64,000 nucleotides of DNA from Paramarasmius palmivorus (Eukaryota; Basidiomycota; Agaricomycetes; Agaricales; Marasmiaceae): positions 186,001 through 250,000 of the forward strand of contig JAYKXP010000056.1 in NCBI GenBank assembly GCA_037176845.1, written 5' to 3'. How positions within the stretch are numbered: position 1 is the stretch's first letter; each line of letters begins with the position of its first letter. Below the pieces are notes generated by a model. The model searched no databases. It had not been told where the DNA came from and worked only from the letters and a program-made list of their open reading frames with translations. The position numbers were made by a program, and so were the translations under genes. Positions 1-64,000 of this stretch are shown one piece after another.

Positions 1-1388
1 GTACACTGCAGAAAGCACCAAGGAAAATGATGAACAAGCAAGCGAGTTCAAGGCGACCTTCTCGACAGATGTCGATATCGAGTTTGTGGGCGTGTGGTTA
101 GTAATGATGCTGTCATCTGTCGCGTTGTAGCCCCTGCTCATGTGGTTTTATAACAGGGACACTGTCGATTCTGTTGGCATTATTCCACGCCGCTTACCAT
201 TCACAGGTGCCAATGATATCATCCGTACCTTTAGGCATGCTTTAGCGCTGGACGAACGCAGGGCCAAGTTCAAAGCCAATCATTTCCACCGCAACGCAGA
301 GGAGGATGCGCAACATGCCTCGCATCACCATGCACGTGACAATCTGTCCACGTCGAGGTCCACGTCGAGGTCGAAACACAAGTCTTTGAAGGCTGAAGGG
401 AAGAGTGAGTTTCAAGGGAAGAATGAGGCTAAAGGGAAGAATCTCCACGGTCAGGGTAAGGTAGAGAAAGATCGGACTCTGCTCGCGTTGAAGCAGAAAT
501 ACTCCAAACTTGAAGAGCCGTGGGAGGGGACGGACTGTCAAGAAGCAAGTCTTGTCATCCATTATCTTAAAGTCCGCCGCTGACGAATGCTCTCAATCCC
601 CATTAGGTTTGGTTTGCTGGTTGCCACTGCGGTAAGTCCTTCATCCATTGCAAGCTGCAGCGTAATACTGATACGCAGGCGCTTTAGACGTTGGTGGTGG
701 ATCAGTTGCCAACAGTGAGAAGACCAATCTTGCCCGGATCCCGTTGCGATGGATGATTCGTGAATGCTTCAACACCAATTCCGGAATCATGTTCTACAAG
801 AAAGGTCTCGAGGAACTTGGCATTAAAATCAGCACTCTGTATCCATTGCCAGAGCCAAGGCTGACCGCAACCAAAATCGATCCCCAGAATTCGGATCACT
901 GCGTCCGAATGCGCCCTCGCGAGCCATCCATGTTCAGCAGAATGACGTCCCGGATGTTCTCGAAGAAAGGCTATACCCAAATTCAGAACAGGAGTGATAG
1001 TGGACGTGATACCACATTGACCGAGGAACACTACGAGCTCAAAGATGCGATGTCACCAGCTTACGACCAACTCGACATCAGCTGGTTCTGGTGGATTCTC
1101 GAATATCTGCCGTTGCTTCAGGTGACGGACGGTGCCTCCTGGAGAAATTATTTCTGGAGCTTCGAGTCGAATTGGGGTCAAGGAAGAGTCATCCCGTCCC
1201 CGCCGGATGGGGAAAAGGTATTGGTGCATAGGAGTGTCGGGATGAGAATGGAAGCAGCGCACGAGCTTCATACTGGACGTTACCAACCGGTGGCGAAGAA
1301 TTTTGCTGAACTCCTGGAGCAGGATCGAATTAAATGGGTAGACGATCCGGATTCCGAACGGTCGAAACGACTCAGAGAATTGAAATAG
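1..1388 (+). CDS. DUF2235 (alpha/beta-hydrolase-like) protein, 3' part only
   Basis: This is the C-terminal half of a DUF2235 protein cut by the window start. Exons read 1-96 (partial), 157-544, 607-631 and 688-1388. The 25-base exon 607-631 joined to 688 encodes VWFAGCHCDVGGG, matching the conserved F-x-G-x-H-x-DVGGG motif of DUF2235, the family that includes bacterial Tle1-type lipases. The nucleophile elbow would lie upstream of the window. The exon structure and sequence match the full neighbouring copy at 2442-4741, so the two are tandem paralogues. The intron 545-606 appears to start with GC (GCAAGT) instead of GT, because the paralogue has GT at exactly this position and the frame is kept only with this site. 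Residues between the motif exons are rich in Lys and Ser. The substrate is unknown; a role in lipid hydrolysis is only a family-level guess. Confidence 0.82.
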
Positions 1389-2441
1389 CGCAGATTGAAC
1401 GTCACCAACCAGTTCTTTTTCCTCTGACATTCTTCCCAGATTCTTTCACTCTTTATATCGTTTCTGTTTTTTTGCCTCGACATTCATTTCGTGTTCCATC
1501 AAATTTCCTACAACAATCATATCACTCCTTAGCTTATATTTTTGTTTCTCTGTTAAGAATTAGTGCATCGATACTGTAGCAGCTCGATAATTGGACCTCT
1601 TACCACCAAAAATAACATGTTGAATCTTGATACGACTGCGAGATGAAAAGCGGGGGTCGAATCGGAGTCGAAACGGAGTTGGGATCTGCATGATCGGCTT
1701 TTTGCATTTCCGCTCTCCGGCAACTTTCCCATGGCTACACACTTAAACTCCACCACCATGGTCCATTATCCATGTCAACAACTTGGCGCAACATTCAACA
1801 TGGTTTTATATTGCTCGGGAACTTCTCTTCGCTTTATATGCACCACGAGATTTGACCCATTGATTATGGCGCTCCTCAGCGCCCAATCCGTCTGTCAGAT
1901 CTCTTGGAGATTTCTGACCTTTTCTTTTCTAGTTTTCACCCCATTTCTCAGGGAACTTGCAATACAACCTTTACTGTCCCAACTTGAGGCCTTGAGGTAT
2001 CTCAGTACGCTCCAAAATGCAAGACTTACTCACTAAGCTTCCAAGGGTAGTCATGTAAACCGCCTATAATTGTGTTTACTCACAGGATCTGTACGCGCCC
2101 TCTCCTGGAAGCTAATTTAAACAATGACAATCCCACGTCACGGACGAAAAGCTCGGTCTTTTGTATTGGCATCAGCACGGGTACCATAATAACACCGGTG
2201 CTCATAATGCGCCTATTCACTCAATTGTACGTTCTCAGTTCAGTCCTACTAGTGCTCGCTCCTCGCTTCACGCAACACCACTCTTATCTCTGGGCCCCCT
2301 GCCGTTTTGATTGCCAACGTTTCAATAGTCGCGGCGTGTAACTGTCCCCGAATTGTTATATTTCCATTCTTAGGGTGTCCAATCTGGGCCGTATTTATAC
2401 AGGTGCTTTGACGACCTGGCTCGACAATTCCCTCATCATAA
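1389..2441. other. Intergenic region between the DUF2235 paralogues
   Basis: No coding region that I can support. Short open frames exist on both strands, but none shows a family motif or exon structure. This stretch should contain the 3' end of the first gene and the promoter of the second. ACAATTCC CTCATCATAA directly precedes the chosen ATG at 2442. Confidence 0.5.
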
Positions 2442-4741
2442 ATGGCTATCCCTCACCCACTCCTCAACGGTATCAGCTCCTCGAATGGCGACGTCCACCC
2501 TGAGTCGCCCCCTCATACCGATCATACAGAGCCTCCTCCATCGGCCCCAAAACTCAGTCAAGAGCAGATCGCCGACATTCTACAGAACCAATATCCTGTC
2601 GATGATGTAGTACCCCCAGAACACTGGGGACGCACTTTGGTATTATGCTTTGACGGGACTGGAGACCAGTAGGTTCAGTAGTCACGCGCGTACAGGGCTA
2701 TACTAAAACACGCGCGATTCCAGGTTTGATGAGGATGTCAGTGCCCGCCGCACACTTCTAGGGCGTGGTTTGTAACTAATACTTCGATACAGAACTCCAA
2801 TATCGTCGAATTCTTCCGCCTCCTCAAGAAAGACGACCGAAAAAAGCAGATGGTTTACTACCAGGTATCACATCTCGCAGTCTGGTCTTAGTACAAGCTC
2901 TAACCTGAACGTCAATCATTCTAGGCTGGAATCGGGACCTATACCTCGCCAACAATGGTGACACCAATGGCTGCCAGAGTCTCGAAAGTACGTTCCCAGC
3001 CTTGATCGATATGCGCGTATTAACATGTCTCCTAGACCCTCGACGCAGCCATAGCATGGAATCTTCATTCTCATGTCATGGGTATGGACATAACCTCATA
3101 CTTTCTACGTTGAAGATGCTGACTGTGATGTAGACGGATACGAGTTCCTCATGCAAAATTGTATGTTCTCAATTCCTCGGTTTCGTACCAATATTTACCT
3201 GGTAAATTTATACAGATACTGTGGGAGATCGTATCTGCATCTTTGGTTTCTCCCGTGGAGCATATACGGCTAGGAGGTACGCACCTTCTTAAAGATATGA
3301 TCCTTCCTATCGTTGCTCATTCGCAAACCAGTCTTGCGGGCATGATTCATAAAGTGAGCTTCTCAACTCTATCATTTGCTCTTATGTCTAAGCGTAATCT
3401 AGGTTGGAATCCTTCCAGCATGCAATCATCAGCAGGTCCCATTTGCGTACAAAATGTACATCGATGAGGACACCGACGCAAATAATAAACAGGCGCTCGA
3501 GTTCAAGGCCACCTTTTCAACTGATGTTGATATCGAGTTCGTCGGTGTATGGTCAGTAGTCATTAACGATTCTCATCCTGCTCTTGAATTCATGCTCACG
3601 GTTTGTTTGATAGGGACACGGTCGACTCTGTCGGGTTGATTCCACGCCGCTTACCGTTAACTGGGGCAAACGACATCATTCGCACTTTTAGGCACGCTCT
3701 AGCGCTAGATGAACACAGAGCTAAATTCAAGGCTAATCATTTTCATCGAAACGCGAAAGAGGACGAAGAGGAGGCCCTGCATAACCATCTTCACGTCGAC
3801 TCGTCAATTCGGTTGAAACAGAAAAAGAATCGGAAGGGCAAAGGTCTGAAAGGACTCAGCAAGGAGGAGAAGGGTTTGACTTTGCAAGCACTAAAGCAAA
3901 AGTACTCGAAGAAGCGGAGGACGGAGACAGATATCAAAGAGGTATATTTCATATTTGATGTGTCTTGAGTCTGCTGCTTACGGAGGTCACTCAAGGTTTG
4001 GTTTGCTGGTTGCCACTGCGGTAAGGCGTTTCGTCGAAACTAAGATGCAACCTGATGCTGATTCGCGATTATGACACAGACGTCGGAGGTGGATCCGTTC
4101 GCAACGAAGTAAAGCCCAACCTTGCTCGTATTCCACTACGATGGATGATTCGTGAATGTTTCGCAGCCAATTCTGGTATTATGTTCCACACGAAAGGTCT
4201 CGAAGACCTTGGCATGGACGTCGACTGTCTCTATCCGATAGTGCAGCCGAGACCAGCGGAGCGTACAGTCGATCCCTGCGACCACTGCGTCCGAGTCGAC
4301 CCTCCCAAACCCGCACTGTCCGTCTTCAGCAGAATGTTTTCCTGGATCTTCAGGGGAAACGGCTATGATCAAGTTCCGAACGGGAAGCACCATCATGCCG
4401 ACAGCGATATGGCGGACTTGGAGGAGGAAGATCTAGAGCTTGGAGATGCACTTTCGCCGGCATACGATCAGCTCGATATTAGCTGGTTCTGGTGGATTCT
4501 CGAGTACCTGCCATTGCTTCAGATGTCGCAGGGTGAATGCTGGAAACATCTTTCGAGATTCAAGGCGAACTGGGGTCAAGGGAGACACATTCCCTTGGGG
4601 GAGAATGGACGGGTCATGGTGCATCGTAGCGTGAAGATGAGAATGGAAGCAGCATATGAGGGACAGACTGAACGTTACCAACCGGTGGCAAAGAATTTCG
4701 CTGAACTCCAGGAGCAGAAGCTGATCGATTGGGTGGATTGA
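2442..4741 (+). CDS. DUF2235 domain protein, full-length tandem paralogue
   Basis: Twelve exons give about 564 residues: 2442-2668, 2724-2736, 2793-2864, 2925-2987, 3036-3081, 3134-3160, 3216-3276, 3332-3353, 3403-3551, 3614-3941, 3996-4020, 4080-4741. All phases close and the frame is open. The N-terminus is Pro/Ser-rich, followed by VLCFDGTGDQFDEDNSNIV, the family's FDGTxN signature, then GFSRGAYTAR, the serine nucleophile elbow, and VWFAGCHCDVGGGS, the acid/histidine region. These are the hallmarks of the DUF2235 alpha/beta-hydrolase fold. Two exons are unusually small (13 and 22 bases). It lies head-to-tail about 1 kb after a close paralogue and converges with the glutathione transferase on the other strand, with only 181 bases between stops. 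No signal peptide is visible. The enzymatic substrate is unknown. Confidence 0.88.
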
Positions 4742-4922
4742 GAGTCGAACAATATACTCTTGGCACAACCTTTTCGTTCTCTAGCTCTACCAGATATATA
4801 CTTCCGGAATCCGACGTTCGATTTATTTATATCGAGTCACTTTCCCGTTCTTATTAGCATATAATGTTGTAGGATCCGCCCTTTCTTAGCGCCTAAATAT
4901 TGTAAATTACTTGTCAGTAGCA

Positions 4923-5873
4923 TTACCGATATAAACTTTCATTAAGTACCTCTTGATATGCTGGTCTGCGCCGAATTGATGAGCACCGGCTCGACGTCAC
5001 TGGGAAAGAATCGACCTACCTCTTCTTCACTCGATCAACATAGATCTTCATCTCCTCACTGACTGCCTCACGCGGTGCTCGTGCAATGAAAGCGTCCAGT
5101 GTGTAGAACATCATGAAATCTGCGGATGTCGGTGCTAAGCGGCCTGCAATAAACTGCTCGGGTTGCAAACGACGTAAATGCTCAGTGATCTGAAACGCAT
5201 TTTCAGCAGAGGGTGCTCACGATGGATATCAAAAGACAAACCATTTTGCCATATTTCACCAAGTGCGGATTGATATAATTTTGCTGGATCGCAGGAATAT
5301 CCTTACCATCAGAAGTGGAATCTCCGACTTGGTACACGTTCTTCAACAGGGGCATGAAAAGCAGCGGTTGTAGAGTGCCTTCTGACATATGACTGTCTGT
5401 ACTCGGGATCAGTATTCAATTTCGTTCCGATGCATTGAGTGGCCTACAGAACACGTTATCAATCCAACCGGGACTTTCAGGAGCCACATAAAACTCCGTG
5501 TGCTTTCCGTACTTCGTGATAAGGTACTCTAGTCCAGAGATGTCTTCAATGCTCCTCGAGAGCGAGGATTGCGAGATGGAGCTCACCGACGATAGCGCTG
5601 CTTTCACCAAGAGTTATCTTTTCTGTACCTTCAACCCCAGTGTCTTCAATACTAGGCGATTTGTTCAGTGGAGGCGAGTTCCCTTTGAGCTCTGGAGGTG
5701 CTCTAAGAGTGACAGGATCCCGAAAATACCGTTTGAGGGTGTAGGGAATAGAAAGCTCTTCCTGGATTGTGTGAGTTACCAACCATGCAGCGTGGCTGTC
5801 GCATAGAGAAACATACTAGAAGCCAAATTATTCGCTGTCCTCGTGAATTGTTGAGGTAATGAAGGGTAATCAT
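4923..5873 (-). CDS. Glutathione S-transferase
   Basis: Six exons on the minus strand give 223 residues: 5817-5873, 5587-5761, 5453-5528, 5242-5392, 5020-5189 and 4923-4965. The N-terminal thioredoxin-like domain begins MITLHYLNNSRGQRIIWLL followed by EELSIPYTLKRYFRDP; the SRGQR segment holds the usual glutathione-activating Ser position, and ESSAIVEYLITKYG is the standard glutathione-binding helix. The helical C-terminal domain ends with PTSADFMMFYTLDAF and RPAYQEVLNESLYR. Length and motif order are normal for fungal Gtt1/Ure2-like cytosolic GSTs, which conjugate glutathione to electrophiles or reduce peroxides. Without splicing the gene looks frameshifted in three places; each break is resolved by a GT-AG intron of 53-60 bases. 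The reading frame is intact. The short last exon (14 codons including stop) is easy to miss. Confidence 0.9.
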
Positions 5874-6430
5874 AGGCCTATTTACTTACAGGTCATCTCA
5901 GAGCTGCTTTTTATAGGCTACCGGCGAGCCGACGGCGAGCTCATTGAGTGCAAGAGTGACACTGAGTGCCGGAATTCACATGCACCCAAAGCAAATAATG
6001 GCAGCCGTTGTCAATGTTCCGAGGAAAGATGATTCTGAAGTTTTTGGATACATGCTCAAAAAAATCCATTGTCAACCAATCGGATCCGTGCCGAAGCGTT
6101 TCTCAAGGACAAAAACTGACAAAAACGCCTCGGAAAACGTCGGCTGTCTTAATCGACTCGGAAGTCTCACGGTCACTGGTCTTCTTCTCCTTGCTCAATG
6201 ACACTGACAGTATTCACATGTAGGGCTGGTGTATGGTCAAAGTGAGCTACTCGTTAGATTCTAGCTGCTTTGCTGGATACTTAGAGAAGATCGTCAGTTA
6301 AGCCATGACATAAACTCGACATGCTACAGCCAAATTAGGGCCGAACGACAAGGAGTGGAACCGTACCAGTCATGGAACAAGTAAAGCGGGGTCTCATCCT
6401 ATTTTCAAGAAATCTACGCAACACCTTCAC
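5874..6430. other. Intergenic region upstream of the GST gene
   Basis: Holds the GST promoter (minus strand) and nothing else I can recognise. Short open frames around 5944-6223 show no motif. Confidence 0.4.
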
Positions 6431-6680
6431 CCTTGACGGCGGCGTGCCGTTCTTACACCTCCCAATGGCTCTTCAATGAAACTGTTTCGTTCACCACCCT
6501 GGAAAATGGGGAACACACCCTGTTGGTAACGTGCGCCGAAGAACGAGGATGGCTTTGGTTGGATTGTATCACTAGGTGTTGCAGGAGGAATTCTTTGGTA
6601 CTCGGGAAGAAGGCGCGGGACGGATGAAGTAGCAAAAACATCGAAGGCCACATCGATCGTGCGTTTTTCCCCCGTTTAAT
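6430..6680 (+). pseudogene. Remnant of a single-pass membrane protein (ectodomain end plus membrane-segment stub)
   Basis: One frame reads FNETVSFTTLENGEHTLLV followed by a Trp-rich LWLDCI segment, matching the end of the beta-rich ectodomain in the better copies at 7150-7850 and 9161-10104 (for example STLKDGSHTLIM). A shift of frame then gives VAGGILWYSGRRRGTDE, resembling a shortened membrane/stop-transfer region followed by basic residues. There is no start region and the two parts are in different frames, so this is read as a decayed fragment. Such membrane proteins are abundant in Agaricomycetes and have no established function. Confidence 0.5.
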
Positions 6681-6877
6681 CTGCATGTCTCCCTTTCTAA
6701 TAGCCTATAAAGCTTTTAATCTCAGTGGTTCTTTACTAGTTTCACCAGGATACATATCATCCACATGAGACCCCTTCTTGTACACAGTCTTCACTTGCCC
6801 AACTCTATGCTACCTACCACCACTGCACATCATGCCTCGTAAAAGTGCACGCCCACCCAAGCTAGGAGAGAGAAAAC

Positions 6878-6889
6878 AAAAAAAAAAAA
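6878..6889 (-). terminator. RNA polymerase III terminator of the tRNA-Leu gene
   Basis: A run of 12 A on the plus strand is a 12-T run on the transcribed strand, starting a few bases after the 3' end of the tRNA-Leu gene. T runs of four or more end Pol III transcription. Confidence 0.7.
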
Positions 6890-6893
6890 CATT

Positions 6894-6990
6894 GGTAAGA
6901 CTGGGACTTGAACCCAGGCGGGGTTTCCCCCATGAGAAAGGAAGCTTTATCAGCTTGAGTCACACGCCTTAACCGCTCGGCCATCTTACC
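6894..6990 (-). tRNA. tRNA-Leu (anticodon CAA), with intron
   Basis: The acceptor stem pairs perfectly over seven bases (GGTAAGA with TCTTACC). The D-arm is GCCGAGCGGTTAAGGC, the T-arm is CTGGG-TTCAAGT-CCCAG, and a long variable arm (GGGG-AAA-CCCC) marks a class II tRNA. The anticodon loop reads CTCAAG, with CAA at plus-strand 6955-6957. Closing the anticodon stem (TGTGA with TCATG) requires an intron of about 17 bases after the base 3' of the anticodon, the canonical nuclear position and usual in fungal tRNA-Leu(CAA). Confidence 0.9.
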
Positions 6991-7171
6991 CGCTGACATT
7001 ATATGAGCCATTACCTATCACGATCCTCCCTTTTGGGTCTATCCAACTACTCGTGAGCTCGCCGCTTTAAGTTTTTGACACCCAACCGCCATGGTCGTGC
7101 AACGGTAAAGTGTTCCTGGTTCAAACAGCTCAGAAAATGGTCTGACCTTTATGTCCTTACTCCCTAGTCGC

Positions 7172-7855
7172 AGTGGAACGCGTAGATGACACCGGCCCTC
7201 AGATAGTACCTGCGGAGGATTAGGTGGTTAGAGGGGTATCGGACGAGTGGAACTCAACTACGCACGGGTCAAAATCTGGGAGGAGCACATTCATTTTGCA
7301 CTTCTCAGGTACGTGCCAGTCATTTGCGGGGTCAATGGCATTGTCTGATACACATCCCAGGAGACGTATCTGGTGGTGTATATCTGGCAACGAATCCACT
7401 GTCGATTCCATCGGTATTTTCACCTTAGACAGTGGAGGACCTGTAAAGTGCGCTCCGGGACTCAACGGAACATGGCTATATCACCAGCGGCTGTACAACT
7501 CATCGACTCTCAAAGATGGCTCTCACACCCTCATCATGAATCAAACAGTCAACCACAACAGTTTGTTTCTCGAATACCGTCGTATCACAGCCAGCGATCC
7601 GAACGCTATGCCTTCGCAATTTGTCCCTACGCTACCGGTGTGGCTTTAAATGAAGAACTATCCACTGGTGCTATTGCTGTGATTATAGCTGCAATCGCTC
7701 TAGTCGTTCCCGATGCTCTTGTTGTCCTTTTCTGTGACCCAAAACGCGAAGATACATCCATTGTATTGCTGGGCAGAATACGGGAGATCTTCAAAAGAGA
7801 CGTGAGTCGTCTGTCTTTGGACAAAGTTTTACACTCTCTTACTCCATACCCTTAG
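7172..7855 (+). pseudogene. Single-pass membrane protein with beta-rich ectodomain, broken
   Basis: The frame starting around 7172 reads VERVDDTGPQIVPAED, then a TAG at 7221-7223 where the family has Trp, then VVRGVSDEWNSTTHGS. A spliceable intron begins near 7311. The ectodomain continues as FTLDSGGPVKCAPG, LYHQRLYNSSTLKDGSHTL and NSLFLEYRRIT, and a membrane segment AIAVIIAAIALVV follows in another frame, with a basic FCDPKRED segment after it. At least one in-frame stop and two frame changes break the gene. The architecture (VDDT start, repeated strand motifs, membrane helix, short cytosolic tail) is shared with 9161-10104. The function of the family is unknown. Confidence 0.55.
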
Positions 7856-7859
7856 CCTT

Positions 7860-9160
7860 TTTTGACATTGATACCCTTCCATGGCCACCGCTTAACGAGA
7901 AGATACCACCATTTCAAGCGGCGACTAGTCGCTAGTACTGTCCACTACGAGTACCTCGGGAGCGAACAGTTCCAAGACACCATCCTTCTACATTGTGGAC
8001 CATGCTTCAGAAGTAGGGCAAGCTATCTCGGAAACCTTTCCTCCTAATCGAAAGCATCCTCGAAGCTCATAGTAAGTCAGGCTCATTCTTTACTTGAGAG
8101 TTTGATTTAATTCTGTTGGATAGCGAAATGCTCGCCTGTTTGTAATGCAGGACAGGCTGACCAGCCGACTCTGTCGTGATCTTGAAACGCCTGCACAGAT
8201 ACCCAAATTCTTTACAATAACCTCTTGTACGGTACACTCCAACACTAATCTTACACTGCTTATACATTCTATGGGTTAGAGCTCATACTCGCAGTCGGTT
8301 GAATCCGATTTTAGGACGCTTGAAGCCATAGAAATGATATTCTACACTAGTTGAAACTTCGCAGCTATTCGAGGTAGGATACACGTATCACTGTGAAGCA
8401 CAATTCGCTGATCCCCTTACCTTTCTGTACAGAGACATGGATCCAGCTACTCGTAAGGGGGTACTTGTGATAACACTGGAATTAGGACGTCGTGTGGGTT
8501 GCATCATCGACATCGTCGCGACTCGCGACACTACGACGGTCAGTGAATTTGGCCACATATACTTGTAAGGCTACGATGCTTCGATTGTCCAGCGTTCAAG
8601 ATGGTCTTCTGGGAAGGCAAGCTCAAGGAGAGCAGGCCTGAGGCTATTAAATACTTCAGCAAAAGGTAACCGAAATGTATTAAAATGATGAGTCTAATTG
8701 ATTCCGCTGATAATCATACAGATCTTAGAGCTCCATGACAACTCGTCAGGGAGAGCGACCCGAACTCTCAGGAACCCTAGACTAGTTCTTTATTTGCATC
8801 TAGCAGCTCAAGCGCTCAAGCTCAAGGTCGAACCGTAAATCCGAGCACTGCGCGACATAGCCGAAGCCTAAGATTGCCTTACAAAGTAAGCTTTGAAGGA
8901 CGAAATATTAGGCGAGAGCAATCATATGGATACGTTGAGAGCCCGCTTCTCAATGTCAATCATATTTTTCAGGGTACGAACAGCAGTATTTTTGAGCGGT
9001 CTGGGCGCGCGCCGTCCAATTCAATGTATGGGTTGCGATTCTCACCCTTAGGTCCCGAACTATAAATCTTGCTTTTGCATAACAACAAGGATTTATAAGA
9101 CGGTCGTGTCGAACATCAATTGTCTGGGATCCCTTTCCCCCTCGCAGCAGGCCTTCGACA
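7860..9160. other. Gene-poor stretch with unrecognised coding-like scraps
   Basis: No gene that I can support. A short plus-strand segment near 8600-8670 reads FKMVFWEGKLKESRPEA and ends at a plausible GT donor, which looks coding, but nothing around it extends the frame. I read it as debris from a lost gene. Confidence 0.3.
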
Positions 9161-10104
9161 ATGCAAAGGGTCGATGACGCGAGCCCCCTTATCAAATACA
9201 CGCCTGCAAGCGGCTGGTTCACTGCAGGCAGCTCAAACGAGTACAACACTACAACGCACGTTTCGCAAAGTAGTCCAGCGCAAATGACATTTCAGTTTAA
9301 CGGTACCGTCATTTATCAACTTACTCAAGGAACACTGGCTCAACGTTTCCGGCAGGAACGTATGTCGAAGTATTTGGCACCATATCCCCCTTGACAGACA
9401 GACCCAACCCCGTTGAACTATTCATCCTGGACAACTCTCCACCAGTCCGTTTTGCCCCACAAATAGACGGAGTCGTGCGTTATCAGCAAAGAATGTTTTT
9501 CTCGCCTCAGTTGGAGGATCGGCTTCATACATTAGTTATGCAGAGGACGGTGGATCGAAGTGGATTATACACCTTCTCGGGATGGAGGAGGTGGTTCGAT
9601 ATCTTCCTCTGGAACAACTACGCGACAGCCTGAGGAGACAGGAGCATCTACGGACGAAACGAGCGGTACCGGAAAGTCAAGCGCCTTACCGACGGGAGCT
9701 TTGATTGGTATCGTAGTAGGGTGTATAGTGCTGGTCCTGCTATCCCTGCTGGCCGGCTTTCTATACTGGAGGAAACGAAGGCGTAACGTGCGGGTATACG
9801 GAGGCAATAATCCGCCAGAAGACTCAAGTAATGTCTATTTTATCCTCTTCAAATTCTTGCTAACATTACGATCTTGTACTGTATAGTATTCAGTGCAAAC
9901 GTCCCAGTTTCGCCCGCGCCAGTGACAATACCACACTCTTACAACACCACAACCTCATCCCAGGCCTGGCCATCGTCGTATGATAGAAGTGAAGAGCAAA
10001 CGCCAGTGCCAATAGTACGAAGAGAGGCTAGTGGAAAGAGACCATCGCCATTCATCGCAAACGTAGATGATGCAGAGCAACCGCCTCCGTACATGAGCTC
10101 TTAA
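9161..10104 (+). pseudogene. Single-pass membrane protein, one-base frame break before the membrane helix
   Basis: Exon 9161-9302 reads MQRVDDASPLIKYTPASGW and ends FQFNG; an intron 9303-9355 joins to TYVEVFGTISPLTDRP. The ectodomain continues through VRFAPQIDGVVRYQQR and HTLVMQRTVDRSGLY. At about 9555-9562 a doubled GTGGAT marks a one-base frame change; the other frame continues VDYTPSRDGGGGSISSS, a Ser/Thr-rich stalk, the membrane helix ALIGIVVGCIVLVLLSLLAG, the stop-transfer WRKRRRNVR and, after an intron near 9829-9887, a cytosolic tail ending EQPPPYMSS. Apart from this single break the gene is complete, so a sequencing or assembly error is possible. The PPPY motif in the tail could bind WW-domain proteins (inference). 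No function is established for the family. Confidence 0.6.
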
Positions 10105-10235
10105 ACTGTGAATCAGCACGGAACAGTAGTCCGATTATTTACCAATACACAACATTCCTTTTTCAAGCAAGTATCTTTTTTCGACAAGAACTACATAAAG
10201 AAACAGTAAAGTGATTGTTAACTATCAACAATCAT

Positions 10236-11050
10236 CTATTTCTTGCAATAACCTGCGCTGTCCTTGATGTAGTTCAGCCTCCCATCCCCAATTTGGTTCT
10301 GACCGCCTTTGTTGATAGCATCTGCTTGGGTGTGACAGTACTTGAACAAAGCACAAGTCAAGAGCGGGCTGTCGTCCTGTAACCATGACTTAGCAAACCG
10401 GGTGATAGTTAGGTAGATGGGCTAGCATACCTTTCCATTGATATCATAGTATGCTGAACAGCTGTCAGTTGTCGCCAACAGATAGTGTTCGTTCAAGACT
10501 CACTGTTGAAGAAAGTACAGCCCTCGACACCATCACACATAGCCTTGCAATCTGTCGATGCGTAAGTGTATTGAAACGGGACATGAACAGTAAAACGAAC
10601 CAGCGATGGTATCAACCAAACCGAAAGTCAAGTAGTCGTCGGCCTGAATAGCACCGTCATATCCGCTGAAAACCTCTTCGTAGCCATCATAGGGCTTCGG
10701 TGGCGGGTAGCTAGGTGGTGGAGGCTGGGGCTTTGGACACTTGATGCAGAAAGGGAACATGTCAAGGAACTTGCACACGAGCTGTTGGCGATGAATTAAT
10801 GATCCATCGCACCGCAGGGGTCATGAAAGGTACGTACACCATCTTTCAGCCACGGGATATAACCGCCTGTCCTTCCATGGTTGTTACCGTAGTACCACCC
10901 AGGATAGCAGCCCTTTTTCCATGGTGGGACCGGGGCCCCATAATGGTTGGACTTGGTCAAGGTTCCTCCAAGGAACGACTGGAGGCCCAACGTCGCAGAC
11001 ACGCTGTTGGCAAAGGCGAAGGCGAGGAGGACTGCAGCAAAGAAACGCAT
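10236..11050 (-). CDS. Secreted cysteine-containing protein, fruit-body-specific protein type
   Basis: Five exons (10838-11050, 10601-10781, 10504-10551, 10431-10453, 10236-10376) give 201 residues with all phases closing. The start MRFFAAVLLAFAFANSVSA is a clear signal peptide; an upstream in-frame ATG at 11128 would bury it and was rejected. A Trp/Tyr/Gly-rich segment follows, then CKFLDMFPFCIKCPKP, a Pro-rich linker, FSGYDGAIQADDYLTFGLVD, then CKAMCDGVEGCTFFNTYYD and a C-terminal CALFKYCH ... GYCKK. The even set of spaced cysteines and the GLVDT-x-CxxxC block resemble basidiomycete proteins usually annotated as fruit-body specific protein A; that assignment is from memory of the family. 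It is probably extracellular or wall-associated, with unknown biochemical role. Confidence 0.8.
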
Positions 11051-11536
11051 ATTGGCCGGATAGTAGAGAGAACAATTAGCGAGAGGAAGAAAGCTCGAAC
11101 TGTTGTAGGACGAGGTGCGCTGGGACATGTTTTATACCCTTGCAATGAACGTAATGTTTGCCTCGGGCATGTCTGAGCATTCCTTTCCTCAGATCAAAGA
11201 TGGTCATTCCAGCTGTTGTTCGGTTCAAATTTGCTGTGACCGAGGGTACGATAGGAGGCGCATTGATGATGCAGCGAACGAATTCAACGAAATACACTAT
11301 GCGATACATGTCAGCCACATGAATCGTGGGTAAGAGTGAAGATGTTCCTTACCATACGAAATGCATGATGGGTAATTACACGACGAGTTCGAAGACGCGA
11401 ACAGGAGCCTCTTGACAATCAGACGACTTGGCATAGAGTAAGTCACTCCTGTTTGGGCCAGGTACGCGAAAGAAAGGCTCGAGAATGCGAACGGCAAACC
11501 ACGAAGTTCTTTGTAGGGCAGACAAATTTCTACTGC

Positions 11537-12128
11537 TCAGCTCGAGTGTTCGAGAAGTTGTGCATGAATGCTCCTCATAGGTCCAGTCGCTGCCTACCAG
11601 TGAGTAGGCTAGATCAAACATTGGAGGTGGCAGCTGACATACCCAGTGCACATGATAATCCCTAACTGTCGAGTTCAATTGTCCGACGAAGGGATATACC
11701 ATTCCTGCAGCTTGAATAATCACTGTTTGGTTCCTGAAGCCTGGGAATGCTACTATATCTCCATGTCCTTCTCAGCATTTGTCATTTGTCCTGCAAACTT
11801 GGCATCGTACCTGAAGGAGAGTTGATTCGTTGTCTCTGCGGTTAGCACTAAACAGTCACCCATCGGGAAAGAATAGCCGGAAGTGTCTGTGAAACAGTCG
11901 CCTTCCTGCGTCGAAAAGAGAGCAAACAAGGTGAATTGTTACAGAATAGAATGAACATTTACCTTTCCTGAATACGTTCCGGCGGCGAACGTTCGCCGTA
12001 TCTTTCGTCTCGCTTAGCGCAATCATAACCATCCGACAACATTGGAAAGAGCATGAAAGCATCTTTGATCATAGCGTAAGAGCTAAAACAGCAGACAATA
12101 CAGCAACGATAGCGAAGCAAGCACACAT
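11537..12128 (-). CDS. Possible small secreted protein, 5' end unresolved
   Basis: On the minus strand MCACFAIVAVLSAVLALTL (start 12128) looks like a signal peptide but runs into a stop. Downstream, in another frame, TFAAGTYSGK joins across an intron (11906-11962) to EGDCFTDTSGYSFPMGDC and LVLTAETTNQLSFR, then across a second intron to NQTVIIQAAGMVYPFVGQLN. The last two-thirds splice cleanly; how the signal-peptide exon connects is unclear, so an unrecognised intron or a frame break is possible. No family was recognised. Confidence 0.4.
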
Positions 12129-12150
12129 GATGAATGAATCAATGTCCACA

Positions 12151-14387
12151 TTATCCTCTACTGGATCCGGAGCTACTGGAACTACCAGTAGCCCCTGCCC
12201 TCAACGCACTCAAGGCTTCGCTGCCCATCCCGAAACCCAGTGCATCTTGCTGCCGCTTCCAAATCCTTTCCTCCCTTTCGCCTTCTTCCTCAAAGATCCG
12301 ACAAGCCTCTACGAGCTGCCTCAATTCCTTGACATGTGGCTTCTTCAGGTGCGGTCTGGTAGGAGTAGCAGCACGTTTAGTCGGAGAAGCTGGAGGCGAA
12401 GGCGGAGGAGGTAGGTTGGCTTTGGTCATAGCCTTCACTTGTTTGATGTATGGCTTAGTCTCCTCAATAGATAATCGCGGTCTTCGCCGTCTAGGCTGGG
12501 ATGGAGGTGTCGACGGTGGTGTGAACGACGGGGAACTCGGCGCAGAAGGTATAGCAGGGGCTTTGCCTTTGCCTTTATCACCTGTGTCTCCTTCATCATC
12601 TTCAGAAGGCACAGTGAGTAATGCCTCTGCGACTTCTTCCTCTTCCTCCTCTTCGTCTTCTTCGTCGTCGTCATCCTCTGGGTCAAGTCCATAGACAGCA
12701 GGGTGCAACTCTTCCTCGCTCTCGCTCGAGCTGTCACTAGAAGTAAAAGATTCATATTCGCTCTCATCGCTACTCTCCTCCTCGCTGCTGTCCTCGTCAT
12801 CGTCACCTATGTCCAGCGGGGGTGGTAACTCGCCTAAGACACCGCCAGTACAGTCCTCCAGCCGGATACCACGAGCAGCACACTGGTCATACCAACGTTC
12901 CCAACGTGCCATACCATCCGAGGTAGCGCTCCCCGGGTGGTTTAGCACGGCAGAGGCTTCAGCAAACAGCCCAGCCCATCCAGTTCCGCTTTCCCTGTTA
13001 CTACTCCCACCAGCGGCTGCAGGGTTGGAAGAATCCCCTTGGGTACCCTGAGCACCCGAGCTCGGACCCCCATTCCTCTCCAACTCCCTAAGCACATGTC
13101 CACTGCTAACCCTCACCCGACGCAGAGCAGCAAACTGCTCCCTAGTCAACGCCGCGAAGTTCTGATCATTTGAACGACGAACGTAAAACTCTGGACCTCT
13201 ACCACCCGAGTTGAACGCATACTCTAGCCCGTGTAAAAGGATAGTATGGATATGTTGATGAGGTGTAACTGTCATATGGCTCGGAGTAGTCAGGCGAGAC
13301 GTTAACGCCTGTGGTTCAGCTTCCAGTCGCCAATCACTGTTGAACCCCCAAACACGAAGGTTCTTGCAGGTTTCCAATATCTTGGGTACGTCTAGCGGTC
13401 GATTGCTAGGCGTGTTTAGGTCGAGGAACCATAAGCCTCCATTTCCATCTCCGTCGGATTGTTCGTGTAATGCAGTGAGGAAGCCTACGAAATCAGGCAT
13501 CATTTCGTTGCTGCGACCAGGTGCGATGTGTACAGAGAGAACACGGAGTTCTTTCATGGTCCAGCCGCTCATCTGATCGAGGAGTACCTCAACCCGACCA
13601 GCGAGACTAAGCTGGCGTAGTTTACGCATCTCGATACCAAGGCCAGAGGCCGTACCGAGCGTAACCTCCTCGTCTTCGGTGGGAGGCGGAGCCAGGTGCA
13701 AATGTGCAACCTGAAGGTTGTGTCGAAGGGAATCCAAGGTCCATATTAGATGTGAGAGAGATTCGTGAGATATATTCGTTAAACTGAGGGTGTGGAGTGT
13801 CTTCTTAATCCGTGTTGTCGAAAGACTATTCGCAATAGACGAGAACGACATCGGGGTAGAGATAATGAGGATTCCGAGGTTCGTGGTGTGGGAAAGAAGG
13901 GTAGACAGGGTGTCCGATGCAGCAGTAGTATTGTTCTCGTGGCTTCCGTGAGCGACATGGATCCGTTTCGTGTGCCAACCTAAGCCCCGGTCTTCACCAT
14001 TCGATGCAATCTCTTCAAAATCCAGCGTCTTGAGACGTTCTGGGCTACCGAAGAAAAGGCAACGGTACAGGAATGGTCGAACCAGGCCTCTGAACCTTCT
14101 ACATGACCATGACAGAGCCTACACAATGCCTGTCAGCCCGGTCAGAATTAGTTCAACATCAGGCTCACCATCTTGACCTCCCAGGACTCCCTCTGAACCA
14201 CGTTCAACGCTTCCTCCGGTGATCTGAGCTTCCATTCCCTAGTTTCTTCGTCGAGATTCTCTCGGATGTACCAGGCATAATTGGACATCGACGTTGGCAG
14301 CGCCGGCTGGAGCAGCACATCTTCATCGGTAGCATATTCGAATATTTGGATCCAAAGTTCGTCAGGGAGCATGGAAATGGAGATCAT
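12151..14387 (-). CDS. F-box protein with acidic C-terminal region
   Basis: Two exons (14169-14387 and 12151-14118, intron 14119-14168) give 728 residues. The N-terminus MLPDELWIQIFEYATDEDVL is an F-box, the motif that docks to Skp1 in SCF ubiquitin ligases. A second block, ALSWSCRRFRGLVRPFLYR, continues the F-box helices. The middle has leucine-rich stretches (for example LHTLSLTNISHESLSHLIW) that may be degenerate LRRs for substrate recognition. Residues roughly 480-560 contain long Ser/Glu/Asp runs (DDDDEEDEEEEEEE), followed by a Pro/Ser-rich basic segment. The start used is MISISMLPDELW, which places the F-box at the very N-terminus as is common. The substrate is unknown. A long serine-rich frame on the opposite strand is a shadow of the acidic tract. 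Confidence 0.85.
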
Positions 14388-15490
14388 GGTGGTAAGAGAA
14401 CAAAAAGTACTGGACCAAGCTCGTGTTGGTTTGTTGATCGATGTCATAACGAACACGTGGACAGAACCGACGCGTGTTAGGTTCGCGTCCGAGTCCGATG
14501 CTGTTTTCCACTCAGATATCCCTCTTGTTCTCCAAAGAATCAGAAAGTTTTTGTGTCTTTGATCAGGTATAGCTTCATCGAACAGTTCTACTCTTTCACT
14601 GGGACTCTCAGGTAAAAAAACACGCACGATCTAGGCCGATGTGGACTTAGCCGCCCATATACGTACAGCGCCTCGTGTCTGGCATGCTTCCTTTGACTCA
14701 AAATCACGTCCTTAGCTACGCGACTCTACATCTCGGGTATATACAAGACTTGAAAAAACCCAATGAAGGAGAATATATTGCCATAGGGCAGGATCCGAGA
14801 GCTAGATGCGGAAATTCAGTACTCAATATTCAATCATCGGGAGAACGAGTGGATAAGGACTTCTGTTGGCGATCCACCCCATATGGGCGCCTTCCATGTG
14901 TGCATCACAACAACACCATCACATTTCTCCGATCCCGTTCATCACCAGAACCTTTGATTAGCCTGAATCAAAAAAAGCAATGGCGATAGAGGGGAAAGTT
15001 TTACCTCTAGAGTTTCCTATATCAGCAAATGCCAAAGATCCGCGTGGCGTGGTTAGATGGTGTTACGACGCGTCAATAGCGGATATATAGAGAACGGGCA
15101 ACTGAGTATGTCCTTACGCGGTGGTTGCTTCCCAGAGCTTTCGAAAGGTTTTCGCCGAAGAATGTCGCGATCATCGGCACCTTTCGCGCAATATGTTACT
15201 GTTGCATCTCAAAAATCGTCATACTCGGCGTGAAACAGTCGCGACGGCGTCATTGGCGTCGACGTCACATCCGTCCTCGCTGCCCGACTCGTAGCGTTGA
15301 CATCACCGCCGTCGAAACTTCCATCTCCTTCCATAGTTCCATCTCCGACGATCGCAACGAAAACAAGAGATTTTTACAACATTTTTGTGAGGTTGGTATT
15401 AGACTTGTAAGAATGTTGTACATGCGTTATTGGATCGTAAACATAAAAAAAACTACTCAAACCCGTACACTAGTCCATCTCTAGCTCTAA
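14388..15490. other. Intergenic region, nothing recognised
   Basis: About 1.1 kb between the F-box gene and the quinone reductase, both on the minus strand. Open frames on either strand show no motif or splice support. It must contain the F-box gene promoter near 14388-14500. Confidence 0.4.
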
Positions 15491-16217
15491 TCAAAACTTG
15501 TGCTTGGAAACAAACTCGTAGAAGGTCTTGCCCTGGATCTCGGCGACCTCCTTCTCGAGGGTAGTGGGTTGACGAGCACCAGTAGGTCCAGCGAATGAGC
15601 CAGCACCCCATGCAGATCCTAAAAGATACGAAGGATCAATGAATGTACTTGTGAACAACAATACGTGAGATACATACCACCGTGGACTTCATCGAGGTTG
15701 GACAACTGCGCAAAAGCGTTCTTGTATCCGAGAGGAACGAAAACGATACCGTGGTGGGCGAGGGTAGAGATAGAGTTGGAGACGGTGACTTCTTGTCCAC
15801 CACCGAGGGTAGCGGTAGAGACGAAGATACCGGCGAACTTGCCGTGGAGAGCACCAGTAGCCCAGAGCTGACCAGTGCTGTCCCAGAAGGCCTTCCATTG
15901 AGCAGGGAAGTTACCGTAACGGGTGGGGATACCGAAAAGGAAGGCATCGAATTGGGGGAGGTCGGCGGCAGAGATGACGGGGTAGCTGGGTTTGGGTGGT
16001 GCGTGCATCTTGGCAAGGATGTCTTCGGGCAAGGTTTCAGGAACCCTAAAAGGCGGTTTCAGCGATGGCCCAAAGATAGAATGGAAGATGTATATACTCA
16101 CTGGTAGATGGTAACCTGTCCACCAGCAGCCTCAACACCCTTCTTTACTGACTCGGCCAAGGTAGCGACGTGGCCGTACAAGGTGTAGATGATGATAGCG
16201 ACCTTTGGAGAAGACAT
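15491..16217 (-). CDS. NAD(P)H:quinone oxidoreductase, flavodoxin-like (WrbA/Lot6/Pst2 family)
   Basis: Three exons (16102-16217, 15678-16045, 15491-15618) give 203 residues. The start [20 protein letters not shown] is the first beta strand and FMN phosphate loop of a flavodoxin fold. [19 protein letters not shown] and [20 protein letters not shown] are highly characteristic of WrbA-type FMN quinone reductases, and the C-terminal [13 protein letters not shown] matches the family's last FMN-contact loop. Length is normal (about 200). These enzymes reduce quinones by two electrons with NAD(P)H, limiting oxidative stress; in wood- and litter-decaying fungi they are often induced by aromatic compounds. 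Probably cytosolic, as no targeting signal is visible. Confidence 0.93.
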
Positions 16218-18267
16218 TTTTGTTTCTGTTGTTGTTGATTGAGTTGTTGGTGCAGGCTCAGAAGAAGGTTTCTGTGATGGGAGTAAGTAAGGAAGATAGA
16301 CTGAAACCGAGACCCTTTATATACCTTCTCGGCCTTGTCCCTGTTATCATCGAATAGATCTTTCTGGCGTTTGCCAAAGCACATGACGTTTGGTGAATTG
16401 CCTTATCCGATGTAAAAGCAAGATGGATTTATATGCTACCGCGTCGGGTTGACGACATATTTTATAGCTTGTCAGGCGAAATTCTACAGCCTTCGCGTCA
16501 TTTCAGAAGAAGAATGGAGTAAAAAATTCGTGAAGTCAAGGCGCCCTATGACAAAGCCGTGGGTACGCCTGAGAGCATCATTCCAAATCAGGCAACCCGT
16601 CATTCTTTTCCCGTCCCCTCATCATGATCCACTTTATCCTCGTTGCTCTCCTCTTTGCAAAGCACGAACGGGATGACAAAAACTCATTGACAGTGCTTAG
16701 AAATATCTGCTAAAACAGCTTATATGCACCCATTCCGACGTCAAGACGGAGGGCTATGCGATCGTTGGCGTTTTATGAATCCCATTTTCTCCCGCTCAAT
16801 TTCAACTGATGTCAACAACTTTCTCGATTTGAGCAGAAATATCCCACCAGCCCACAGATTTCCGGCCTCCCAAGCCTGATTGGGTTTACAGACGGACACG
16901 ATCGAAAAGAACACTTCCGAGTCTCGCTGTTTTATCACATTCCCTGCAAGCGGTCTGGCCATGCCACTTCTCGCTCTCTCTCAGTTTGTTCTCGATCTAC
17001 GGAATTAGCGTCCTGGTCTATTCTTGTCGAGGGTCACCATTCCTTGATAATCTTCGCTCAATTGAGTCTCGCACTAAGGTTCATCTTGGCCATCTTTGGT
17101 ATCGTATGGCACGCGTCCCTTCATATTCGTCCCTGGATGCCTTCTTGGACCTGATAACCCTCCGAGAAATCAAGGACATAAATAGTCAATGATTCAACAA
17201 TCGAAGCATGGAGAAACGTGTAGCCTCGTGCGAGTCGATATGACCGGAGAATTGAGAACCTGTCAGATTTCAACCTCGAAGGCGTCCTCGTTCGAGCTAT
17301 CGTGCGTGTCAGTGGGGAGTCCTGCTACATATACATGTCGAATACAATACGTCACCGCTTCGCGGGGGAACCATACGACCTTTTACAGTGGTACGGTCAC
17401 GTATCTCTCTTCTCTCGAATGCGAACTTCGTATCGCAGGAAGCAATGTGCTTACGGTCTTTTCTACAGGAAACCCACTCATTCACTTTGAGGATAACGTT
17501 GGTAACCCACGATTAGCGGTTGTACCACGTTTCCGGTTTGCGTCTTTCGTTCTTTGTGTCAAACCCCGCCACGCCACTGCCTGGAAGTTGCGTTGCACCC
17601 AGGGCATGCTACACAGTGCTCAGGATTGGCGGAAGCGGGACAGCAGTGCCACCTGGTGATTGACGGGTGATAATTTTGCTTATTCCTTTGCATTACTGCG
17701 ATTAGAAACGTACACCTGAGCTGACTGATCTTAATTCATCTTCAACAGGCAAATGATCTATGCCATAAACGGGGCGCTCTCGGCCGTAGCGGACGACCAG
17801 GACTTGACTATATCCTATCTAGTTGGGATCATGGCCGTAAGGAGTCTTATAACGTGCATTGTCGGAGGTTACAAGAATCCCTTTGGAGGTAACACGTAGT
17901 GCTCGTCTTCTTGACGGCCTCAAATGGGCGCGAACGGTCTGTACGTTGACATATTCCTGATATACCTGAACAATGCCGCAATCTATGCTAAACTATCTTT
18001 ATTTAGAATAGGAACATTTGCGCTTTGAGCGTACTGAATGGGGAACCAAACCTTAAAGGCCTGTCGTACGCGTATAAGTGCTACTTATCCGTTATGACCG
18101 TTAATTGTCCCCGACAGTAGTTTCAGCTTGAGCATGGGTCAAGTCTCTCTACCTTACAACGCGTTTCTTTTTACTATCTCATGGACTAGCCGGATAATTG
18201 AGCGAATTGCTGAGCTACTCGGAAGTGTGCTAAGTATAGGGCCTCGAATTTCACGGGTTTTTCTAAT
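16218..18267. other. Gene-poor stretch, 2 kb
   Basis: Contains the quinone reductase promoter at its left edge. Open frames at about 17189-17659 and 18128-18322 show no family motif and no convincing introns. I see no RNA gene or repeat. Confidence 0.35.
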
Positions 18268-19388
18268 TCAGAATGCTGACAGGTACAATGACAGTTCATC
18301 TTCCGTTTATGGTTACAAATGAGGCGAAGGAATGCTAATAACGCTTATCTCGTGCTGTGTAAGGATCTTCATTCGACAAATCGATTCGAGTCAGCGAGAA
18401 TGGGACGTTTAGCGCCCAGGCGCTATTCACCTGGAACTTCTCGACCACGTGTCAATTCCTCTTGATCCGCAACCACCACGACCACGACCTACCTATTCCT
18501 TACTCGATAATCGTCCAGCTCATCTATTACTGAACGCTCTAACATAACTCTAGCAGACTCAAGTCCGTAAAATTCCCCTTCAAACGCCTTCTGACCTTGT
18601 CGCTTTTTTATCCCAAGTCCTGGAAGACGCTGATCGATTGTTTAACCTGCAACTGGAGTGCGTTCTGGTATATCTTTGTAATACTCACCTGTTAAATGCA
18701 CTTGACTCTCCCCAACAGAATAACTAGAAACCTGAACGAGCTACTAATGACGGCCATGGTGTCAAGAAGTTCGTTCATTTAGCCTTTTGTGGCCAGCGAA
18801 GAAAACGATCCCAGAAGAATGACAGGTCTCATGAGTCGTCATTTCGCCATGAAGCCATCTTATTGCAACCTTACCATGCGGTTTCCGGGTCCCTTGTTGA
18901 GATAAAAGGGGGCGAAGCTTTCACTTACATCGTCAGAAATTACCCATACTCAACATGCTCCGTCGAGTCGCTCTTATAACAGGCGCAGCTCAAGGCATCG
19001 GTAAAGCGATTGCCCTTCGCCTCGCCAATGAAGGCTTTGATATTGCAATTAACGACATTCGAGCAAAATCCGGACAGCTGGGAAGTGTCGCAGAAACCAT
19101 CATGGGCCTTGGTCGTCGTGTGGACGTCGTACCCGCTGATGTCTCCGTCGAGAAAGATGTGCAGGGCATGATTGGTGAAACTGTTGAAAAGCTTGGGAGT
19201 TTGGATGTCGTAAGTGTTGTCGACCCATCCAGAACGTACAGCTCACACATGCCAGATGGTGGCAAACGCCGCGATTGCCACGGCGGGATCGGTGACATCC
19301 AGTTGGTACATGTATTGTGATTGAGGTATCGAGGGCTTACTTCTATCTTATAGCGTCCGTTCATGACTGGGACAAGACCTTTGAAGTC

Positions 19389-21274
19389 TATACCGTTCAA
19401 AACGCTCAAAAATTATTTTTGAGTGTATACATGCAAAGGTCATATAAATATACATATATGAAACTTTTTTTTTGCCGAAAGCACATACACGTTTTCACGA
19501 CATTAGCGACATACATCACCATGCAAATCATTCACTCAACACTCAATTGCACACGCACACACATCACTAGTCTCAGACATCTATTCTCAATTTCTCATGC
19601 ACATCTAGCCATTGAGTAAAAGGCATTTATTATCATATCATATATGTATGTACATAGTTCCGTTAATCTACTTATCGACAAACTAAATAGTATGTAGCTA
19701 AAGACTTGGGGGGTGGTGGATTATTGAATATTAGAAATGATGGAATTGAGTATGGATGTTGAATGGTTGCAGGGTATCGGAAATGGTAGGAAGGTGGCAT
19801 GAAGGTAGACGCGGAGATGTCGAGAACGTCGAGGGAATCATAGGATAGAGTGTTGAGTCGCAGAGCAACACGGAATTGATGTGGATGGAGTTGTTGAGGA
19901 TGCTGGATGACGAGGGAAGCAATTGGAAGCATTTAGTGTTGAGAGAGGCATTGGGAGCATTGGGAAAAGGTATCGGGAGTGTCGAAGGGTGTCGAAGGGT
20001 GTCGAAGGGAGTGCTAGATGATGGGGGAAGTCAAGGGTCTGTGAGAATTCCTGATGAGCTGGCGGCGCCGTAAAACTTGGGCGCTCCGCGCAGCATGTAG
20101 GCCTGGACCCGGACCGGTACTTCGGTAATTGCCTTGTGACGTGAAAATACTCGGTATTTCTGATTCATTCAGCAGCCCAGAGCAGCCCTTGCGCTTCAAG
20201 CTGCTGCAACTTCAAGAAGACGCAGTCGAAAACCAAGGCGCTAAAGTCCGATGGGAAAAAATTGGCGCCCTATTGACGCCGGAACAGTGTCGCACTACTA
20301 TGATGTTCTGAATGCTGTAGACAAGCTTCTTTCAGGCTCCGGCAGAACTTATTTCACATATTTTGCAAAGATTATTGGAAAAACAGTTTAAATCCCGGGT
20401 CTGAAAGATACTACCCGTTAAATATTTAACATGCCATTCTGATGCCAGCGCTAAGCCCGCGCTAATGACAAGAACTTGAGTTGGCCAAGTAAATTTAATA
20501 TTACGTCCCAACCTAAAACGTGAGCGGAGCGCCCAAGTTTTACGGCGCCGCCAGCTCATCAGAAATTCTCACGGGCCCTTGACTTCTTCCCCCATCATCT
20601 GGGAGCCTTTTCAACACCTCCGACAGCTCTTGACACCCTCTTAACGCTCCTCCTCACGCTTGCCTCAATCCTCAACCCCTCTGATAACTCCCTTCAACAA
20701 CCCCCGAAACATTGAAGCCCGTAACAACTCTCCTCGATATCCCCCTCGACACTCAGTTTACAATGATCCAATCAATACTGTTTGTTCTTCCGAAACCCCC
20801 AACACTCATGCCCCACTCTTTATAGTTCCCTTGATGCCCTCAACACTTCTTCCACGTTTATCTTAATCCTACCCTCAATAATTTTGCAACCATTAGTGAT
20901 TCTCAGCGTCTGTGCTTTGTTTATTATTTGTGAGATTCTGAACCAGCCTTCCAAGTCGTAGCTACTATATAGTTTGTTGATATCACCTTGTATGTAATTG
21001 ATACAATAATACATGCCTTTATACAGAGATGGAAACTGTAACACTGACCAGAGATGTGCACGAGAACAGATCTGTCATGTGAATGAAATGCGTGTGTGAA
21101 CAGTTGAGTAAATGAATTGGTATGGTGATGGTGACGTATGTGTGTGTGTGTGTACGCGCATAAGCAAGTCTCTGTATGTATATACTTCGGGACAAATATT
21201 GTGTGTGTATATCTACATGAGCATTGCTGTGTGTATACCTTCAAAAATAATTTTTGAGTGTTTTGAACGGTATA
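19389..21274. mobile_element. Non-autonomous foldback/long-TIR DNA transposon inserted in SDR copy A
   Basis: The ends are inverted repeats: 34 bases at 19389-19422 match the reverse complement of 21241-21274 with one mismatch (TATACCGTTCAAAAC at the tip). Inverted similarity continues, more diverged, for several hundred bases on each side. A second very well conserved inverted pair lies near the centre (20031-20089 with 20524-20582, 59 bases, 3 mismatches), leaving a loop of about 430 bases. The insertion is flanked by GAAGTC at 19383-19388 and 21275-21280, a 6-base target duplication; moving the element ends out by one base would give a 4-base AAGT duplication instead. The uninterrupted copy B shows the empty site. 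No transposase-like frame is present, so it must have been moved by an element elsewhere. Confidence 0.9.
19981..20009. repeat. Three tandem copies of a 10-base repeat inside the element arm
   Basis: GTCGAAGGGT is repeated three times (the last copy ends GGGA). It lies in the left arm of the foldback element; G-rich near-repeats continue on both sides. Confidence 0.8.
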
Positions 21275-22373
21275 GAAGTCAATGTTCGAGGAGTCTTCCT
21301 ATGCTATAAGTATGCAGCGAAGCAAATGATTGAGCAGGGTAGAGGTGGAAGAATCATCGGGGCTTCTTCGGCTGGGGGCAAACAAGGTGTGTGTGACCTT
21401 TTCTTTCAGTTTCATTATAAACTAAGCCATACTTCGCAGGATTGCCGGGCGTGGCTGCTTACACTTCATCCAAGTTTGCCATTAGAGGATTGACTCAATC
21501 TGCGGGTAAGCATTGGTGCAAATAACTATGCTCGACAACTCATCCCTGGCACCCTTTGGCCTAGCTCTTGAGCTAGGGAAGTATAACATCACAGTCAACA
21601 CGTATGCCCCCGGTGCGTCGCAACCTCTCGCGTTTGATTCAATGTTGACTTCATCAGGCTAATCTAGGTTGTATCAATACGAACATGTGTGCGTTCACTT
21701 GACTGAATAATGAATACTATGACATGGCTGAGGCATAACAGTCTCAGTTATATCTTCCTGTCCTGATATCGACCTGGAAGTGAGCTCCTTCCCAGTTTGC
21801 ATACCGTCACTTTTCTAAGCCGTATTCGTACCAGGATATCAGAATAAAGTTACTGACTCAGAGAATAGGACAGCCGGCGGATATAGCAAGTGTAGTTGCA
21901 TATCTTGCATCCGACGAGGCCCATTTTATCACTGGTGTGTTTCTTGTTGGTTTCGAGATATCATACTGATCTCCATCACGGTCGCAGGACAAAGTGTAAG
22001 TAGAGAGTATCGCTCTTCATCAGAACTGTTCTCATGGTATCTATAGGTGTCTGTCGACGGAGGATTTATCTTGTCCTGATGCCATTGAACACACGAACGC
22101 CATGTCTTCCTGGCCAGTGAATACTTGATATTTATAGAACATGGTAGTTTGGCATGTCCATAGTTCTCTAAACGATGTATTTCACCTGTCGCAAGGCACG
22201 GGCACGTTAGCAACCTCGTCGAGCTATATCTCATCGTTTACAGATCAACTGATGTTGGCGCACTCACTCCAGTCGAGTGCGCTATTATTGCAGGTGAACA
22301 AATGCTTTATTTATTGAACATTCTCTTAACCGAGTCGTAAGAAACCTACATACAAAACCCAGAACGAACTGTG

Positions 22374-22608
22374 TTACAAATTGTAGACAAACCAAGCACT
22401 TCTATGATCCCCGAGACCAGGCTCCTCCTCGGCCTTACTCGTTATACGCCTTGTCTCCGCCTTCTTCCTGTTCTGATCGCTCAGGTGCCACAAGCTCGCA
22501 GTTGCATCAAGTCCCACACAAACCAAAAACACCACCAGGGTGATTGTCGCGCTGGTAACTTATACCCAGGTGCATGGCTCAAGCTCCCCATAAGCCATGT
22601 AGCCAGGA
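22374..22608 (-). pseudogene. Truncated 3' end of the MFS transporter gene (unit A)
   Basis: The minus strand matches the last ~75 codons of the transporter at 24931-26608, starting within ILATWLMGSL and ending at the same stop region. It is cut at about 22608, where the tandem duplication junction lies. Small length differences relative to the intact gene show the copy is drifting. Confidence 0.85.
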
Positions 22609-23358
22609 TTCAGAATGCCGACTGGTGCACTGACAGTCCGTCTTCCGTTTATGGTTACAAATGAGGCGAAGTAATGCTAATAACACTTATTTCGTTCAGT
22701 GTAAATTCGACAAATCGATTCGAGTCAGTATGAGAATGTGATGTTTAGCGCCCAGGCGCTTATTCAACCTGGACTTTCTCGACCACGTGTCAACTCCTCT
22801 TGACCCGCAACCACCATGACTTATCTAGTCCTGACTCGATAATCATCCAGATCATCTTTGCTGGCTCACCGTAGTCATGCGATTCGTGATTGGTAGCTAC
22901 TTTATAGTATGTCTTCGGGAAACATATCCACTACTGAACGCTCTAACAAAATTCTAGTGAACTCGAATCCACAAAAAAGTCCCCTCCTGCCTTCTGACCT
23001 TGTCGCTTTTTTGTCCCACGTCCTGGAAGACGCTGATCGATTGTCTAACCTGCAACTGGAGTGCGTTCTGGTATATCTTTATAACACTCACCTGTTAAAT
23101 GCACTTGACTATACCCAACAGAATAACTAGAAACCCGAACGAGCTACTAATGACGGCCACCGTGTTAAGAAGTTTATTCATTTATCCTTTTGTGGCCAAC
23201 GAAGAGAACGATCCCAGTCGGAAGAATGACATTTCCACATTGTCATTTCGCCACGAAGCCACCTTATCGCGACCTTATCGTGCGGTTTACGGATCCCTTG
23301 TTGAGATAAAAGGAGGCGAGGCCCTCACTTACATCGCCAGAAATTACCCATACTCAAC

Positions 23359-24574
23359 ATGCTCCGTCGAGTCGCTCTTATAACAGGCGCAGCTCAAGGC
23401 ATCGGTAAAGCGATTGCCCTTCGCCTCGCCAAGGAAGGCTTTGATATTGCAATTAACGACATTCGAGCAAAATCTGGACAGCTGGGAAGTGTCGCAGAAA
23501 CCATCATGGGCCTTGGTCGTCGCGTGGACGTCGTACCCGCTGATGTCTCCGTCGAGAAAGATGTTCAGGGCATGATTGGTGAAACTGTTGAAAAGCTTGG
23601 CAGTTTGGATGTGGTAAGTGTTGTCGAATTATCCAGCACGTAATGTTCACACATGCCAGATGGTGGCGAACGCCGCAATCCCCACGGTGGGATCGGTGAC
23701 ATCCAGTTGGTACATGTATCACGATTGAGGAATCAAGAGCTTAGTTCCATCTTACAGCATCCGTTCATGACTGGGACAAGACCTTTGAGATCAATGTTCG
23801 AGGAGTCTTCCTGTGCTATAAGTATGCAGCGAAGCAAATGATTGAGCAGGGTAGAGGTGGAAGAATCATCGGGGCTTCTTCGGCTGGAGGCAAACAAGGT
23901 GTGTATGATTTTTTCCTTTCACTGGTCTCATTATAAACTAAGCCATACTTTATAGGCTTCCCTGGTGTGGCTGCTTACTCGGCATCCAAGTTTGCCGTTA
24001 GAGGATTGACTCAATCTGCAGGTAAGAAGTGATGCAAATACCTATCCTCGACAAATCATCTCTGGTACCCTTCGGTCTAGCTCTTGAGTTAGGGAAGTAC
24101 AACATCACAGTCAACACGTATGCCCCCGGTGCGTCGCAACCTCTCGTGCTTGATTCAATGTTGACTTCATCAGGTTAATCTAGGTGCCATCAATACGGAT
24201 ATGTGTGCGTTCACTTGACTGAATAATGAATATGACCTGGCTGAGGCATAACAGTATCAGTTTTATCCTCCTGTCCTGATATCGACGTGGAAGTGAGCTC
24301 CTTGCCAATTTGCATACCGTCACTTTCCTAAGCCGCAGAACAAAGTTAGCGACTCAGAGAATAGGTCAGCCGGCGGATATAGCAAGTGTCGTTGCGTATC
24401 TGGCATCCGACGAGGCCCATTTTATCACTGGTGTGTTTCTTGTTGGTTTTGAGATATCATGCTGATTTCACCACGTTCGCAGGGCAAAGTGTAAGTAGAG
24501 AGTATCGCTCTTCATCAGAACTGTTCTCATGGTATCTGTAGGTGTCTGTCGACGGAGGACTTGTCTTGTCCTGA
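23359..24574 (+). CDS. Short-chain dehydrogenase/reductase, acetoin/diacetyl reductase-like (copy B, intact)
   Basis: Exons 23359-23613, 23660-23705, 23758-23898, 23956-24021, 24081-24128 and 24184-24204, then further small exons to the stop at 24572-24574, give a full classical SDR of roughly 265 residues. Visible are the cofactor glycine motif TGAAQGIG, DVV-MVANAA (here ANAA replaces the usual NNAG), the catalytic Ser in GASSAGGKQG, the catalytic YSASK, and the C-terminal FITGQSVSVDGGLVLS. GLTQSA followed by ITVNTYAPG resembles bacterial (S)-acetoin-forming diacetyl reductases, but the true substrate is unknown. The intron positions are the same as in the SDR genes at 43374 and 45920. It lies next to, and converges with, the MFS transporter, and is a tandem duplicate of the disrupted copy A. 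Confidence 0.9.
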
Positions 24575-24707
24575 TATCATTGAACACACGAACCTCGGCA
24601 TGATTTTTTGGCCAGTGAATACTAATATTTATAGAACATGGTAGTTTGACATGTCCATCGCTGCGTAGTTCTCTTGACGATGTATTTCACCTGTCGCAAG
24701 GCACGGG

Positions 24708-24759
24708 TGGTCTCCACTCTTTTTTGACAGAGTGAGGGCGCTCGGAGACAAGGCATGGG
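24708..24759. repeat. 52-base block present only in duplication unit B
   Basis: Compared with unit A near 22200, unit B has 52 extra bases bounded by an imperfect 11-base direct repeat (CAAGGCACGGG at 24697-24707 and CAAGGCATGGG at 24749-24759). Either a small insertion in B or a repeat-mediated deletion in A explains it. Confidence 0.7.
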
Positions 24760-24930
24760 CACTTTAGCAACCTCATCGAGCTATATTTCATCGTTGACAG
24801 GTAAAGTGATGTTGGTGCGCTCACTTCCGTTGAGTGCGCTACCGTTGCAGGTGAACAAATGTTTTATTTATTGAACATGCTCTTAACCGAGTCGTAATAC
24901 ACCTACATGCAAAACCCAGAACGAACTGTG

Positions 24931-26608
24931 TTACAAATTGTAGACAAACCAAGCACTTCTATCCCCGAGACCAGGCTCTTCCTCGGCCTTACTCATTATA
25001 TGCCTTTTCTCTGCCTTCTTCCTATTCTGACTGCTCAAATACCACAAATTCCCAGCTGCACCAAAACCCATGCAAACCGAAAACACCACCAGGGTGATTG
25101 TCGCACTGGTATACCTAGGTGCATGGCTCAAACTTCCCATAAGCCATGTAGCCAGGATACCACCTGCATTCGCCATGATAATCGCGACAGCAATCGCCGT
25201 AGCCCTCCTTGTTTGAGGAGTAGCATTGTTAGCTGCCCACGCTGAAAGTGTCGGTGCTGCGGTGTATGCACCAGAGATGGAGAAGAAGAGGGAACCGTAT
25301 TGAGTCGGGTGATGCCTGGATCCAAGGAAGATGGAAAACCCAATGGTAGAGAGAACTGCAGAGAATATGGTGGTGAGGCCTCTACACTGGTACTTGTCCG
25401 AGATGAATGCGCATGCGATCGAGACAACAAATCCGGCCGCAAAGGGAGGAACTGTCATGAGCTGAGCTCTGGCGGCGGTGTGTCCGAGAGACTCGACGAT
25501 GGTCGGTGCAAAGCTAGCAATATCGTTAGTATGGCAGGGTATAGCACGGAGGTAGAGGCACCTTACTATGCAAGCGAATATAGTATGGTTCCAGACATGA
25601 AAAGCGTAAAGGCTGAGAGCCAGACCTGGGGAAGCTTGAACGCTTCGCGTACTTCGCGCCAAGTGAAATGATCTTCATCCTTTTGGGTATTGTCCTCTCG
25701 GAGCCTCGCAGATACGTATCTCTTCTCCTCTGCGTTGAAGAACCATGCCTTCTCGACGTTACGTGGGAGAAGGAAGTACGATACTAGGCCAAAAGCGACG
25801 GTGACGAATCCCTCCAGAATGAAGATCCACGACCAGCCAGAGCGCCCAGAGACGCCATCCATACGAACGATTCCATATGCCAAGATTCCCGAGAATGCGC
25901 CAGAAAGAGAGGCAGAGGCAAAATACGCTGATACTCTAGAGATCATTAAGTGAAACGATCATGAAACACCTCAGAGAACATTTACCGGAGATTCATCTTG
26001 TAACGAGGGTAGAAATAAGACATGTACAGCGTGAGGCCAGGGAATAGACCTCCTTCGAAAAAGCCAATGAAGAAACGGCAAGCAAGAAGCGATCCGTATG
26101 TCTTGACAACTCCTTGGCAAATCGTGACCACTCCCCAAAGGGACAGCATTGTGGGTAGCATGTAATTCGGGCCTACTGCCTGTTCGTTGACGGAGTCAGC
26201 CAAGAAGATAACAAGGTAAAGCTTCCACACCTTTAGAACCCAATTGGAAGGCAACTCGGCGGCGATGTAAGGGACATATGTGACTGTGAGGGCGACACTG
26301 TACTGGTGGTTGGTCATCTTCAAGTCCCTTTGCAGGCCAGCGACACGCGCATTGGCGATATTTGTTCGATCCTAAACGCCAGTTCCACTAATCAACCTTC
26401 ACTAAGACAATAAATAACTCACCAAGAAGGCCCAAAAGTAGAACAACGCAGCTACCGGCAAAACGAACAAGTCGAGCTTCCTCCAAACCCGCTTCTCCAA
26501 CCTTGGATCGACCTCTGCTGCAGTCTCGTCGGGGTTGATACTACCCACTTCGATTTGTAAGTCGCTGCGTTTCTCGTCAGAGAGGACAGCCGGACATATT
26601 GCGTTCAA
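24931..26608 (-). CDS. MFS transporter, anion:cation symporter type (TNA1/Dal5-like), first paralogue; start codon unclear
   Basis: Exons 24931-25513, 25567-25935, 25986-26179, 26231-26371 and 26423-about 26608 give about 490 residues with 12 predicted membrane segments. WRKLDLFVLPVAALFYFWAF, DRTNIANARVAGL, CRFFIGFFEGGLFPGLTLYM and SYFYPRYKM are hallmarks of the ACS family that carries carboxylates such as nicotinate or allantoate in fungi. Sequence and intron positions match the second transporter at 30660-32354. The 5' end is odd: the first exon has no in-frame ATG. At the point where the paralogue starts, this gene has an ATG (near 26598) in the wrong frame, and a TTG at 26608. A start lost by a small indel or an unseen upstream exon are both possible. 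It converges with the SDR gene. Confidence 0.83.
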
Positions 26609-27295
26609 CTGTGACAGTTGAAGCTTGGGTCTAGATATTTATTATCAGAGGCTCCCGATGGGTCGGAAATTCCAGGTTGCAGCCGTTTTTCCATGGTCTG
26701 CAATGTTCAAACCCTTTGATAGCATAGGCAAAAGAGAGTATAAGTGAAAGAGTATCATGAGATGACCGAAAATGGTGATAACCATGGCCTTGGAAGGGCG
26801 CGTGTCGTGGTTAGTTGGAAAGCAGACATCGTGGGAAAGGCTTTCTGCTTACCACGACGACTCTTCGTCTTGGATTCCTCACTGTTCTTCATCAACCGCC
26901 ATGCAGACCATTCTGAATCTAATCCGCAAATTTCAAATCGCACAATCTCAGGTTCCGCCAAATATCGTCGTTGGAATTTGTCTTCCACATTCCACATTCC
27001 ACATACACATTTCTTTGCAAAGCTTGCTTGACCGGCCACCGTCTTTCTGCCAAGGCAAGAATCTTCTCATCCTTCCAGGAACATGCTTTATGCCCTAGGG
27101 GGGTCAAAACCTCCGGCAATTATCAAGTCGCCTCGCCGACACATCCAATATGATGATTATCGTGCTGAGCCGAGCTAGGAAGGCTACTTACACTCGGGAG
27201 GCGGATCGGGTAACGGAGAATAGACATTTGCGCACGGAAGAAGCACTAGCGTCGATGTCGTGCTGAAGGTAAGCTTGATGCGGAATTCACCTAGG
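26609..27295. other. Intergenic region upstream of the first transporter
   Basis: Nothing coding that I can support. It must include the transporter promoter. A repeated CCACATTCCACATTCCACAT stretch occurs at about 26988-27007. Confidence 0.35.
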
Positions 27296-27297
27296 TA

Positions 27298-27883
27298 CTA
27301 TCGATCATCTAGAAGTGCAAAGTCATCCTAGAAGTGCAAATCTCAGTGTATTTACCTTCCCCTGTCGTCAATCCTCAATGAAAAACCTCCCACAAATTTT
27401 TCATAGACAATTTAGTATAGTATCTAAAAGACTGTCAATTCAGATTTTCGGAATAGTAGAGAGAAGAGAGCGAATCATTTTTGCAATTGAGGAAATGACG
27501 GCTTCCTCCCGCCAACGGCGCGCGTCTACACTTCTCGATTTTTCTACGGGGCTACAGACTTTCATATGCCACAAAAATTGCTGTACATATCAGGATAGTA
27601 GTAATATATGTGCCTCAAGCCTTCCAGAGGTAGAACGAGCTTTGAGCATGGAGGATGAAGGTGAAAACCGTTGGCGCGGCACTTTGCACTTCTAGGTGTT
27701 TTTCAAGATCCTGACCGGCAACCCCTGGTATCCTTCAACACTCACATTAAAAATCAGGAAATACATGGGATTGAAGCTTTAGTATGTCAAGATGTTGCCT
27801 ACAAAATACCGAGAGGAACAGGAAGAAAATGAGGAACTTTTACAGTAGCGACATTTTACTTTGCACTTCTAGATGATCGATAG
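27298..27883. mobile_element. MITE-like element with 26-base perfect terminal inverted repeats and TA target duplication
   Basis: The 26 bases at 27298-27323 (CTATCGATCATCTAGAAGTG...) match exactly the reverse complement of 27858-27883. TA flanks both ends (27296-27297 and 27884-27885), the target duplication of Tc1/mariner/pogo transposons. Total length is 586 bases with no coding capacity. The sub-terminal motif AGAAGTGCAAA recurs inside the element (near 27333 and, inverted, near 27685), as expected of transposase-binding sites. This is a non-autonomous element. Confidence 0.85.
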
Positions 27884-27973
27884 TACGGTGCTAAATCAAA
27901 AACGAGATATGAGACGGGATCTAGCTCCTCCATGCGATTATTATGATCACCTGTTTTATATCTGATTTTCGGT

Positions 27974-28050
27974 GGGGGTATAGCTCAGCTGGGAGAGCAG
28001 CAGACTGAAGTAGTATTCTGAAGGTCCCGCGTTCGATCCGCGGTACCCCC
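27974..28050 (+). tRNA. tRNA-Phe (anticodon GAA), with a very short intron
   Basis: The acceptor stem is perfect (GGGGGTA with TACCCCC). The D-arm is GCTC-AGCTGGGA-GAGC and the T-arm CCGCG-TTCGATC-CGCGG. The anticodon loop begins CTGAAG with anticodon GAA. After it come only TAGTAT before the anticodon stem resumes (TCTGA), so the intron is about 5 bases. The 27-43 pair is G-A, a mismatch at the base of the anticodon stem. The gene otherwise closely resembles yeast tRNA-Phe in its body. Confidence 0.9.
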
Positions 28051-28206
28051 AATGCGTGTTGCGCAATTTTGCTTTTGACCTAGATGCACAGGTCAGCGTC
28101 AACGTTCTCCTAGAAACCGAGCAGGAGGAACAGACATCCCAGTACTTGCACAGATACAGACTACTTACATACACGCAAATCAAAAATCGAGAGCGAATCA
28201 TAGCTG

Positions 28207-29621
28207 TCACCTGTTTCCTAGTCCGCTCAACCTCCACGCAACCATATTCCTAAAGGCTGGGATGTATCCCAACATGACCACCACCCAATAGTAAATCTTG
28301 TTTTCCATTATTGCTGAAGCCCCGTTGATGATAGTGTGCGTTAATCTTACGACCTTAATCGCACTATCCCGTCTACTCTTTCCATGTCCTACAAGTGCAG
28401 TGTGCAGCTCGCTATCAGGCTTGCCATCCTGTTCGGCCAAAACGCGACCCAGACTAATGGCGTCGCGTATCCCCAGATTCATACCCTGACCGCCAGCAGG
28501 AGAATGAACGTGTGCTGCATCGCCGACCAAAAAGACTGGCCCGCCGCCCAACTTCTTGTAAAACGTGTCGGCAACTGCGGCACGATGCCTGAAACGAGAC
28601 GACCAATACACCTTCGAGAGTCGGATTGGTTGAGCATTTTTGGAGGTATCAGAGGAAAATAGGAAGGGGGCATAGTCGTCGAGGTATCCTTGCAGCACCT
28701 CCAGCGGAGGATGAGATGGAGGAGGTTCATGCGAACTGGGGAGAGTGAATATGATCCTGTGGATGACTTTGTCTGTTTGGTAGAGGGAAGATGCAGTATC
28801 GGCCGTGAATGGCACAATCAGGTTGACACCTGCAGGGCTCAAGGTTACCCAGGACGCATTTATCTTAAAGCCAGCAGGTAGCTCTGAGAAAACGACGTCG
28901 GCAATAACAGACTGGATCGGCTCTCCGACGGATTCGGAGTAAAGACGTCCTTCTAGATCACGAAAGTCAATCCCTGACAGTTGACGAATCTGCATCATGA
29001 TCAGCCAGGCGCGTCCGAACGACAAAGAAAGGCAGAAAACGTACGACAGATTTGGAACCATCTGCACCAACAACGATATCGGCTGTCATAACATCGCCCG
29101 ACTCAAACGACACGGTTAACCCCTTCCCAGTTTCAGAATCCTTCATGCCAACCACAGTGAATGGTCTAAGGATTTGGATTCCAAGAGCCTTCACGTGTTC
29201 CCCTAGGACGCGTTCCGTTACTGTTTGGGGTGCGTTCAAGAAGAATGGATATTTGGTGTACGACGAAAGAGACGAAAAGCCAACGTTGAGGATGGTCGCG
29301 CTGGTTCGGTCCTGTATCCGGAAATACTCGGCTTTGTAGCCACATTGGACAATAGCTTCAGCACATCCAAGCGAGTCGAGTGCCTAGAGGACCACTCGAG
29401 TCAGTACAGTACAAACATGGGCTGACACCATGCGAACAACTCACTTCCAACGTAGCTGCATGTACCACCATAGCTCTTGACGTGTTCTCTCCCTCCAGTT
29501 GCTTGTCGACCACAACGAGATCGTGAGGGCTAACACCATGTTTCACGAGAGATAGAGCAGCAGCCAGCCCTGCTGGGCCAGCTCCGACGATAAGGTATTT
29601 GGTTCGCGTAGGAAGAGACAT
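28207..29621 (-). CDS. FAD-dependent monooxygenase (phenol/p-hydroxybenzoate hydroxylase type)
   Basis: Three exons (29445-29621, 29045-29383, 28207-28989) give 432 residues. YLIVGAGPAGLAAALSLVKH is the N-terminal FAD-binding Rossmann motif; VVGADGSKSVI is the DG motif that contacts FAD and NAD(P)H; FLVGDAAHVHSPAGGQGMNL is the second FAD motif. This order defines group A flavoprotein hydroxylases, which insert one oxygen atom into aromatic or related substrates using NAD(P)H. The C-terminal thioredoxin-like extension of phenol 2-monooxygenases is absent, so it is the short form. The C-terminus has a hydrophobic stretch (IYYWVVVMLGYIPAF), possibly a membrane-associated tail. It lies between the two paralogous carboxylate-type transporters, suggesting a shared catabolic role (inference). 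Confidence 0.92.
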
Positions 29622-30659
29622 TTCGAGAGGAGTGCTCGGAGGTCCGATTGCTGATCACTGTGCACAGAGGATGCGGATTTTATACCTAAATCTCAGGAGA
29701 TGGCGGTAAAACGGAACGCACTATTCTTGTTATCGTGACAATGTTCCAAACAGCACCCTGAGCTCGATGGTGGTGGTGTGCTGTTGATGGTTGAGTGATT
29801 CGAGAGATTGAATTGTTGAGCGGGATCCAGTCGCAGTCGTGTCTATGGGACGTCAAAGCCCCATGATATGACTAAACCCGTCTCCAATTGAAAAGAAAGG
29901 TGTGTATGAGCGCAGTAGGAGCGCAGTTCGCAGCCCGTGACGAGATGCTCTGCGATATGCTGCCGGACGTCGACGGATGCCATGAGACATCGTCCCGTAC
30001 CTTGCTGGAGCAAATTCAGTTGGATATTGGATACCATCAGACAGTATACACGTACTAGGGCCTCTCGTTTGACTTGACTTTCTTTTTCTGATGTCGAGAA
30101 GGGCTCGAGGGAGAGAAAGCTGCTTGAGCCTTGCCTCGATGATGAATTGCAACCGTCAAAAGGTTCCTTGCCCTTTTCGGAAGGTTTTTGCCCAATCTTC
30201 CCGCGCCCCTCTTCAAACCGCCATCATCCTTCCTCAGGATGCCTTCTTTGCTTCGCCGGACATGCCTTCACATTATCAAATCTTCTGCGAGATATGATAC
30301 ACGGGACATCGTACGTTTTCGTTAAGCAGAACCAGTTAACCAGATTTTGTGGTTCCTGCCTCCCGTCATACAAGGCACCGATGAACACACTCAGACCATC
30401 TACGCTACATATACTTAACGCTAGTCGAATTCCAGTAAAATCAACGTTACCGTCACTTCAAATAATACGATGTCAAGAACTTTTGGTTAAGTCGGAGGTC
30501 TGCTGATCGTCCATAGGTGCAGTAGAACACCTAACTTCTTACGGTCTAAGTGATATTGGATTGCATAAATAGACAGATTTCGTATCTATGTTCGACGTGT
30601 TGACGAGTGGGTGATAAGACAGATACAGATACACTTACAATTACATACACAAATTTCAT
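29622..30659. other. Intergenic region between the monooxygenase and the second transporter
   Basis: No gene that I can support in about 1 kb. It holds the monooxygenase promoter at the left. Open frames at 30091-30506 have no motif. Confidence 0.35.
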
Positions 30660-32354
30660 CTAAAGATTGTATATGAACCAAGCACTTTTGTCTCCGAGGC
30701 CTGGCTCTTCCTCGCCCTTGTTCATCTCCTTCCTTCGCTCTTCCTTCCTCCGATTCTGACGGCTCAAATACCAAAGATTCCCAGCCGCTCCAACTCCCGT
30801 ACAGACTGCGAAGACTACCAGGATAATCGTTGCAGTAGTATACCTGGGTGCACGACTCAAACTCCCCATAAGCCATGTCGCAAGTATCCCACCAGCGTTT
30901 CCCATCATGACACTGATGGCAATCGCTGTAGCTCTTCGAGTCTGAGGGGCTGTGTTATTGGATGCCCACGCAGAAAGAGCCGGCGAAGCAGCATATGTGC
31001 CAGAGATGGAAAAGAACAGCGAGCCATACTGGACAGGGTGAGCGTTGGATCCAAGAAAAATGGCAAATCCGATGGTGGCTAGTATTGCAGAGAAGATAAC
31101 GATGATGCCTCTGCAACGGTACTTGTCAGAGACGAAAGCGCATGTGATCGACACTACGAATCCGGTCGCAAATGGCGGAACCGTCATCAATTGAGCTTTC
31201 GCGGCAGTGTAACCCAGAGACTGCACGATACTTGGAGCAAAACTGTGGAGGTCATAAGGTTAGCCGTTCATGGGTTAGAAACGTAGGAAACCCACTATGC
31301 AAGTGAATAGAGCATGGCTCCGCTCATGAACTGCATCTGTGCTAAAAGCCAGACCTGAGGGAGCTTAAATGTTTCGCGTACTTCACGCCACGTGAAGTGT
31401 TCTTCGTCTGCATTTGTATTGTCTGCTTCGAGTTTGGCAACGAGGTATTGCTTCTCATCCACGTTGAAGAACCGTGCCTTCTCGATGCTGCGTGGAAGAA
31501 GGAAGTACGAGACCAAGCCAAAGCTGGCTGTAGCAAGGCCCTCGAGAACGAAGATCCATGACCAGCCAGGACGACCGGCTATCCCGTGCATATGAACAAT
31601 TCCATATGCCAATATCCCGGAGAATGCACCGGAAAGCGAGGCTGATGCGAAGAATGCGGAGATGCTGTATGTGAGATGAGTTACCACGATCACAAGGGAA
31701 GTAGTTAGAGAACACCCACCGAAGATTCATCTTGTAGCGAGGATAAAAATAGGACATGTAGAGCGTGAGCCCAGGGAAGAGTCCGCCTTCAAAAAGGCCA
31801 ATGAAGAAACGGCAGGCCAGAAGTCCACCGTAGGTCTTGACGAACCCTTGACAGACGGTTACTGCGCCCCAGAGAGTCAGCATCGTAGGCAACATATAAT
31901 TTGCGCCAATTGCCTTCATTTGACATGGTCAGCCAGGCAAGCAGAATAATTAGGAGCCACACCGTACCTTGAGTGCCCAGTTGGACGGCAATTCAATCGC
32001 AATGTAAGGGATATAAGTGACAGTGAGTGCGACGGTATACTGGTAATCGGTTATTCCAAGATCCTCCTGTAGACCAGCAACTCGTGCGTTGGCAATGTTT
32101 GTCCGGTCCTAAGAGCCAAACTCGTGATCAGATCCACCAGGGAAGATGCGAATGTATGGGGAACTTACCAAGAACGCCCAGAAATAGAACATTGCAGCTA
32201 CTGGCAATACTAGCGTATCAAGTTTCCTCCAGACTTTCCTCTCCAATACCGGATCGATATGGAGTTGTGTCTCGTTTGACTCGGGGGAGCAAACGCTGGA
32301 CACCTCGATTTGTACAGTGTCGTCGCGTTTCTCTTCGGAGGGGAAGTAAGGCAT
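30660..32354 (-). CDS. MFS transporter, anion:cation symporter type (TNA1/Dal5-like), second paralogue
   Basis: Five exons (32169-32354, 31968-32108, 31720-31913, 31296-31664, 30660-31242) give 490 residues. Every exon has exactly the same length as in the paralogue at 24931-26608, so the genes come from one duplication. Motifs include WRKLDTLVLPVAAMFYFWAF, DRTNIANARVAGLQ, CRFFIGLFEGGLFPGLTLYM, ILAYGIVHMHGIAG and a C-terminal EEEPGLGDKSAWFIYNL. Twelve membrane segments are expected, with the long loop in the middle (RREVRETF region). Family members import organic anions such as nicotinate, allantoate or pantothenate by proton symport; substrate not predictable here. The start MPYFPSEEKRDD is clear. 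Neighbouring monooxygenase and SDR genes suggest uptake of a compound for oxidation (inference). Confidence 0.92.
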
Positions 32355-32679
32355 GATTACACCGTAGTAGAGTAGAGGAGTGGCTTAAGTACCTTGAATG
32401 CTCGACTCCACTCCATAACGTTGAGGAAGTCGATGCCATGGCCCATGATCTCATCCTTTTTGCCACTGCCCGCTTTACCGAATTATGCTGGAGACTCTTG
32501 TTAGCTCGGATCGCGTTCGTTTGGCAGTGCACTCACGGAATCGAAGCGGAAGCAAGGCGAGTAACACTTCCGGGACAGGAAAGTTCATAGTGGTGGTGGA
32601 TGGTCACCCGTTAGGTTCTGTGACTCCGCCCCACTGACGTGAAACGATGCTTATAGGTAAAGCTAGACTTGGTCATATC

Positions 32680-33310
32680 CAACTATGAGCCCTTCCATGC
32701 GTGAAAGACCTCTTCCGCATTTGCATAGGCATGAATAGTTGATGAGGTAGTTGTGGTGGCGAACGTGCCTCTGAATGTGAAACAGCTTCGGATGAGGTGT
32801 CGACTCTCGTACGACTGAATGAGGGCTAGCGGTAAAAATGTACACTGAGCTATTATTATAGCCAGGGATAGTCGGAGAACGTACGAGGGTGCTGAAATCG
32901 ACAAAAGACAGGCTTCTGCATCAACTCTTGCCCGGTCAGAGCGCAAATAGGCTGGCGTAAGTTGATGGGGAGTATACGGTTGGAAATCAGCGGGTAGTGT
33001 TCTAATGTCTTCTCGACCCATATTATTGTGAGCTACTATATCCGAGGGAATGGTGTTAGTACTGTGATTTCTTGAGAACATAGCTCGGAACGCACCTAAT
33101 GCCTTTGCAAGGTCATTACTGTTCAAAGTCGAGGTTCCAGCACGAGGTAGTACTATATCTCAGGGGGTTCTGGTCGGAATGTTCGATAGGCATGGCCAAA
33201 ATGAATCCATACTGTGGGTTCTGGGATTAGGATTCTATGTAACGGGTCGACGATAAAAGACTCACCGCCGTGATTGGGAGCATCGAAGGGACCAAAAATA
33301 TGTTTGAAAA
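32680..33310 (-). other. Coding-like fragments, unresolved
   Basis: On the minus strand VWIHFGHAYRTFRPEPPE and TSTLNSNDLAKAL look coding and are next to plausible splice sites, but I could not assemble one frame with a start and stop. No family was recognised. It may be a small hypothetical gene or a relic. Confidence 0.25.
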
Positions 33311-33710
33311 CAGTTCATTCACATTTACGTTCCAAGGTATCCGAGCAAAGTTTGGTTGACTTTGAAGATGGACCAGGGGTTCCAGACGAAGCTTTGAAGT
33401 CGGAGATACCAATAGCATAGGGAAGGGGTGATGGTGGTTTCGGTGCAAGGTGCAAGGTGCATCGTCTTTCGGCCGACGGTGGTTTTAGTTTCGGACTCCA
33501 ACCTACTCCAGCTTTTTTTCTTTCTCTTTTATTCGGTGTGGATATATGATACATGGAAAAATGCTACGAATAAAAATATAACAAAATGTGGTATGTAATG
33601 CGACAGATATGCAATAAATACTAGTAGATATACAGTGTAGGTCGAAAACGAGATTGAACTCTCAATAGTAGGAGGAGAGCGTAATCTAGTAAGGTTTTGT
33701 TCAATTACAT

Positions 33711-34971
33711 TCACAATCCACCGGGCATGGCAGGATCCTCATCGATATTTCCTTCCTCCAAAGGCTTCGAGGCGTCTGCCTCAGAATTAGTGACAACCGG
33801 GGTTGTCTCGTCATTATCACGGGTATGCCAGCGAGTGAGGTTGTCAATCAGATTCGACATCCTCGAGCTCCAGCCTTCCTTCGACTTGGTATCCTTTTCT
33901 TCGGCAGAATTGTTGGTCTCGGCTTCAGCAGGCTCAGGTGGAGGCTCAGAAGCAGCAACGGGTGCAGTTGCTGGCGCGGCCTCGAAGGTAGAAGAGAGTC
34001 CGTCAGGAGTCGTTTTAAGGAATGAATGTAGAGAGGCCTGGGATGTCCCACGAGGGCGGTTCATTGAACCCGAACTTGGCGCATGGAAGGAGGTTGGAGG
34101 AGGCGCAGTATGAGGAATAGGGACGCTGTGTCTTTTGTTGGGAAGAGGAAGAGATGGGTACCGATCGCCGACCTGAATGAAGGGAGCGATAGCGAGCATG
34201 GATGTCGTAGGCTCAACGACGTATTCGTTGTCCGATAGGTGAGCAGTGAACTCGGCGGAGAACGGTCGGGATTTAGAGACGTTGGGAAGACAAGAACTGA
34301 AGTATGTCAGTTCGATGTAGATCTCGCCGCGTTGAATGCCTTCTCTGGATAGTGGAATCCACTCTACAGATTTTTATTTAGAGTTCTATTCGAGAGACGA
34401 AGATAGGCTCAGGCTTACCATCGAATTCGCCACGTTGTAGAGCGGTACGGACATCCATAGTTCCTTCCCCAACCAGCAGGTCTGGACCACGCTTGTCCTC
34501 CCAGATGCTAATATGCATTACCCGATTTTCCTTCTCTGGGTTGTCATATACAGCAAACCTCAGTTCCTCGTCCCATTCAGGATGTTGCCCACCACGAACG
34601 TCTATTGAGGTCTTTTGGGTATCTCCGCTGAAAGTAATCCGAGTATAAACATTCTGCTTGGAACAGACATGCTTATCCGGTAGATGACGTGCGCGTAAGA
34701 CGACTGCGACGACGGTGCCGATTTCTCTACCGTGATGAGGGAGACAGATGGAGGTTCGGGGTGTAGCTGGCATGGACGAGTCTCGTGATGACGCGATTGA
34801 AGAGCGAGAAGAAGCGGTCCCATCGTGAGAGGATGCTGAGCTTAGATCAGGCGGCAATGAAGACGCTCTGGAAGGTGGAGAAGGATCCGCGACTTTTGAC
34901 CGAGGAGCCTCACTGACAGGAGCGGGAGCAGAGGATGCCCGAGCAGTGTGACGAGGCTTGACCAAACGCAT
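33711..34971 (-). CDS. C2-domain protein, similar in layout to the cytokinesis factor Inn1/Fic1
   Basis: Two exons (34419-34971 and 33711-34363) give 401 residues. Residues 1-85 are Ser/Pro-rich and basic. A C2 domain follows at about 83-225: REIGTVVAVVLRARHLPDKH, then TRITFSGDTQKTSIDVRGGQ, HPEWDEELRFAVYD, and ISIWEDKRGPDLLVGEG, ending with IPLSREGIQRGEIYIELTYF. The C-terminal half is Pro/Ser-rich (HTAPPPTSFHAP) and disordered. A single C2 domain plus a Pro-rich tail is the layout of fungal ingression proteins Inn1/Fic1, which link the contractile ring to the septum membrane and bind SH3 proteins. That is an analogy from layout; the N-terminal extension is longer than in yeast. The Ca-binding aspartates look incomplete, so calcium-independent membrane binding is likely. 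Confidence 0.82.
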
Positions 34972-35459
34972 GGTGTCGATGAGGGAGAAAAAACTGTCGC
35001 CTCAGTCGAACAAGCTTTTATATGTTTGTCCGGTGGAGCTCGTTGTCAAATTCGATGCTGAAACGCGAGCAAAACGCAAGAGAAATCCTGTTGAGGACGT
35101 CATGGTGATAGTGCTAGCCATTTTGGCTGCCATCGATCGGGACTGTAGGTAATTCACGGTCTGGAATATTCTTTGAAAAGTATGGTATACTTGCGAGCTG
35201 AAGGGCTGGGCGGCGAACGGACATGGAGAAGGCGAAGGGAACGATGTCGGGCACCGGGTGTGTCGACAATGACAGTCACGTTCTATATCGGACCTTTTCG
35301 GCCGACATCGTTTACTGGTCCGGACCCAGGCTCACTCAGTCATTTGACGATAATATGATGTTCAGGATCCATTGAAGTCAATACAATACATTGTGATGAT
35401 AGGAATAAAAAGTTCTGTAAATCTGTTATAGGTTCGTTGTAATGAGCCGACTAGTAGTA

Positions 35460-37964
35460 TCAGTAAGGTCCTGCGTAAAGGAAGTCTCCTGGTACACTAG
35501 GATCTGAAATCGAATGTCTGAAAACCATGGGTCAGTGGAAAGTGGAACAAGGAACGAGCTAGAACACCCACACATCCAAAAGGTGATCGTGCACCTCCCT
35601 TCGCGTCACCAATGCATCGACATGTACATTACAGTGTGCACAAGCCCAGCATTGTCGGACATCTTCGACCTCTTCGTGAACGATTTCAAATTTCACTTCA
35701 TTAGGTTCATAGAGGGGAGAGTGACGATGTTTAATAATCTGCGAATCGAGTTAGAACAAGTGTTTCGGGTTAGAAGAGACTTCAGAGAAATAACACTCAC
35801 ACATTCCCTCCAAGTTGCGACGGAACGAGCTCGTTTCTCGGGATCAGGAGACGCCGCACAGTCAAGGCACTTGAAAAAGTCTCCTCTGGTATCCATGTCA
35901 TCAACAGTCGTTGTGGCAATTTTCAGCTGGGACAGGTACAGGAGCTGTATGTGCACATAGTGCGGGCCTTGTAGATCAACCCACGGTTTGTGTGGAAGAC
36001 ATTCTAAGGACGCCCCAGTAGTCAAGTAGCACTTGTTGTGACTGAATGCCACATCCAAGGAAGTAAAGATGGAGGTAGGCTGATTATAGTGAGGGCATCG
36101 GTTACACCGGAATCCATAGACCGCGAGCTTGTCACAATCCTTCGCATATCTGGGTGAATAATAGGTGGAATCGAGTATCTCGGGATACTCGCCCGTGAAG
36201 TTGGGGCCAAAAGCATTTTTCGCAATCTCGTTGATCCTTCCACGTCTTACGCCACCTGAAACAGAGACGCCATCTGACCACTGCTCGATAACGGAACGAC
36301 ACAATTCTAGAGCGCCTGAGAAGTCCGCGGAGGTGCATACCACGTTGTCCGGTAGAATGAGAATTTTGAGCACCTCGGGGAATCTGCATATCGCTTCGAG
36401 GGGAGGCGTGCGAAGCCATTTACCGGGTCCAAGGGCCTTCTTGAACTGAGTATATGTTTCTCGAACCAATTCCCGTCGCTGAACAAAGACTCTGCCAATT
36501 GGATTCTTGCAAACCAAAGTGACGCGATATTCGCTCATCAATTCGAGTGCTTCTTCCTTGACGAAGTCCCATTCTAGAGTTCATTCGCGTCAGAAGCAGG
36601 TAAAACTGTAGACGAATCACACAAACCACGATCAGTCAACTTCTTGGGTTCGCGGAGGTGGCTCGACTTTGAAATTTTTTGTGCATCCTCATCGCTATAC
36701 CCCAGCTCAACAAATCTTTTTTGAATACTGGACGATAGTTAGATTCCCTGCAAGAGGTAATACTGTAATACTCACGCCTTAGCTCTAATGGCGCAAACCT
36801 CGTCCTCCTCACTCTTCCTGTAGTCTTGAAGCCAGCCCAGTGCGCGATGGTACAGCTAAAAAAAAGTCAGGAGTAGCTCGGTGATTCTCGACCGCACGGG
36901 ACTTACAGAGTTTTGTTCATCGCGGTATTCTTCTCTGGATACTACATAAGCCAGTCGCTCGGGAAGTCGCGATTTCAACTCCTCGAGTTCCTTTTCGATC
37001 TTTTCGACCTCTTCACGGCTATAGTACTCGTTATATCGCTGGGGTCCGACTAGAAGTTGCAATCGTTAGACGTTCAGTAGGGATCAGAAAATAGCATACG
37101 GACTTGCTATATGTGGTACAAGATCAAATACTTTTTTTCGAGAGGCTTTCAAGGTCCTATTCCGAGTACGAGTTCATGTTATCATTTCAAATGTTATGAA
37201 CGGGTGAGCATCATACCGATTTTTGAGACAGGTGCCGCAGAGCCGTTTCTTGAACATGAAGATGGGATTAACATGATGTTTATTCCTTCTTCCACACTCC
37301 TAGATACAGCAATAAGGTCTCAGTGAGCAACTCAACGTCAAATGTTCATAACAGAAAATAGAAGCGCACCTCACATCTGGTTTCTCCAAGCAACAAAACG
37401 GCCCATTCTGCTTCAGACATACCCGGAAGAGGATCCGGAATCTTGAACTCTACTCGCATGCCCGTCCATGTAGCGATTGCGTGTGTAGATAGGAGGTCGT
37501 AGAATGCACGATTGACTTGCATTAACGAGACAAAGTCCCGCGGATTGGTAGTGAATTGGCAAATCTGTGAATGTTTCTTCAATCAAGTGGTAAGGAGCCC
37601 GAGTGATATATACGGACTGTAAGAATAATATCGAGAGGCTGGTCAACCAACATGCTCAAACTTGCGCCTCGCCTTTTCCTCGGTTTGGCCACGGTTACGG
37701 CTTTCGACTGATCTTTCTTCTTCGTACGGGTCTTGGTTCTCTTTTTCTGTGGTTTCTCGTCAAAATCTAGAAGGCATGCAGATATCAGTATGTATGATTC
37801 CCCAAGGCAAGAAAGCATAGACATTCACCGTTTTCAGAGTCTGTTTCATGGGCACGTTTCGACTTCTGTACTTGCGTTCCACTCTGATCTGCCTGAGAGT
37901 CTGCAACAGCTTGGTTTCCTTGACTCCTTGCAAGTCTCGTAGACCTGCGATTATTTCCAGCCAT
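35460..37964 (-). CDS. F-box/zinc-finger family protein, member F1
   Basis: About ten exons on the minus strand, start ATG at 37962-37964 (MAGNNRRSTRLARSQGN) and stop at 35460-35462 after FLYAGPY. Order of parts: a basic, Lys-rich N-terminus with a likely nuclear signal (KPRKRRGASLSML), an F-box-like block QPLDIILTICQFTTNPRDFV ... VNRAFYDLLSTHAI, then DPLPGMSEAEWAVLLLG, a zinc-ribbon-like CEECGRRNKHH ... RLCGTC, a long middle part containing FPEVLKILILPDNVV, TGEYPEI, YGFRCNRC and PHYVHIQLLYLSQLKI, then DTRGDFFKCLDCAASPD, and a C-terminal CAHCNVHVDALVTRREV...H...H finger. All exons checked are open. Three other full members and one relic occur in this window. F-box proteins usually select substrates for SCF ubiquitin ligases. 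A DNA-binding role cannot be excluded given the zinc sites. Confidence 0.8.
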
Positions 37965-38047
37965 GGAGAATGAAACGGATGTGGTGGTTGTGGACGAAGA
38001 TCGGAATGGATCAATGATCGCCCTTTTCTAGTTTACCGAGACGCGGC

Positions 38048-38053
38048 CACGTG
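38048..38053. promoter_or_regulatory. CACGTG core of the shared promoter module (gene F1)
   Basis: Palindromic CACGTG about 85 bases before the F1 start, read on the minus strand within GGCTTGGCGTGGCC...CACGTGG...CGGTAAA...GGGCGATCA. The same arrangement precedes the other family members. CACGTG is the E-box bound by bHLH or bZIP factors. Confidence 0.65.
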
Positions 38054-38330
38054 CACCGGCCACGCCAAGCCCCTATTGTTCTCCTCTTATGGCTTTGTGG
38101 CATCGTGTCATTTCGTGTTTGAGCCTTCTACTTTCCAGCCTGGGAACTGTTCGGTTCACAACTTATTCCTGTTCAGATATTTATGGCATGGAACAACCCC
38201 AGACTCGCTCGATGGCGGAGTGCTCAAGGTTGCAGTCAGAATTTCAAGTACTGAGTTACTCCTATTCCTGATTGTACATAACAACAACAGTTCAAAGTTC
38301 TAGGGCAATCATGCGTCTTCTATCACTGTA

Positions 38331-40788
38331 TCAGTATGGTCCTGCGTAAAGAAAGTCTCCTGGAACAATTGGGGCCGAAATCGAATGGCTATAAATCATT
38401 ACTTAGTGTCAAGCGGAATAAGAAAGGAGCAGAACACCCACATGTTCAAAAGGTGCTCATGTACTTCCTTTCGCGTCACCAATGCATCGACATGAATATT
38501 ACAGTGTGCACAGGCCCACCATTTCCAGTCATCCTCAGTCTTTTCGCGAACGAGTTCAAACTTTACCCCATCAGGGTTATATTCAGCATGACGGTGTCGA
38601 GCAACCTGGGAAATCCAAAAATTATGAGTATCGGAGGTACGCTAAGAAATACTAAAACTCACACATTCCCTCCAAGTCGCGACAGCCCGAGCTTGTCTCT
38701 CTAGATCAGGAGACGCCGCGCACTCGAGGCACTTGAAAAAGTCCCCTCGATTATCCAAGTCATCGGTGGTCGTTGCAGCGATCTTCAGTCCGGACAAGTA
38801 CAGGAGCTGTATGTGCACATAATGCGGGCCTTTGATCTCAATCCATGGCTGGTCTGGAATGCGTTCCCGGGAAGCATACTGCGCTGAGCACCCGTTGTGA
38901 CCAATTGCCACACCCAAAGAAGTGAACATGGACCGGCACCGGTAGCACTGGAAACCGTATACGGCAAGTTTGATGCAATCCTTTCCGTGTCTGGAGGGCG
39001 AATAGTAATTGGGCTCAAGCATCACGGGATACTCGTCCGTGAAGCTTGGTCCAAAAGCCTCTTTCACAGTATCGTTAATTCCGCTGTGACTCACTCCCCC
39101 TGAAACATGTAGAGTATCTGACCACTCCTCGATGGTGGAGCGATGCGATTCTAGAGCGTTCGCGAAGTCGTCGGGGTTGCGTACAACATTGTCCGGTACA
39201 ATCAGGATCTTGAGAACCTCTGGGAATATGCAAATCGTGTCAATGGGGGGTACGCCCACCCATTTACCAGGTGCAAGGGTCCCTTGAAACCGAGTGTACG
39301 CTACCCGAACCAACTCGCGCCGTTGAGCAAAGATTCCAGAAGTTGGAGTCCTTGCGACCAACGTTACGCGACGTTCGTTCATTACGTCAAGTGCCTTTTC
39401 CTTAATAAGTTGCCATTCTGGCATTGACTTGATCGTTAGAAGCGTTGAGGATTGTGGAATAGCGCTGCCACATACCACGATCATTCAACTCTTTGGGACT
39501 ACGCAGCTCCCTCGATTTCGAAGCTTGCTTGGCATCCTTTTCACAATATCCTAGCTCCAAGAATCGCTCCTCAATGCTAAGTGATGGTTAGATTCTGTGA
39601 ATGAAGACAAGTAACACTATAGCGCTCACACCTTCGCTTTCATGTCACACATCTCGTCATATTCAATCCTCCTGTACCGATACAGCCAGTCCAATGCGCG
39701 GGAATAGAGCTACAATGCCGTGAGCAGATCACTTATTAGAACGTAGATTATAACCTACAGAGTTGAATTTATCCCGAGATAATCTTCCAGACACGATGTA
39801 AGTTACTCGTTCCGCAGGATCTCGCGATTCCAACGTTTTGAGCTCTTCGTTGACCTTTTCAACCTCTTCATGGCTATAGTACCGATTATCTCGCTGCGAT
39901 CCAACTGGAAGTTGCGTTAAACCGCGAAGCTTGAAATCGAAAAACAAGGTGCGAACCAGCCATATGCGGAACAATACTAAATATCTCCCCGCGATTCTCA
40001 TAAATATCCCCGCCCTTCAAGGTTCTGCTCCAGGCATGAGACCCAAAGACTTTACGAGTGTAGGAGTAACACACCGATTCCTAAGACAAGTCCCACAAAG
40101 CCGTTCCTTGAACATGAAAATCGGAAGAACATGTTGCTTATTCCTTCTTCCGCAATCCTAGGCACTTAGAGTGAGCGACTTGATCTAGGGCATCATGGAA
40201 AACCGTTACACACCTCGCATTTAGGCTCTCCAAGCAACAGAATAGCCCACTCCGCTTCAGACATTCCCGGCAAAGGATCCGGAATTTCGTATTCCATTCG
40301 CATGTTCTTCCAAGTTGTGATCGCGTCGGAGGATAGGAGATTGTAAAATGCACGGCACACTTGCATCAGCGATACAAAGTCCCGCGGGGTAGTGAATTTA
40401 CAAATCTGTTCAGGTTCGGTCAGGATGTAAATGTGCACAGATGAGATATACGCACTGTAAGAATGATATCGAGAGGTTGATCAACCAGCATGCTCAAACT
40501 TGCACCTCGTCTTTTCCTCGGTTTGGCTGGGGCCACGGTTTTAGATTGATGATTTTTGGTCCGGGTCTTGGCTCTCTTTTTCCGGGGTTTCTCGTTGAAA
40601 TCTAATGAGAATGGCGATTAGTGCTCGGGATTTTCTACGCAAGAAAGTATAGACGTATACGTACCATCTTCAGAGTCGGTTTCATGAGCACGTTTCGAGG
40701 TTCCCATCAGTTCGGCCTCTTCGGAAGGCTCAGCGGCTTGATTTTCTCGAATTCTGAGTCTGGTAGACCTGCGAATATTGTCGCTCAT
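38331..40788 (-). CDS. F-box/zinc-finger family protein, member F2
   Basis: Minus-strand start at 40788 (MSDNIRRSTRLRIRENQAA) and stop at 38331-38333 after FLYAGPY. It shares the whole layout of F1: basic N-terminus with KPRKRRGASLSML, F-box-like QPLDIILTICKFTTPRDFVS ... VCRAFYNLLSSDAI, DPLPGMSEAEWAILLLGEPK, a CxxC...CxxC ribbon, a large exon around 38642-39419 with FPEVLKILIVPDNVV, TDEYPVM, YGFQCYRC and PHYVHIQLLYLSGLKI, DNRGDFFKCLECAASPD, and a C-terminal CAHCNIHVDALVTRKEV finger. It is in direct tandem with F1. Compared with F1 the region between YGFQC and FTSLGVA is shortened by several residues. No obvious break. Confidence 0.8.
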
Positions 40789-40860
40789 AGCAGAGGCGGT
40801 GGTTATGACAAAGATGGATGATCGCGGCGAGCCGCCCCTTTTTATTTACCGTGACGCCCC

Positions 40861-40866
40861 CACGTG
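40861..40866. promoter_or_regulatory. CACGTG core of the shared promoter module (gene F2)
   Basis: CACGTG about 75 bases before the F2 start, in the minus-strand context GGCGTGGCCGTGGCACGTGG, followed by CGGTAAATAAAAAGGGGCG. It closely matches the module before F1 and F3. Confidence 0.65.
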
Positions 40867-40869
40867 CCA

Positions 40870-43373
40870 CGGCCACGCCAAGCCCCTATTGACACGGTTA
40901 CATTGTTCACCACTTGATTCTTCGCCTGAAAAGGTAAATGTGAATCTGGTGGGAAATAGCTAACAGAGTGGAATGTTATACGAATGAATATACCGACAGG
41001 AGTAACGCAACCAGGTTTGTCTTTGGTGACTGGTCTTGACAGGGCAAGAATCAAACTGATCAAGCAATGTCGGAGGAATCAGGTAGAGTGCTCCAAGACA
41101 AGAAAGGTGAGCTCCCGTACACCTACTTCAGCCCCGGATTCGAAAGCACCATCCAAGCACCATCATGCATCCTTCTAATCGAGGTACTGTAGTTTCCACG
41201 ATTGTGCCGCTAACCAATCCCTCCTTGTCAGACTAGACTAGACTTCACGCAGGAGAAAGCTCGACATTCCAGCATGAGTCGTCCCCGTAAACATGCGAAG
41301 GCCAGTGTTGCAATCGAGGGTCATCGGTCATCATTGGATCCATAGTGCTGATCCTCCAGCGTCTATGATCCCGGCTTGGTTTTCTTTGTCTTCACGTCCC
41401 TGAAAACTCCCGTTTTGCAACGAGACGCGTGCCTTGGACATCTCGATAGGTCGAGTAATACTGTGGATTCGGATTAGTAGCAGCACGCCGACGGATTAGC
41501 AGAAAGGACCTCATCGACATCCCCGAGCGCTGCCAGCACATACTACGAATCGGGCCATCCGAACGAAAGTCATTTGTCATTGGGTGTTTTGAATCGGAGC
41601 TAGTCCAGCATATGATAATGATGGTTCTGAGGCAAGTAAGCCTAAAGTTGGGTACGTCGATCGAATAGGCGTTTCGGCCGACTGTATCGGAAGGCATGGG
41701 CACCCTGACCACATCTCCACAAATTCGTTAGAATTCTGGTCAATTTTTTTTTTTGCTGAGAACAGTGATCAAGAGCCCGTACATGCAGAGAAAAGAATGT
41801 ACCCAGAATATTGACTCCAGTGACTGTATTGGTAGTGTAACGTGGATGACGCGGCAGGCATCAGATTCGGAAGTGATACGATATCTTTGACGTTTGCTAT
41901 TCACCACCACCTCCAGAGTTCGCATAGAAGAAATGTCCTCCAATTGGTTGAATTGACAGTAGTTAGTGTATTTTTTCGTCTTTTACGCTTGTTCTCAGCC
42001 CATATACCTTCACAGTCCAAATCGGGGTTCATATCAATAGTGTTTGGGCAATTTTCAACAGAGTACGACAGGACAAGGCTGAAGAGAAAGTTGATCATGA
42101 TGCTGGCATTAGAGGGGGTTCGATCAACTTGAGTGGTTGCCCAAAAGGATTCTGTAGAGCCTTGGCATCTAGCTCTCGGGAATGGTTATGTCGTGAGGAC
42201 CAGTTTCGTTTACAAACTTTGCCTTTACTGATCATGGCTCTCAAGTAGAGGACCAGGCTGTGCCATCGTAGAACGGCCCTGCAACTCCTAGATCTTCCCG
42301 ACATGGCTCAGAGCGTTACCAACCTTCCCGTTGTCTAATCCTAGAATGCCCGCAAAGTCGGAAATTGCGTTTTACAACATCAACCGAGCCAGCTCGTCCT
42401 ACGCTTTCGGTCCACATCTGCCATATCTAGCTCTTAATCACTTGCCACCTCATACGGCTACGAGCCTTCAATCAAGTGCAATGATTCCAGGAAAACCCAG
42501 GCACCGTAATGCATATCTGCCCCCAAGTCCATTCATACCATTTCCATCTGCCAGTGGTATTATCGACTATCTTTCGAAGCGGCAGCGGACATCTCGACGA
42601 ACTCGTCAGCCAACAAGCGTTTGTCCCTCGATCCATAATGTCATCGTTATGACTGCATGTTGCACGGGCGTCCTTGATGATTATTTATCACCCTCTCGGG
42701 ATGCAGTGATTGTTCCCCGTGAGTGTGGGTTTGACGCGAGTGGGGTCATGGCTTGGCCTCGGCTGGGATATCGATATACCGCGGGAGTTCATTGGATTGG
42801 GTCTCAGTACCTCTCAACGCAAGGTGACCATTACTTACTACTACCTTCCAACTAGCTAATCATCGAGCCATATAGAGACTTGAAATCATACACCTTCACG
42901 CGCAAGGCAACTTCCCAGAAGAACCGTCCGGCCCCGATTCACCAAAACATGATTCGTCGTTTACACTTACATCGTTCTTGCCAAGTTCTTGCTGTTCTAT
43001 GACGCTCTAGGCCATCATGCTTGACACCTCACTAGACCTGTCACGGGAACGCGGTGCAACCCGTAGGACAATAATCCCAAACTCCAAATGCTCGATTGGA
43101 GCGCATCGAGCGCATCGGCATTTACATGAATGGCCAAAGGTATTATCAATATGTTCCACCTTACTCTAGCATCAACTACTAATACCGTTGACTTAGATTC
43201 CGTTGGTGGCGAACGTGATTCATTGCTCGCATCACTGCCGTACCATTTCTCGGAACTCACTACGATGGTGTCTCTGCCTCATTCATTGTGTCCTAAAGGC
43301 TTATTATAAGTACCAGCACAGTTGCACTGGGATCCAGCCAGATCCAGAAACTTCTCCGCTACTTACGTTCAAC
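40870..43373. other. Gene-poor stretch, 2.5 kb
   Basis: The largest open frame (42331-42855, plus, 174 codons) is Pro/Ser-rich, has no motif and no splice context, and is probably not a gene. Other frames are short. No repeat or RNA gene was seen. Confidence 0.35.
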
Positions 43374-44627
43374 ATGCCTTCTGCTATCGTCACTGGTTCA
43401 GCTCAAGGCATTGGGAGAACAATTGCCCTCAGTCTAGCACAAGCAGGCTACGATGTCACCGTCAACGACATTCCGTCCCAGAACTACAAACTTGAAGAGC
43501 TCGCGAAAGAGATAGAATCGCTAGGAAGAAAAGCAGTGGTCTCCACGGGCGACGTATCCATTGAGGCAGATGTGAAGAGGATCATCACCGCCACGGTGGA
43601 ACAGCTGGGGGGATTGGACGTTGTTGGTCCATGTTCATCAATCTCCCTCTCTCCGCGGCTGACGCTCCTGTTCAGATGGTTGCCAACGCAGCTGCAACCA
43701 ATTTTCGCTTCCTTAAACCCATGCCCGCAGGTGGGACCTTTCCGGACATGTCGCATAGCATGCTAATGTCATTACTTTGTGCAGCAACTGTGGAAGAATG
43801 GGATTCCGTTCACGCCGTGAACACCCGGGGCACGTTTCTATGTTACAAGTACGCAGCTGAACAGATGGTTTCTCAAGGACGCGGGGGCAGATTGATAGGT
43901 GCTTGTTCAGCGTCAGGCAAGAGAGGTATGTGTTCCCGCGTCCTGTCGCAAATAGGCCTTCTGAAAGGTAATATAACAGGTGATCCCGCAATGGTTGCAT
44001 ATTCTGTATCCAAGTTTGCCATTAGAGGCTTAACCCAGTGTGCTGGTGCATCGTCTCGTTGATTATGTGCATGTTACAGATCCTAACTCCCTGGACTAGC
44101 TCTCGAGTATGGCAAGCATGGCATAACGGCGAACGCCTTTTGTCCAGGTCAGTGCACCTCATCGGCGATTAGCCATAAGGCTAACGCCTATACCACATTA
44201 GGAGTGACGAAGACTGAGCATGGTGTGTCTCGCGAATCGCAAACCGCCGCTTGTCCGAGCTTATTTCATGCTCTATAGTTGCGGCCCACATGGATGGCCC
44301 CGTGATGGACAATGCACTTACCAAAGTCAGTCATGGTTGTGGACTCCTCGATTGCACATCTTTCTGACACTAGTCCCCAGAATGTCGATATGTCTGCACT
44401 AGGCAAGATCTCAGAAATGGCGGATATTGCAAATGTCGTGGTCTTTCTTGCATCGAAAGAGTCGCAATTTATTACTGGTCAGTAGGTTTCCTGCATCCCG
44501 TTAATCGATCTCGTGTCAACCTTTCTTCCTTTCAGGTCAAACAGTGAGTGTGCACTTGGATAGCTCGGGATTATATGATTCACATTCCGAATAGTTGAAC
44601 GTAGATGGTGGTCTCCATTTCGATTGA
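43374..44627 (+). CDS. Short-chain dehydrogenase/reductase, acetoin/diacetyl reductase-like (copy C)
   Basis: Exons 43374-43622, 43676-43730, 43785-43925, 43980-44045, 44100-44147 and 44202-44222, then further exons ending at 44627 (LNVDGGLHFD). The start MPSAIVTGSAQGIGRTIAL carries the cofactor glycine motif; catalytic Ser is in GACSASGKRG and YSVSKFAIRGLTQCA holds YxxxK. The C-terminus SKESQFITGQT joins LNVDGG across an intron. About 260 residues, cytosolic, NAD(P)-dependent oxidoreductase. Intron phases match copies A/B at 18.9 and 23.4 kb, so all four genes descend from one ancestor, with C and D forming a separate pair. A longer upstream open frame from 43203 is not used, because homology starts at MPSAIVTG. 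Substrate unknown. Confidence 0.9.
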
Positions 44628-45919
44628 TGACCTCTGTACATGCCTCGTTGAATGTGTATATAGAGTATTTTGATCTTGATTCACTCCCAAAGAATATGAG
44701 CTCCGCGAACTATATAGACACTGGTGGCAAGTCACTAGTCACAGCGTATAGCGAGGTTTGAACGCTGTACTAAGCGCCCGTGACCTACACCTCTCTTTTT
44801 TTCCACCACCAATCGTTGACAGCCTCGGATGGCCTCCTCTGGAAAAACTCGCCCCTTAACGTTAATAACGTCCATGAAATTTCGAAGGATGGCCTTGAAG
44901 CCATAAGGTCTGAATCAAGTCAAATGCCTGATGTATCGGCTGCAGAAGCTACAGGTGCGCTCATACTCTTTGGCGAATCCTCCGAATCTTCCATTGGTTA
45001 CAAAAAGTCGTTTCTCGTAGCTAGCGAAGCTCAAAGCATCTTCTACCTCGACACAAGAGCCGCACAACCGGAAGACCACCCAGAGACTACCTCGGCGACA
45101 AAACTATCTTCCGCCAAGACGTGGCGTTGCCCATCTGCCTGTCATCGCCCAAGGCCTTACCGGCCAGGGAGCTATATGAAATATTGATATCAATCATCAT
45201 GGAATGAAAGGCTTGACATTCTGCACCGAAGGACCTGACCTGGGCGGGGCAGACGGACACTGAGTAACTTTTTTTCCGGCTAGCAAGTTTCGCGGAACTA
45301 ATGCAGTCATCCCTTAGGCGACGATACCTAGGTCTTATTCTGTCCCCATTCTTGTCTCGCTGCTCGAAAATGTTATCAGACTCCCAGTTTCGTCTCGACC
45401 AGTCTCAGACTCAAGCTCTGTAATCTCCTTCGCACGTTCTTTGTAAAGACTTCCTGGTGGTTCCTATCGCACAACCAGCTTCTGAATTTCACGCGGTACA
45501 CCACTATCATAGATCAATATCAATGACCAGCGGTGATTTAGAGCTATATCATCCGGAAAGCGATACGGCACACACGATTCCCTCGGACCACTCCGATCGT
45601 CCTCCTTCGTTCCCAAATTCCAGGGCCAAAAGACACTAGAGCTCCATTCTTCGAGCTTCCACGTTCCCTAAGCCCTCCAAGTTCCCACCAACGGTTAACG
45701 TCGGTGAGCCGCGAACCTTGTCATGTGGAGGTGCCGAGGATGAGATTAGTACCGCGAAGGAGGATCGCTCTGACATGCTGCACCCATCTTGTTCTTTATC
45801 AGGATGGAGGCGCGCGCTGATGGCATTGGTTCGGGCTATAAAGACCAGCCCCAAAGGACCCACAAATACATTAATCTGATTCTACCTCCCTCGTTTCCCT
45901 GCTTGCCCTCAATAACACG
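44628..45919. other. Region between SDR copies C and D
   Basis: Contains a 135-codon plus-strand open frame (44780-45187) without recognisable motif, and the promoter of copy D. CTATAAA at about 45837 is a candidate TATA box about 80 bases before the copy D start. Confidence 0.4.
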
Positions 45920-47165
45920 ATGCCATCCGCGATAATCACCGGTTCAGCTCAAGGTATAGGCAAATCGATCGCCCGTAGCCTTGCTCAAGCAGGCTACGAT
46001 GTTACTATCAACGATCTCCCGTCCCAGAACGACAAGCTCGAGGAGTTCGCGAAGGAAATCGAGGGGATTGGTAGGAAGGTGGTGATATATACGGGTGATG
46101 TATCAGAGGAAACGGATGTCAAAAAGATGATTGCGACTACAGTAGAACAGCTAGGTGGATTGGATGTGGTAGGTGTATATCTACCTGTTATGTCGCGATG
46201 TTGACGATGCTTTTCGCAGATGGTAGCCAACGCAGCTGCGACCGATCTTCGTCTCCTCAAGCCTATATCTGCAGGTTGGAATATTTGCCTCGAGTATCAT
46301 GAAAGGTTTTGCTTAACGATGTCTACACTGATAGCTACCGTTGAAGAATGGGATCGTGTTCACGCCGTCAACACCCGAGGCACGTTCCTATGCTACAAAT
46401 ACGCCGCGGAGCAGATGATTTCTCAGGGACGTGTGGGTAGGATAATAGGCGCCTGCTCAGCATCGGGAAAGAGGGGTGAGTGTCCTTTTGTACTAGGAAC
46501 AAGACCAGAGCTTGAGTAGCTCACCAGGTGATCCGAATATGGCTGCGTATTCGGTGTCAAAGTTCGCTATTAGGGGATTGACACAATGTGCTGGTGCGTC
46601 GTACTAGCGTTTACGCTGGTGTGGGAGTTGGGTCTTATTGTCACCGCAGCTCTCGAATACGGGAAGCATGGGATAACCGTCAATGCGTACTCTCCTGGTT
46701 AGTGTGTATTTCGTTCGTGCTGGTGGTAAAACTGATTGTCGTTACCAGGCGTGGTAAAAACCGAGCTTAGTGCGTTGACCGGTCTGCAATAACTCTTCAA
46801 TCCCTCTTATGTTGGTCATTTAGTCGCGGCACATCTTGGTACGCCATGGATGGACGGCTCCATCAATAAAGTAGGCCTTGCTACTATACTCTGCGGATAT
46901 CGTTTCTCATCCCGGCTCCTTAGTATGTCGAAGTATCAGCACTAGGAAAAGTCGCCGAGATGACAGATATCGCTAAAATCGTGGTCTTCCTGGCATCAAA
47001 AGAGTCAGAGTTCATAACCGGTAAGCCTACCAGCATCATTGCTTAGAGCTTGTACTGATTACATGGGTTTCTAGGTCAAACAGTGAGTATGCCTTGCGTT
47101 GAGACGGTAGACTTGTCTGATGATTTGGATAGCTTAATGTCGATGGTGGACTTCATGTCGATTAA
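45920..47165 (+). CDS. Short-chain dehydrogenase/reductase, acetoin/diacetyl reductase-like (copy D)
   Basis: Tandem paralogue of copy C with the same exon layout: first exon 45920 to about 46168 (MPSAIITGSAQGIGKSIARS), stop at 47163-47165 after LNVDGGLHVD. Visible motifs are TGSAQGIG, MVANAAATDLRLLKP, GACSASGKRG, YSVSKFAIRGLTQCA, HGITVNAYSPGVVKTEL, and SKESEFITGQT. Glycine motif, catalytic Ser, Tyr and Lys are present, so it should be active. Length about 260 residues. The substrate is not predictable. Copy D differs from copy C by scattered substitutions, showing an older duplication than that of copies A and B. Confidence 0.9.
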
Positions 47166-47671
47166 ATCCCATGCTACGAGATATTCAACCCGCTATTGTA
47201 TCTATATCCACAACGACGCGAAAATTGAGCCCGTCGATTTGATCAGGAAGCAGAGGTGGAGAAGGGAAGAAGAGACTTCAACCAGGTCGATAACGCAATC
47301 CTGGACCTGTTCGAAATCGGCACTAGATAAGCCGTCTAGTGTCTCCGGTCTTGATGTGTTCACCTATGCATGTTCCAGAGTGGGTTCTGAGCGAGATGCA
47401 AATGCGAACGATGCGTGTGGGGCAACCCGACTTGGACATGGTGCAAATACGACAGGAGTAAGGGCATCGGCGATTGCTGCAGTGAACGATACGCGGTACC
47501 TTGACTTCAGGCACCGAGGTAGTGAGCAACGTATCCACATTCCACTATCATGATATACTGAATACACGAAAAGCCAGGCACCGTCGAGCTTAGAACTAAT
47601 TATGAAGAATGTACGATAATAGTACTACAAACGTCTCATAACCCATACCGCATATAGACGTGAAATTGCAA
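47166..47671. other. Intergenic region between SDR copy D and syntaxin (convergent)
   Basis: Two genes converge here. The open frame continuing to 47553 on the plus strand lies after the SDR stop and has no motif. Confidence 0.4.
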
Positions 47672-48942
47672 CTAATTCTTGACCGCCCCGAAATAGACAC
47701 CCAATACAATCGCAATAACCGCGATGATAAACATGAATATACCAAAACAGATCCACTTCTTTTTTCGGATGGCTCGCGCTGGGTGATTAGTAGGTTGGTT
47801 AGCAACGCGAGTAAGGAAGCGAGTAAAGAGGAAGGAAACACACCTATATCAACCGCCTTCTCCGTATGCTCAACACCCTTCCTCGTATCAGCCTCGATAT
47901 CCAACGCTTTATTCTCCACAGCCGTGAATGTATAATCTTGTTGTTGAGTTAATGTCGCCATCTACCGCATTGTCAGCACCGCCTCCAGAACAAAAGGGAG
48001 AAGAAAAGGAACGCGCACATCGTTCATCAAAACAGCCACCTCCGCCATCGACTTTTCTAACTTTTTAATCTCCTCATGCCGGGATTGTACTTCAGAGTAG
48101 GCACCCCGACTATCGGCATACCGCGACGAGTCAACGTTGAGGAGAGCTTGCCTGATGAGTTGATCGCCAGAGTCACTTTCGATGGCTTGTTTGACTTCTT
48201 CGGGTGTCGCTTCGGGTTTCACTGGTGTGAATTGGTAACATTAGATTGGTTGAAAAAAGGGTTAGGCAGCGGACGTACCCATACGAAACTGTCGTTCAGC
48301 TCGTTCTCTGACTTTGGCACGGTGATCTTGTTCGACATGTTGGTACTCTTGCAGGACTTCGATGAACTTGGACCGGACGTGTGCGAGCTAGCGAAACCAA
48401 CACCGATCTCGTCAGCTGCGACTCCTGTTTTTAGCGTGTAACACACCCTATTCATACGCATCTCCCCTTCCTGCTGTGTAACCTTTCCCTTCAGCCCCAA
48501 ATCCTTCGTTTCGTTACCCAAAGTCTCGATTTGATTTTTAATTCGGGTGCACAACGATCGAGTATCTTCGACTGTCGAGTCTAGTGTTTTTGCGACGGCA
48601 GTAGATGAGGAAGTGGATGTAGAGTTGATGGATTGTACATGGAGACTCTGGATTGTCCGGATGTTAGAGGTAAGTTGGGATATTGAAGTTTGAAGAGTTG
48701 TTATCTGTGAGAGAAGAGTGTCAGGATTGAGAAGGATGCAGAAGGATCAGAGAGGATGCACCTCTGAGAGAAACTGCTGTGTTGACGATGCCCCAGTCCC
48801 AGTCCCGTTTCCGTTGAAAGTACTCATCTCATGTCCAGACTCTCCGCGCCGTTGAGCCTATGATGTCGACTCTGAGATTATTGGCTGTAGAGATGAAAAA
48901 TGAAGGACATACTCGAGAAGCAGCTAGACGGTCTTGGGCCAT
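47672..48942 (-). CDS. SSO1: Plasma-membrane syntaxin (Sso1/Psy1-type Qa-SNARE)
   Basis: Minus-strand gene starting MAQDRLAASR|AQRRGESGHEMSTF at 48942. Several exons encode the regulatory Habc helices: FLSEITTLQTSISQLTSNIR, then SLCTRIKNQIETLGNETKDL, and LAHVRSKFIEVLQEYQHVEQ followed by DHRAKVRERAERQFRM. The SNARE helix runs SEVQSRHEEIKKLEKSMAEV, AVLMNDM and ATLTQQQDYTFTAVENKALD. The C-terminal anchor is KKKWICFGIFMFIIAVIAIV ending FGAVKN at the stop 47672-47674. This is the standard layout of syntaxin 1/Sso t-SNAREs that drive exocytic vesicle fusion. One exon (EMRMNR to LAHVRSK) can be misread because the intron 5' part is open in another frame. A conserved single-copy housekeeping gene. 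The symbol refers to the yeast orthologue. Confidence 0.9.
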
Positions 48943-50095
48943 GGTGGTAGAGGAGAACGAGCGGGGTCGTTCTGTTACGCAAGACACAGCTAGTCATCGG
49001 AAGCTGCGGTTTCAGTATGTGTTCTATCATTGTTCTATTATGAATTGCGGTGAGAGGCAGTGAAGAGCGGGTCTAAATTGGGCGACGGACGGATGCACGG
49101 CCCATTTTTTGCTGTTATCCGGTGAGTACTGGCTAGGATTTATGGGAATAAAGAGAAACGGACACGCTCTGGGTTCTGAATGGCCTGATTCAACTGGAAT
49201 ATTGATGCACCTGGAAGTGGAATGGACAAGATGTGGTAGTATGTAAAGAGGCGCTGTCGCTGTCCCTCCGATACTTACCGTCGGCCGAAAAACTTTCACA
49301 CCGTCACTCAATGGCTGCCAGCTGCAAAACCATTGACAGTTCTCGTTCAACGTCGGGAAGCTTTTTACACTCACAGCGCTTGATTTAGAACGACCACAAC
49401 CTGACTTCAGGCCGATATCGAAATCCCTGTTGATATGTACGTCCAACAATCCATCGTCCGTAAATACCAACCACGTATTTGGCTGCCGTAGAGTTGACCA
49501 GGGAAAGCGATGATCAATCGAACCCGAACTTCAGCCATGTAATGGAGGAATTAGCGAGGAACCACTTGTCAACATCAAACTTTCTGTCTCTCACACCATG
49601 CTTCAATTTGTAAGTTGCCATCTCCTCCGGCGATTCTGAATCTCTGCAAAGACAACGATACATCTAGGAGATCTCTGCGAGTATACTTCAGCTTGGGGAC
49701 AACTAGCTGAAAGCCCCATGCAGTACGATGTGATGTCTCTGAGAGATTGGACCCTTCCTCTTGCACACTTTTGGCCGAATTTCCGATGTGCATTGGAACA
49801 TTCGGCCCTGGGGACTTGGAAGTGAAGACAAAGCAGAGCCGGGGTCGTATCATCAACTCCCTGGATCCAATGACTCGACCCTCGGTCTCAATAAACGACG
49901 AGACTGACTATAGTACTGCAGGTATCTTTGGGGTTCAACTCAGTTCAACTCCCTGAATCGGAATGCCGCAGCTCTGGTTAGTTGATTCCTCAGATCTTCA
50001 GATACCGGTACCACATAGTTGAGTAGTTGAGAGATGGGCCCGAGAATCTCCCTCGGGCCCGAAATGGTGGCCTGAGAATCTTGGCGTGGCCCAGG
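48943..50095. other. Gene-poor stretch upstream of the syntaxin gene
   Basis: Contains the syntaxin promoter. Two minus-strand open frames (49027-49470 and 49575-49856) have coding-like composition, but no motif and no clear connection. They may be one unrecognised hypothetical gene. Confidence 0.3.
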
Positions 50096-50101
50096 CACGT
50101 G
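50096..50101. promoter_or_regulatory. CACGTG core of the shared promoter module (gene F3)
   Basis: CACGTG 80 bases before the F3 start, in CTTGGCGTGGCCCAGGCACG TGGGCGCGTAG, followed by GTAAATAAAAAAGGGGCGATC. Matches the modules of F1, F2 and F4. Confidence 0.65.
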
Positions 50102-50180
50102 GGCGCGTAGCGTGTAAATAAAAAAGGGGCGATCCACGACATTTGCTTTCTCCCATAACCATCACCTTCTCTCTTCCGCT

Positions 50181-52689
50181 ATGCCTGGAAACGTTCGCAG
50201 GTCTACTAGAATCAAGATCAATCGAGAAAACCAAGCCGCTGACGAGCTTGGAACCTCAAAACGTGCTCATGAAACCGACCCCGAGGATGGTAAATGTTTA
50301 TACTTCCTTGCATTGAAAATATCACGTCCTAATTGCCTTTAGATTACGACGAGAAACCCCAGAAGAAGCGAGTCAAGAGCGGTGCTACGAAAAAGAAGAA
50401 ACAGCAATCTACAATCGTGGCCCCAGCCAAACCGAGGAAAAGGCGAGGCGCAAGTTTGAGCATGATGGTTGAGCAGCCGATTGATATCATTCTTACGGTA
50501 CGTAGTACAACACTGAAACTCATTGCAAGCTGATCAAAACCCACTTGCAGATTTGTCAATTCATTGCCACTCCGCGGGACTTTGTTTCGCTAATGCAAGT
50601 CAGCCACGCATTCTTCAACCTCCTCTCTTCACATGCAATCGGGAAATGGACGGACTTGCGAGCAGAGTTTAAGACACCGGATCCTTTACCGGGGATGTCT
50701 GAAGTAGAGTGGGCTATGTTATTGCTTGGGGAGCCCAGATGTGAGGTGTGTCTAATTTCCGAGAACCTCACCAAGTATAGTCGTTTACACATTGTTCCCA
50801 TATCTAATAGGTGTGCGGAAGGAAAAATAAGCTGCATGTCCATCCCATTTTCATGTTCAGGAAACGACTTTGCGGAACTTGTTTCAAGTATCGGTGGGTT
50901 GCTCTCCCTGTCGTGATACTTCAGCTCATCCTAGACATGATGTTAGAGCCATAAATCAGATTGATATTCGAGCCGATTACTACCGTGACCTGGCCTATCA
51001 AGAAATCTTCGGTGTGGTTCCGCATATGACGCGTTCGTAGTCGTATTTTTTAATTCTGCCTACGGAATGCCCACTAACGATCTGGATTCTAGTGGGATAT
51101 GAACGTGTATCCAACTGGTATTATAGCCGCGAGGAAGTCGAAAAGGTTCTTAAGGACCTCAAACGCTTAAGATCGAAACCGTACGCGGCAACATCTGCCT
51201 ACCTACTATCTGGGCGAAAATCTCGGGATGAAAAGAACAATGTGAGTCCGAGAAATGCGATCCGGAAGTAAGGAATCACTGAGCGCTCCCGCAGCTATAC
51301 CAGCACGCATGGGACTGGATATGCGATTACAAAGGCCGTGAAGATGATGAGGTTTGCGGTGTTAGATCAAATGCGTAAGTGCTACAATCTATGACCCTTA
51401 TTTTAAACATGCTCACTTGTCCACCAGTATTCAACAGCGACTCATAGAACTAGGATACCGCGAAACACACGTGGAAATAATCTCCGCCTCAGTAACATTT
51501 CGGAAACCCAAAGTCGTGAACGATCGTGGTATGTACCAATGACGATACATGGTTTCGAGTGCCTCTGACGACCGAATAAATACAGAATGGGAAAATATCA
51601 AAGAAAAGGTACTTGACGAGATGAAGGATCATCGCGTCCAGTTGGTCTTACAGGATCCGTTTGTCGCGGATTTCACTACACGAAGTGGATTAATGCGGGC
51701 AGCGCATACGCAGTTCAAAAAGTCTCTTGCACCTGGTACATGGATCAATCAACCCCCGATTGAAAGGATCTCCAAATTCTCTCGGGTATTAGAACTTCTC
51801 ATTGCGCCGGACGACGTCGTGTGGACCACCCAGGACTTTGTTGACGCTATTGAATCTCACCGGTCCGACATCGAACAGTGGGGAGTTTCCGTTACTATTT
51901 CAAGTGGCGTATCCCACACCGGTATCAACTACCTTGCGCAAAGGTCCCTTGGCCAAGACTTTACGGGCGAGTACCCCAAGATGCACGATAACGCCTACTA
52001 TTCCCCCAACCACGCAGAGGATTGCAATCAACTCGCTGTCTACCAATTTCAGTGCTGTTATTGTTATCCGACGCGTGATGAAATGATCCTTTCTTTAGAT
52101 GTGGCGTTCAATCATAATGATTGCCAATCGAAGTGCAAGACTCTTGAATTAATTCCGGGAAAGCCGTCACTTCGTATCTGCAGTCCGCATTATGTGCAGA
52201 TACAGATTTTGTATTTGACTGGGATGGATATTAGTACGACGACGGTTGATGAGATGGATAATAGAGGAGATATTTTTAGGTGTTTGGAGTGTGCGGTTTC
52301 CACTGATCCTGAGAGACAGAGTCGTTCCATTGCAACTTGGAGGGAATGTGTGAGTGCAAGTTCTTGGATTTTGATAGTGATCCGGCGACTGATCATCCTC
52401 CTTCCGGCTTTTAGGTTCTTCGACACCGTCATATTTGGATTGACCCAGATAGCATCAAATTTGAACTTGTTCGTGAAAAGATGGAAGACGACCGGAAATT
52501 TTGGACCTGCGCATGTTGTAATGTACATGTGGATGCGTTGGTGACCAGAAGGGAGGTGTATGAGCATCTTTTGAATGTGTGAGTGTTTGCGGTCTATGTT
52601 TTCAAATCCTCCGCTGAATCAAGATTCATAGTCATGCGATTACCAACCCTAGTTTGCCGGAACATTTCCGTTACGCAGGGAAGTACTGA
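50181..52689 (+). CDS. F-box/zinc-finger family protein, member F3
   Basis: About 11 exons, roughly 640 residues; the first are 50181-50289, 50343-50497, 50551-50745 and 50811-50893, and the largest is about 51584-52348. Start MPGNVRRSTRIKINRENQAA, stop 52687-52689 after HFRYAGKY. Parts in order: KPRKRRGASLSMMVEQPIDI (basic signal leading into the F-box-like block), FVSLMQVSHAFFNLLSSHAI, DPLPGMSEVEWAMLLLGEPR, zinc ribbon CEVCGRKNKL ... RLCGTC, YYSREEVEKVLKDLKRLRSK (coiled), a middle domain with RVLELLIAPDDVV, TGEYPKM and YQFQCCYC, DNRGDIFRCLECAVSTD, and a terminal CACCNVHVDALVTRREV...H...H finger. The F-box implies docking to Skp1; the target is unknown. It begins the plus-strand cluster opposite in direction to F1/F2. 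Confidence 0.82.
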
Positions 52690-52931
52690 CGCGTAGTCGT
52701 CTCATCAATACCCTAGAACCTTGAGCTGTTATTGTTAGGATGTACAAGAAAGAACAGGAGATACCAAATGTAATTTTAATCCCCGGCGCTTGGAGCAATC
52801 TTTAGGCGTGTTACAGCATGGAGTGAGTGGGTCTGGTGTTGTAAGTCGTGAATGATGCCGTTCTGGAAAGGTAAGTCACAGAACGACACGAATGACAAAA
52901 GAGGACAGGAATAGGGGTTTGGCAGCCATAG

Positions 52932-52937
52932 CACGTG
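52932..52937. promoter_or_regulatory. CACGTG core of the shared promoter module (gene F4)
   Basis: CACGTG about 90 bases before the F4 start, in CATAGCACGTGGGCGCGTTT followed by CGGTAAACAAAATGGGCGATC. Same order of elements as upstream of F1-F3. Confidence 0.65.
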
Positions 52938-53024
52938 GGCGCGTTTCGGTAAACAAAATGGGCGATCAATAACCTTCGCCCGCATCTTTGTCCACACCAT
53001 CACGTACTTTTCGCCCGAGTTTCG

Positions 53025-55498
53025 ATGGCCGACAAGATCCGCAAGTCTTCCAGACTCAGAGAGGTCCACGAAAAGCAAATTACTGGGGACGAGGCTGGAC
53101 AGCCTGGAAAGTCGAGACGTGGTCATGAAACCGACTCTGACGACGGTAAGTTTTGCTTGACAGACCCCATGTACTTGTTTAGATCTGACTATCTCACCAG
53201 ACTATGACGACAAACCTCGGAAAAAGCGAGCCAACTACCGGAAACCGAAGAAGAGAGAACAGCAGAAAAACGCCAAAACAAGGAGAATGCGAGGTGCATA
53301 TCGGAGCACCATGGTTGACCTGCCTTTAGATATCATTCTCGTGGTGCGTATACATAGCTCCCTGACATCCATTGGATCTCGACTGAAACACTTGAAAAAG
53401 ATTTGTGGATTCATTACCACTCCGCGAGACTTTGTATCACTAATGCTGGTCAATCATACAACCTACAACCTTCTATCTACACATGCAATGGCGACTTGGA
53501 CGGGCATGCGAGCGGAGTATTGGATACCTGATCCTTTGCCGGGTATGTCTGAAGCAGAGTGGGCTGTTTTGTTGCTCGGCGAGTCCAAATGCGAGGTGTG
53601 TATGTTGTTATGATTAGAAGCGACCTACCTAAGCCAAATTATTGCATCTAGGCTTGCCGGCATGATAAGCGATATGCTTATCCCGCCTTCATGTTCAAGA
53701 AACGACTCTGCACCACTTGTCTCGGGAAACGGTACGTTACGTTCCTATTCGTAAGGCGCCCTGTGCACTCATGCCCAAAACAGAGCCTTAAAAGAGGCCG
53801 ATATACGACATGAGTACTCTGAGTGCGGCGAAGAAATACTTGACATTGTCCCACATACAGAAAGTTCGTATCCGATCCTCCGATGAATCATTTCCCTGCT
53901 CAATATCTGGCATTTCAACTTTTAGCCCATCGCAACAAATACTATAGTCTTGAGGAGGTCGGGAAGGTCTTCGAGGAGCTTAAGGCATCGAAATTACAAA
54001 ATCCTGCGGAACGAAAGGCCTACATCGAGTCTAGAAAAGCAACTCGGGATCAACACAACTCTGTAAGTACATACACATCCAAAGTCGTCCACTCATGAAT
54101 CGTATGGTTGCAGCTGTATTGTCGCGCACGATACTGGGTAGAGAACTACGATCTCCGTGAAAAGGACGTGCTTTGCGCTAATAGGGCGAAGGCGTGAGTG
54201 TTATTGTGTGATTTTCTCTTCCACAGAATCTAATTGTCACTTAGCATCGAGGAGCGGTTCGTAGAGCTGGGATATTGTGAAAAGGATGCCCAAGCAGTTT
54301 CGAGGTTAGGCAAATTTTGTGTACCTAAGGAACTTAACAATCATGGTATGCAGCGTTGACCTTTCACTGCTCTAAATGCGTTTGACACCCAATTCTAACA
54401 CCAGAATGGAACCTCATCAAAGATAGGGCACTTGACGAGATGAACGTGCATCGGGTCATGCTGTTTTGCATTGGCTACGGTACTGGAATATTTTCTCAAC
54501 GACGCGAGTTAGTTCGAGAAACCTATACTAGGTTCAAAATGTCCCTTCCTCCCGGTAAATGGCTTCGTACACCCACCGTCGGCACCGTTTGCAAATTTCC
54601 AGAGGTACTTAAGGTCATTGTTATGCCGGACAAAGCCGTATGCACCCTCCAGGATGTTATCGGTGCTCTGGAGTCTCACCGCTTCGCTATCGAGAACTGG
54701 ACAGACCCTATTCACCTTGTAGGCAGCGTGGATCATGACACAGTCACCAAGATTTCAAAAACGGCTTTTGGTCCAACCTTTACGGGCGAGTATCCCAAAA
54801 TGCTAGATGATGGTCCCAGACATGCAAGGAATTGGGAAAAGCTTGCCATCTACGGATTCCAGTGTCATAGTCTTTGCCTTCATCCGTTCGCATTCACGTC
54901 CTTGGATGTGGCACTCTGTCACAAAGCCCGCACCACTCGGCAGGGATTCATGCAACTTCTTCCAGATCAACAGTCGATTGAAGTCACGATCCCGCATTAT
55001 GTGCATATACAGCTTATATACCTCTCTGGACTACGGATTGATACTGCGACTGCTGACGACATGGATAATCGAGGAGACTTTTTTAAATGCCTCGAATGTG
55101 CAGCGTCTGCTGATCTGGAGAAGCGAGCGAGCTCTATTGTTACTTGGAGGGAATGTGTGAGTATTGTTTCGCATATTTATTACCTCAGGATAGCTCATCA
55201 TGTTCTATGTTTTGGATTGCAGGTTACTCGACATCGTCATACCCAGGATGACCCCGATGGCATTAAATTTGAAGTTGTCCACGAGGAGATCGAGGATGTC
55301 CGAAAATATTGGACTTGCGCGCGTTGTAATGTTCATGTTGAGGCGCTGGTGACTCGAAGGGAAGTTTGTAAGCACCTCTTGGATGTGTTCGTATTTCTGC
55401 TTGGTTTTTGTACCCCTTTACACTAAATCAGGATTTCTAGTCATTCGATCGCGGAGCCAAGCGTACCAGGAGACTTTATGTACGCAGGAGAGTACTGA
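53025..55498 (+). CDS. F-box/zinc-finger family protein, member F4
   Basis: Start MADKIRKSSRLREVHEKQIT at 53025, stop 55496-55498 after FMYAGEY. The layout follows F3: basic N-terminus, F-box-like DLPLDIIL ... ICGFITTPRDFVSLMLVNHT, DPLPGMSEAEWAVLLLGESK, ribbon with CEACRHDK and LCTTC, YYSLEEVGKVFEELKASK, the large exon (about 54405-55156) with FPEVLKVIVMPDKAV, TGEYPKM, YGFQCHSLC and PHYVHIQLIYLSGLRI, DNRGDFFKCLECAASAD, then HRHTQDDPDGIKFEVVHEEI and the finger CARCNVHVEALVTRREV. The zinc pair in YGFQC has wider spacing than in the paralogues. No break found, so it is probably functional. Confidence 0.8.
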
Positions 55499-55639
55499 AT
55501 TCTGCTTTACTGAGATTATTCCGTTGGATATCTCTGTAATGGATTACTTCAAAGGAACAAGATATATACTGTATGACTGGATGCTACTGCCCTCGAGGCT
55601 AGGAATGATCATCGTTTGAGTTCCAGTTTTGTGCCTCTT

Positions 55640-56163
55640 TGAGCACATACTTAAGAGCATTAATGTCAACAGGGGCGTCGCGTCGCGTGGTCGGTGCACG
55701 TGGTCACGCGTCCCAAACTAAAATTTTATCTTGCATCTTCGTCCGTAACCACCACATTCCCTGCACCGATTTATCTGTTTCCCCAGGTGCTCAAGCTTAT
55801 TGTGCCAGACACTGTCGGATACATATCCGAGGACTTCGCAACCGCTCTAGAATCATAGTACCATCTTTCTTTGAATTACAGGTTAATCAACATCGTCATA
55901 CGCAAGATGACCCTGATGGTGTAGAATTTGAACTCGTCCATGAGAAGATTGAAGATGTTCGAAAGTGCTGGGCCTGTGCGCACTGCAATATCCATATCGA
56001 TGCGTTGGTCACCCCAAAGGAGGTCCAGGATCATCTTTTGTCTATGTCACGGTGAGTGTTTCTGTTTTTTTCTTCTAGTTCCTCTTTCCACTAAACCGTG
56101 CTTCAATCATTCAAGTTCAGAAACTAGTGTGACAAGAGATTTCCTCTACGCAGGGCAGTACTG
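55640..56163 (+). pseudogene. Relic of an F-box/zinc-finger family gene (F5), internal deletion
   Basis: A promoter-like part containing CACGTG (55697-55702) is followed by a piece reading VLKLIVPDTVGYISEDFATA, from the middle of the family, then directly by the C-terminal exon HRHTQDDPDGVEFELVHEKI and CAHCNIHIDALVTPKEV, and the last exon ending FLYAGQY. The F-box, zinc ribbon and most of the large exon are missing. The 3' flank resembles that of F3. It is a deletion derivative and cannot encode a normal product. Confidence 0.75.
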
Positions 56164-57310
56164 ACGCATTGTCGTCTCATTTTTACACTTCTTCCTAGAG
56201 CCTTGAACGTTTGAACCGTCATCCTTATAATGTACCGTAAAGCACAAGAGATATCAAACGCAATTCTGCGCTTGAGGGTCGATTCGATGATCTTCTATGC
56301 CTGAATTAGAACAATCTCCCGCCTGAATTAGAACAATCTCTCGCCTGAATGACTTCAACGACTGTGTTCGACAATGTTGTAAGTTTCAAGCAATGACAAG
56401 AGTCTATGAAGCGAAAAACGCTGTCGGCCGAAAGGCCCGATGACCAAACGTCACGACGTAAGTATTGCGTGCAACTTACACCAGAACCACCATCAAATTC
56501 AACTCTTCTCTGTGCTATCTTCCTCCGTCTTGTACTCTCTGGACCTCTAGGTTATCTCCAAAGTTAGCCAAACTACCAGGTTCAAGTGGGGATAGAACAG
56601 CTATTGGCCCTTGAATCGGCTGGTACAAAATGAGCTGTAACGACAATGTTGGTAAGTTTTTCTCAGTTCACGAATGGTCGGAACATGGTGATCCCACTGA
56701 CTGACTTTTGGATGGGCCGAATAGGTAGTTGTGCAAGCTCTGTGTGCACCACCTTCGCTGCCTGTCTACATTGAATGCCTGAAATGCGAATGAACTTACC
56801 GATGCGAGCGGCCACCGGCCAACGTGGTGTCTCTGTAGTACACCTTGGCAGCGCGGCCCTGGACGCCACCTCAAAAGGTTCAGATGGCGAGCACATATAA
56901 AGGTGACCGTTAGATATCCACTCTAGCTGTGGACTCGGTGGATTGGGATGTTCAGGGTTTAGGATGCGGGTTTGAAGGCAGATATGGCATTTTCATGCAT
57001 TATGAGGATGGTATCTGTTCGTTGGTGTTATGTACCCTGTGTAAAACCCTGAATTCGCCAAGGAAACGCGACGAAGAAAGATCTGGATTGCGGAGTGTCC
57101 GCCACGTGCCTCTCCTTCGGAGTTCGAAACGCGCTTCCCTTTCATTTCAACTCTTCTCTTCTCCAAATCCAGACTGCTGCTTTATCGTGTGCAAGCACTC
57201 GCAACACTGACTGGATTCAATTAGGCTTTGATGTCATCAAAGTCTCAAAAAGCCCAAAGGATTCGCCCACGTTCCCTTTCAATTTTTTCTTCTTTTCCCC
57301 CATTACCACC
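56164..57310. other. Intergenic region upstream of the helicase gene
   Basis: About 1.1 kb with no gene that I can support. An imperfect 21-base repeat of GCCTGAATTAGAACAATCTC occurs near 56300-56345. A pyrimidine-rich stretch lies just before the helicase start. Confidence 0.4.
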
Positions 57311-60300
57311 ATGCCTGGAGATGCCTCAATCGCAGCCCCAAATATTATGCCAATGAAGGCGTACGTGCATGTTCATATTATTTTCAAATGCTCTAACGAT
57401 TTCATCCATATCAGAACTCTTCACTTTGACAACGCCGAAGGATTTGGAGACTGGAAGGTATACATTTCTTCAAGAGCGAACCGTGACTTGAGGGATGCTC
57501 GCAATCGCAACCCAGATTTGTTCCGTATTATCGTGAAAAAGATCAAGTGTGTCGAGTCATCTTTTCCCCAGGATTACATGGCTGACGTTACCGTATAGAG
57601 AGCTATCCAAAGGCCACTTTTCCGACGACAATCAGAAGCGCTTGAACCATTCCAATGTCGAAATACCCATCTTTGAGGCCAAGATGACTCGTGATTCTCG
57701 CCTCGTTGTGAGCGCATGTTCCACCCCACTAATAGTCATGGGATCTCACCTGTCGTTTCTGCGCAGTATCAAGTTGACGTTGTGCCGGAAGAGGTGAGTA
57801 CTTCAAACCCTATTTTTTTTTGGCGCTGGCGCGCTAACTTGATAATGACGCAGGGAAGAGAGACTCAAAGTGACTGTTCTATCCTTTTCGATACTTATAT
57901 ACTGACGTCCATCGCGAAGCACTCAAGATCTATGGTATCTACACCCACGCCCAACTGGACAAACGACTTTGGTCTTCCTTGGGCAACCAGCTTGCTCGTA
58001 AAGGGAAAGAGTACCTAGAACGTGTCCGTTATCGGACGCGACCGCTTGTTACTGGTGATAATGTCTATTACCCCGCGTCGTTTCCGCCTCTTGAAGACGA
58101 GAAAGATACCAATGAAGTTGAAAGTGGGATGCCTTCACTTCCTAAGGAGGATATGGAGGAGGTGAGTCTGGCCCTTTGCTATTACAACATGTTTGTTCAA
58201 TACCTTATACTAGGTGCATACGCTGTTGGTCTTAGAGAAGTACGTCCCTTTGACAAAGGTAGGCCGTTTATCCTCTTGGATGTATGACAAAGTTGATGAG
58301 CCGCTGTGTTAGGATGTCATATCTTGTATGTGTTCTTCATGAGATTGCTACATGCTCTTACTCGTGTCTTTCGGTAGGCCTCATTGCGAATCTGGACGTG
58401 TCCTTCGTGCCCCAGCTTTCGTGAGTTGGCTTCCTCGACCTCCACTGGCCCTTTATCTGACACGCCTCAGACCGGAAGAACAAGACATCATCAAGCACGG
58501 TCAATCTTGCTACGTCCTCGGACGCAGTGGAACTGGGTATGCTCAGCGTACCTATTCAACTGTATCGTTCACTGAAATATTCGCAGGAAAACCGCCACCA
58601 TGATGTGGAAAATGTTCGGCATCGAACTCACCCACCAAGACCGCCGCTTTTCAGAAGCCATCTCGCGCCCTCGTCAAGTCTTTATCACACAGTCCCGTTC
58701 CCTCGCTACCCGAGTAGAGGAGTCTTACGCTAAACTGACAAAGGCGTTGACTACGCACGGGAAGAATCTCAAACAGCTAAAGGAGATCGCTGCAGAGCAA
58801 AAGGATAGGATTCAGCACCAGACGGGTTTGGTTGATCACGATGAGGAGGAGGATTATAGGAGTAGTTTGCCGGCGAGGTTCAGCCAGCTGAGAGATGAAC
58901 ATTTTCCGTTGTTTGTCACGTTTGATAAGGTACGTAGGTCGCTGTGTCCGTGCACCGTCACGAGTGCTGATTGTTTGGGATAGCTTTGCAAGCTCCTAGA
59001 AGCTGACGCTCGGGATCGTGAAGACCCAAACTCTCGCAAAGCACCGACTGGGTCGTTAGTTGATTATGATACGTTCTTGGGCGAGTACTGGCCGCACTTT
59101 TCGCAGACCCTGATGAAAGGCCTAGGTAAGTGCATTGTCTGCCGAGATTTATTCTTTGCTGAATACATTGTTAGACCCGTCTCTCGTCTTCAGCGAAATC
59201 ATGGGTACGCAGCTAAACTGTGATTTACAACTCGAACAGAGCCTTTGTTTACTTTCATTACCAATGCAGGTGTTATCAAAGGGTCTGAAGAAGCATGTCG
59301 TGCGCCTGAACGTTACCTTTCTCGCTCGGCGTACCAAAACCTTAGTACAAGAACGCAATCAACATTTGCGACTCAGCGTGGCCGTGTTTATGAGTTGTTC
59401 GAGCAGTACATGAAGCAGAAAAAGTCAAATGGGGATTATGATGCTGCCGATAGGTGGGTGTTGCTTATCATACACCATGTTCGGCAGTTGACCTGGCTTC
59501 TGGTTTATAGGACACATAAACTGTTGTCTGCTCTCAAGGACGGTCTTTTACACTTTATAGGGCGTCGATTTGATTATCTGTGAGTTGAATAGTTTGCCTC
59601 GCTGATCCAGAAGTAATCGTGGTCCAGCTATGTCGATGAGGTCCAAGACAACCTCATGATCGATGCCTATTGTGAGCCTCCTTATAGCAAATCACTATCG
59701 ATCACACTGTCTGATGGTCTTAGTGATGCGATACCTATGTCGCAATCCGACAGGCCTATTCTGGGCAGGCGACACTGCACAGACAATCTCCGTGGGCAGT
59801 TCATTCCGATTTAATGAGCTCAAGTCTTTCCTTTACCGTGTTGAGGCAAGTTATTCTGCCCGTCAAGCTGTAGACTATCGCTAAACTATCCTCAGGAAGA
59901 AAACTTCTCCGAAGAAAGTCCTCAAGCAGGGGAGGCCGTACCTCCCTCTATGTTTGAATTAACTGTCAATTTTCGGTCTCACGCCGGTATCCTCGACTGT
60001 GCTCACACAGTGATTGAACTCATCGTTCAATTCTGGCCGTATTCCATCGATGTGCTGCAGCGAGGAAGGGGCGTCGTGGGAGGTATCAAGCCTGTGTTCT
60101 TTAGGGGTTGGGATCAGACGAACGTACGATATGAACAGTTTTTGTTCAAGGCTACGTGAGCATCATTATCTCCGAGCGGTCTTTGTGCTGATTCGTCGAT
60201 ACAGGAGCGGTAATTACATTGAGTTTGGTGCTAAACAATGTAAGTAGTGGGTTATCATTATTTCACTCTCTTCCAAATAACAATGCATCCAGGTATCCTG

Positions 60301-63300
60301 GTCCGCAATGATGCTGCTCGCGAGAAGCTTCGTGAACACGTCGGGGACATTGGGTTAATCATGTTAGTGGCTCGTGCCAGTGCTTCTTACAATCACTTAC
60401 CAACTCCATAGGACACTGTACGAGTCGAAGGGACTAGAGTTTGACGATGTTGGTCTACCACCCTCATGATTACACTATTGGGATCTCACATGATGCTTTA
60501 TCCAGGTTCTGCTGTTCGACTTCTTTGAAGATTCCACCGTTGATTTAAGTCAATGGCGAGTTGTTCTCAATCTCATTCCGGAGAAGGATCGAAACTTCGT
60601 CTCCGCGCCCCGGTTCGATGATACCCAACATGCCGGCGTGAATACCGAGGTTCGTGGTGATCTTTGTATTTAGAGGGAAGCTGACTTGCTACCTCTTCGA
60701 TAGCTGAAATTCCTGTATGTCGCCATCACCCGAGCAAGAAAGAACATGTGGATAGTTGATCGCTCTGGGCGAGGAGAGCCTATGCGCGTAGGTCAAATTG
60801 GAGCTGTACCCCATGACGGGACTAACCGATCCCAAATGACAGCTTCTTTGGTCCAGTCGAGATCAGACTGAGGATTGCACGCCCGAAACAGATGTCCCTA
60901 AACTAGCAGTTTCTTCAACACCAGATGAATGGGCAGAAACTGCTCTGGTCCTATTCGATCGTCGTCAGTACTTCCACGCGATGAAGTGCTATGAGCGTGC
61001 AGAGCAACCGGTTCAAGCGCGTATCGCAGAGGCCTACCACCTTCGTGTTTTGGCGAGGCAATTGCCCAAGAGTATGAAGAAGGATGAAGTGGCCGCACGC
61101 CAAGACGCATTCCGAAAAGTAGCGAAGGCTTTCATGGGTAGTGCGGAGGAACAAGAGAAGACATCTAAAGATCGGTTGACTTATTACCGTCTTGCAGCAG
61201 AGGCGTTGGATGAAGCTGGCGACCACCGTCGTGCAGCAGAGCTCTTTGTTCAGGCCGAGGAGTATGGTACCGCTGCCACTGTCTATCGTCAGCACGGGTT
61301 CTTTGATCAAGCAGTCCGGGTTGTCAAGCAGTATAAGGCTCGGATGCCTGAAGAGATATCTGAGTCCATCATGTTTGTTGCGAGGCTGTATTACTTCAAG
61401 GAAAACAAGTTGAAGTAAGTACCAACATTGCTCTATGACATAACCTCGTACTCAAGGATTATTCAATGCAGAGCTGCAAGCGAACTTTTCGACACAGTAG
61501 ACGAGCAGTTGGAATTCTGTGAAGACTACGATCTTGATGTCGCAAAAGCATCGCTTTTGGAAGCTAAAGGGGATTTAATTGGTGCTGCTCAGCTTCATAT
61601 CGAAGAGGGTCGTATATCGGACGCGATATCTTTGCTTCTGAAGGACAAGGAAAGCGAGGCGTCCCAGTCCAAAGCCGCGGAGTGCATCTTAGAAGGGTTC
61701 TGGAATTTAGGCCTATTTGGACTGTCCCCTGAACGCGCTGCTCAGGATGAGCAGACCAAGAAGCTGCTATCGTTGTCGGGCAAGGTGAACATTGCAAAGC
61801 TGACTGTAACTCAACGTAACGAGGTGCGTCAATGTCTCTTTCTAGCTTTACCAGACCAACTAACACATGAACAGCTTGCAATGTTCAAAGCAATCCTTGG
61901 CAAAGAATCGACGACCTTGAGAGATCTAGGTCTGGCCTTCCATAAGGCGAGCCAACGGAGCGCGGCATTGCTTTGCCTCGATCACTGTTTTATACATTTT
62001 CCAGCAATCAAAATATCTTCTCCCTCAGAAATCACCCCAATCCTTGAATCGTTTGCCATATACACCGAGCTACTTGGAGATTTGGCTGTCAAACCCGATG
62101 CATGCAATCTTTCCGGCGTACAACGGCTTCTCAACCTGAAGATGACTACCCAAAACATCTTTTACATCCCATCTGGCTCTTTTCTTCATACCCAGGTCAT
62201 GCGGGGTCGTACTCGTATACAATCAAGTACGGAGGATGGGATCACAGTGAGCAATGCCGATTTATCGGCTTGCTTACAGGGGACCTTCAAGTTTCGCCTC
62301 AGGGAACGCATTGTAACAGAAGACACAGCATGCCAACAGGCAAAAGCATTCATTGCGCCCTGCATATCATTCACAGTCCTCGGGAGGTGCAATAGGGACT
62401 GCCGCCGCCTTCACATCGAGAAGAATGCCATGACAATCGAGTGGTACAACGCACAAGTGAGGATATACCTGCAACAGATTCTCATTGTGAATTCCTTCCC
62501 AACACTGGAGGGCGAAGGTAGAGCCAAACTCAGGCGGTAAGTCTGCCCCAACGTAATCCCTACATGTAACTAAAGTCTTCCATCTGCTAGCCACTGGTTG
62601 GATCGCTTTTATGAAACGCTGTACCCTGCCCATTACTTCTTGGGAAATGTACCTGCTCTCAACAGCGCATTGGTGCCTGAAGCAAGGCGTGGAATGCAGG
62701 TCGTGAAGTATTGGTGTCAAGATATCCTAAATCAAACTGCGCCCAGCCAAAACGATCGCAACGCCCACATTTATCTCACTCTCATAATGCGAGCAGTGAC
62801 GATCACGTTGACTTTTGACGATGGTGAAGATACAGGTTACCTCTACAATTCCCCCGGTATCAAGAGCTGCAACGGGATACCCTTGTTCATTAGGCTTCGG
62901 AGACCAGACTTCTCGAGGGACATCTCCCAAGACTTCTTGTGCGCGCTGCAGATAAGGTCAAAGTCGTCAATGAGATGTGGTTACCATTTCATCAAGTAGG
63001 TTCTGATGACATTTTTCGAGTTCCTATCTGACACCTTTGCAAGCCACATCGTCACGAACAAGATCGCATTCGACGTCAGCATGCTCTGTGATCTCGTCGA
63101 GCTTACTTGTGCCGCACTCATCGTATCAAAGGCTCGAACACCGTTTCAGCACATGACAATGCCTCGAACCTGGCTGGCTACACTTTTCCCCAAGCTAGAT
63201 CCCTCCAGGAAAGTGGATCTCGTCCACCCCTCGGAAATGGTCACTCTCATCGGACAATTGTTGAAGGTCGTCCACTTTGACTTTGCAGGTTCGTACTCCT

Positions 63301-64000
63301 TCAACTGTGCTCAGCCGGTTATAACGACGTTTCGTAGATTATCTACTGTTCGAGGATACCAGGCTTTCGAAAGTGCCCGCTATGAGGCACGTCTTTGCCG
63401 CTCGCCTGTGAGTATTGTCTGAAATGTGTCGTGGGTACCTATTAATCACGCCTCTAGGTGCCGTGCTCTCTGCTTGTGTAGGTGGAGAAATCTTCCTTCT
63501 AGTACCCGTTGCTTATTTCTTCACAGTGGGCTACAATGAGTCCTGTGCCGGCATCCAGCGACCCAAAATCCTGTCGATCCTCAACTCACTGAAGTCCCCC
63601 GATCCTAACTTCCGCCCACATGCACTCTACGCCAAGTCAGTAGTTCTTTCTCCTCAACGTAGTCTTTGCGAACCCATTTCTTTACAGGTATACCGAAGTC
63701 CGCCAATGGGGCGAAATTGCGCGTATGATCCACAACCCAGATGACGCTAGCGTTTCGCACATGGAACTTATGGTCACCGTATGCCACCACGGGGAGCCGA
63801 GAGATAAAAAGGGGTATCGGCTTATTCTCTGCAAGAACCCCACAGACATCCTCTTAAGGCTTCGGCAACCTAAACCATTCACTTCACGACTGAGGGCAGA
63901 GGCAAAGGAGTTCGTACCTGCCGCGCAAAAAGCGAAAGAGGTTGCACCTGCACCTGCACTAGCTGCGACTGCGGAGGATAGTGATGACGACATGCCTCCG
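57311..64000 (+). CDS. TRANK1-like UvrD/Rep-type helicase with C-terminal repeats, 3' end beyond window
   Basis: Start MPGDASIAAPNIMPMKA at 57311, with more than fifteen exons; the gene runs off the window. N-terminal part: FGDWKVYISSRANRDLRDAR and YGIYTHAQLDKRLWSSLGNQ. ATPase core: Walker A GRSGTGKTATMMWKM (split by an intron after GTG), PRQVFITQSRSLATRVEE, Walker B YVDEVQDNLMIDAY, GLFWAGDTAQTISVGSSFRF, LTVNFRSHAGIL, TLYESKGLEFDDVLLFDFFE and FLYVAITRARKNMWIVDRSG; these are the superfamily 1A helicase motifs. After it come TPR-like helices (ALDEAGDHRRAAELFVQAEE and similar) and a CCCH zinc finger CISFTVLGRCNRDCRRLH. These very large proteins (usually above 1500 residues) are expanded in basidiomycetes; their function is unknown. 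The intron 59846-59895 starts with GC. No frame break was found. Confidence 0.87.

Follow-up and report, generated by a model that had tools for sequence, protein, structure and literature searches.

A probable IS3EU-type foldback element in one of two tandem SDR genes of Paramarasmius palmivorus, and the inverted centres of its closest relatives

Several described transposons resemble parts of the element reported here. Tetris, a non-autonomous foldback element of Drosophila virilis, has long inverted arms around a variable, non-coding middle, and only the terminal part of its terminal inverted repeats (TIRs) is common with another element, presumably a single autonomous partner (PMC4079207). 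Galileo, also from Drosophila, combines long TIRs with sequence exchange among copies, mismatched target-site duplications (TSDs) and copies whose internal region stems from another subfamily (PMC3573991). In Wolbachia, recombination between the two TIRs of one insertion sequence turns its inside round, as recorded for 9% of the IS loci studied (PMC3004938). IS3EU elements are described, in the sections of the source used here, as having TA..TA ends, TIRs longer than 30 bp, usually a 6-bp TSD, and an integrase-type DDE transposase (PMC10045372). Finally, some fungal transposons carry beside their transposase a TET/JBP dioxygenase with an HxD..H motif and a TET fold (PMC12730594).

The present element, 1886 bp long, lies in a window of 64,000 nucleotides (contig JAYKXP010000056.1, positions 186,001 to 250,000) and shares features with each of these systems. 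Like Tetris, it has long inverted arms and a non-coding, variable middle, and shares only its termini with a larger partner; the arms of Tetris, however, contain ~220-bp tandem repeats, and no inversion of the middle is mentioned in the portion of its description drawn upon (PMC4079207). Galileo belongs to the P superfamily and makes a 7-bp TSD, whereas in the present family the inversion of the centre occurs in situ, between copies of an inner block (PMC3573991). The Wolbachia case is bacterial and concerns the element ends, while ours is fungal and concerns the inner block (PMC3004938). With the IS3EU elements as they are described it shares TA..TA ends, a 6-bp TSD, TIRs of more than 30 bp and, in its larger relatives, an integrase-type DDE transposase; the window element departs from them in lacking a transposase of its own, in its long foldback arms and in the inverted block at their inner ends (PMC10045372). 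Titles and abstracts yielded no foldback or non-autonomous IS3EU element from fungi, subscription papers lying mostly outside this coverage. Our reading, to which we assign a probability of roughly 0.88, is that an IS3EU-type foldback element, moved in trans, struck one SDR gene after a tandem duplication, and that the centres of such elements flip by way of their inner blocks.

The element, its target and its family

Exon 3 of SDR copy A contains the 1886-bp insert between exact GAAGTC repeats (Table 1), length and flanks being those given by the original prediction. The sequence is GACCTTTGAGATCAATGTTCG in SDR copy B and GACCTTTGAAGTC-insert-GAAGTCAATGTTCG in copy A, so that the empty site can be read off directly; copy B had been named as the uninterrupted site, and it does carry a single 6-base site at this place. 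With the insert set aside, the two copies can be aligned over ~2.3 kb. According to the by-eye gene model the insertion is in frame, GAAGTC occupying nt 331-336 of the CDS in phase 0. Translation into the element would continue for 78 codons from GAA up to a stop ending at 19619, which precedes codon 155, where the SDR active-site motif reads YTSSK in copy A and YSASK in copy B. Because the stop comes ahead of this motif, copy A has probably lost its function and would yield no working enzyme unless the insert were spliced out; no in-frame GT-AG pair was seen at the very borders of the insert.

Table 1. Features of the insertion locus (positions in the window) and of the dioxygenase genes of two larger relatives (positions in the named locus)
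Feature	Position	Strand	Basis or remark
Start codon, SDR copy A	18955..18957	+	by-eye gene model
Exon 3, SDR copy A	19354..21386	+	by-eye model: 19354-19388 + 21281-21386, minus element and one TSD
Left target-site duplication GAAGTC	19383..19388		read from sequence
Foldback element, 1886 bp (most likely non-autonomous, IS3EU-type)	19389..21274		
Left TIR, starts TATACCGTTC	19389..19432	+	common to 9.1-kb transposase-bearing elements
Palindrome CTCAAAAATTATTTTTGAG within left TIR, candidate transposase-binding site	19405..19423		sequence reading; 12-nt self-inverted arms
Left arm	19433..20001		diverged inverted copy of right arm
Left conserved inner block	20002..20096	+	nhmmer; site of centre-inversion switch
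Variable centre	20097..20519		inverted in nearest relative L011
Right conserved inner block	20520..20614	-	nhmmer
Right arm	20615..21230		
Right TIR	21231..21274	-	40/44 bases match left TIR
Right target-site duplication GAAGTC	21275..21280		read from sequence
Start codon, SDR copy B (uninterrupted tandem copy)	23359..23361	+	
Empty target site, SDR copy B	23787..23792	+	GAGATC opposite copy A GAAGTC
TET-like dioxygenase gene, inside/beside transposase-bearing element	L009 4704-5441	+	
TET-like dioxygenase gene, inside/beside transposase-bearing element	L061 6883-7632	-	

The predicted inverted ends of 34 bases with one mismatch were recovered, and the match extends beyond them (Table 1). Compared as inverted copies, the whole arms of the window element are 0.643 identical, against 0.451 for the best of 10 shuffles; for the arm middles alone the values are 0.520 and 0.469, a narrow margin. 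Inverted-copy arms of ~700 bp were present in all seven elements tested (identity 0.618-0.776, with a maximum of 0.478 among 10 shuffles per element; middles alone, 0.515-0.703 against at most 0.471), which upholds the description of a foldback-type insertion, and the window element has both the long inverted arms and the non-coding middle of a foldback. No convincing coding capacity was found in it, as had been claimed: among the listed ORFs that lie entirely within it the longest has 106 aa, none of seven ORFs scanned has a Pfam match over the cut-off (a single match, at E 0.032, is under its cut-off), and Rfam gave no match at gathering score. When the first 1000 bases, a stretch made up mainly of one arm, were folded as DNA, no signal emerged (z -0.61). 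Simple MITEs are short elements, typically a few hundred bp in length; both the 1886 bp and the structure of the window element speak against such an assignment, in line with the earlier view, and the only MITE-sized copy is L012 (474 bp).

Other copies with the same ends, for which a search had been proposed, are present. Allowing up to 3 mismatches, the 68.3-Mb genome contains 22 instances of the 24-base end and 0 of a reversed-pattern control; by position the ends resolve into 10 inverted pairs, with 2 left single. The 10 complete elements with common ends measure 474 to 9111 bp; likeness among the ends is strong over 37-44 bp, and on the right side a weaker one extends to ~130 bp. Consistent 6-base target repeats, also to be looked for, were found in part: an exact 6-bp TSD flanks six of the 10 complete copies (the window element, L009, L012, L014, L016 and L020), the chance of one exact 6-base match being ~0.00025, while the other four (L010, L011, L013 and L017) have none, although they possess the same termini as the rest. 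Recombination between copies could plausibly account for this absence, given that the flanks of chimeric Galileo copies are reported not to match (PMC3573991). In the 3.4-kb copy L020, part of the centre (~2300-2900) is a long G/C-run minisatellite, and an additional inner inverted pair is present. The right arm of L020 is closer to the left arm of L016 than to its right arm (290 vs 40 bits); L020 may carry two left-type arms.

Inner blocks and inverted centres

The centre of the element had been described as tightly conserved. Conservation resides instead in a ~95-bp inverted block to either side, the centre itself being variable among copies: between the window element and L011, identity is 93 and 95% in the blocks, 84 and 85% in the arms and 73% in the centre. 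Using nhmmer, the block was detected in 10 elements, in both arms of nine; it is absent from L009, L010, L061 and L062, and a genome search found no transposase-bearing copy with a conserved inner block. The block is kept across subfamilies whose arms hardly align, which may reflect exchange among elements, a role in transposition or a dedicated recombination site. Of two other origins considered, a coding remnant was rejected and a nested transposon judged unlikely. The core does have one open frame, yet the outer part carries indels not divisible by three, and the substitutions among copies are mixed in the alignment. Against a second, nested transposon with the blocks as its TIRs stands the fact that no flanking duplication was noticed, that the outer edge of the block fades without an abrupt stop, and that all 15 genome matches of the block fall within elements already listed.

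Blocks were compared in 18 rows, after three had been dropped (one L017 arm without an anchor word and two overlapping L019 fragments). For the centres, nine elements were cut into arms (minus the first 110 bases), block and centre, and all 36 pairs were scored; borders were set by hand where no end was found, on the right of L015 and on both sides of L019. In all three most similar pairs the centre is inverted relative to the arms. The arms of the window element and L011 match in parallel (851 bits, against 70 when swapped) and their centres in inverted orientation (286 vs 0); those of L014 and L015 match swapped (1324 vs 387) with centres in the same orientation (488 vs 0); those of L016 and L017 match in parallel (619 vs 409) with inverted centres (279 vs 0). 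The fourth closest pair, L013/L014, displays no inversion (417 vs 281; centre in the same orientation, 194). Inversion is thus common for copies of this age, though not necessarily favoured, since under random orientation three out of three would arise by chance 1 time in 8.

The switch in orientation falls inside the inner block. For the window element and L011, parallel columns give way to inverted ones within ~40 columns over which the four arms do not differ; for L014/L015 the interval is ~100 columns, and for L016/L017 the switch is poorly resolved, being marked by single stray columns. Errors of assembly could in principle mimic such a pattern, since the short inverted repeats that are near-identical within L016 and within L013 can mislead an assembler, and the centres of L014, L015 and L016, whose blocks are near-identical within the element, may have been misassembled. 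Yet the two blocks of the window copy are only 0.85 identical, with ~40 identical bases, which renders an assembly flip unlikely there, and the three pairs are concordant, so that we regard an artefact as improbable. A little less probable again is a dedicated site-specific recombinase that would flip the centre at the block core in place of general recombination: the tight switch in the window/L011 pair, in what is also the best conserved part across the 18 block sequences, is what such an enzyme might leave, but homologous recombination likewise prefers identical stretches, and neither the ~100-bp interval of L014/L015 nor the blurred switch of L016/L017 points to a defined site.

The inversions would be explained most simply if the inner blocks recombined with each other, or if the template switched from one to the other in the course of gap repair. 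Two inverted arms of ~700 bp flank a short centre in this foldback structure, and the ~95-bp blocks at their inner ends would let the arms recombine, turning the centre round and at the same time keeping the two blocks of one element alike. The arms of one element are most alike in L016 (0.98), L013 (0.96), L020 (0.94) and L019 (0.84), and in these four the two blocks of the element are also mutually closest, which is not the case in the window element or in L014; this is the pattern expected of occasional exchange between arms.

Timing of the insertion and a candidate mover

Between SDR copies A and B, dS is 0.163, dN 0.026 and dN/dS 0.16 over the 192 codons of the by-eye gene model, and across these codons copy A, freed of the insert, has no stop or frameshift. 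This divergence, together with the intactness of copy A apart from the insert, argues that the insertion was probably late relative to the tandem duplication, and so supports the proposed order, duplication before insertion. It is very unlikely that the element was there before the duplication and was then lost precisely from copy B: GAGATC in copy B differs from GAAGTC at two bases, so the targets are not identical, but copy B has a single 6-base site without a footprint, and a copy A otherwise undamaged in 192 codons at this dS fits a late arrival. In the favoured order, an IS3EU-type non-autonomous transposon would have landed in exon 3 of copy A after the duplication, made the 6-bp target duplication and broken the gene.

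A candidate for the autonomous relative that the original prediction had called for was found in the 9.1-kb element L009 (contig C148), which carries an rva_4 transposase. L009 is 9111 bp long with the TSD GAAACA; L010 (C77), 98.5% identical to it, is 9102 bp long and has no TSD, so that only L009 is cleanly bounded. The first 37 bases of both exactly equal the left end of the window element. Integrase-core exons of rva_4 (PF24764) exceed the Pfam cut-off on the minus strand of C148 and C77. The L009 transposase contains the motifs WHVDGHHK, RADRGKEN and RIERLW, with D, D and E present; each of its exons is open by itself, but joining exons 1 and 2 as modelled breaks the frame. No HHCC-type Pfam match was obtained in the scanned exons of this transposase type, and its nearest named animal relative is an uncharacterized protein of Actinia tenebrosa.

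Two further loci carry related genes. L061 (C47) is a diverged relative that tblastx aligns colinearly with L009 across the transposase and the dioxygenase as well as at least one further ORF; it begins TATGG, and a second end was looked for and not found. L062 (C118, 2470-8871) is a 6402-bp rva_4 element with the TSD AGGGCA, a TATGAG start and TIRs of 383 bp that are 91% identical, and no dioxygenase was seen among its ORFs. The further ORF occupies matching places in L009 (8648-9136, +) and L061 (3108-3710, -), with 44% identity over 127 aa in tblastx and no Pfam match over the cut-off. Separately, the rva_4 sites C13:329823-330382 and C199:63008-63567 have near-equal scores and equal frame lengths, and are possibly a recent duplicate or haplotype copy.

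The TAT..ATA ends, the 6-bp TSD and the rva_4 transposase of its relatives make a non-autonomous foldback element of IS3EU type the most likely identity of the window insert. TAT..ATA termini, and hence the TA..TA of IS3EU, occur in 11 of the 11 complete elements examined, and L062 joins the six copies with a 6-bp duplication; the DDE integrase-type transposase is found in C148 and C77, the window element itself having none. The TATGG of L061 agrees with the TAYGG..CCRTA ends given for IS3EU of Pucciniales, whereas the 9.1-kb relative departs from them with TATACC (PMC10045372, PMC12730594). The ends common to the window element and the L009-type elements suggest that the integrase-type enzyme of the C148/C77 relatives most likely moved the former, which lacks a transposase, in trans. 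Dada and Polinton relatives also make 6-bp TSDs, and TSD length alone does not decide a superfamily. That the insert is a foldback of such another superfamily, its likeness to the ends of rva_4 elements being convergent, is nevertheless far-fetched in view of the exact 37-base common end, the TSD-bounded transposase carrier L009 and the combination of TA..TA ends with a 6-bp TSD stated for IS3EU (PMC10045372).

A TET-like dioxygenase in the larger elements

For the dioxygenase encoded in or beside the transposase-bearing elements (Table 1), the genome contains 114 matches, including 13 close ones. A structure model based on 69 sequences predicts a TET-type fold; 11 mostly partial sequences gave a poor model (pLDDT 45.7). 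The alignment of 69 rows contains an HxD..H iron triad with a downstream Arg: among rows with a residue at the position, H193 and D195 are present in 65/65, H246 in 67/67 and R290, which may bind 2-oxoglutarate, in 67/68. The HxE of PE-type TET/JBP proteins is absent from this alignment, HxD standing in its place. As regards the AG type, no close sequence relation to CcTet emerged, neither protein P0001 nor the 69-row profile matching the CcTet chain at E <= 10. As to the PU type, which is related in sequence to rust-fungus proteins, no Pucciniales name occurs among the named rows of the 120 listed of 145 dioxygenase matches. Near a dioxygenase copy on C13, a CxC6 cysteine cluster of the KDZ-transposase-associated kind (L071, 153-692, +) suggests that such genes also occur in KDZ-type surroundings.

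The gene shares with the TET/JBP genes of fungal transposons its place beside a transposase, the HxD..H motif and the TET fold, and differs in its IS3EU-type carrier, in having HxD and not the HxE of the PE type, and in finding no sequence match with CcTet, the close relative of the AG type; the Agaricomycotina carriers named in the part of the source used are Kyakuja, Zisupton, EnSpm, Plavaka and Helitron2, with IS3EU not among them (PMC12730594). The same source reports an alpha-kinase for all its TET+ IS3EU families; the remaining L009 ORFs that were scanned matched no Pfam family, though introns could hide exons, and on this evidence L009 does not display the Pucciniales layout of a dioxygenase between the transposase and the alpha-kinase gene (PMC12730594).

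More speculatively, and in our estimation doubtful, the inner site may serve recombination that both flips the centre and keeps the arms alike, while the TET-like dioxygenase, of unnamed type, carried by an Agaricales IS3EU mover may demethylate the whole family, its parasites included.

The locus offers a fully readable case, from a mushroom, of a probable IS3EU-type non-autonomous element, with target, empty site, borders, relatives and a candidate source of transposase. With inversion seen repeatedly within a eukaryotic transposon, and mapped to a block, the cause of foldback inversion becomes testable; the family is also linked to a transposon that carries a TET-like dioxygenase gene, of a type thought to aid escape from silencing by methylation.
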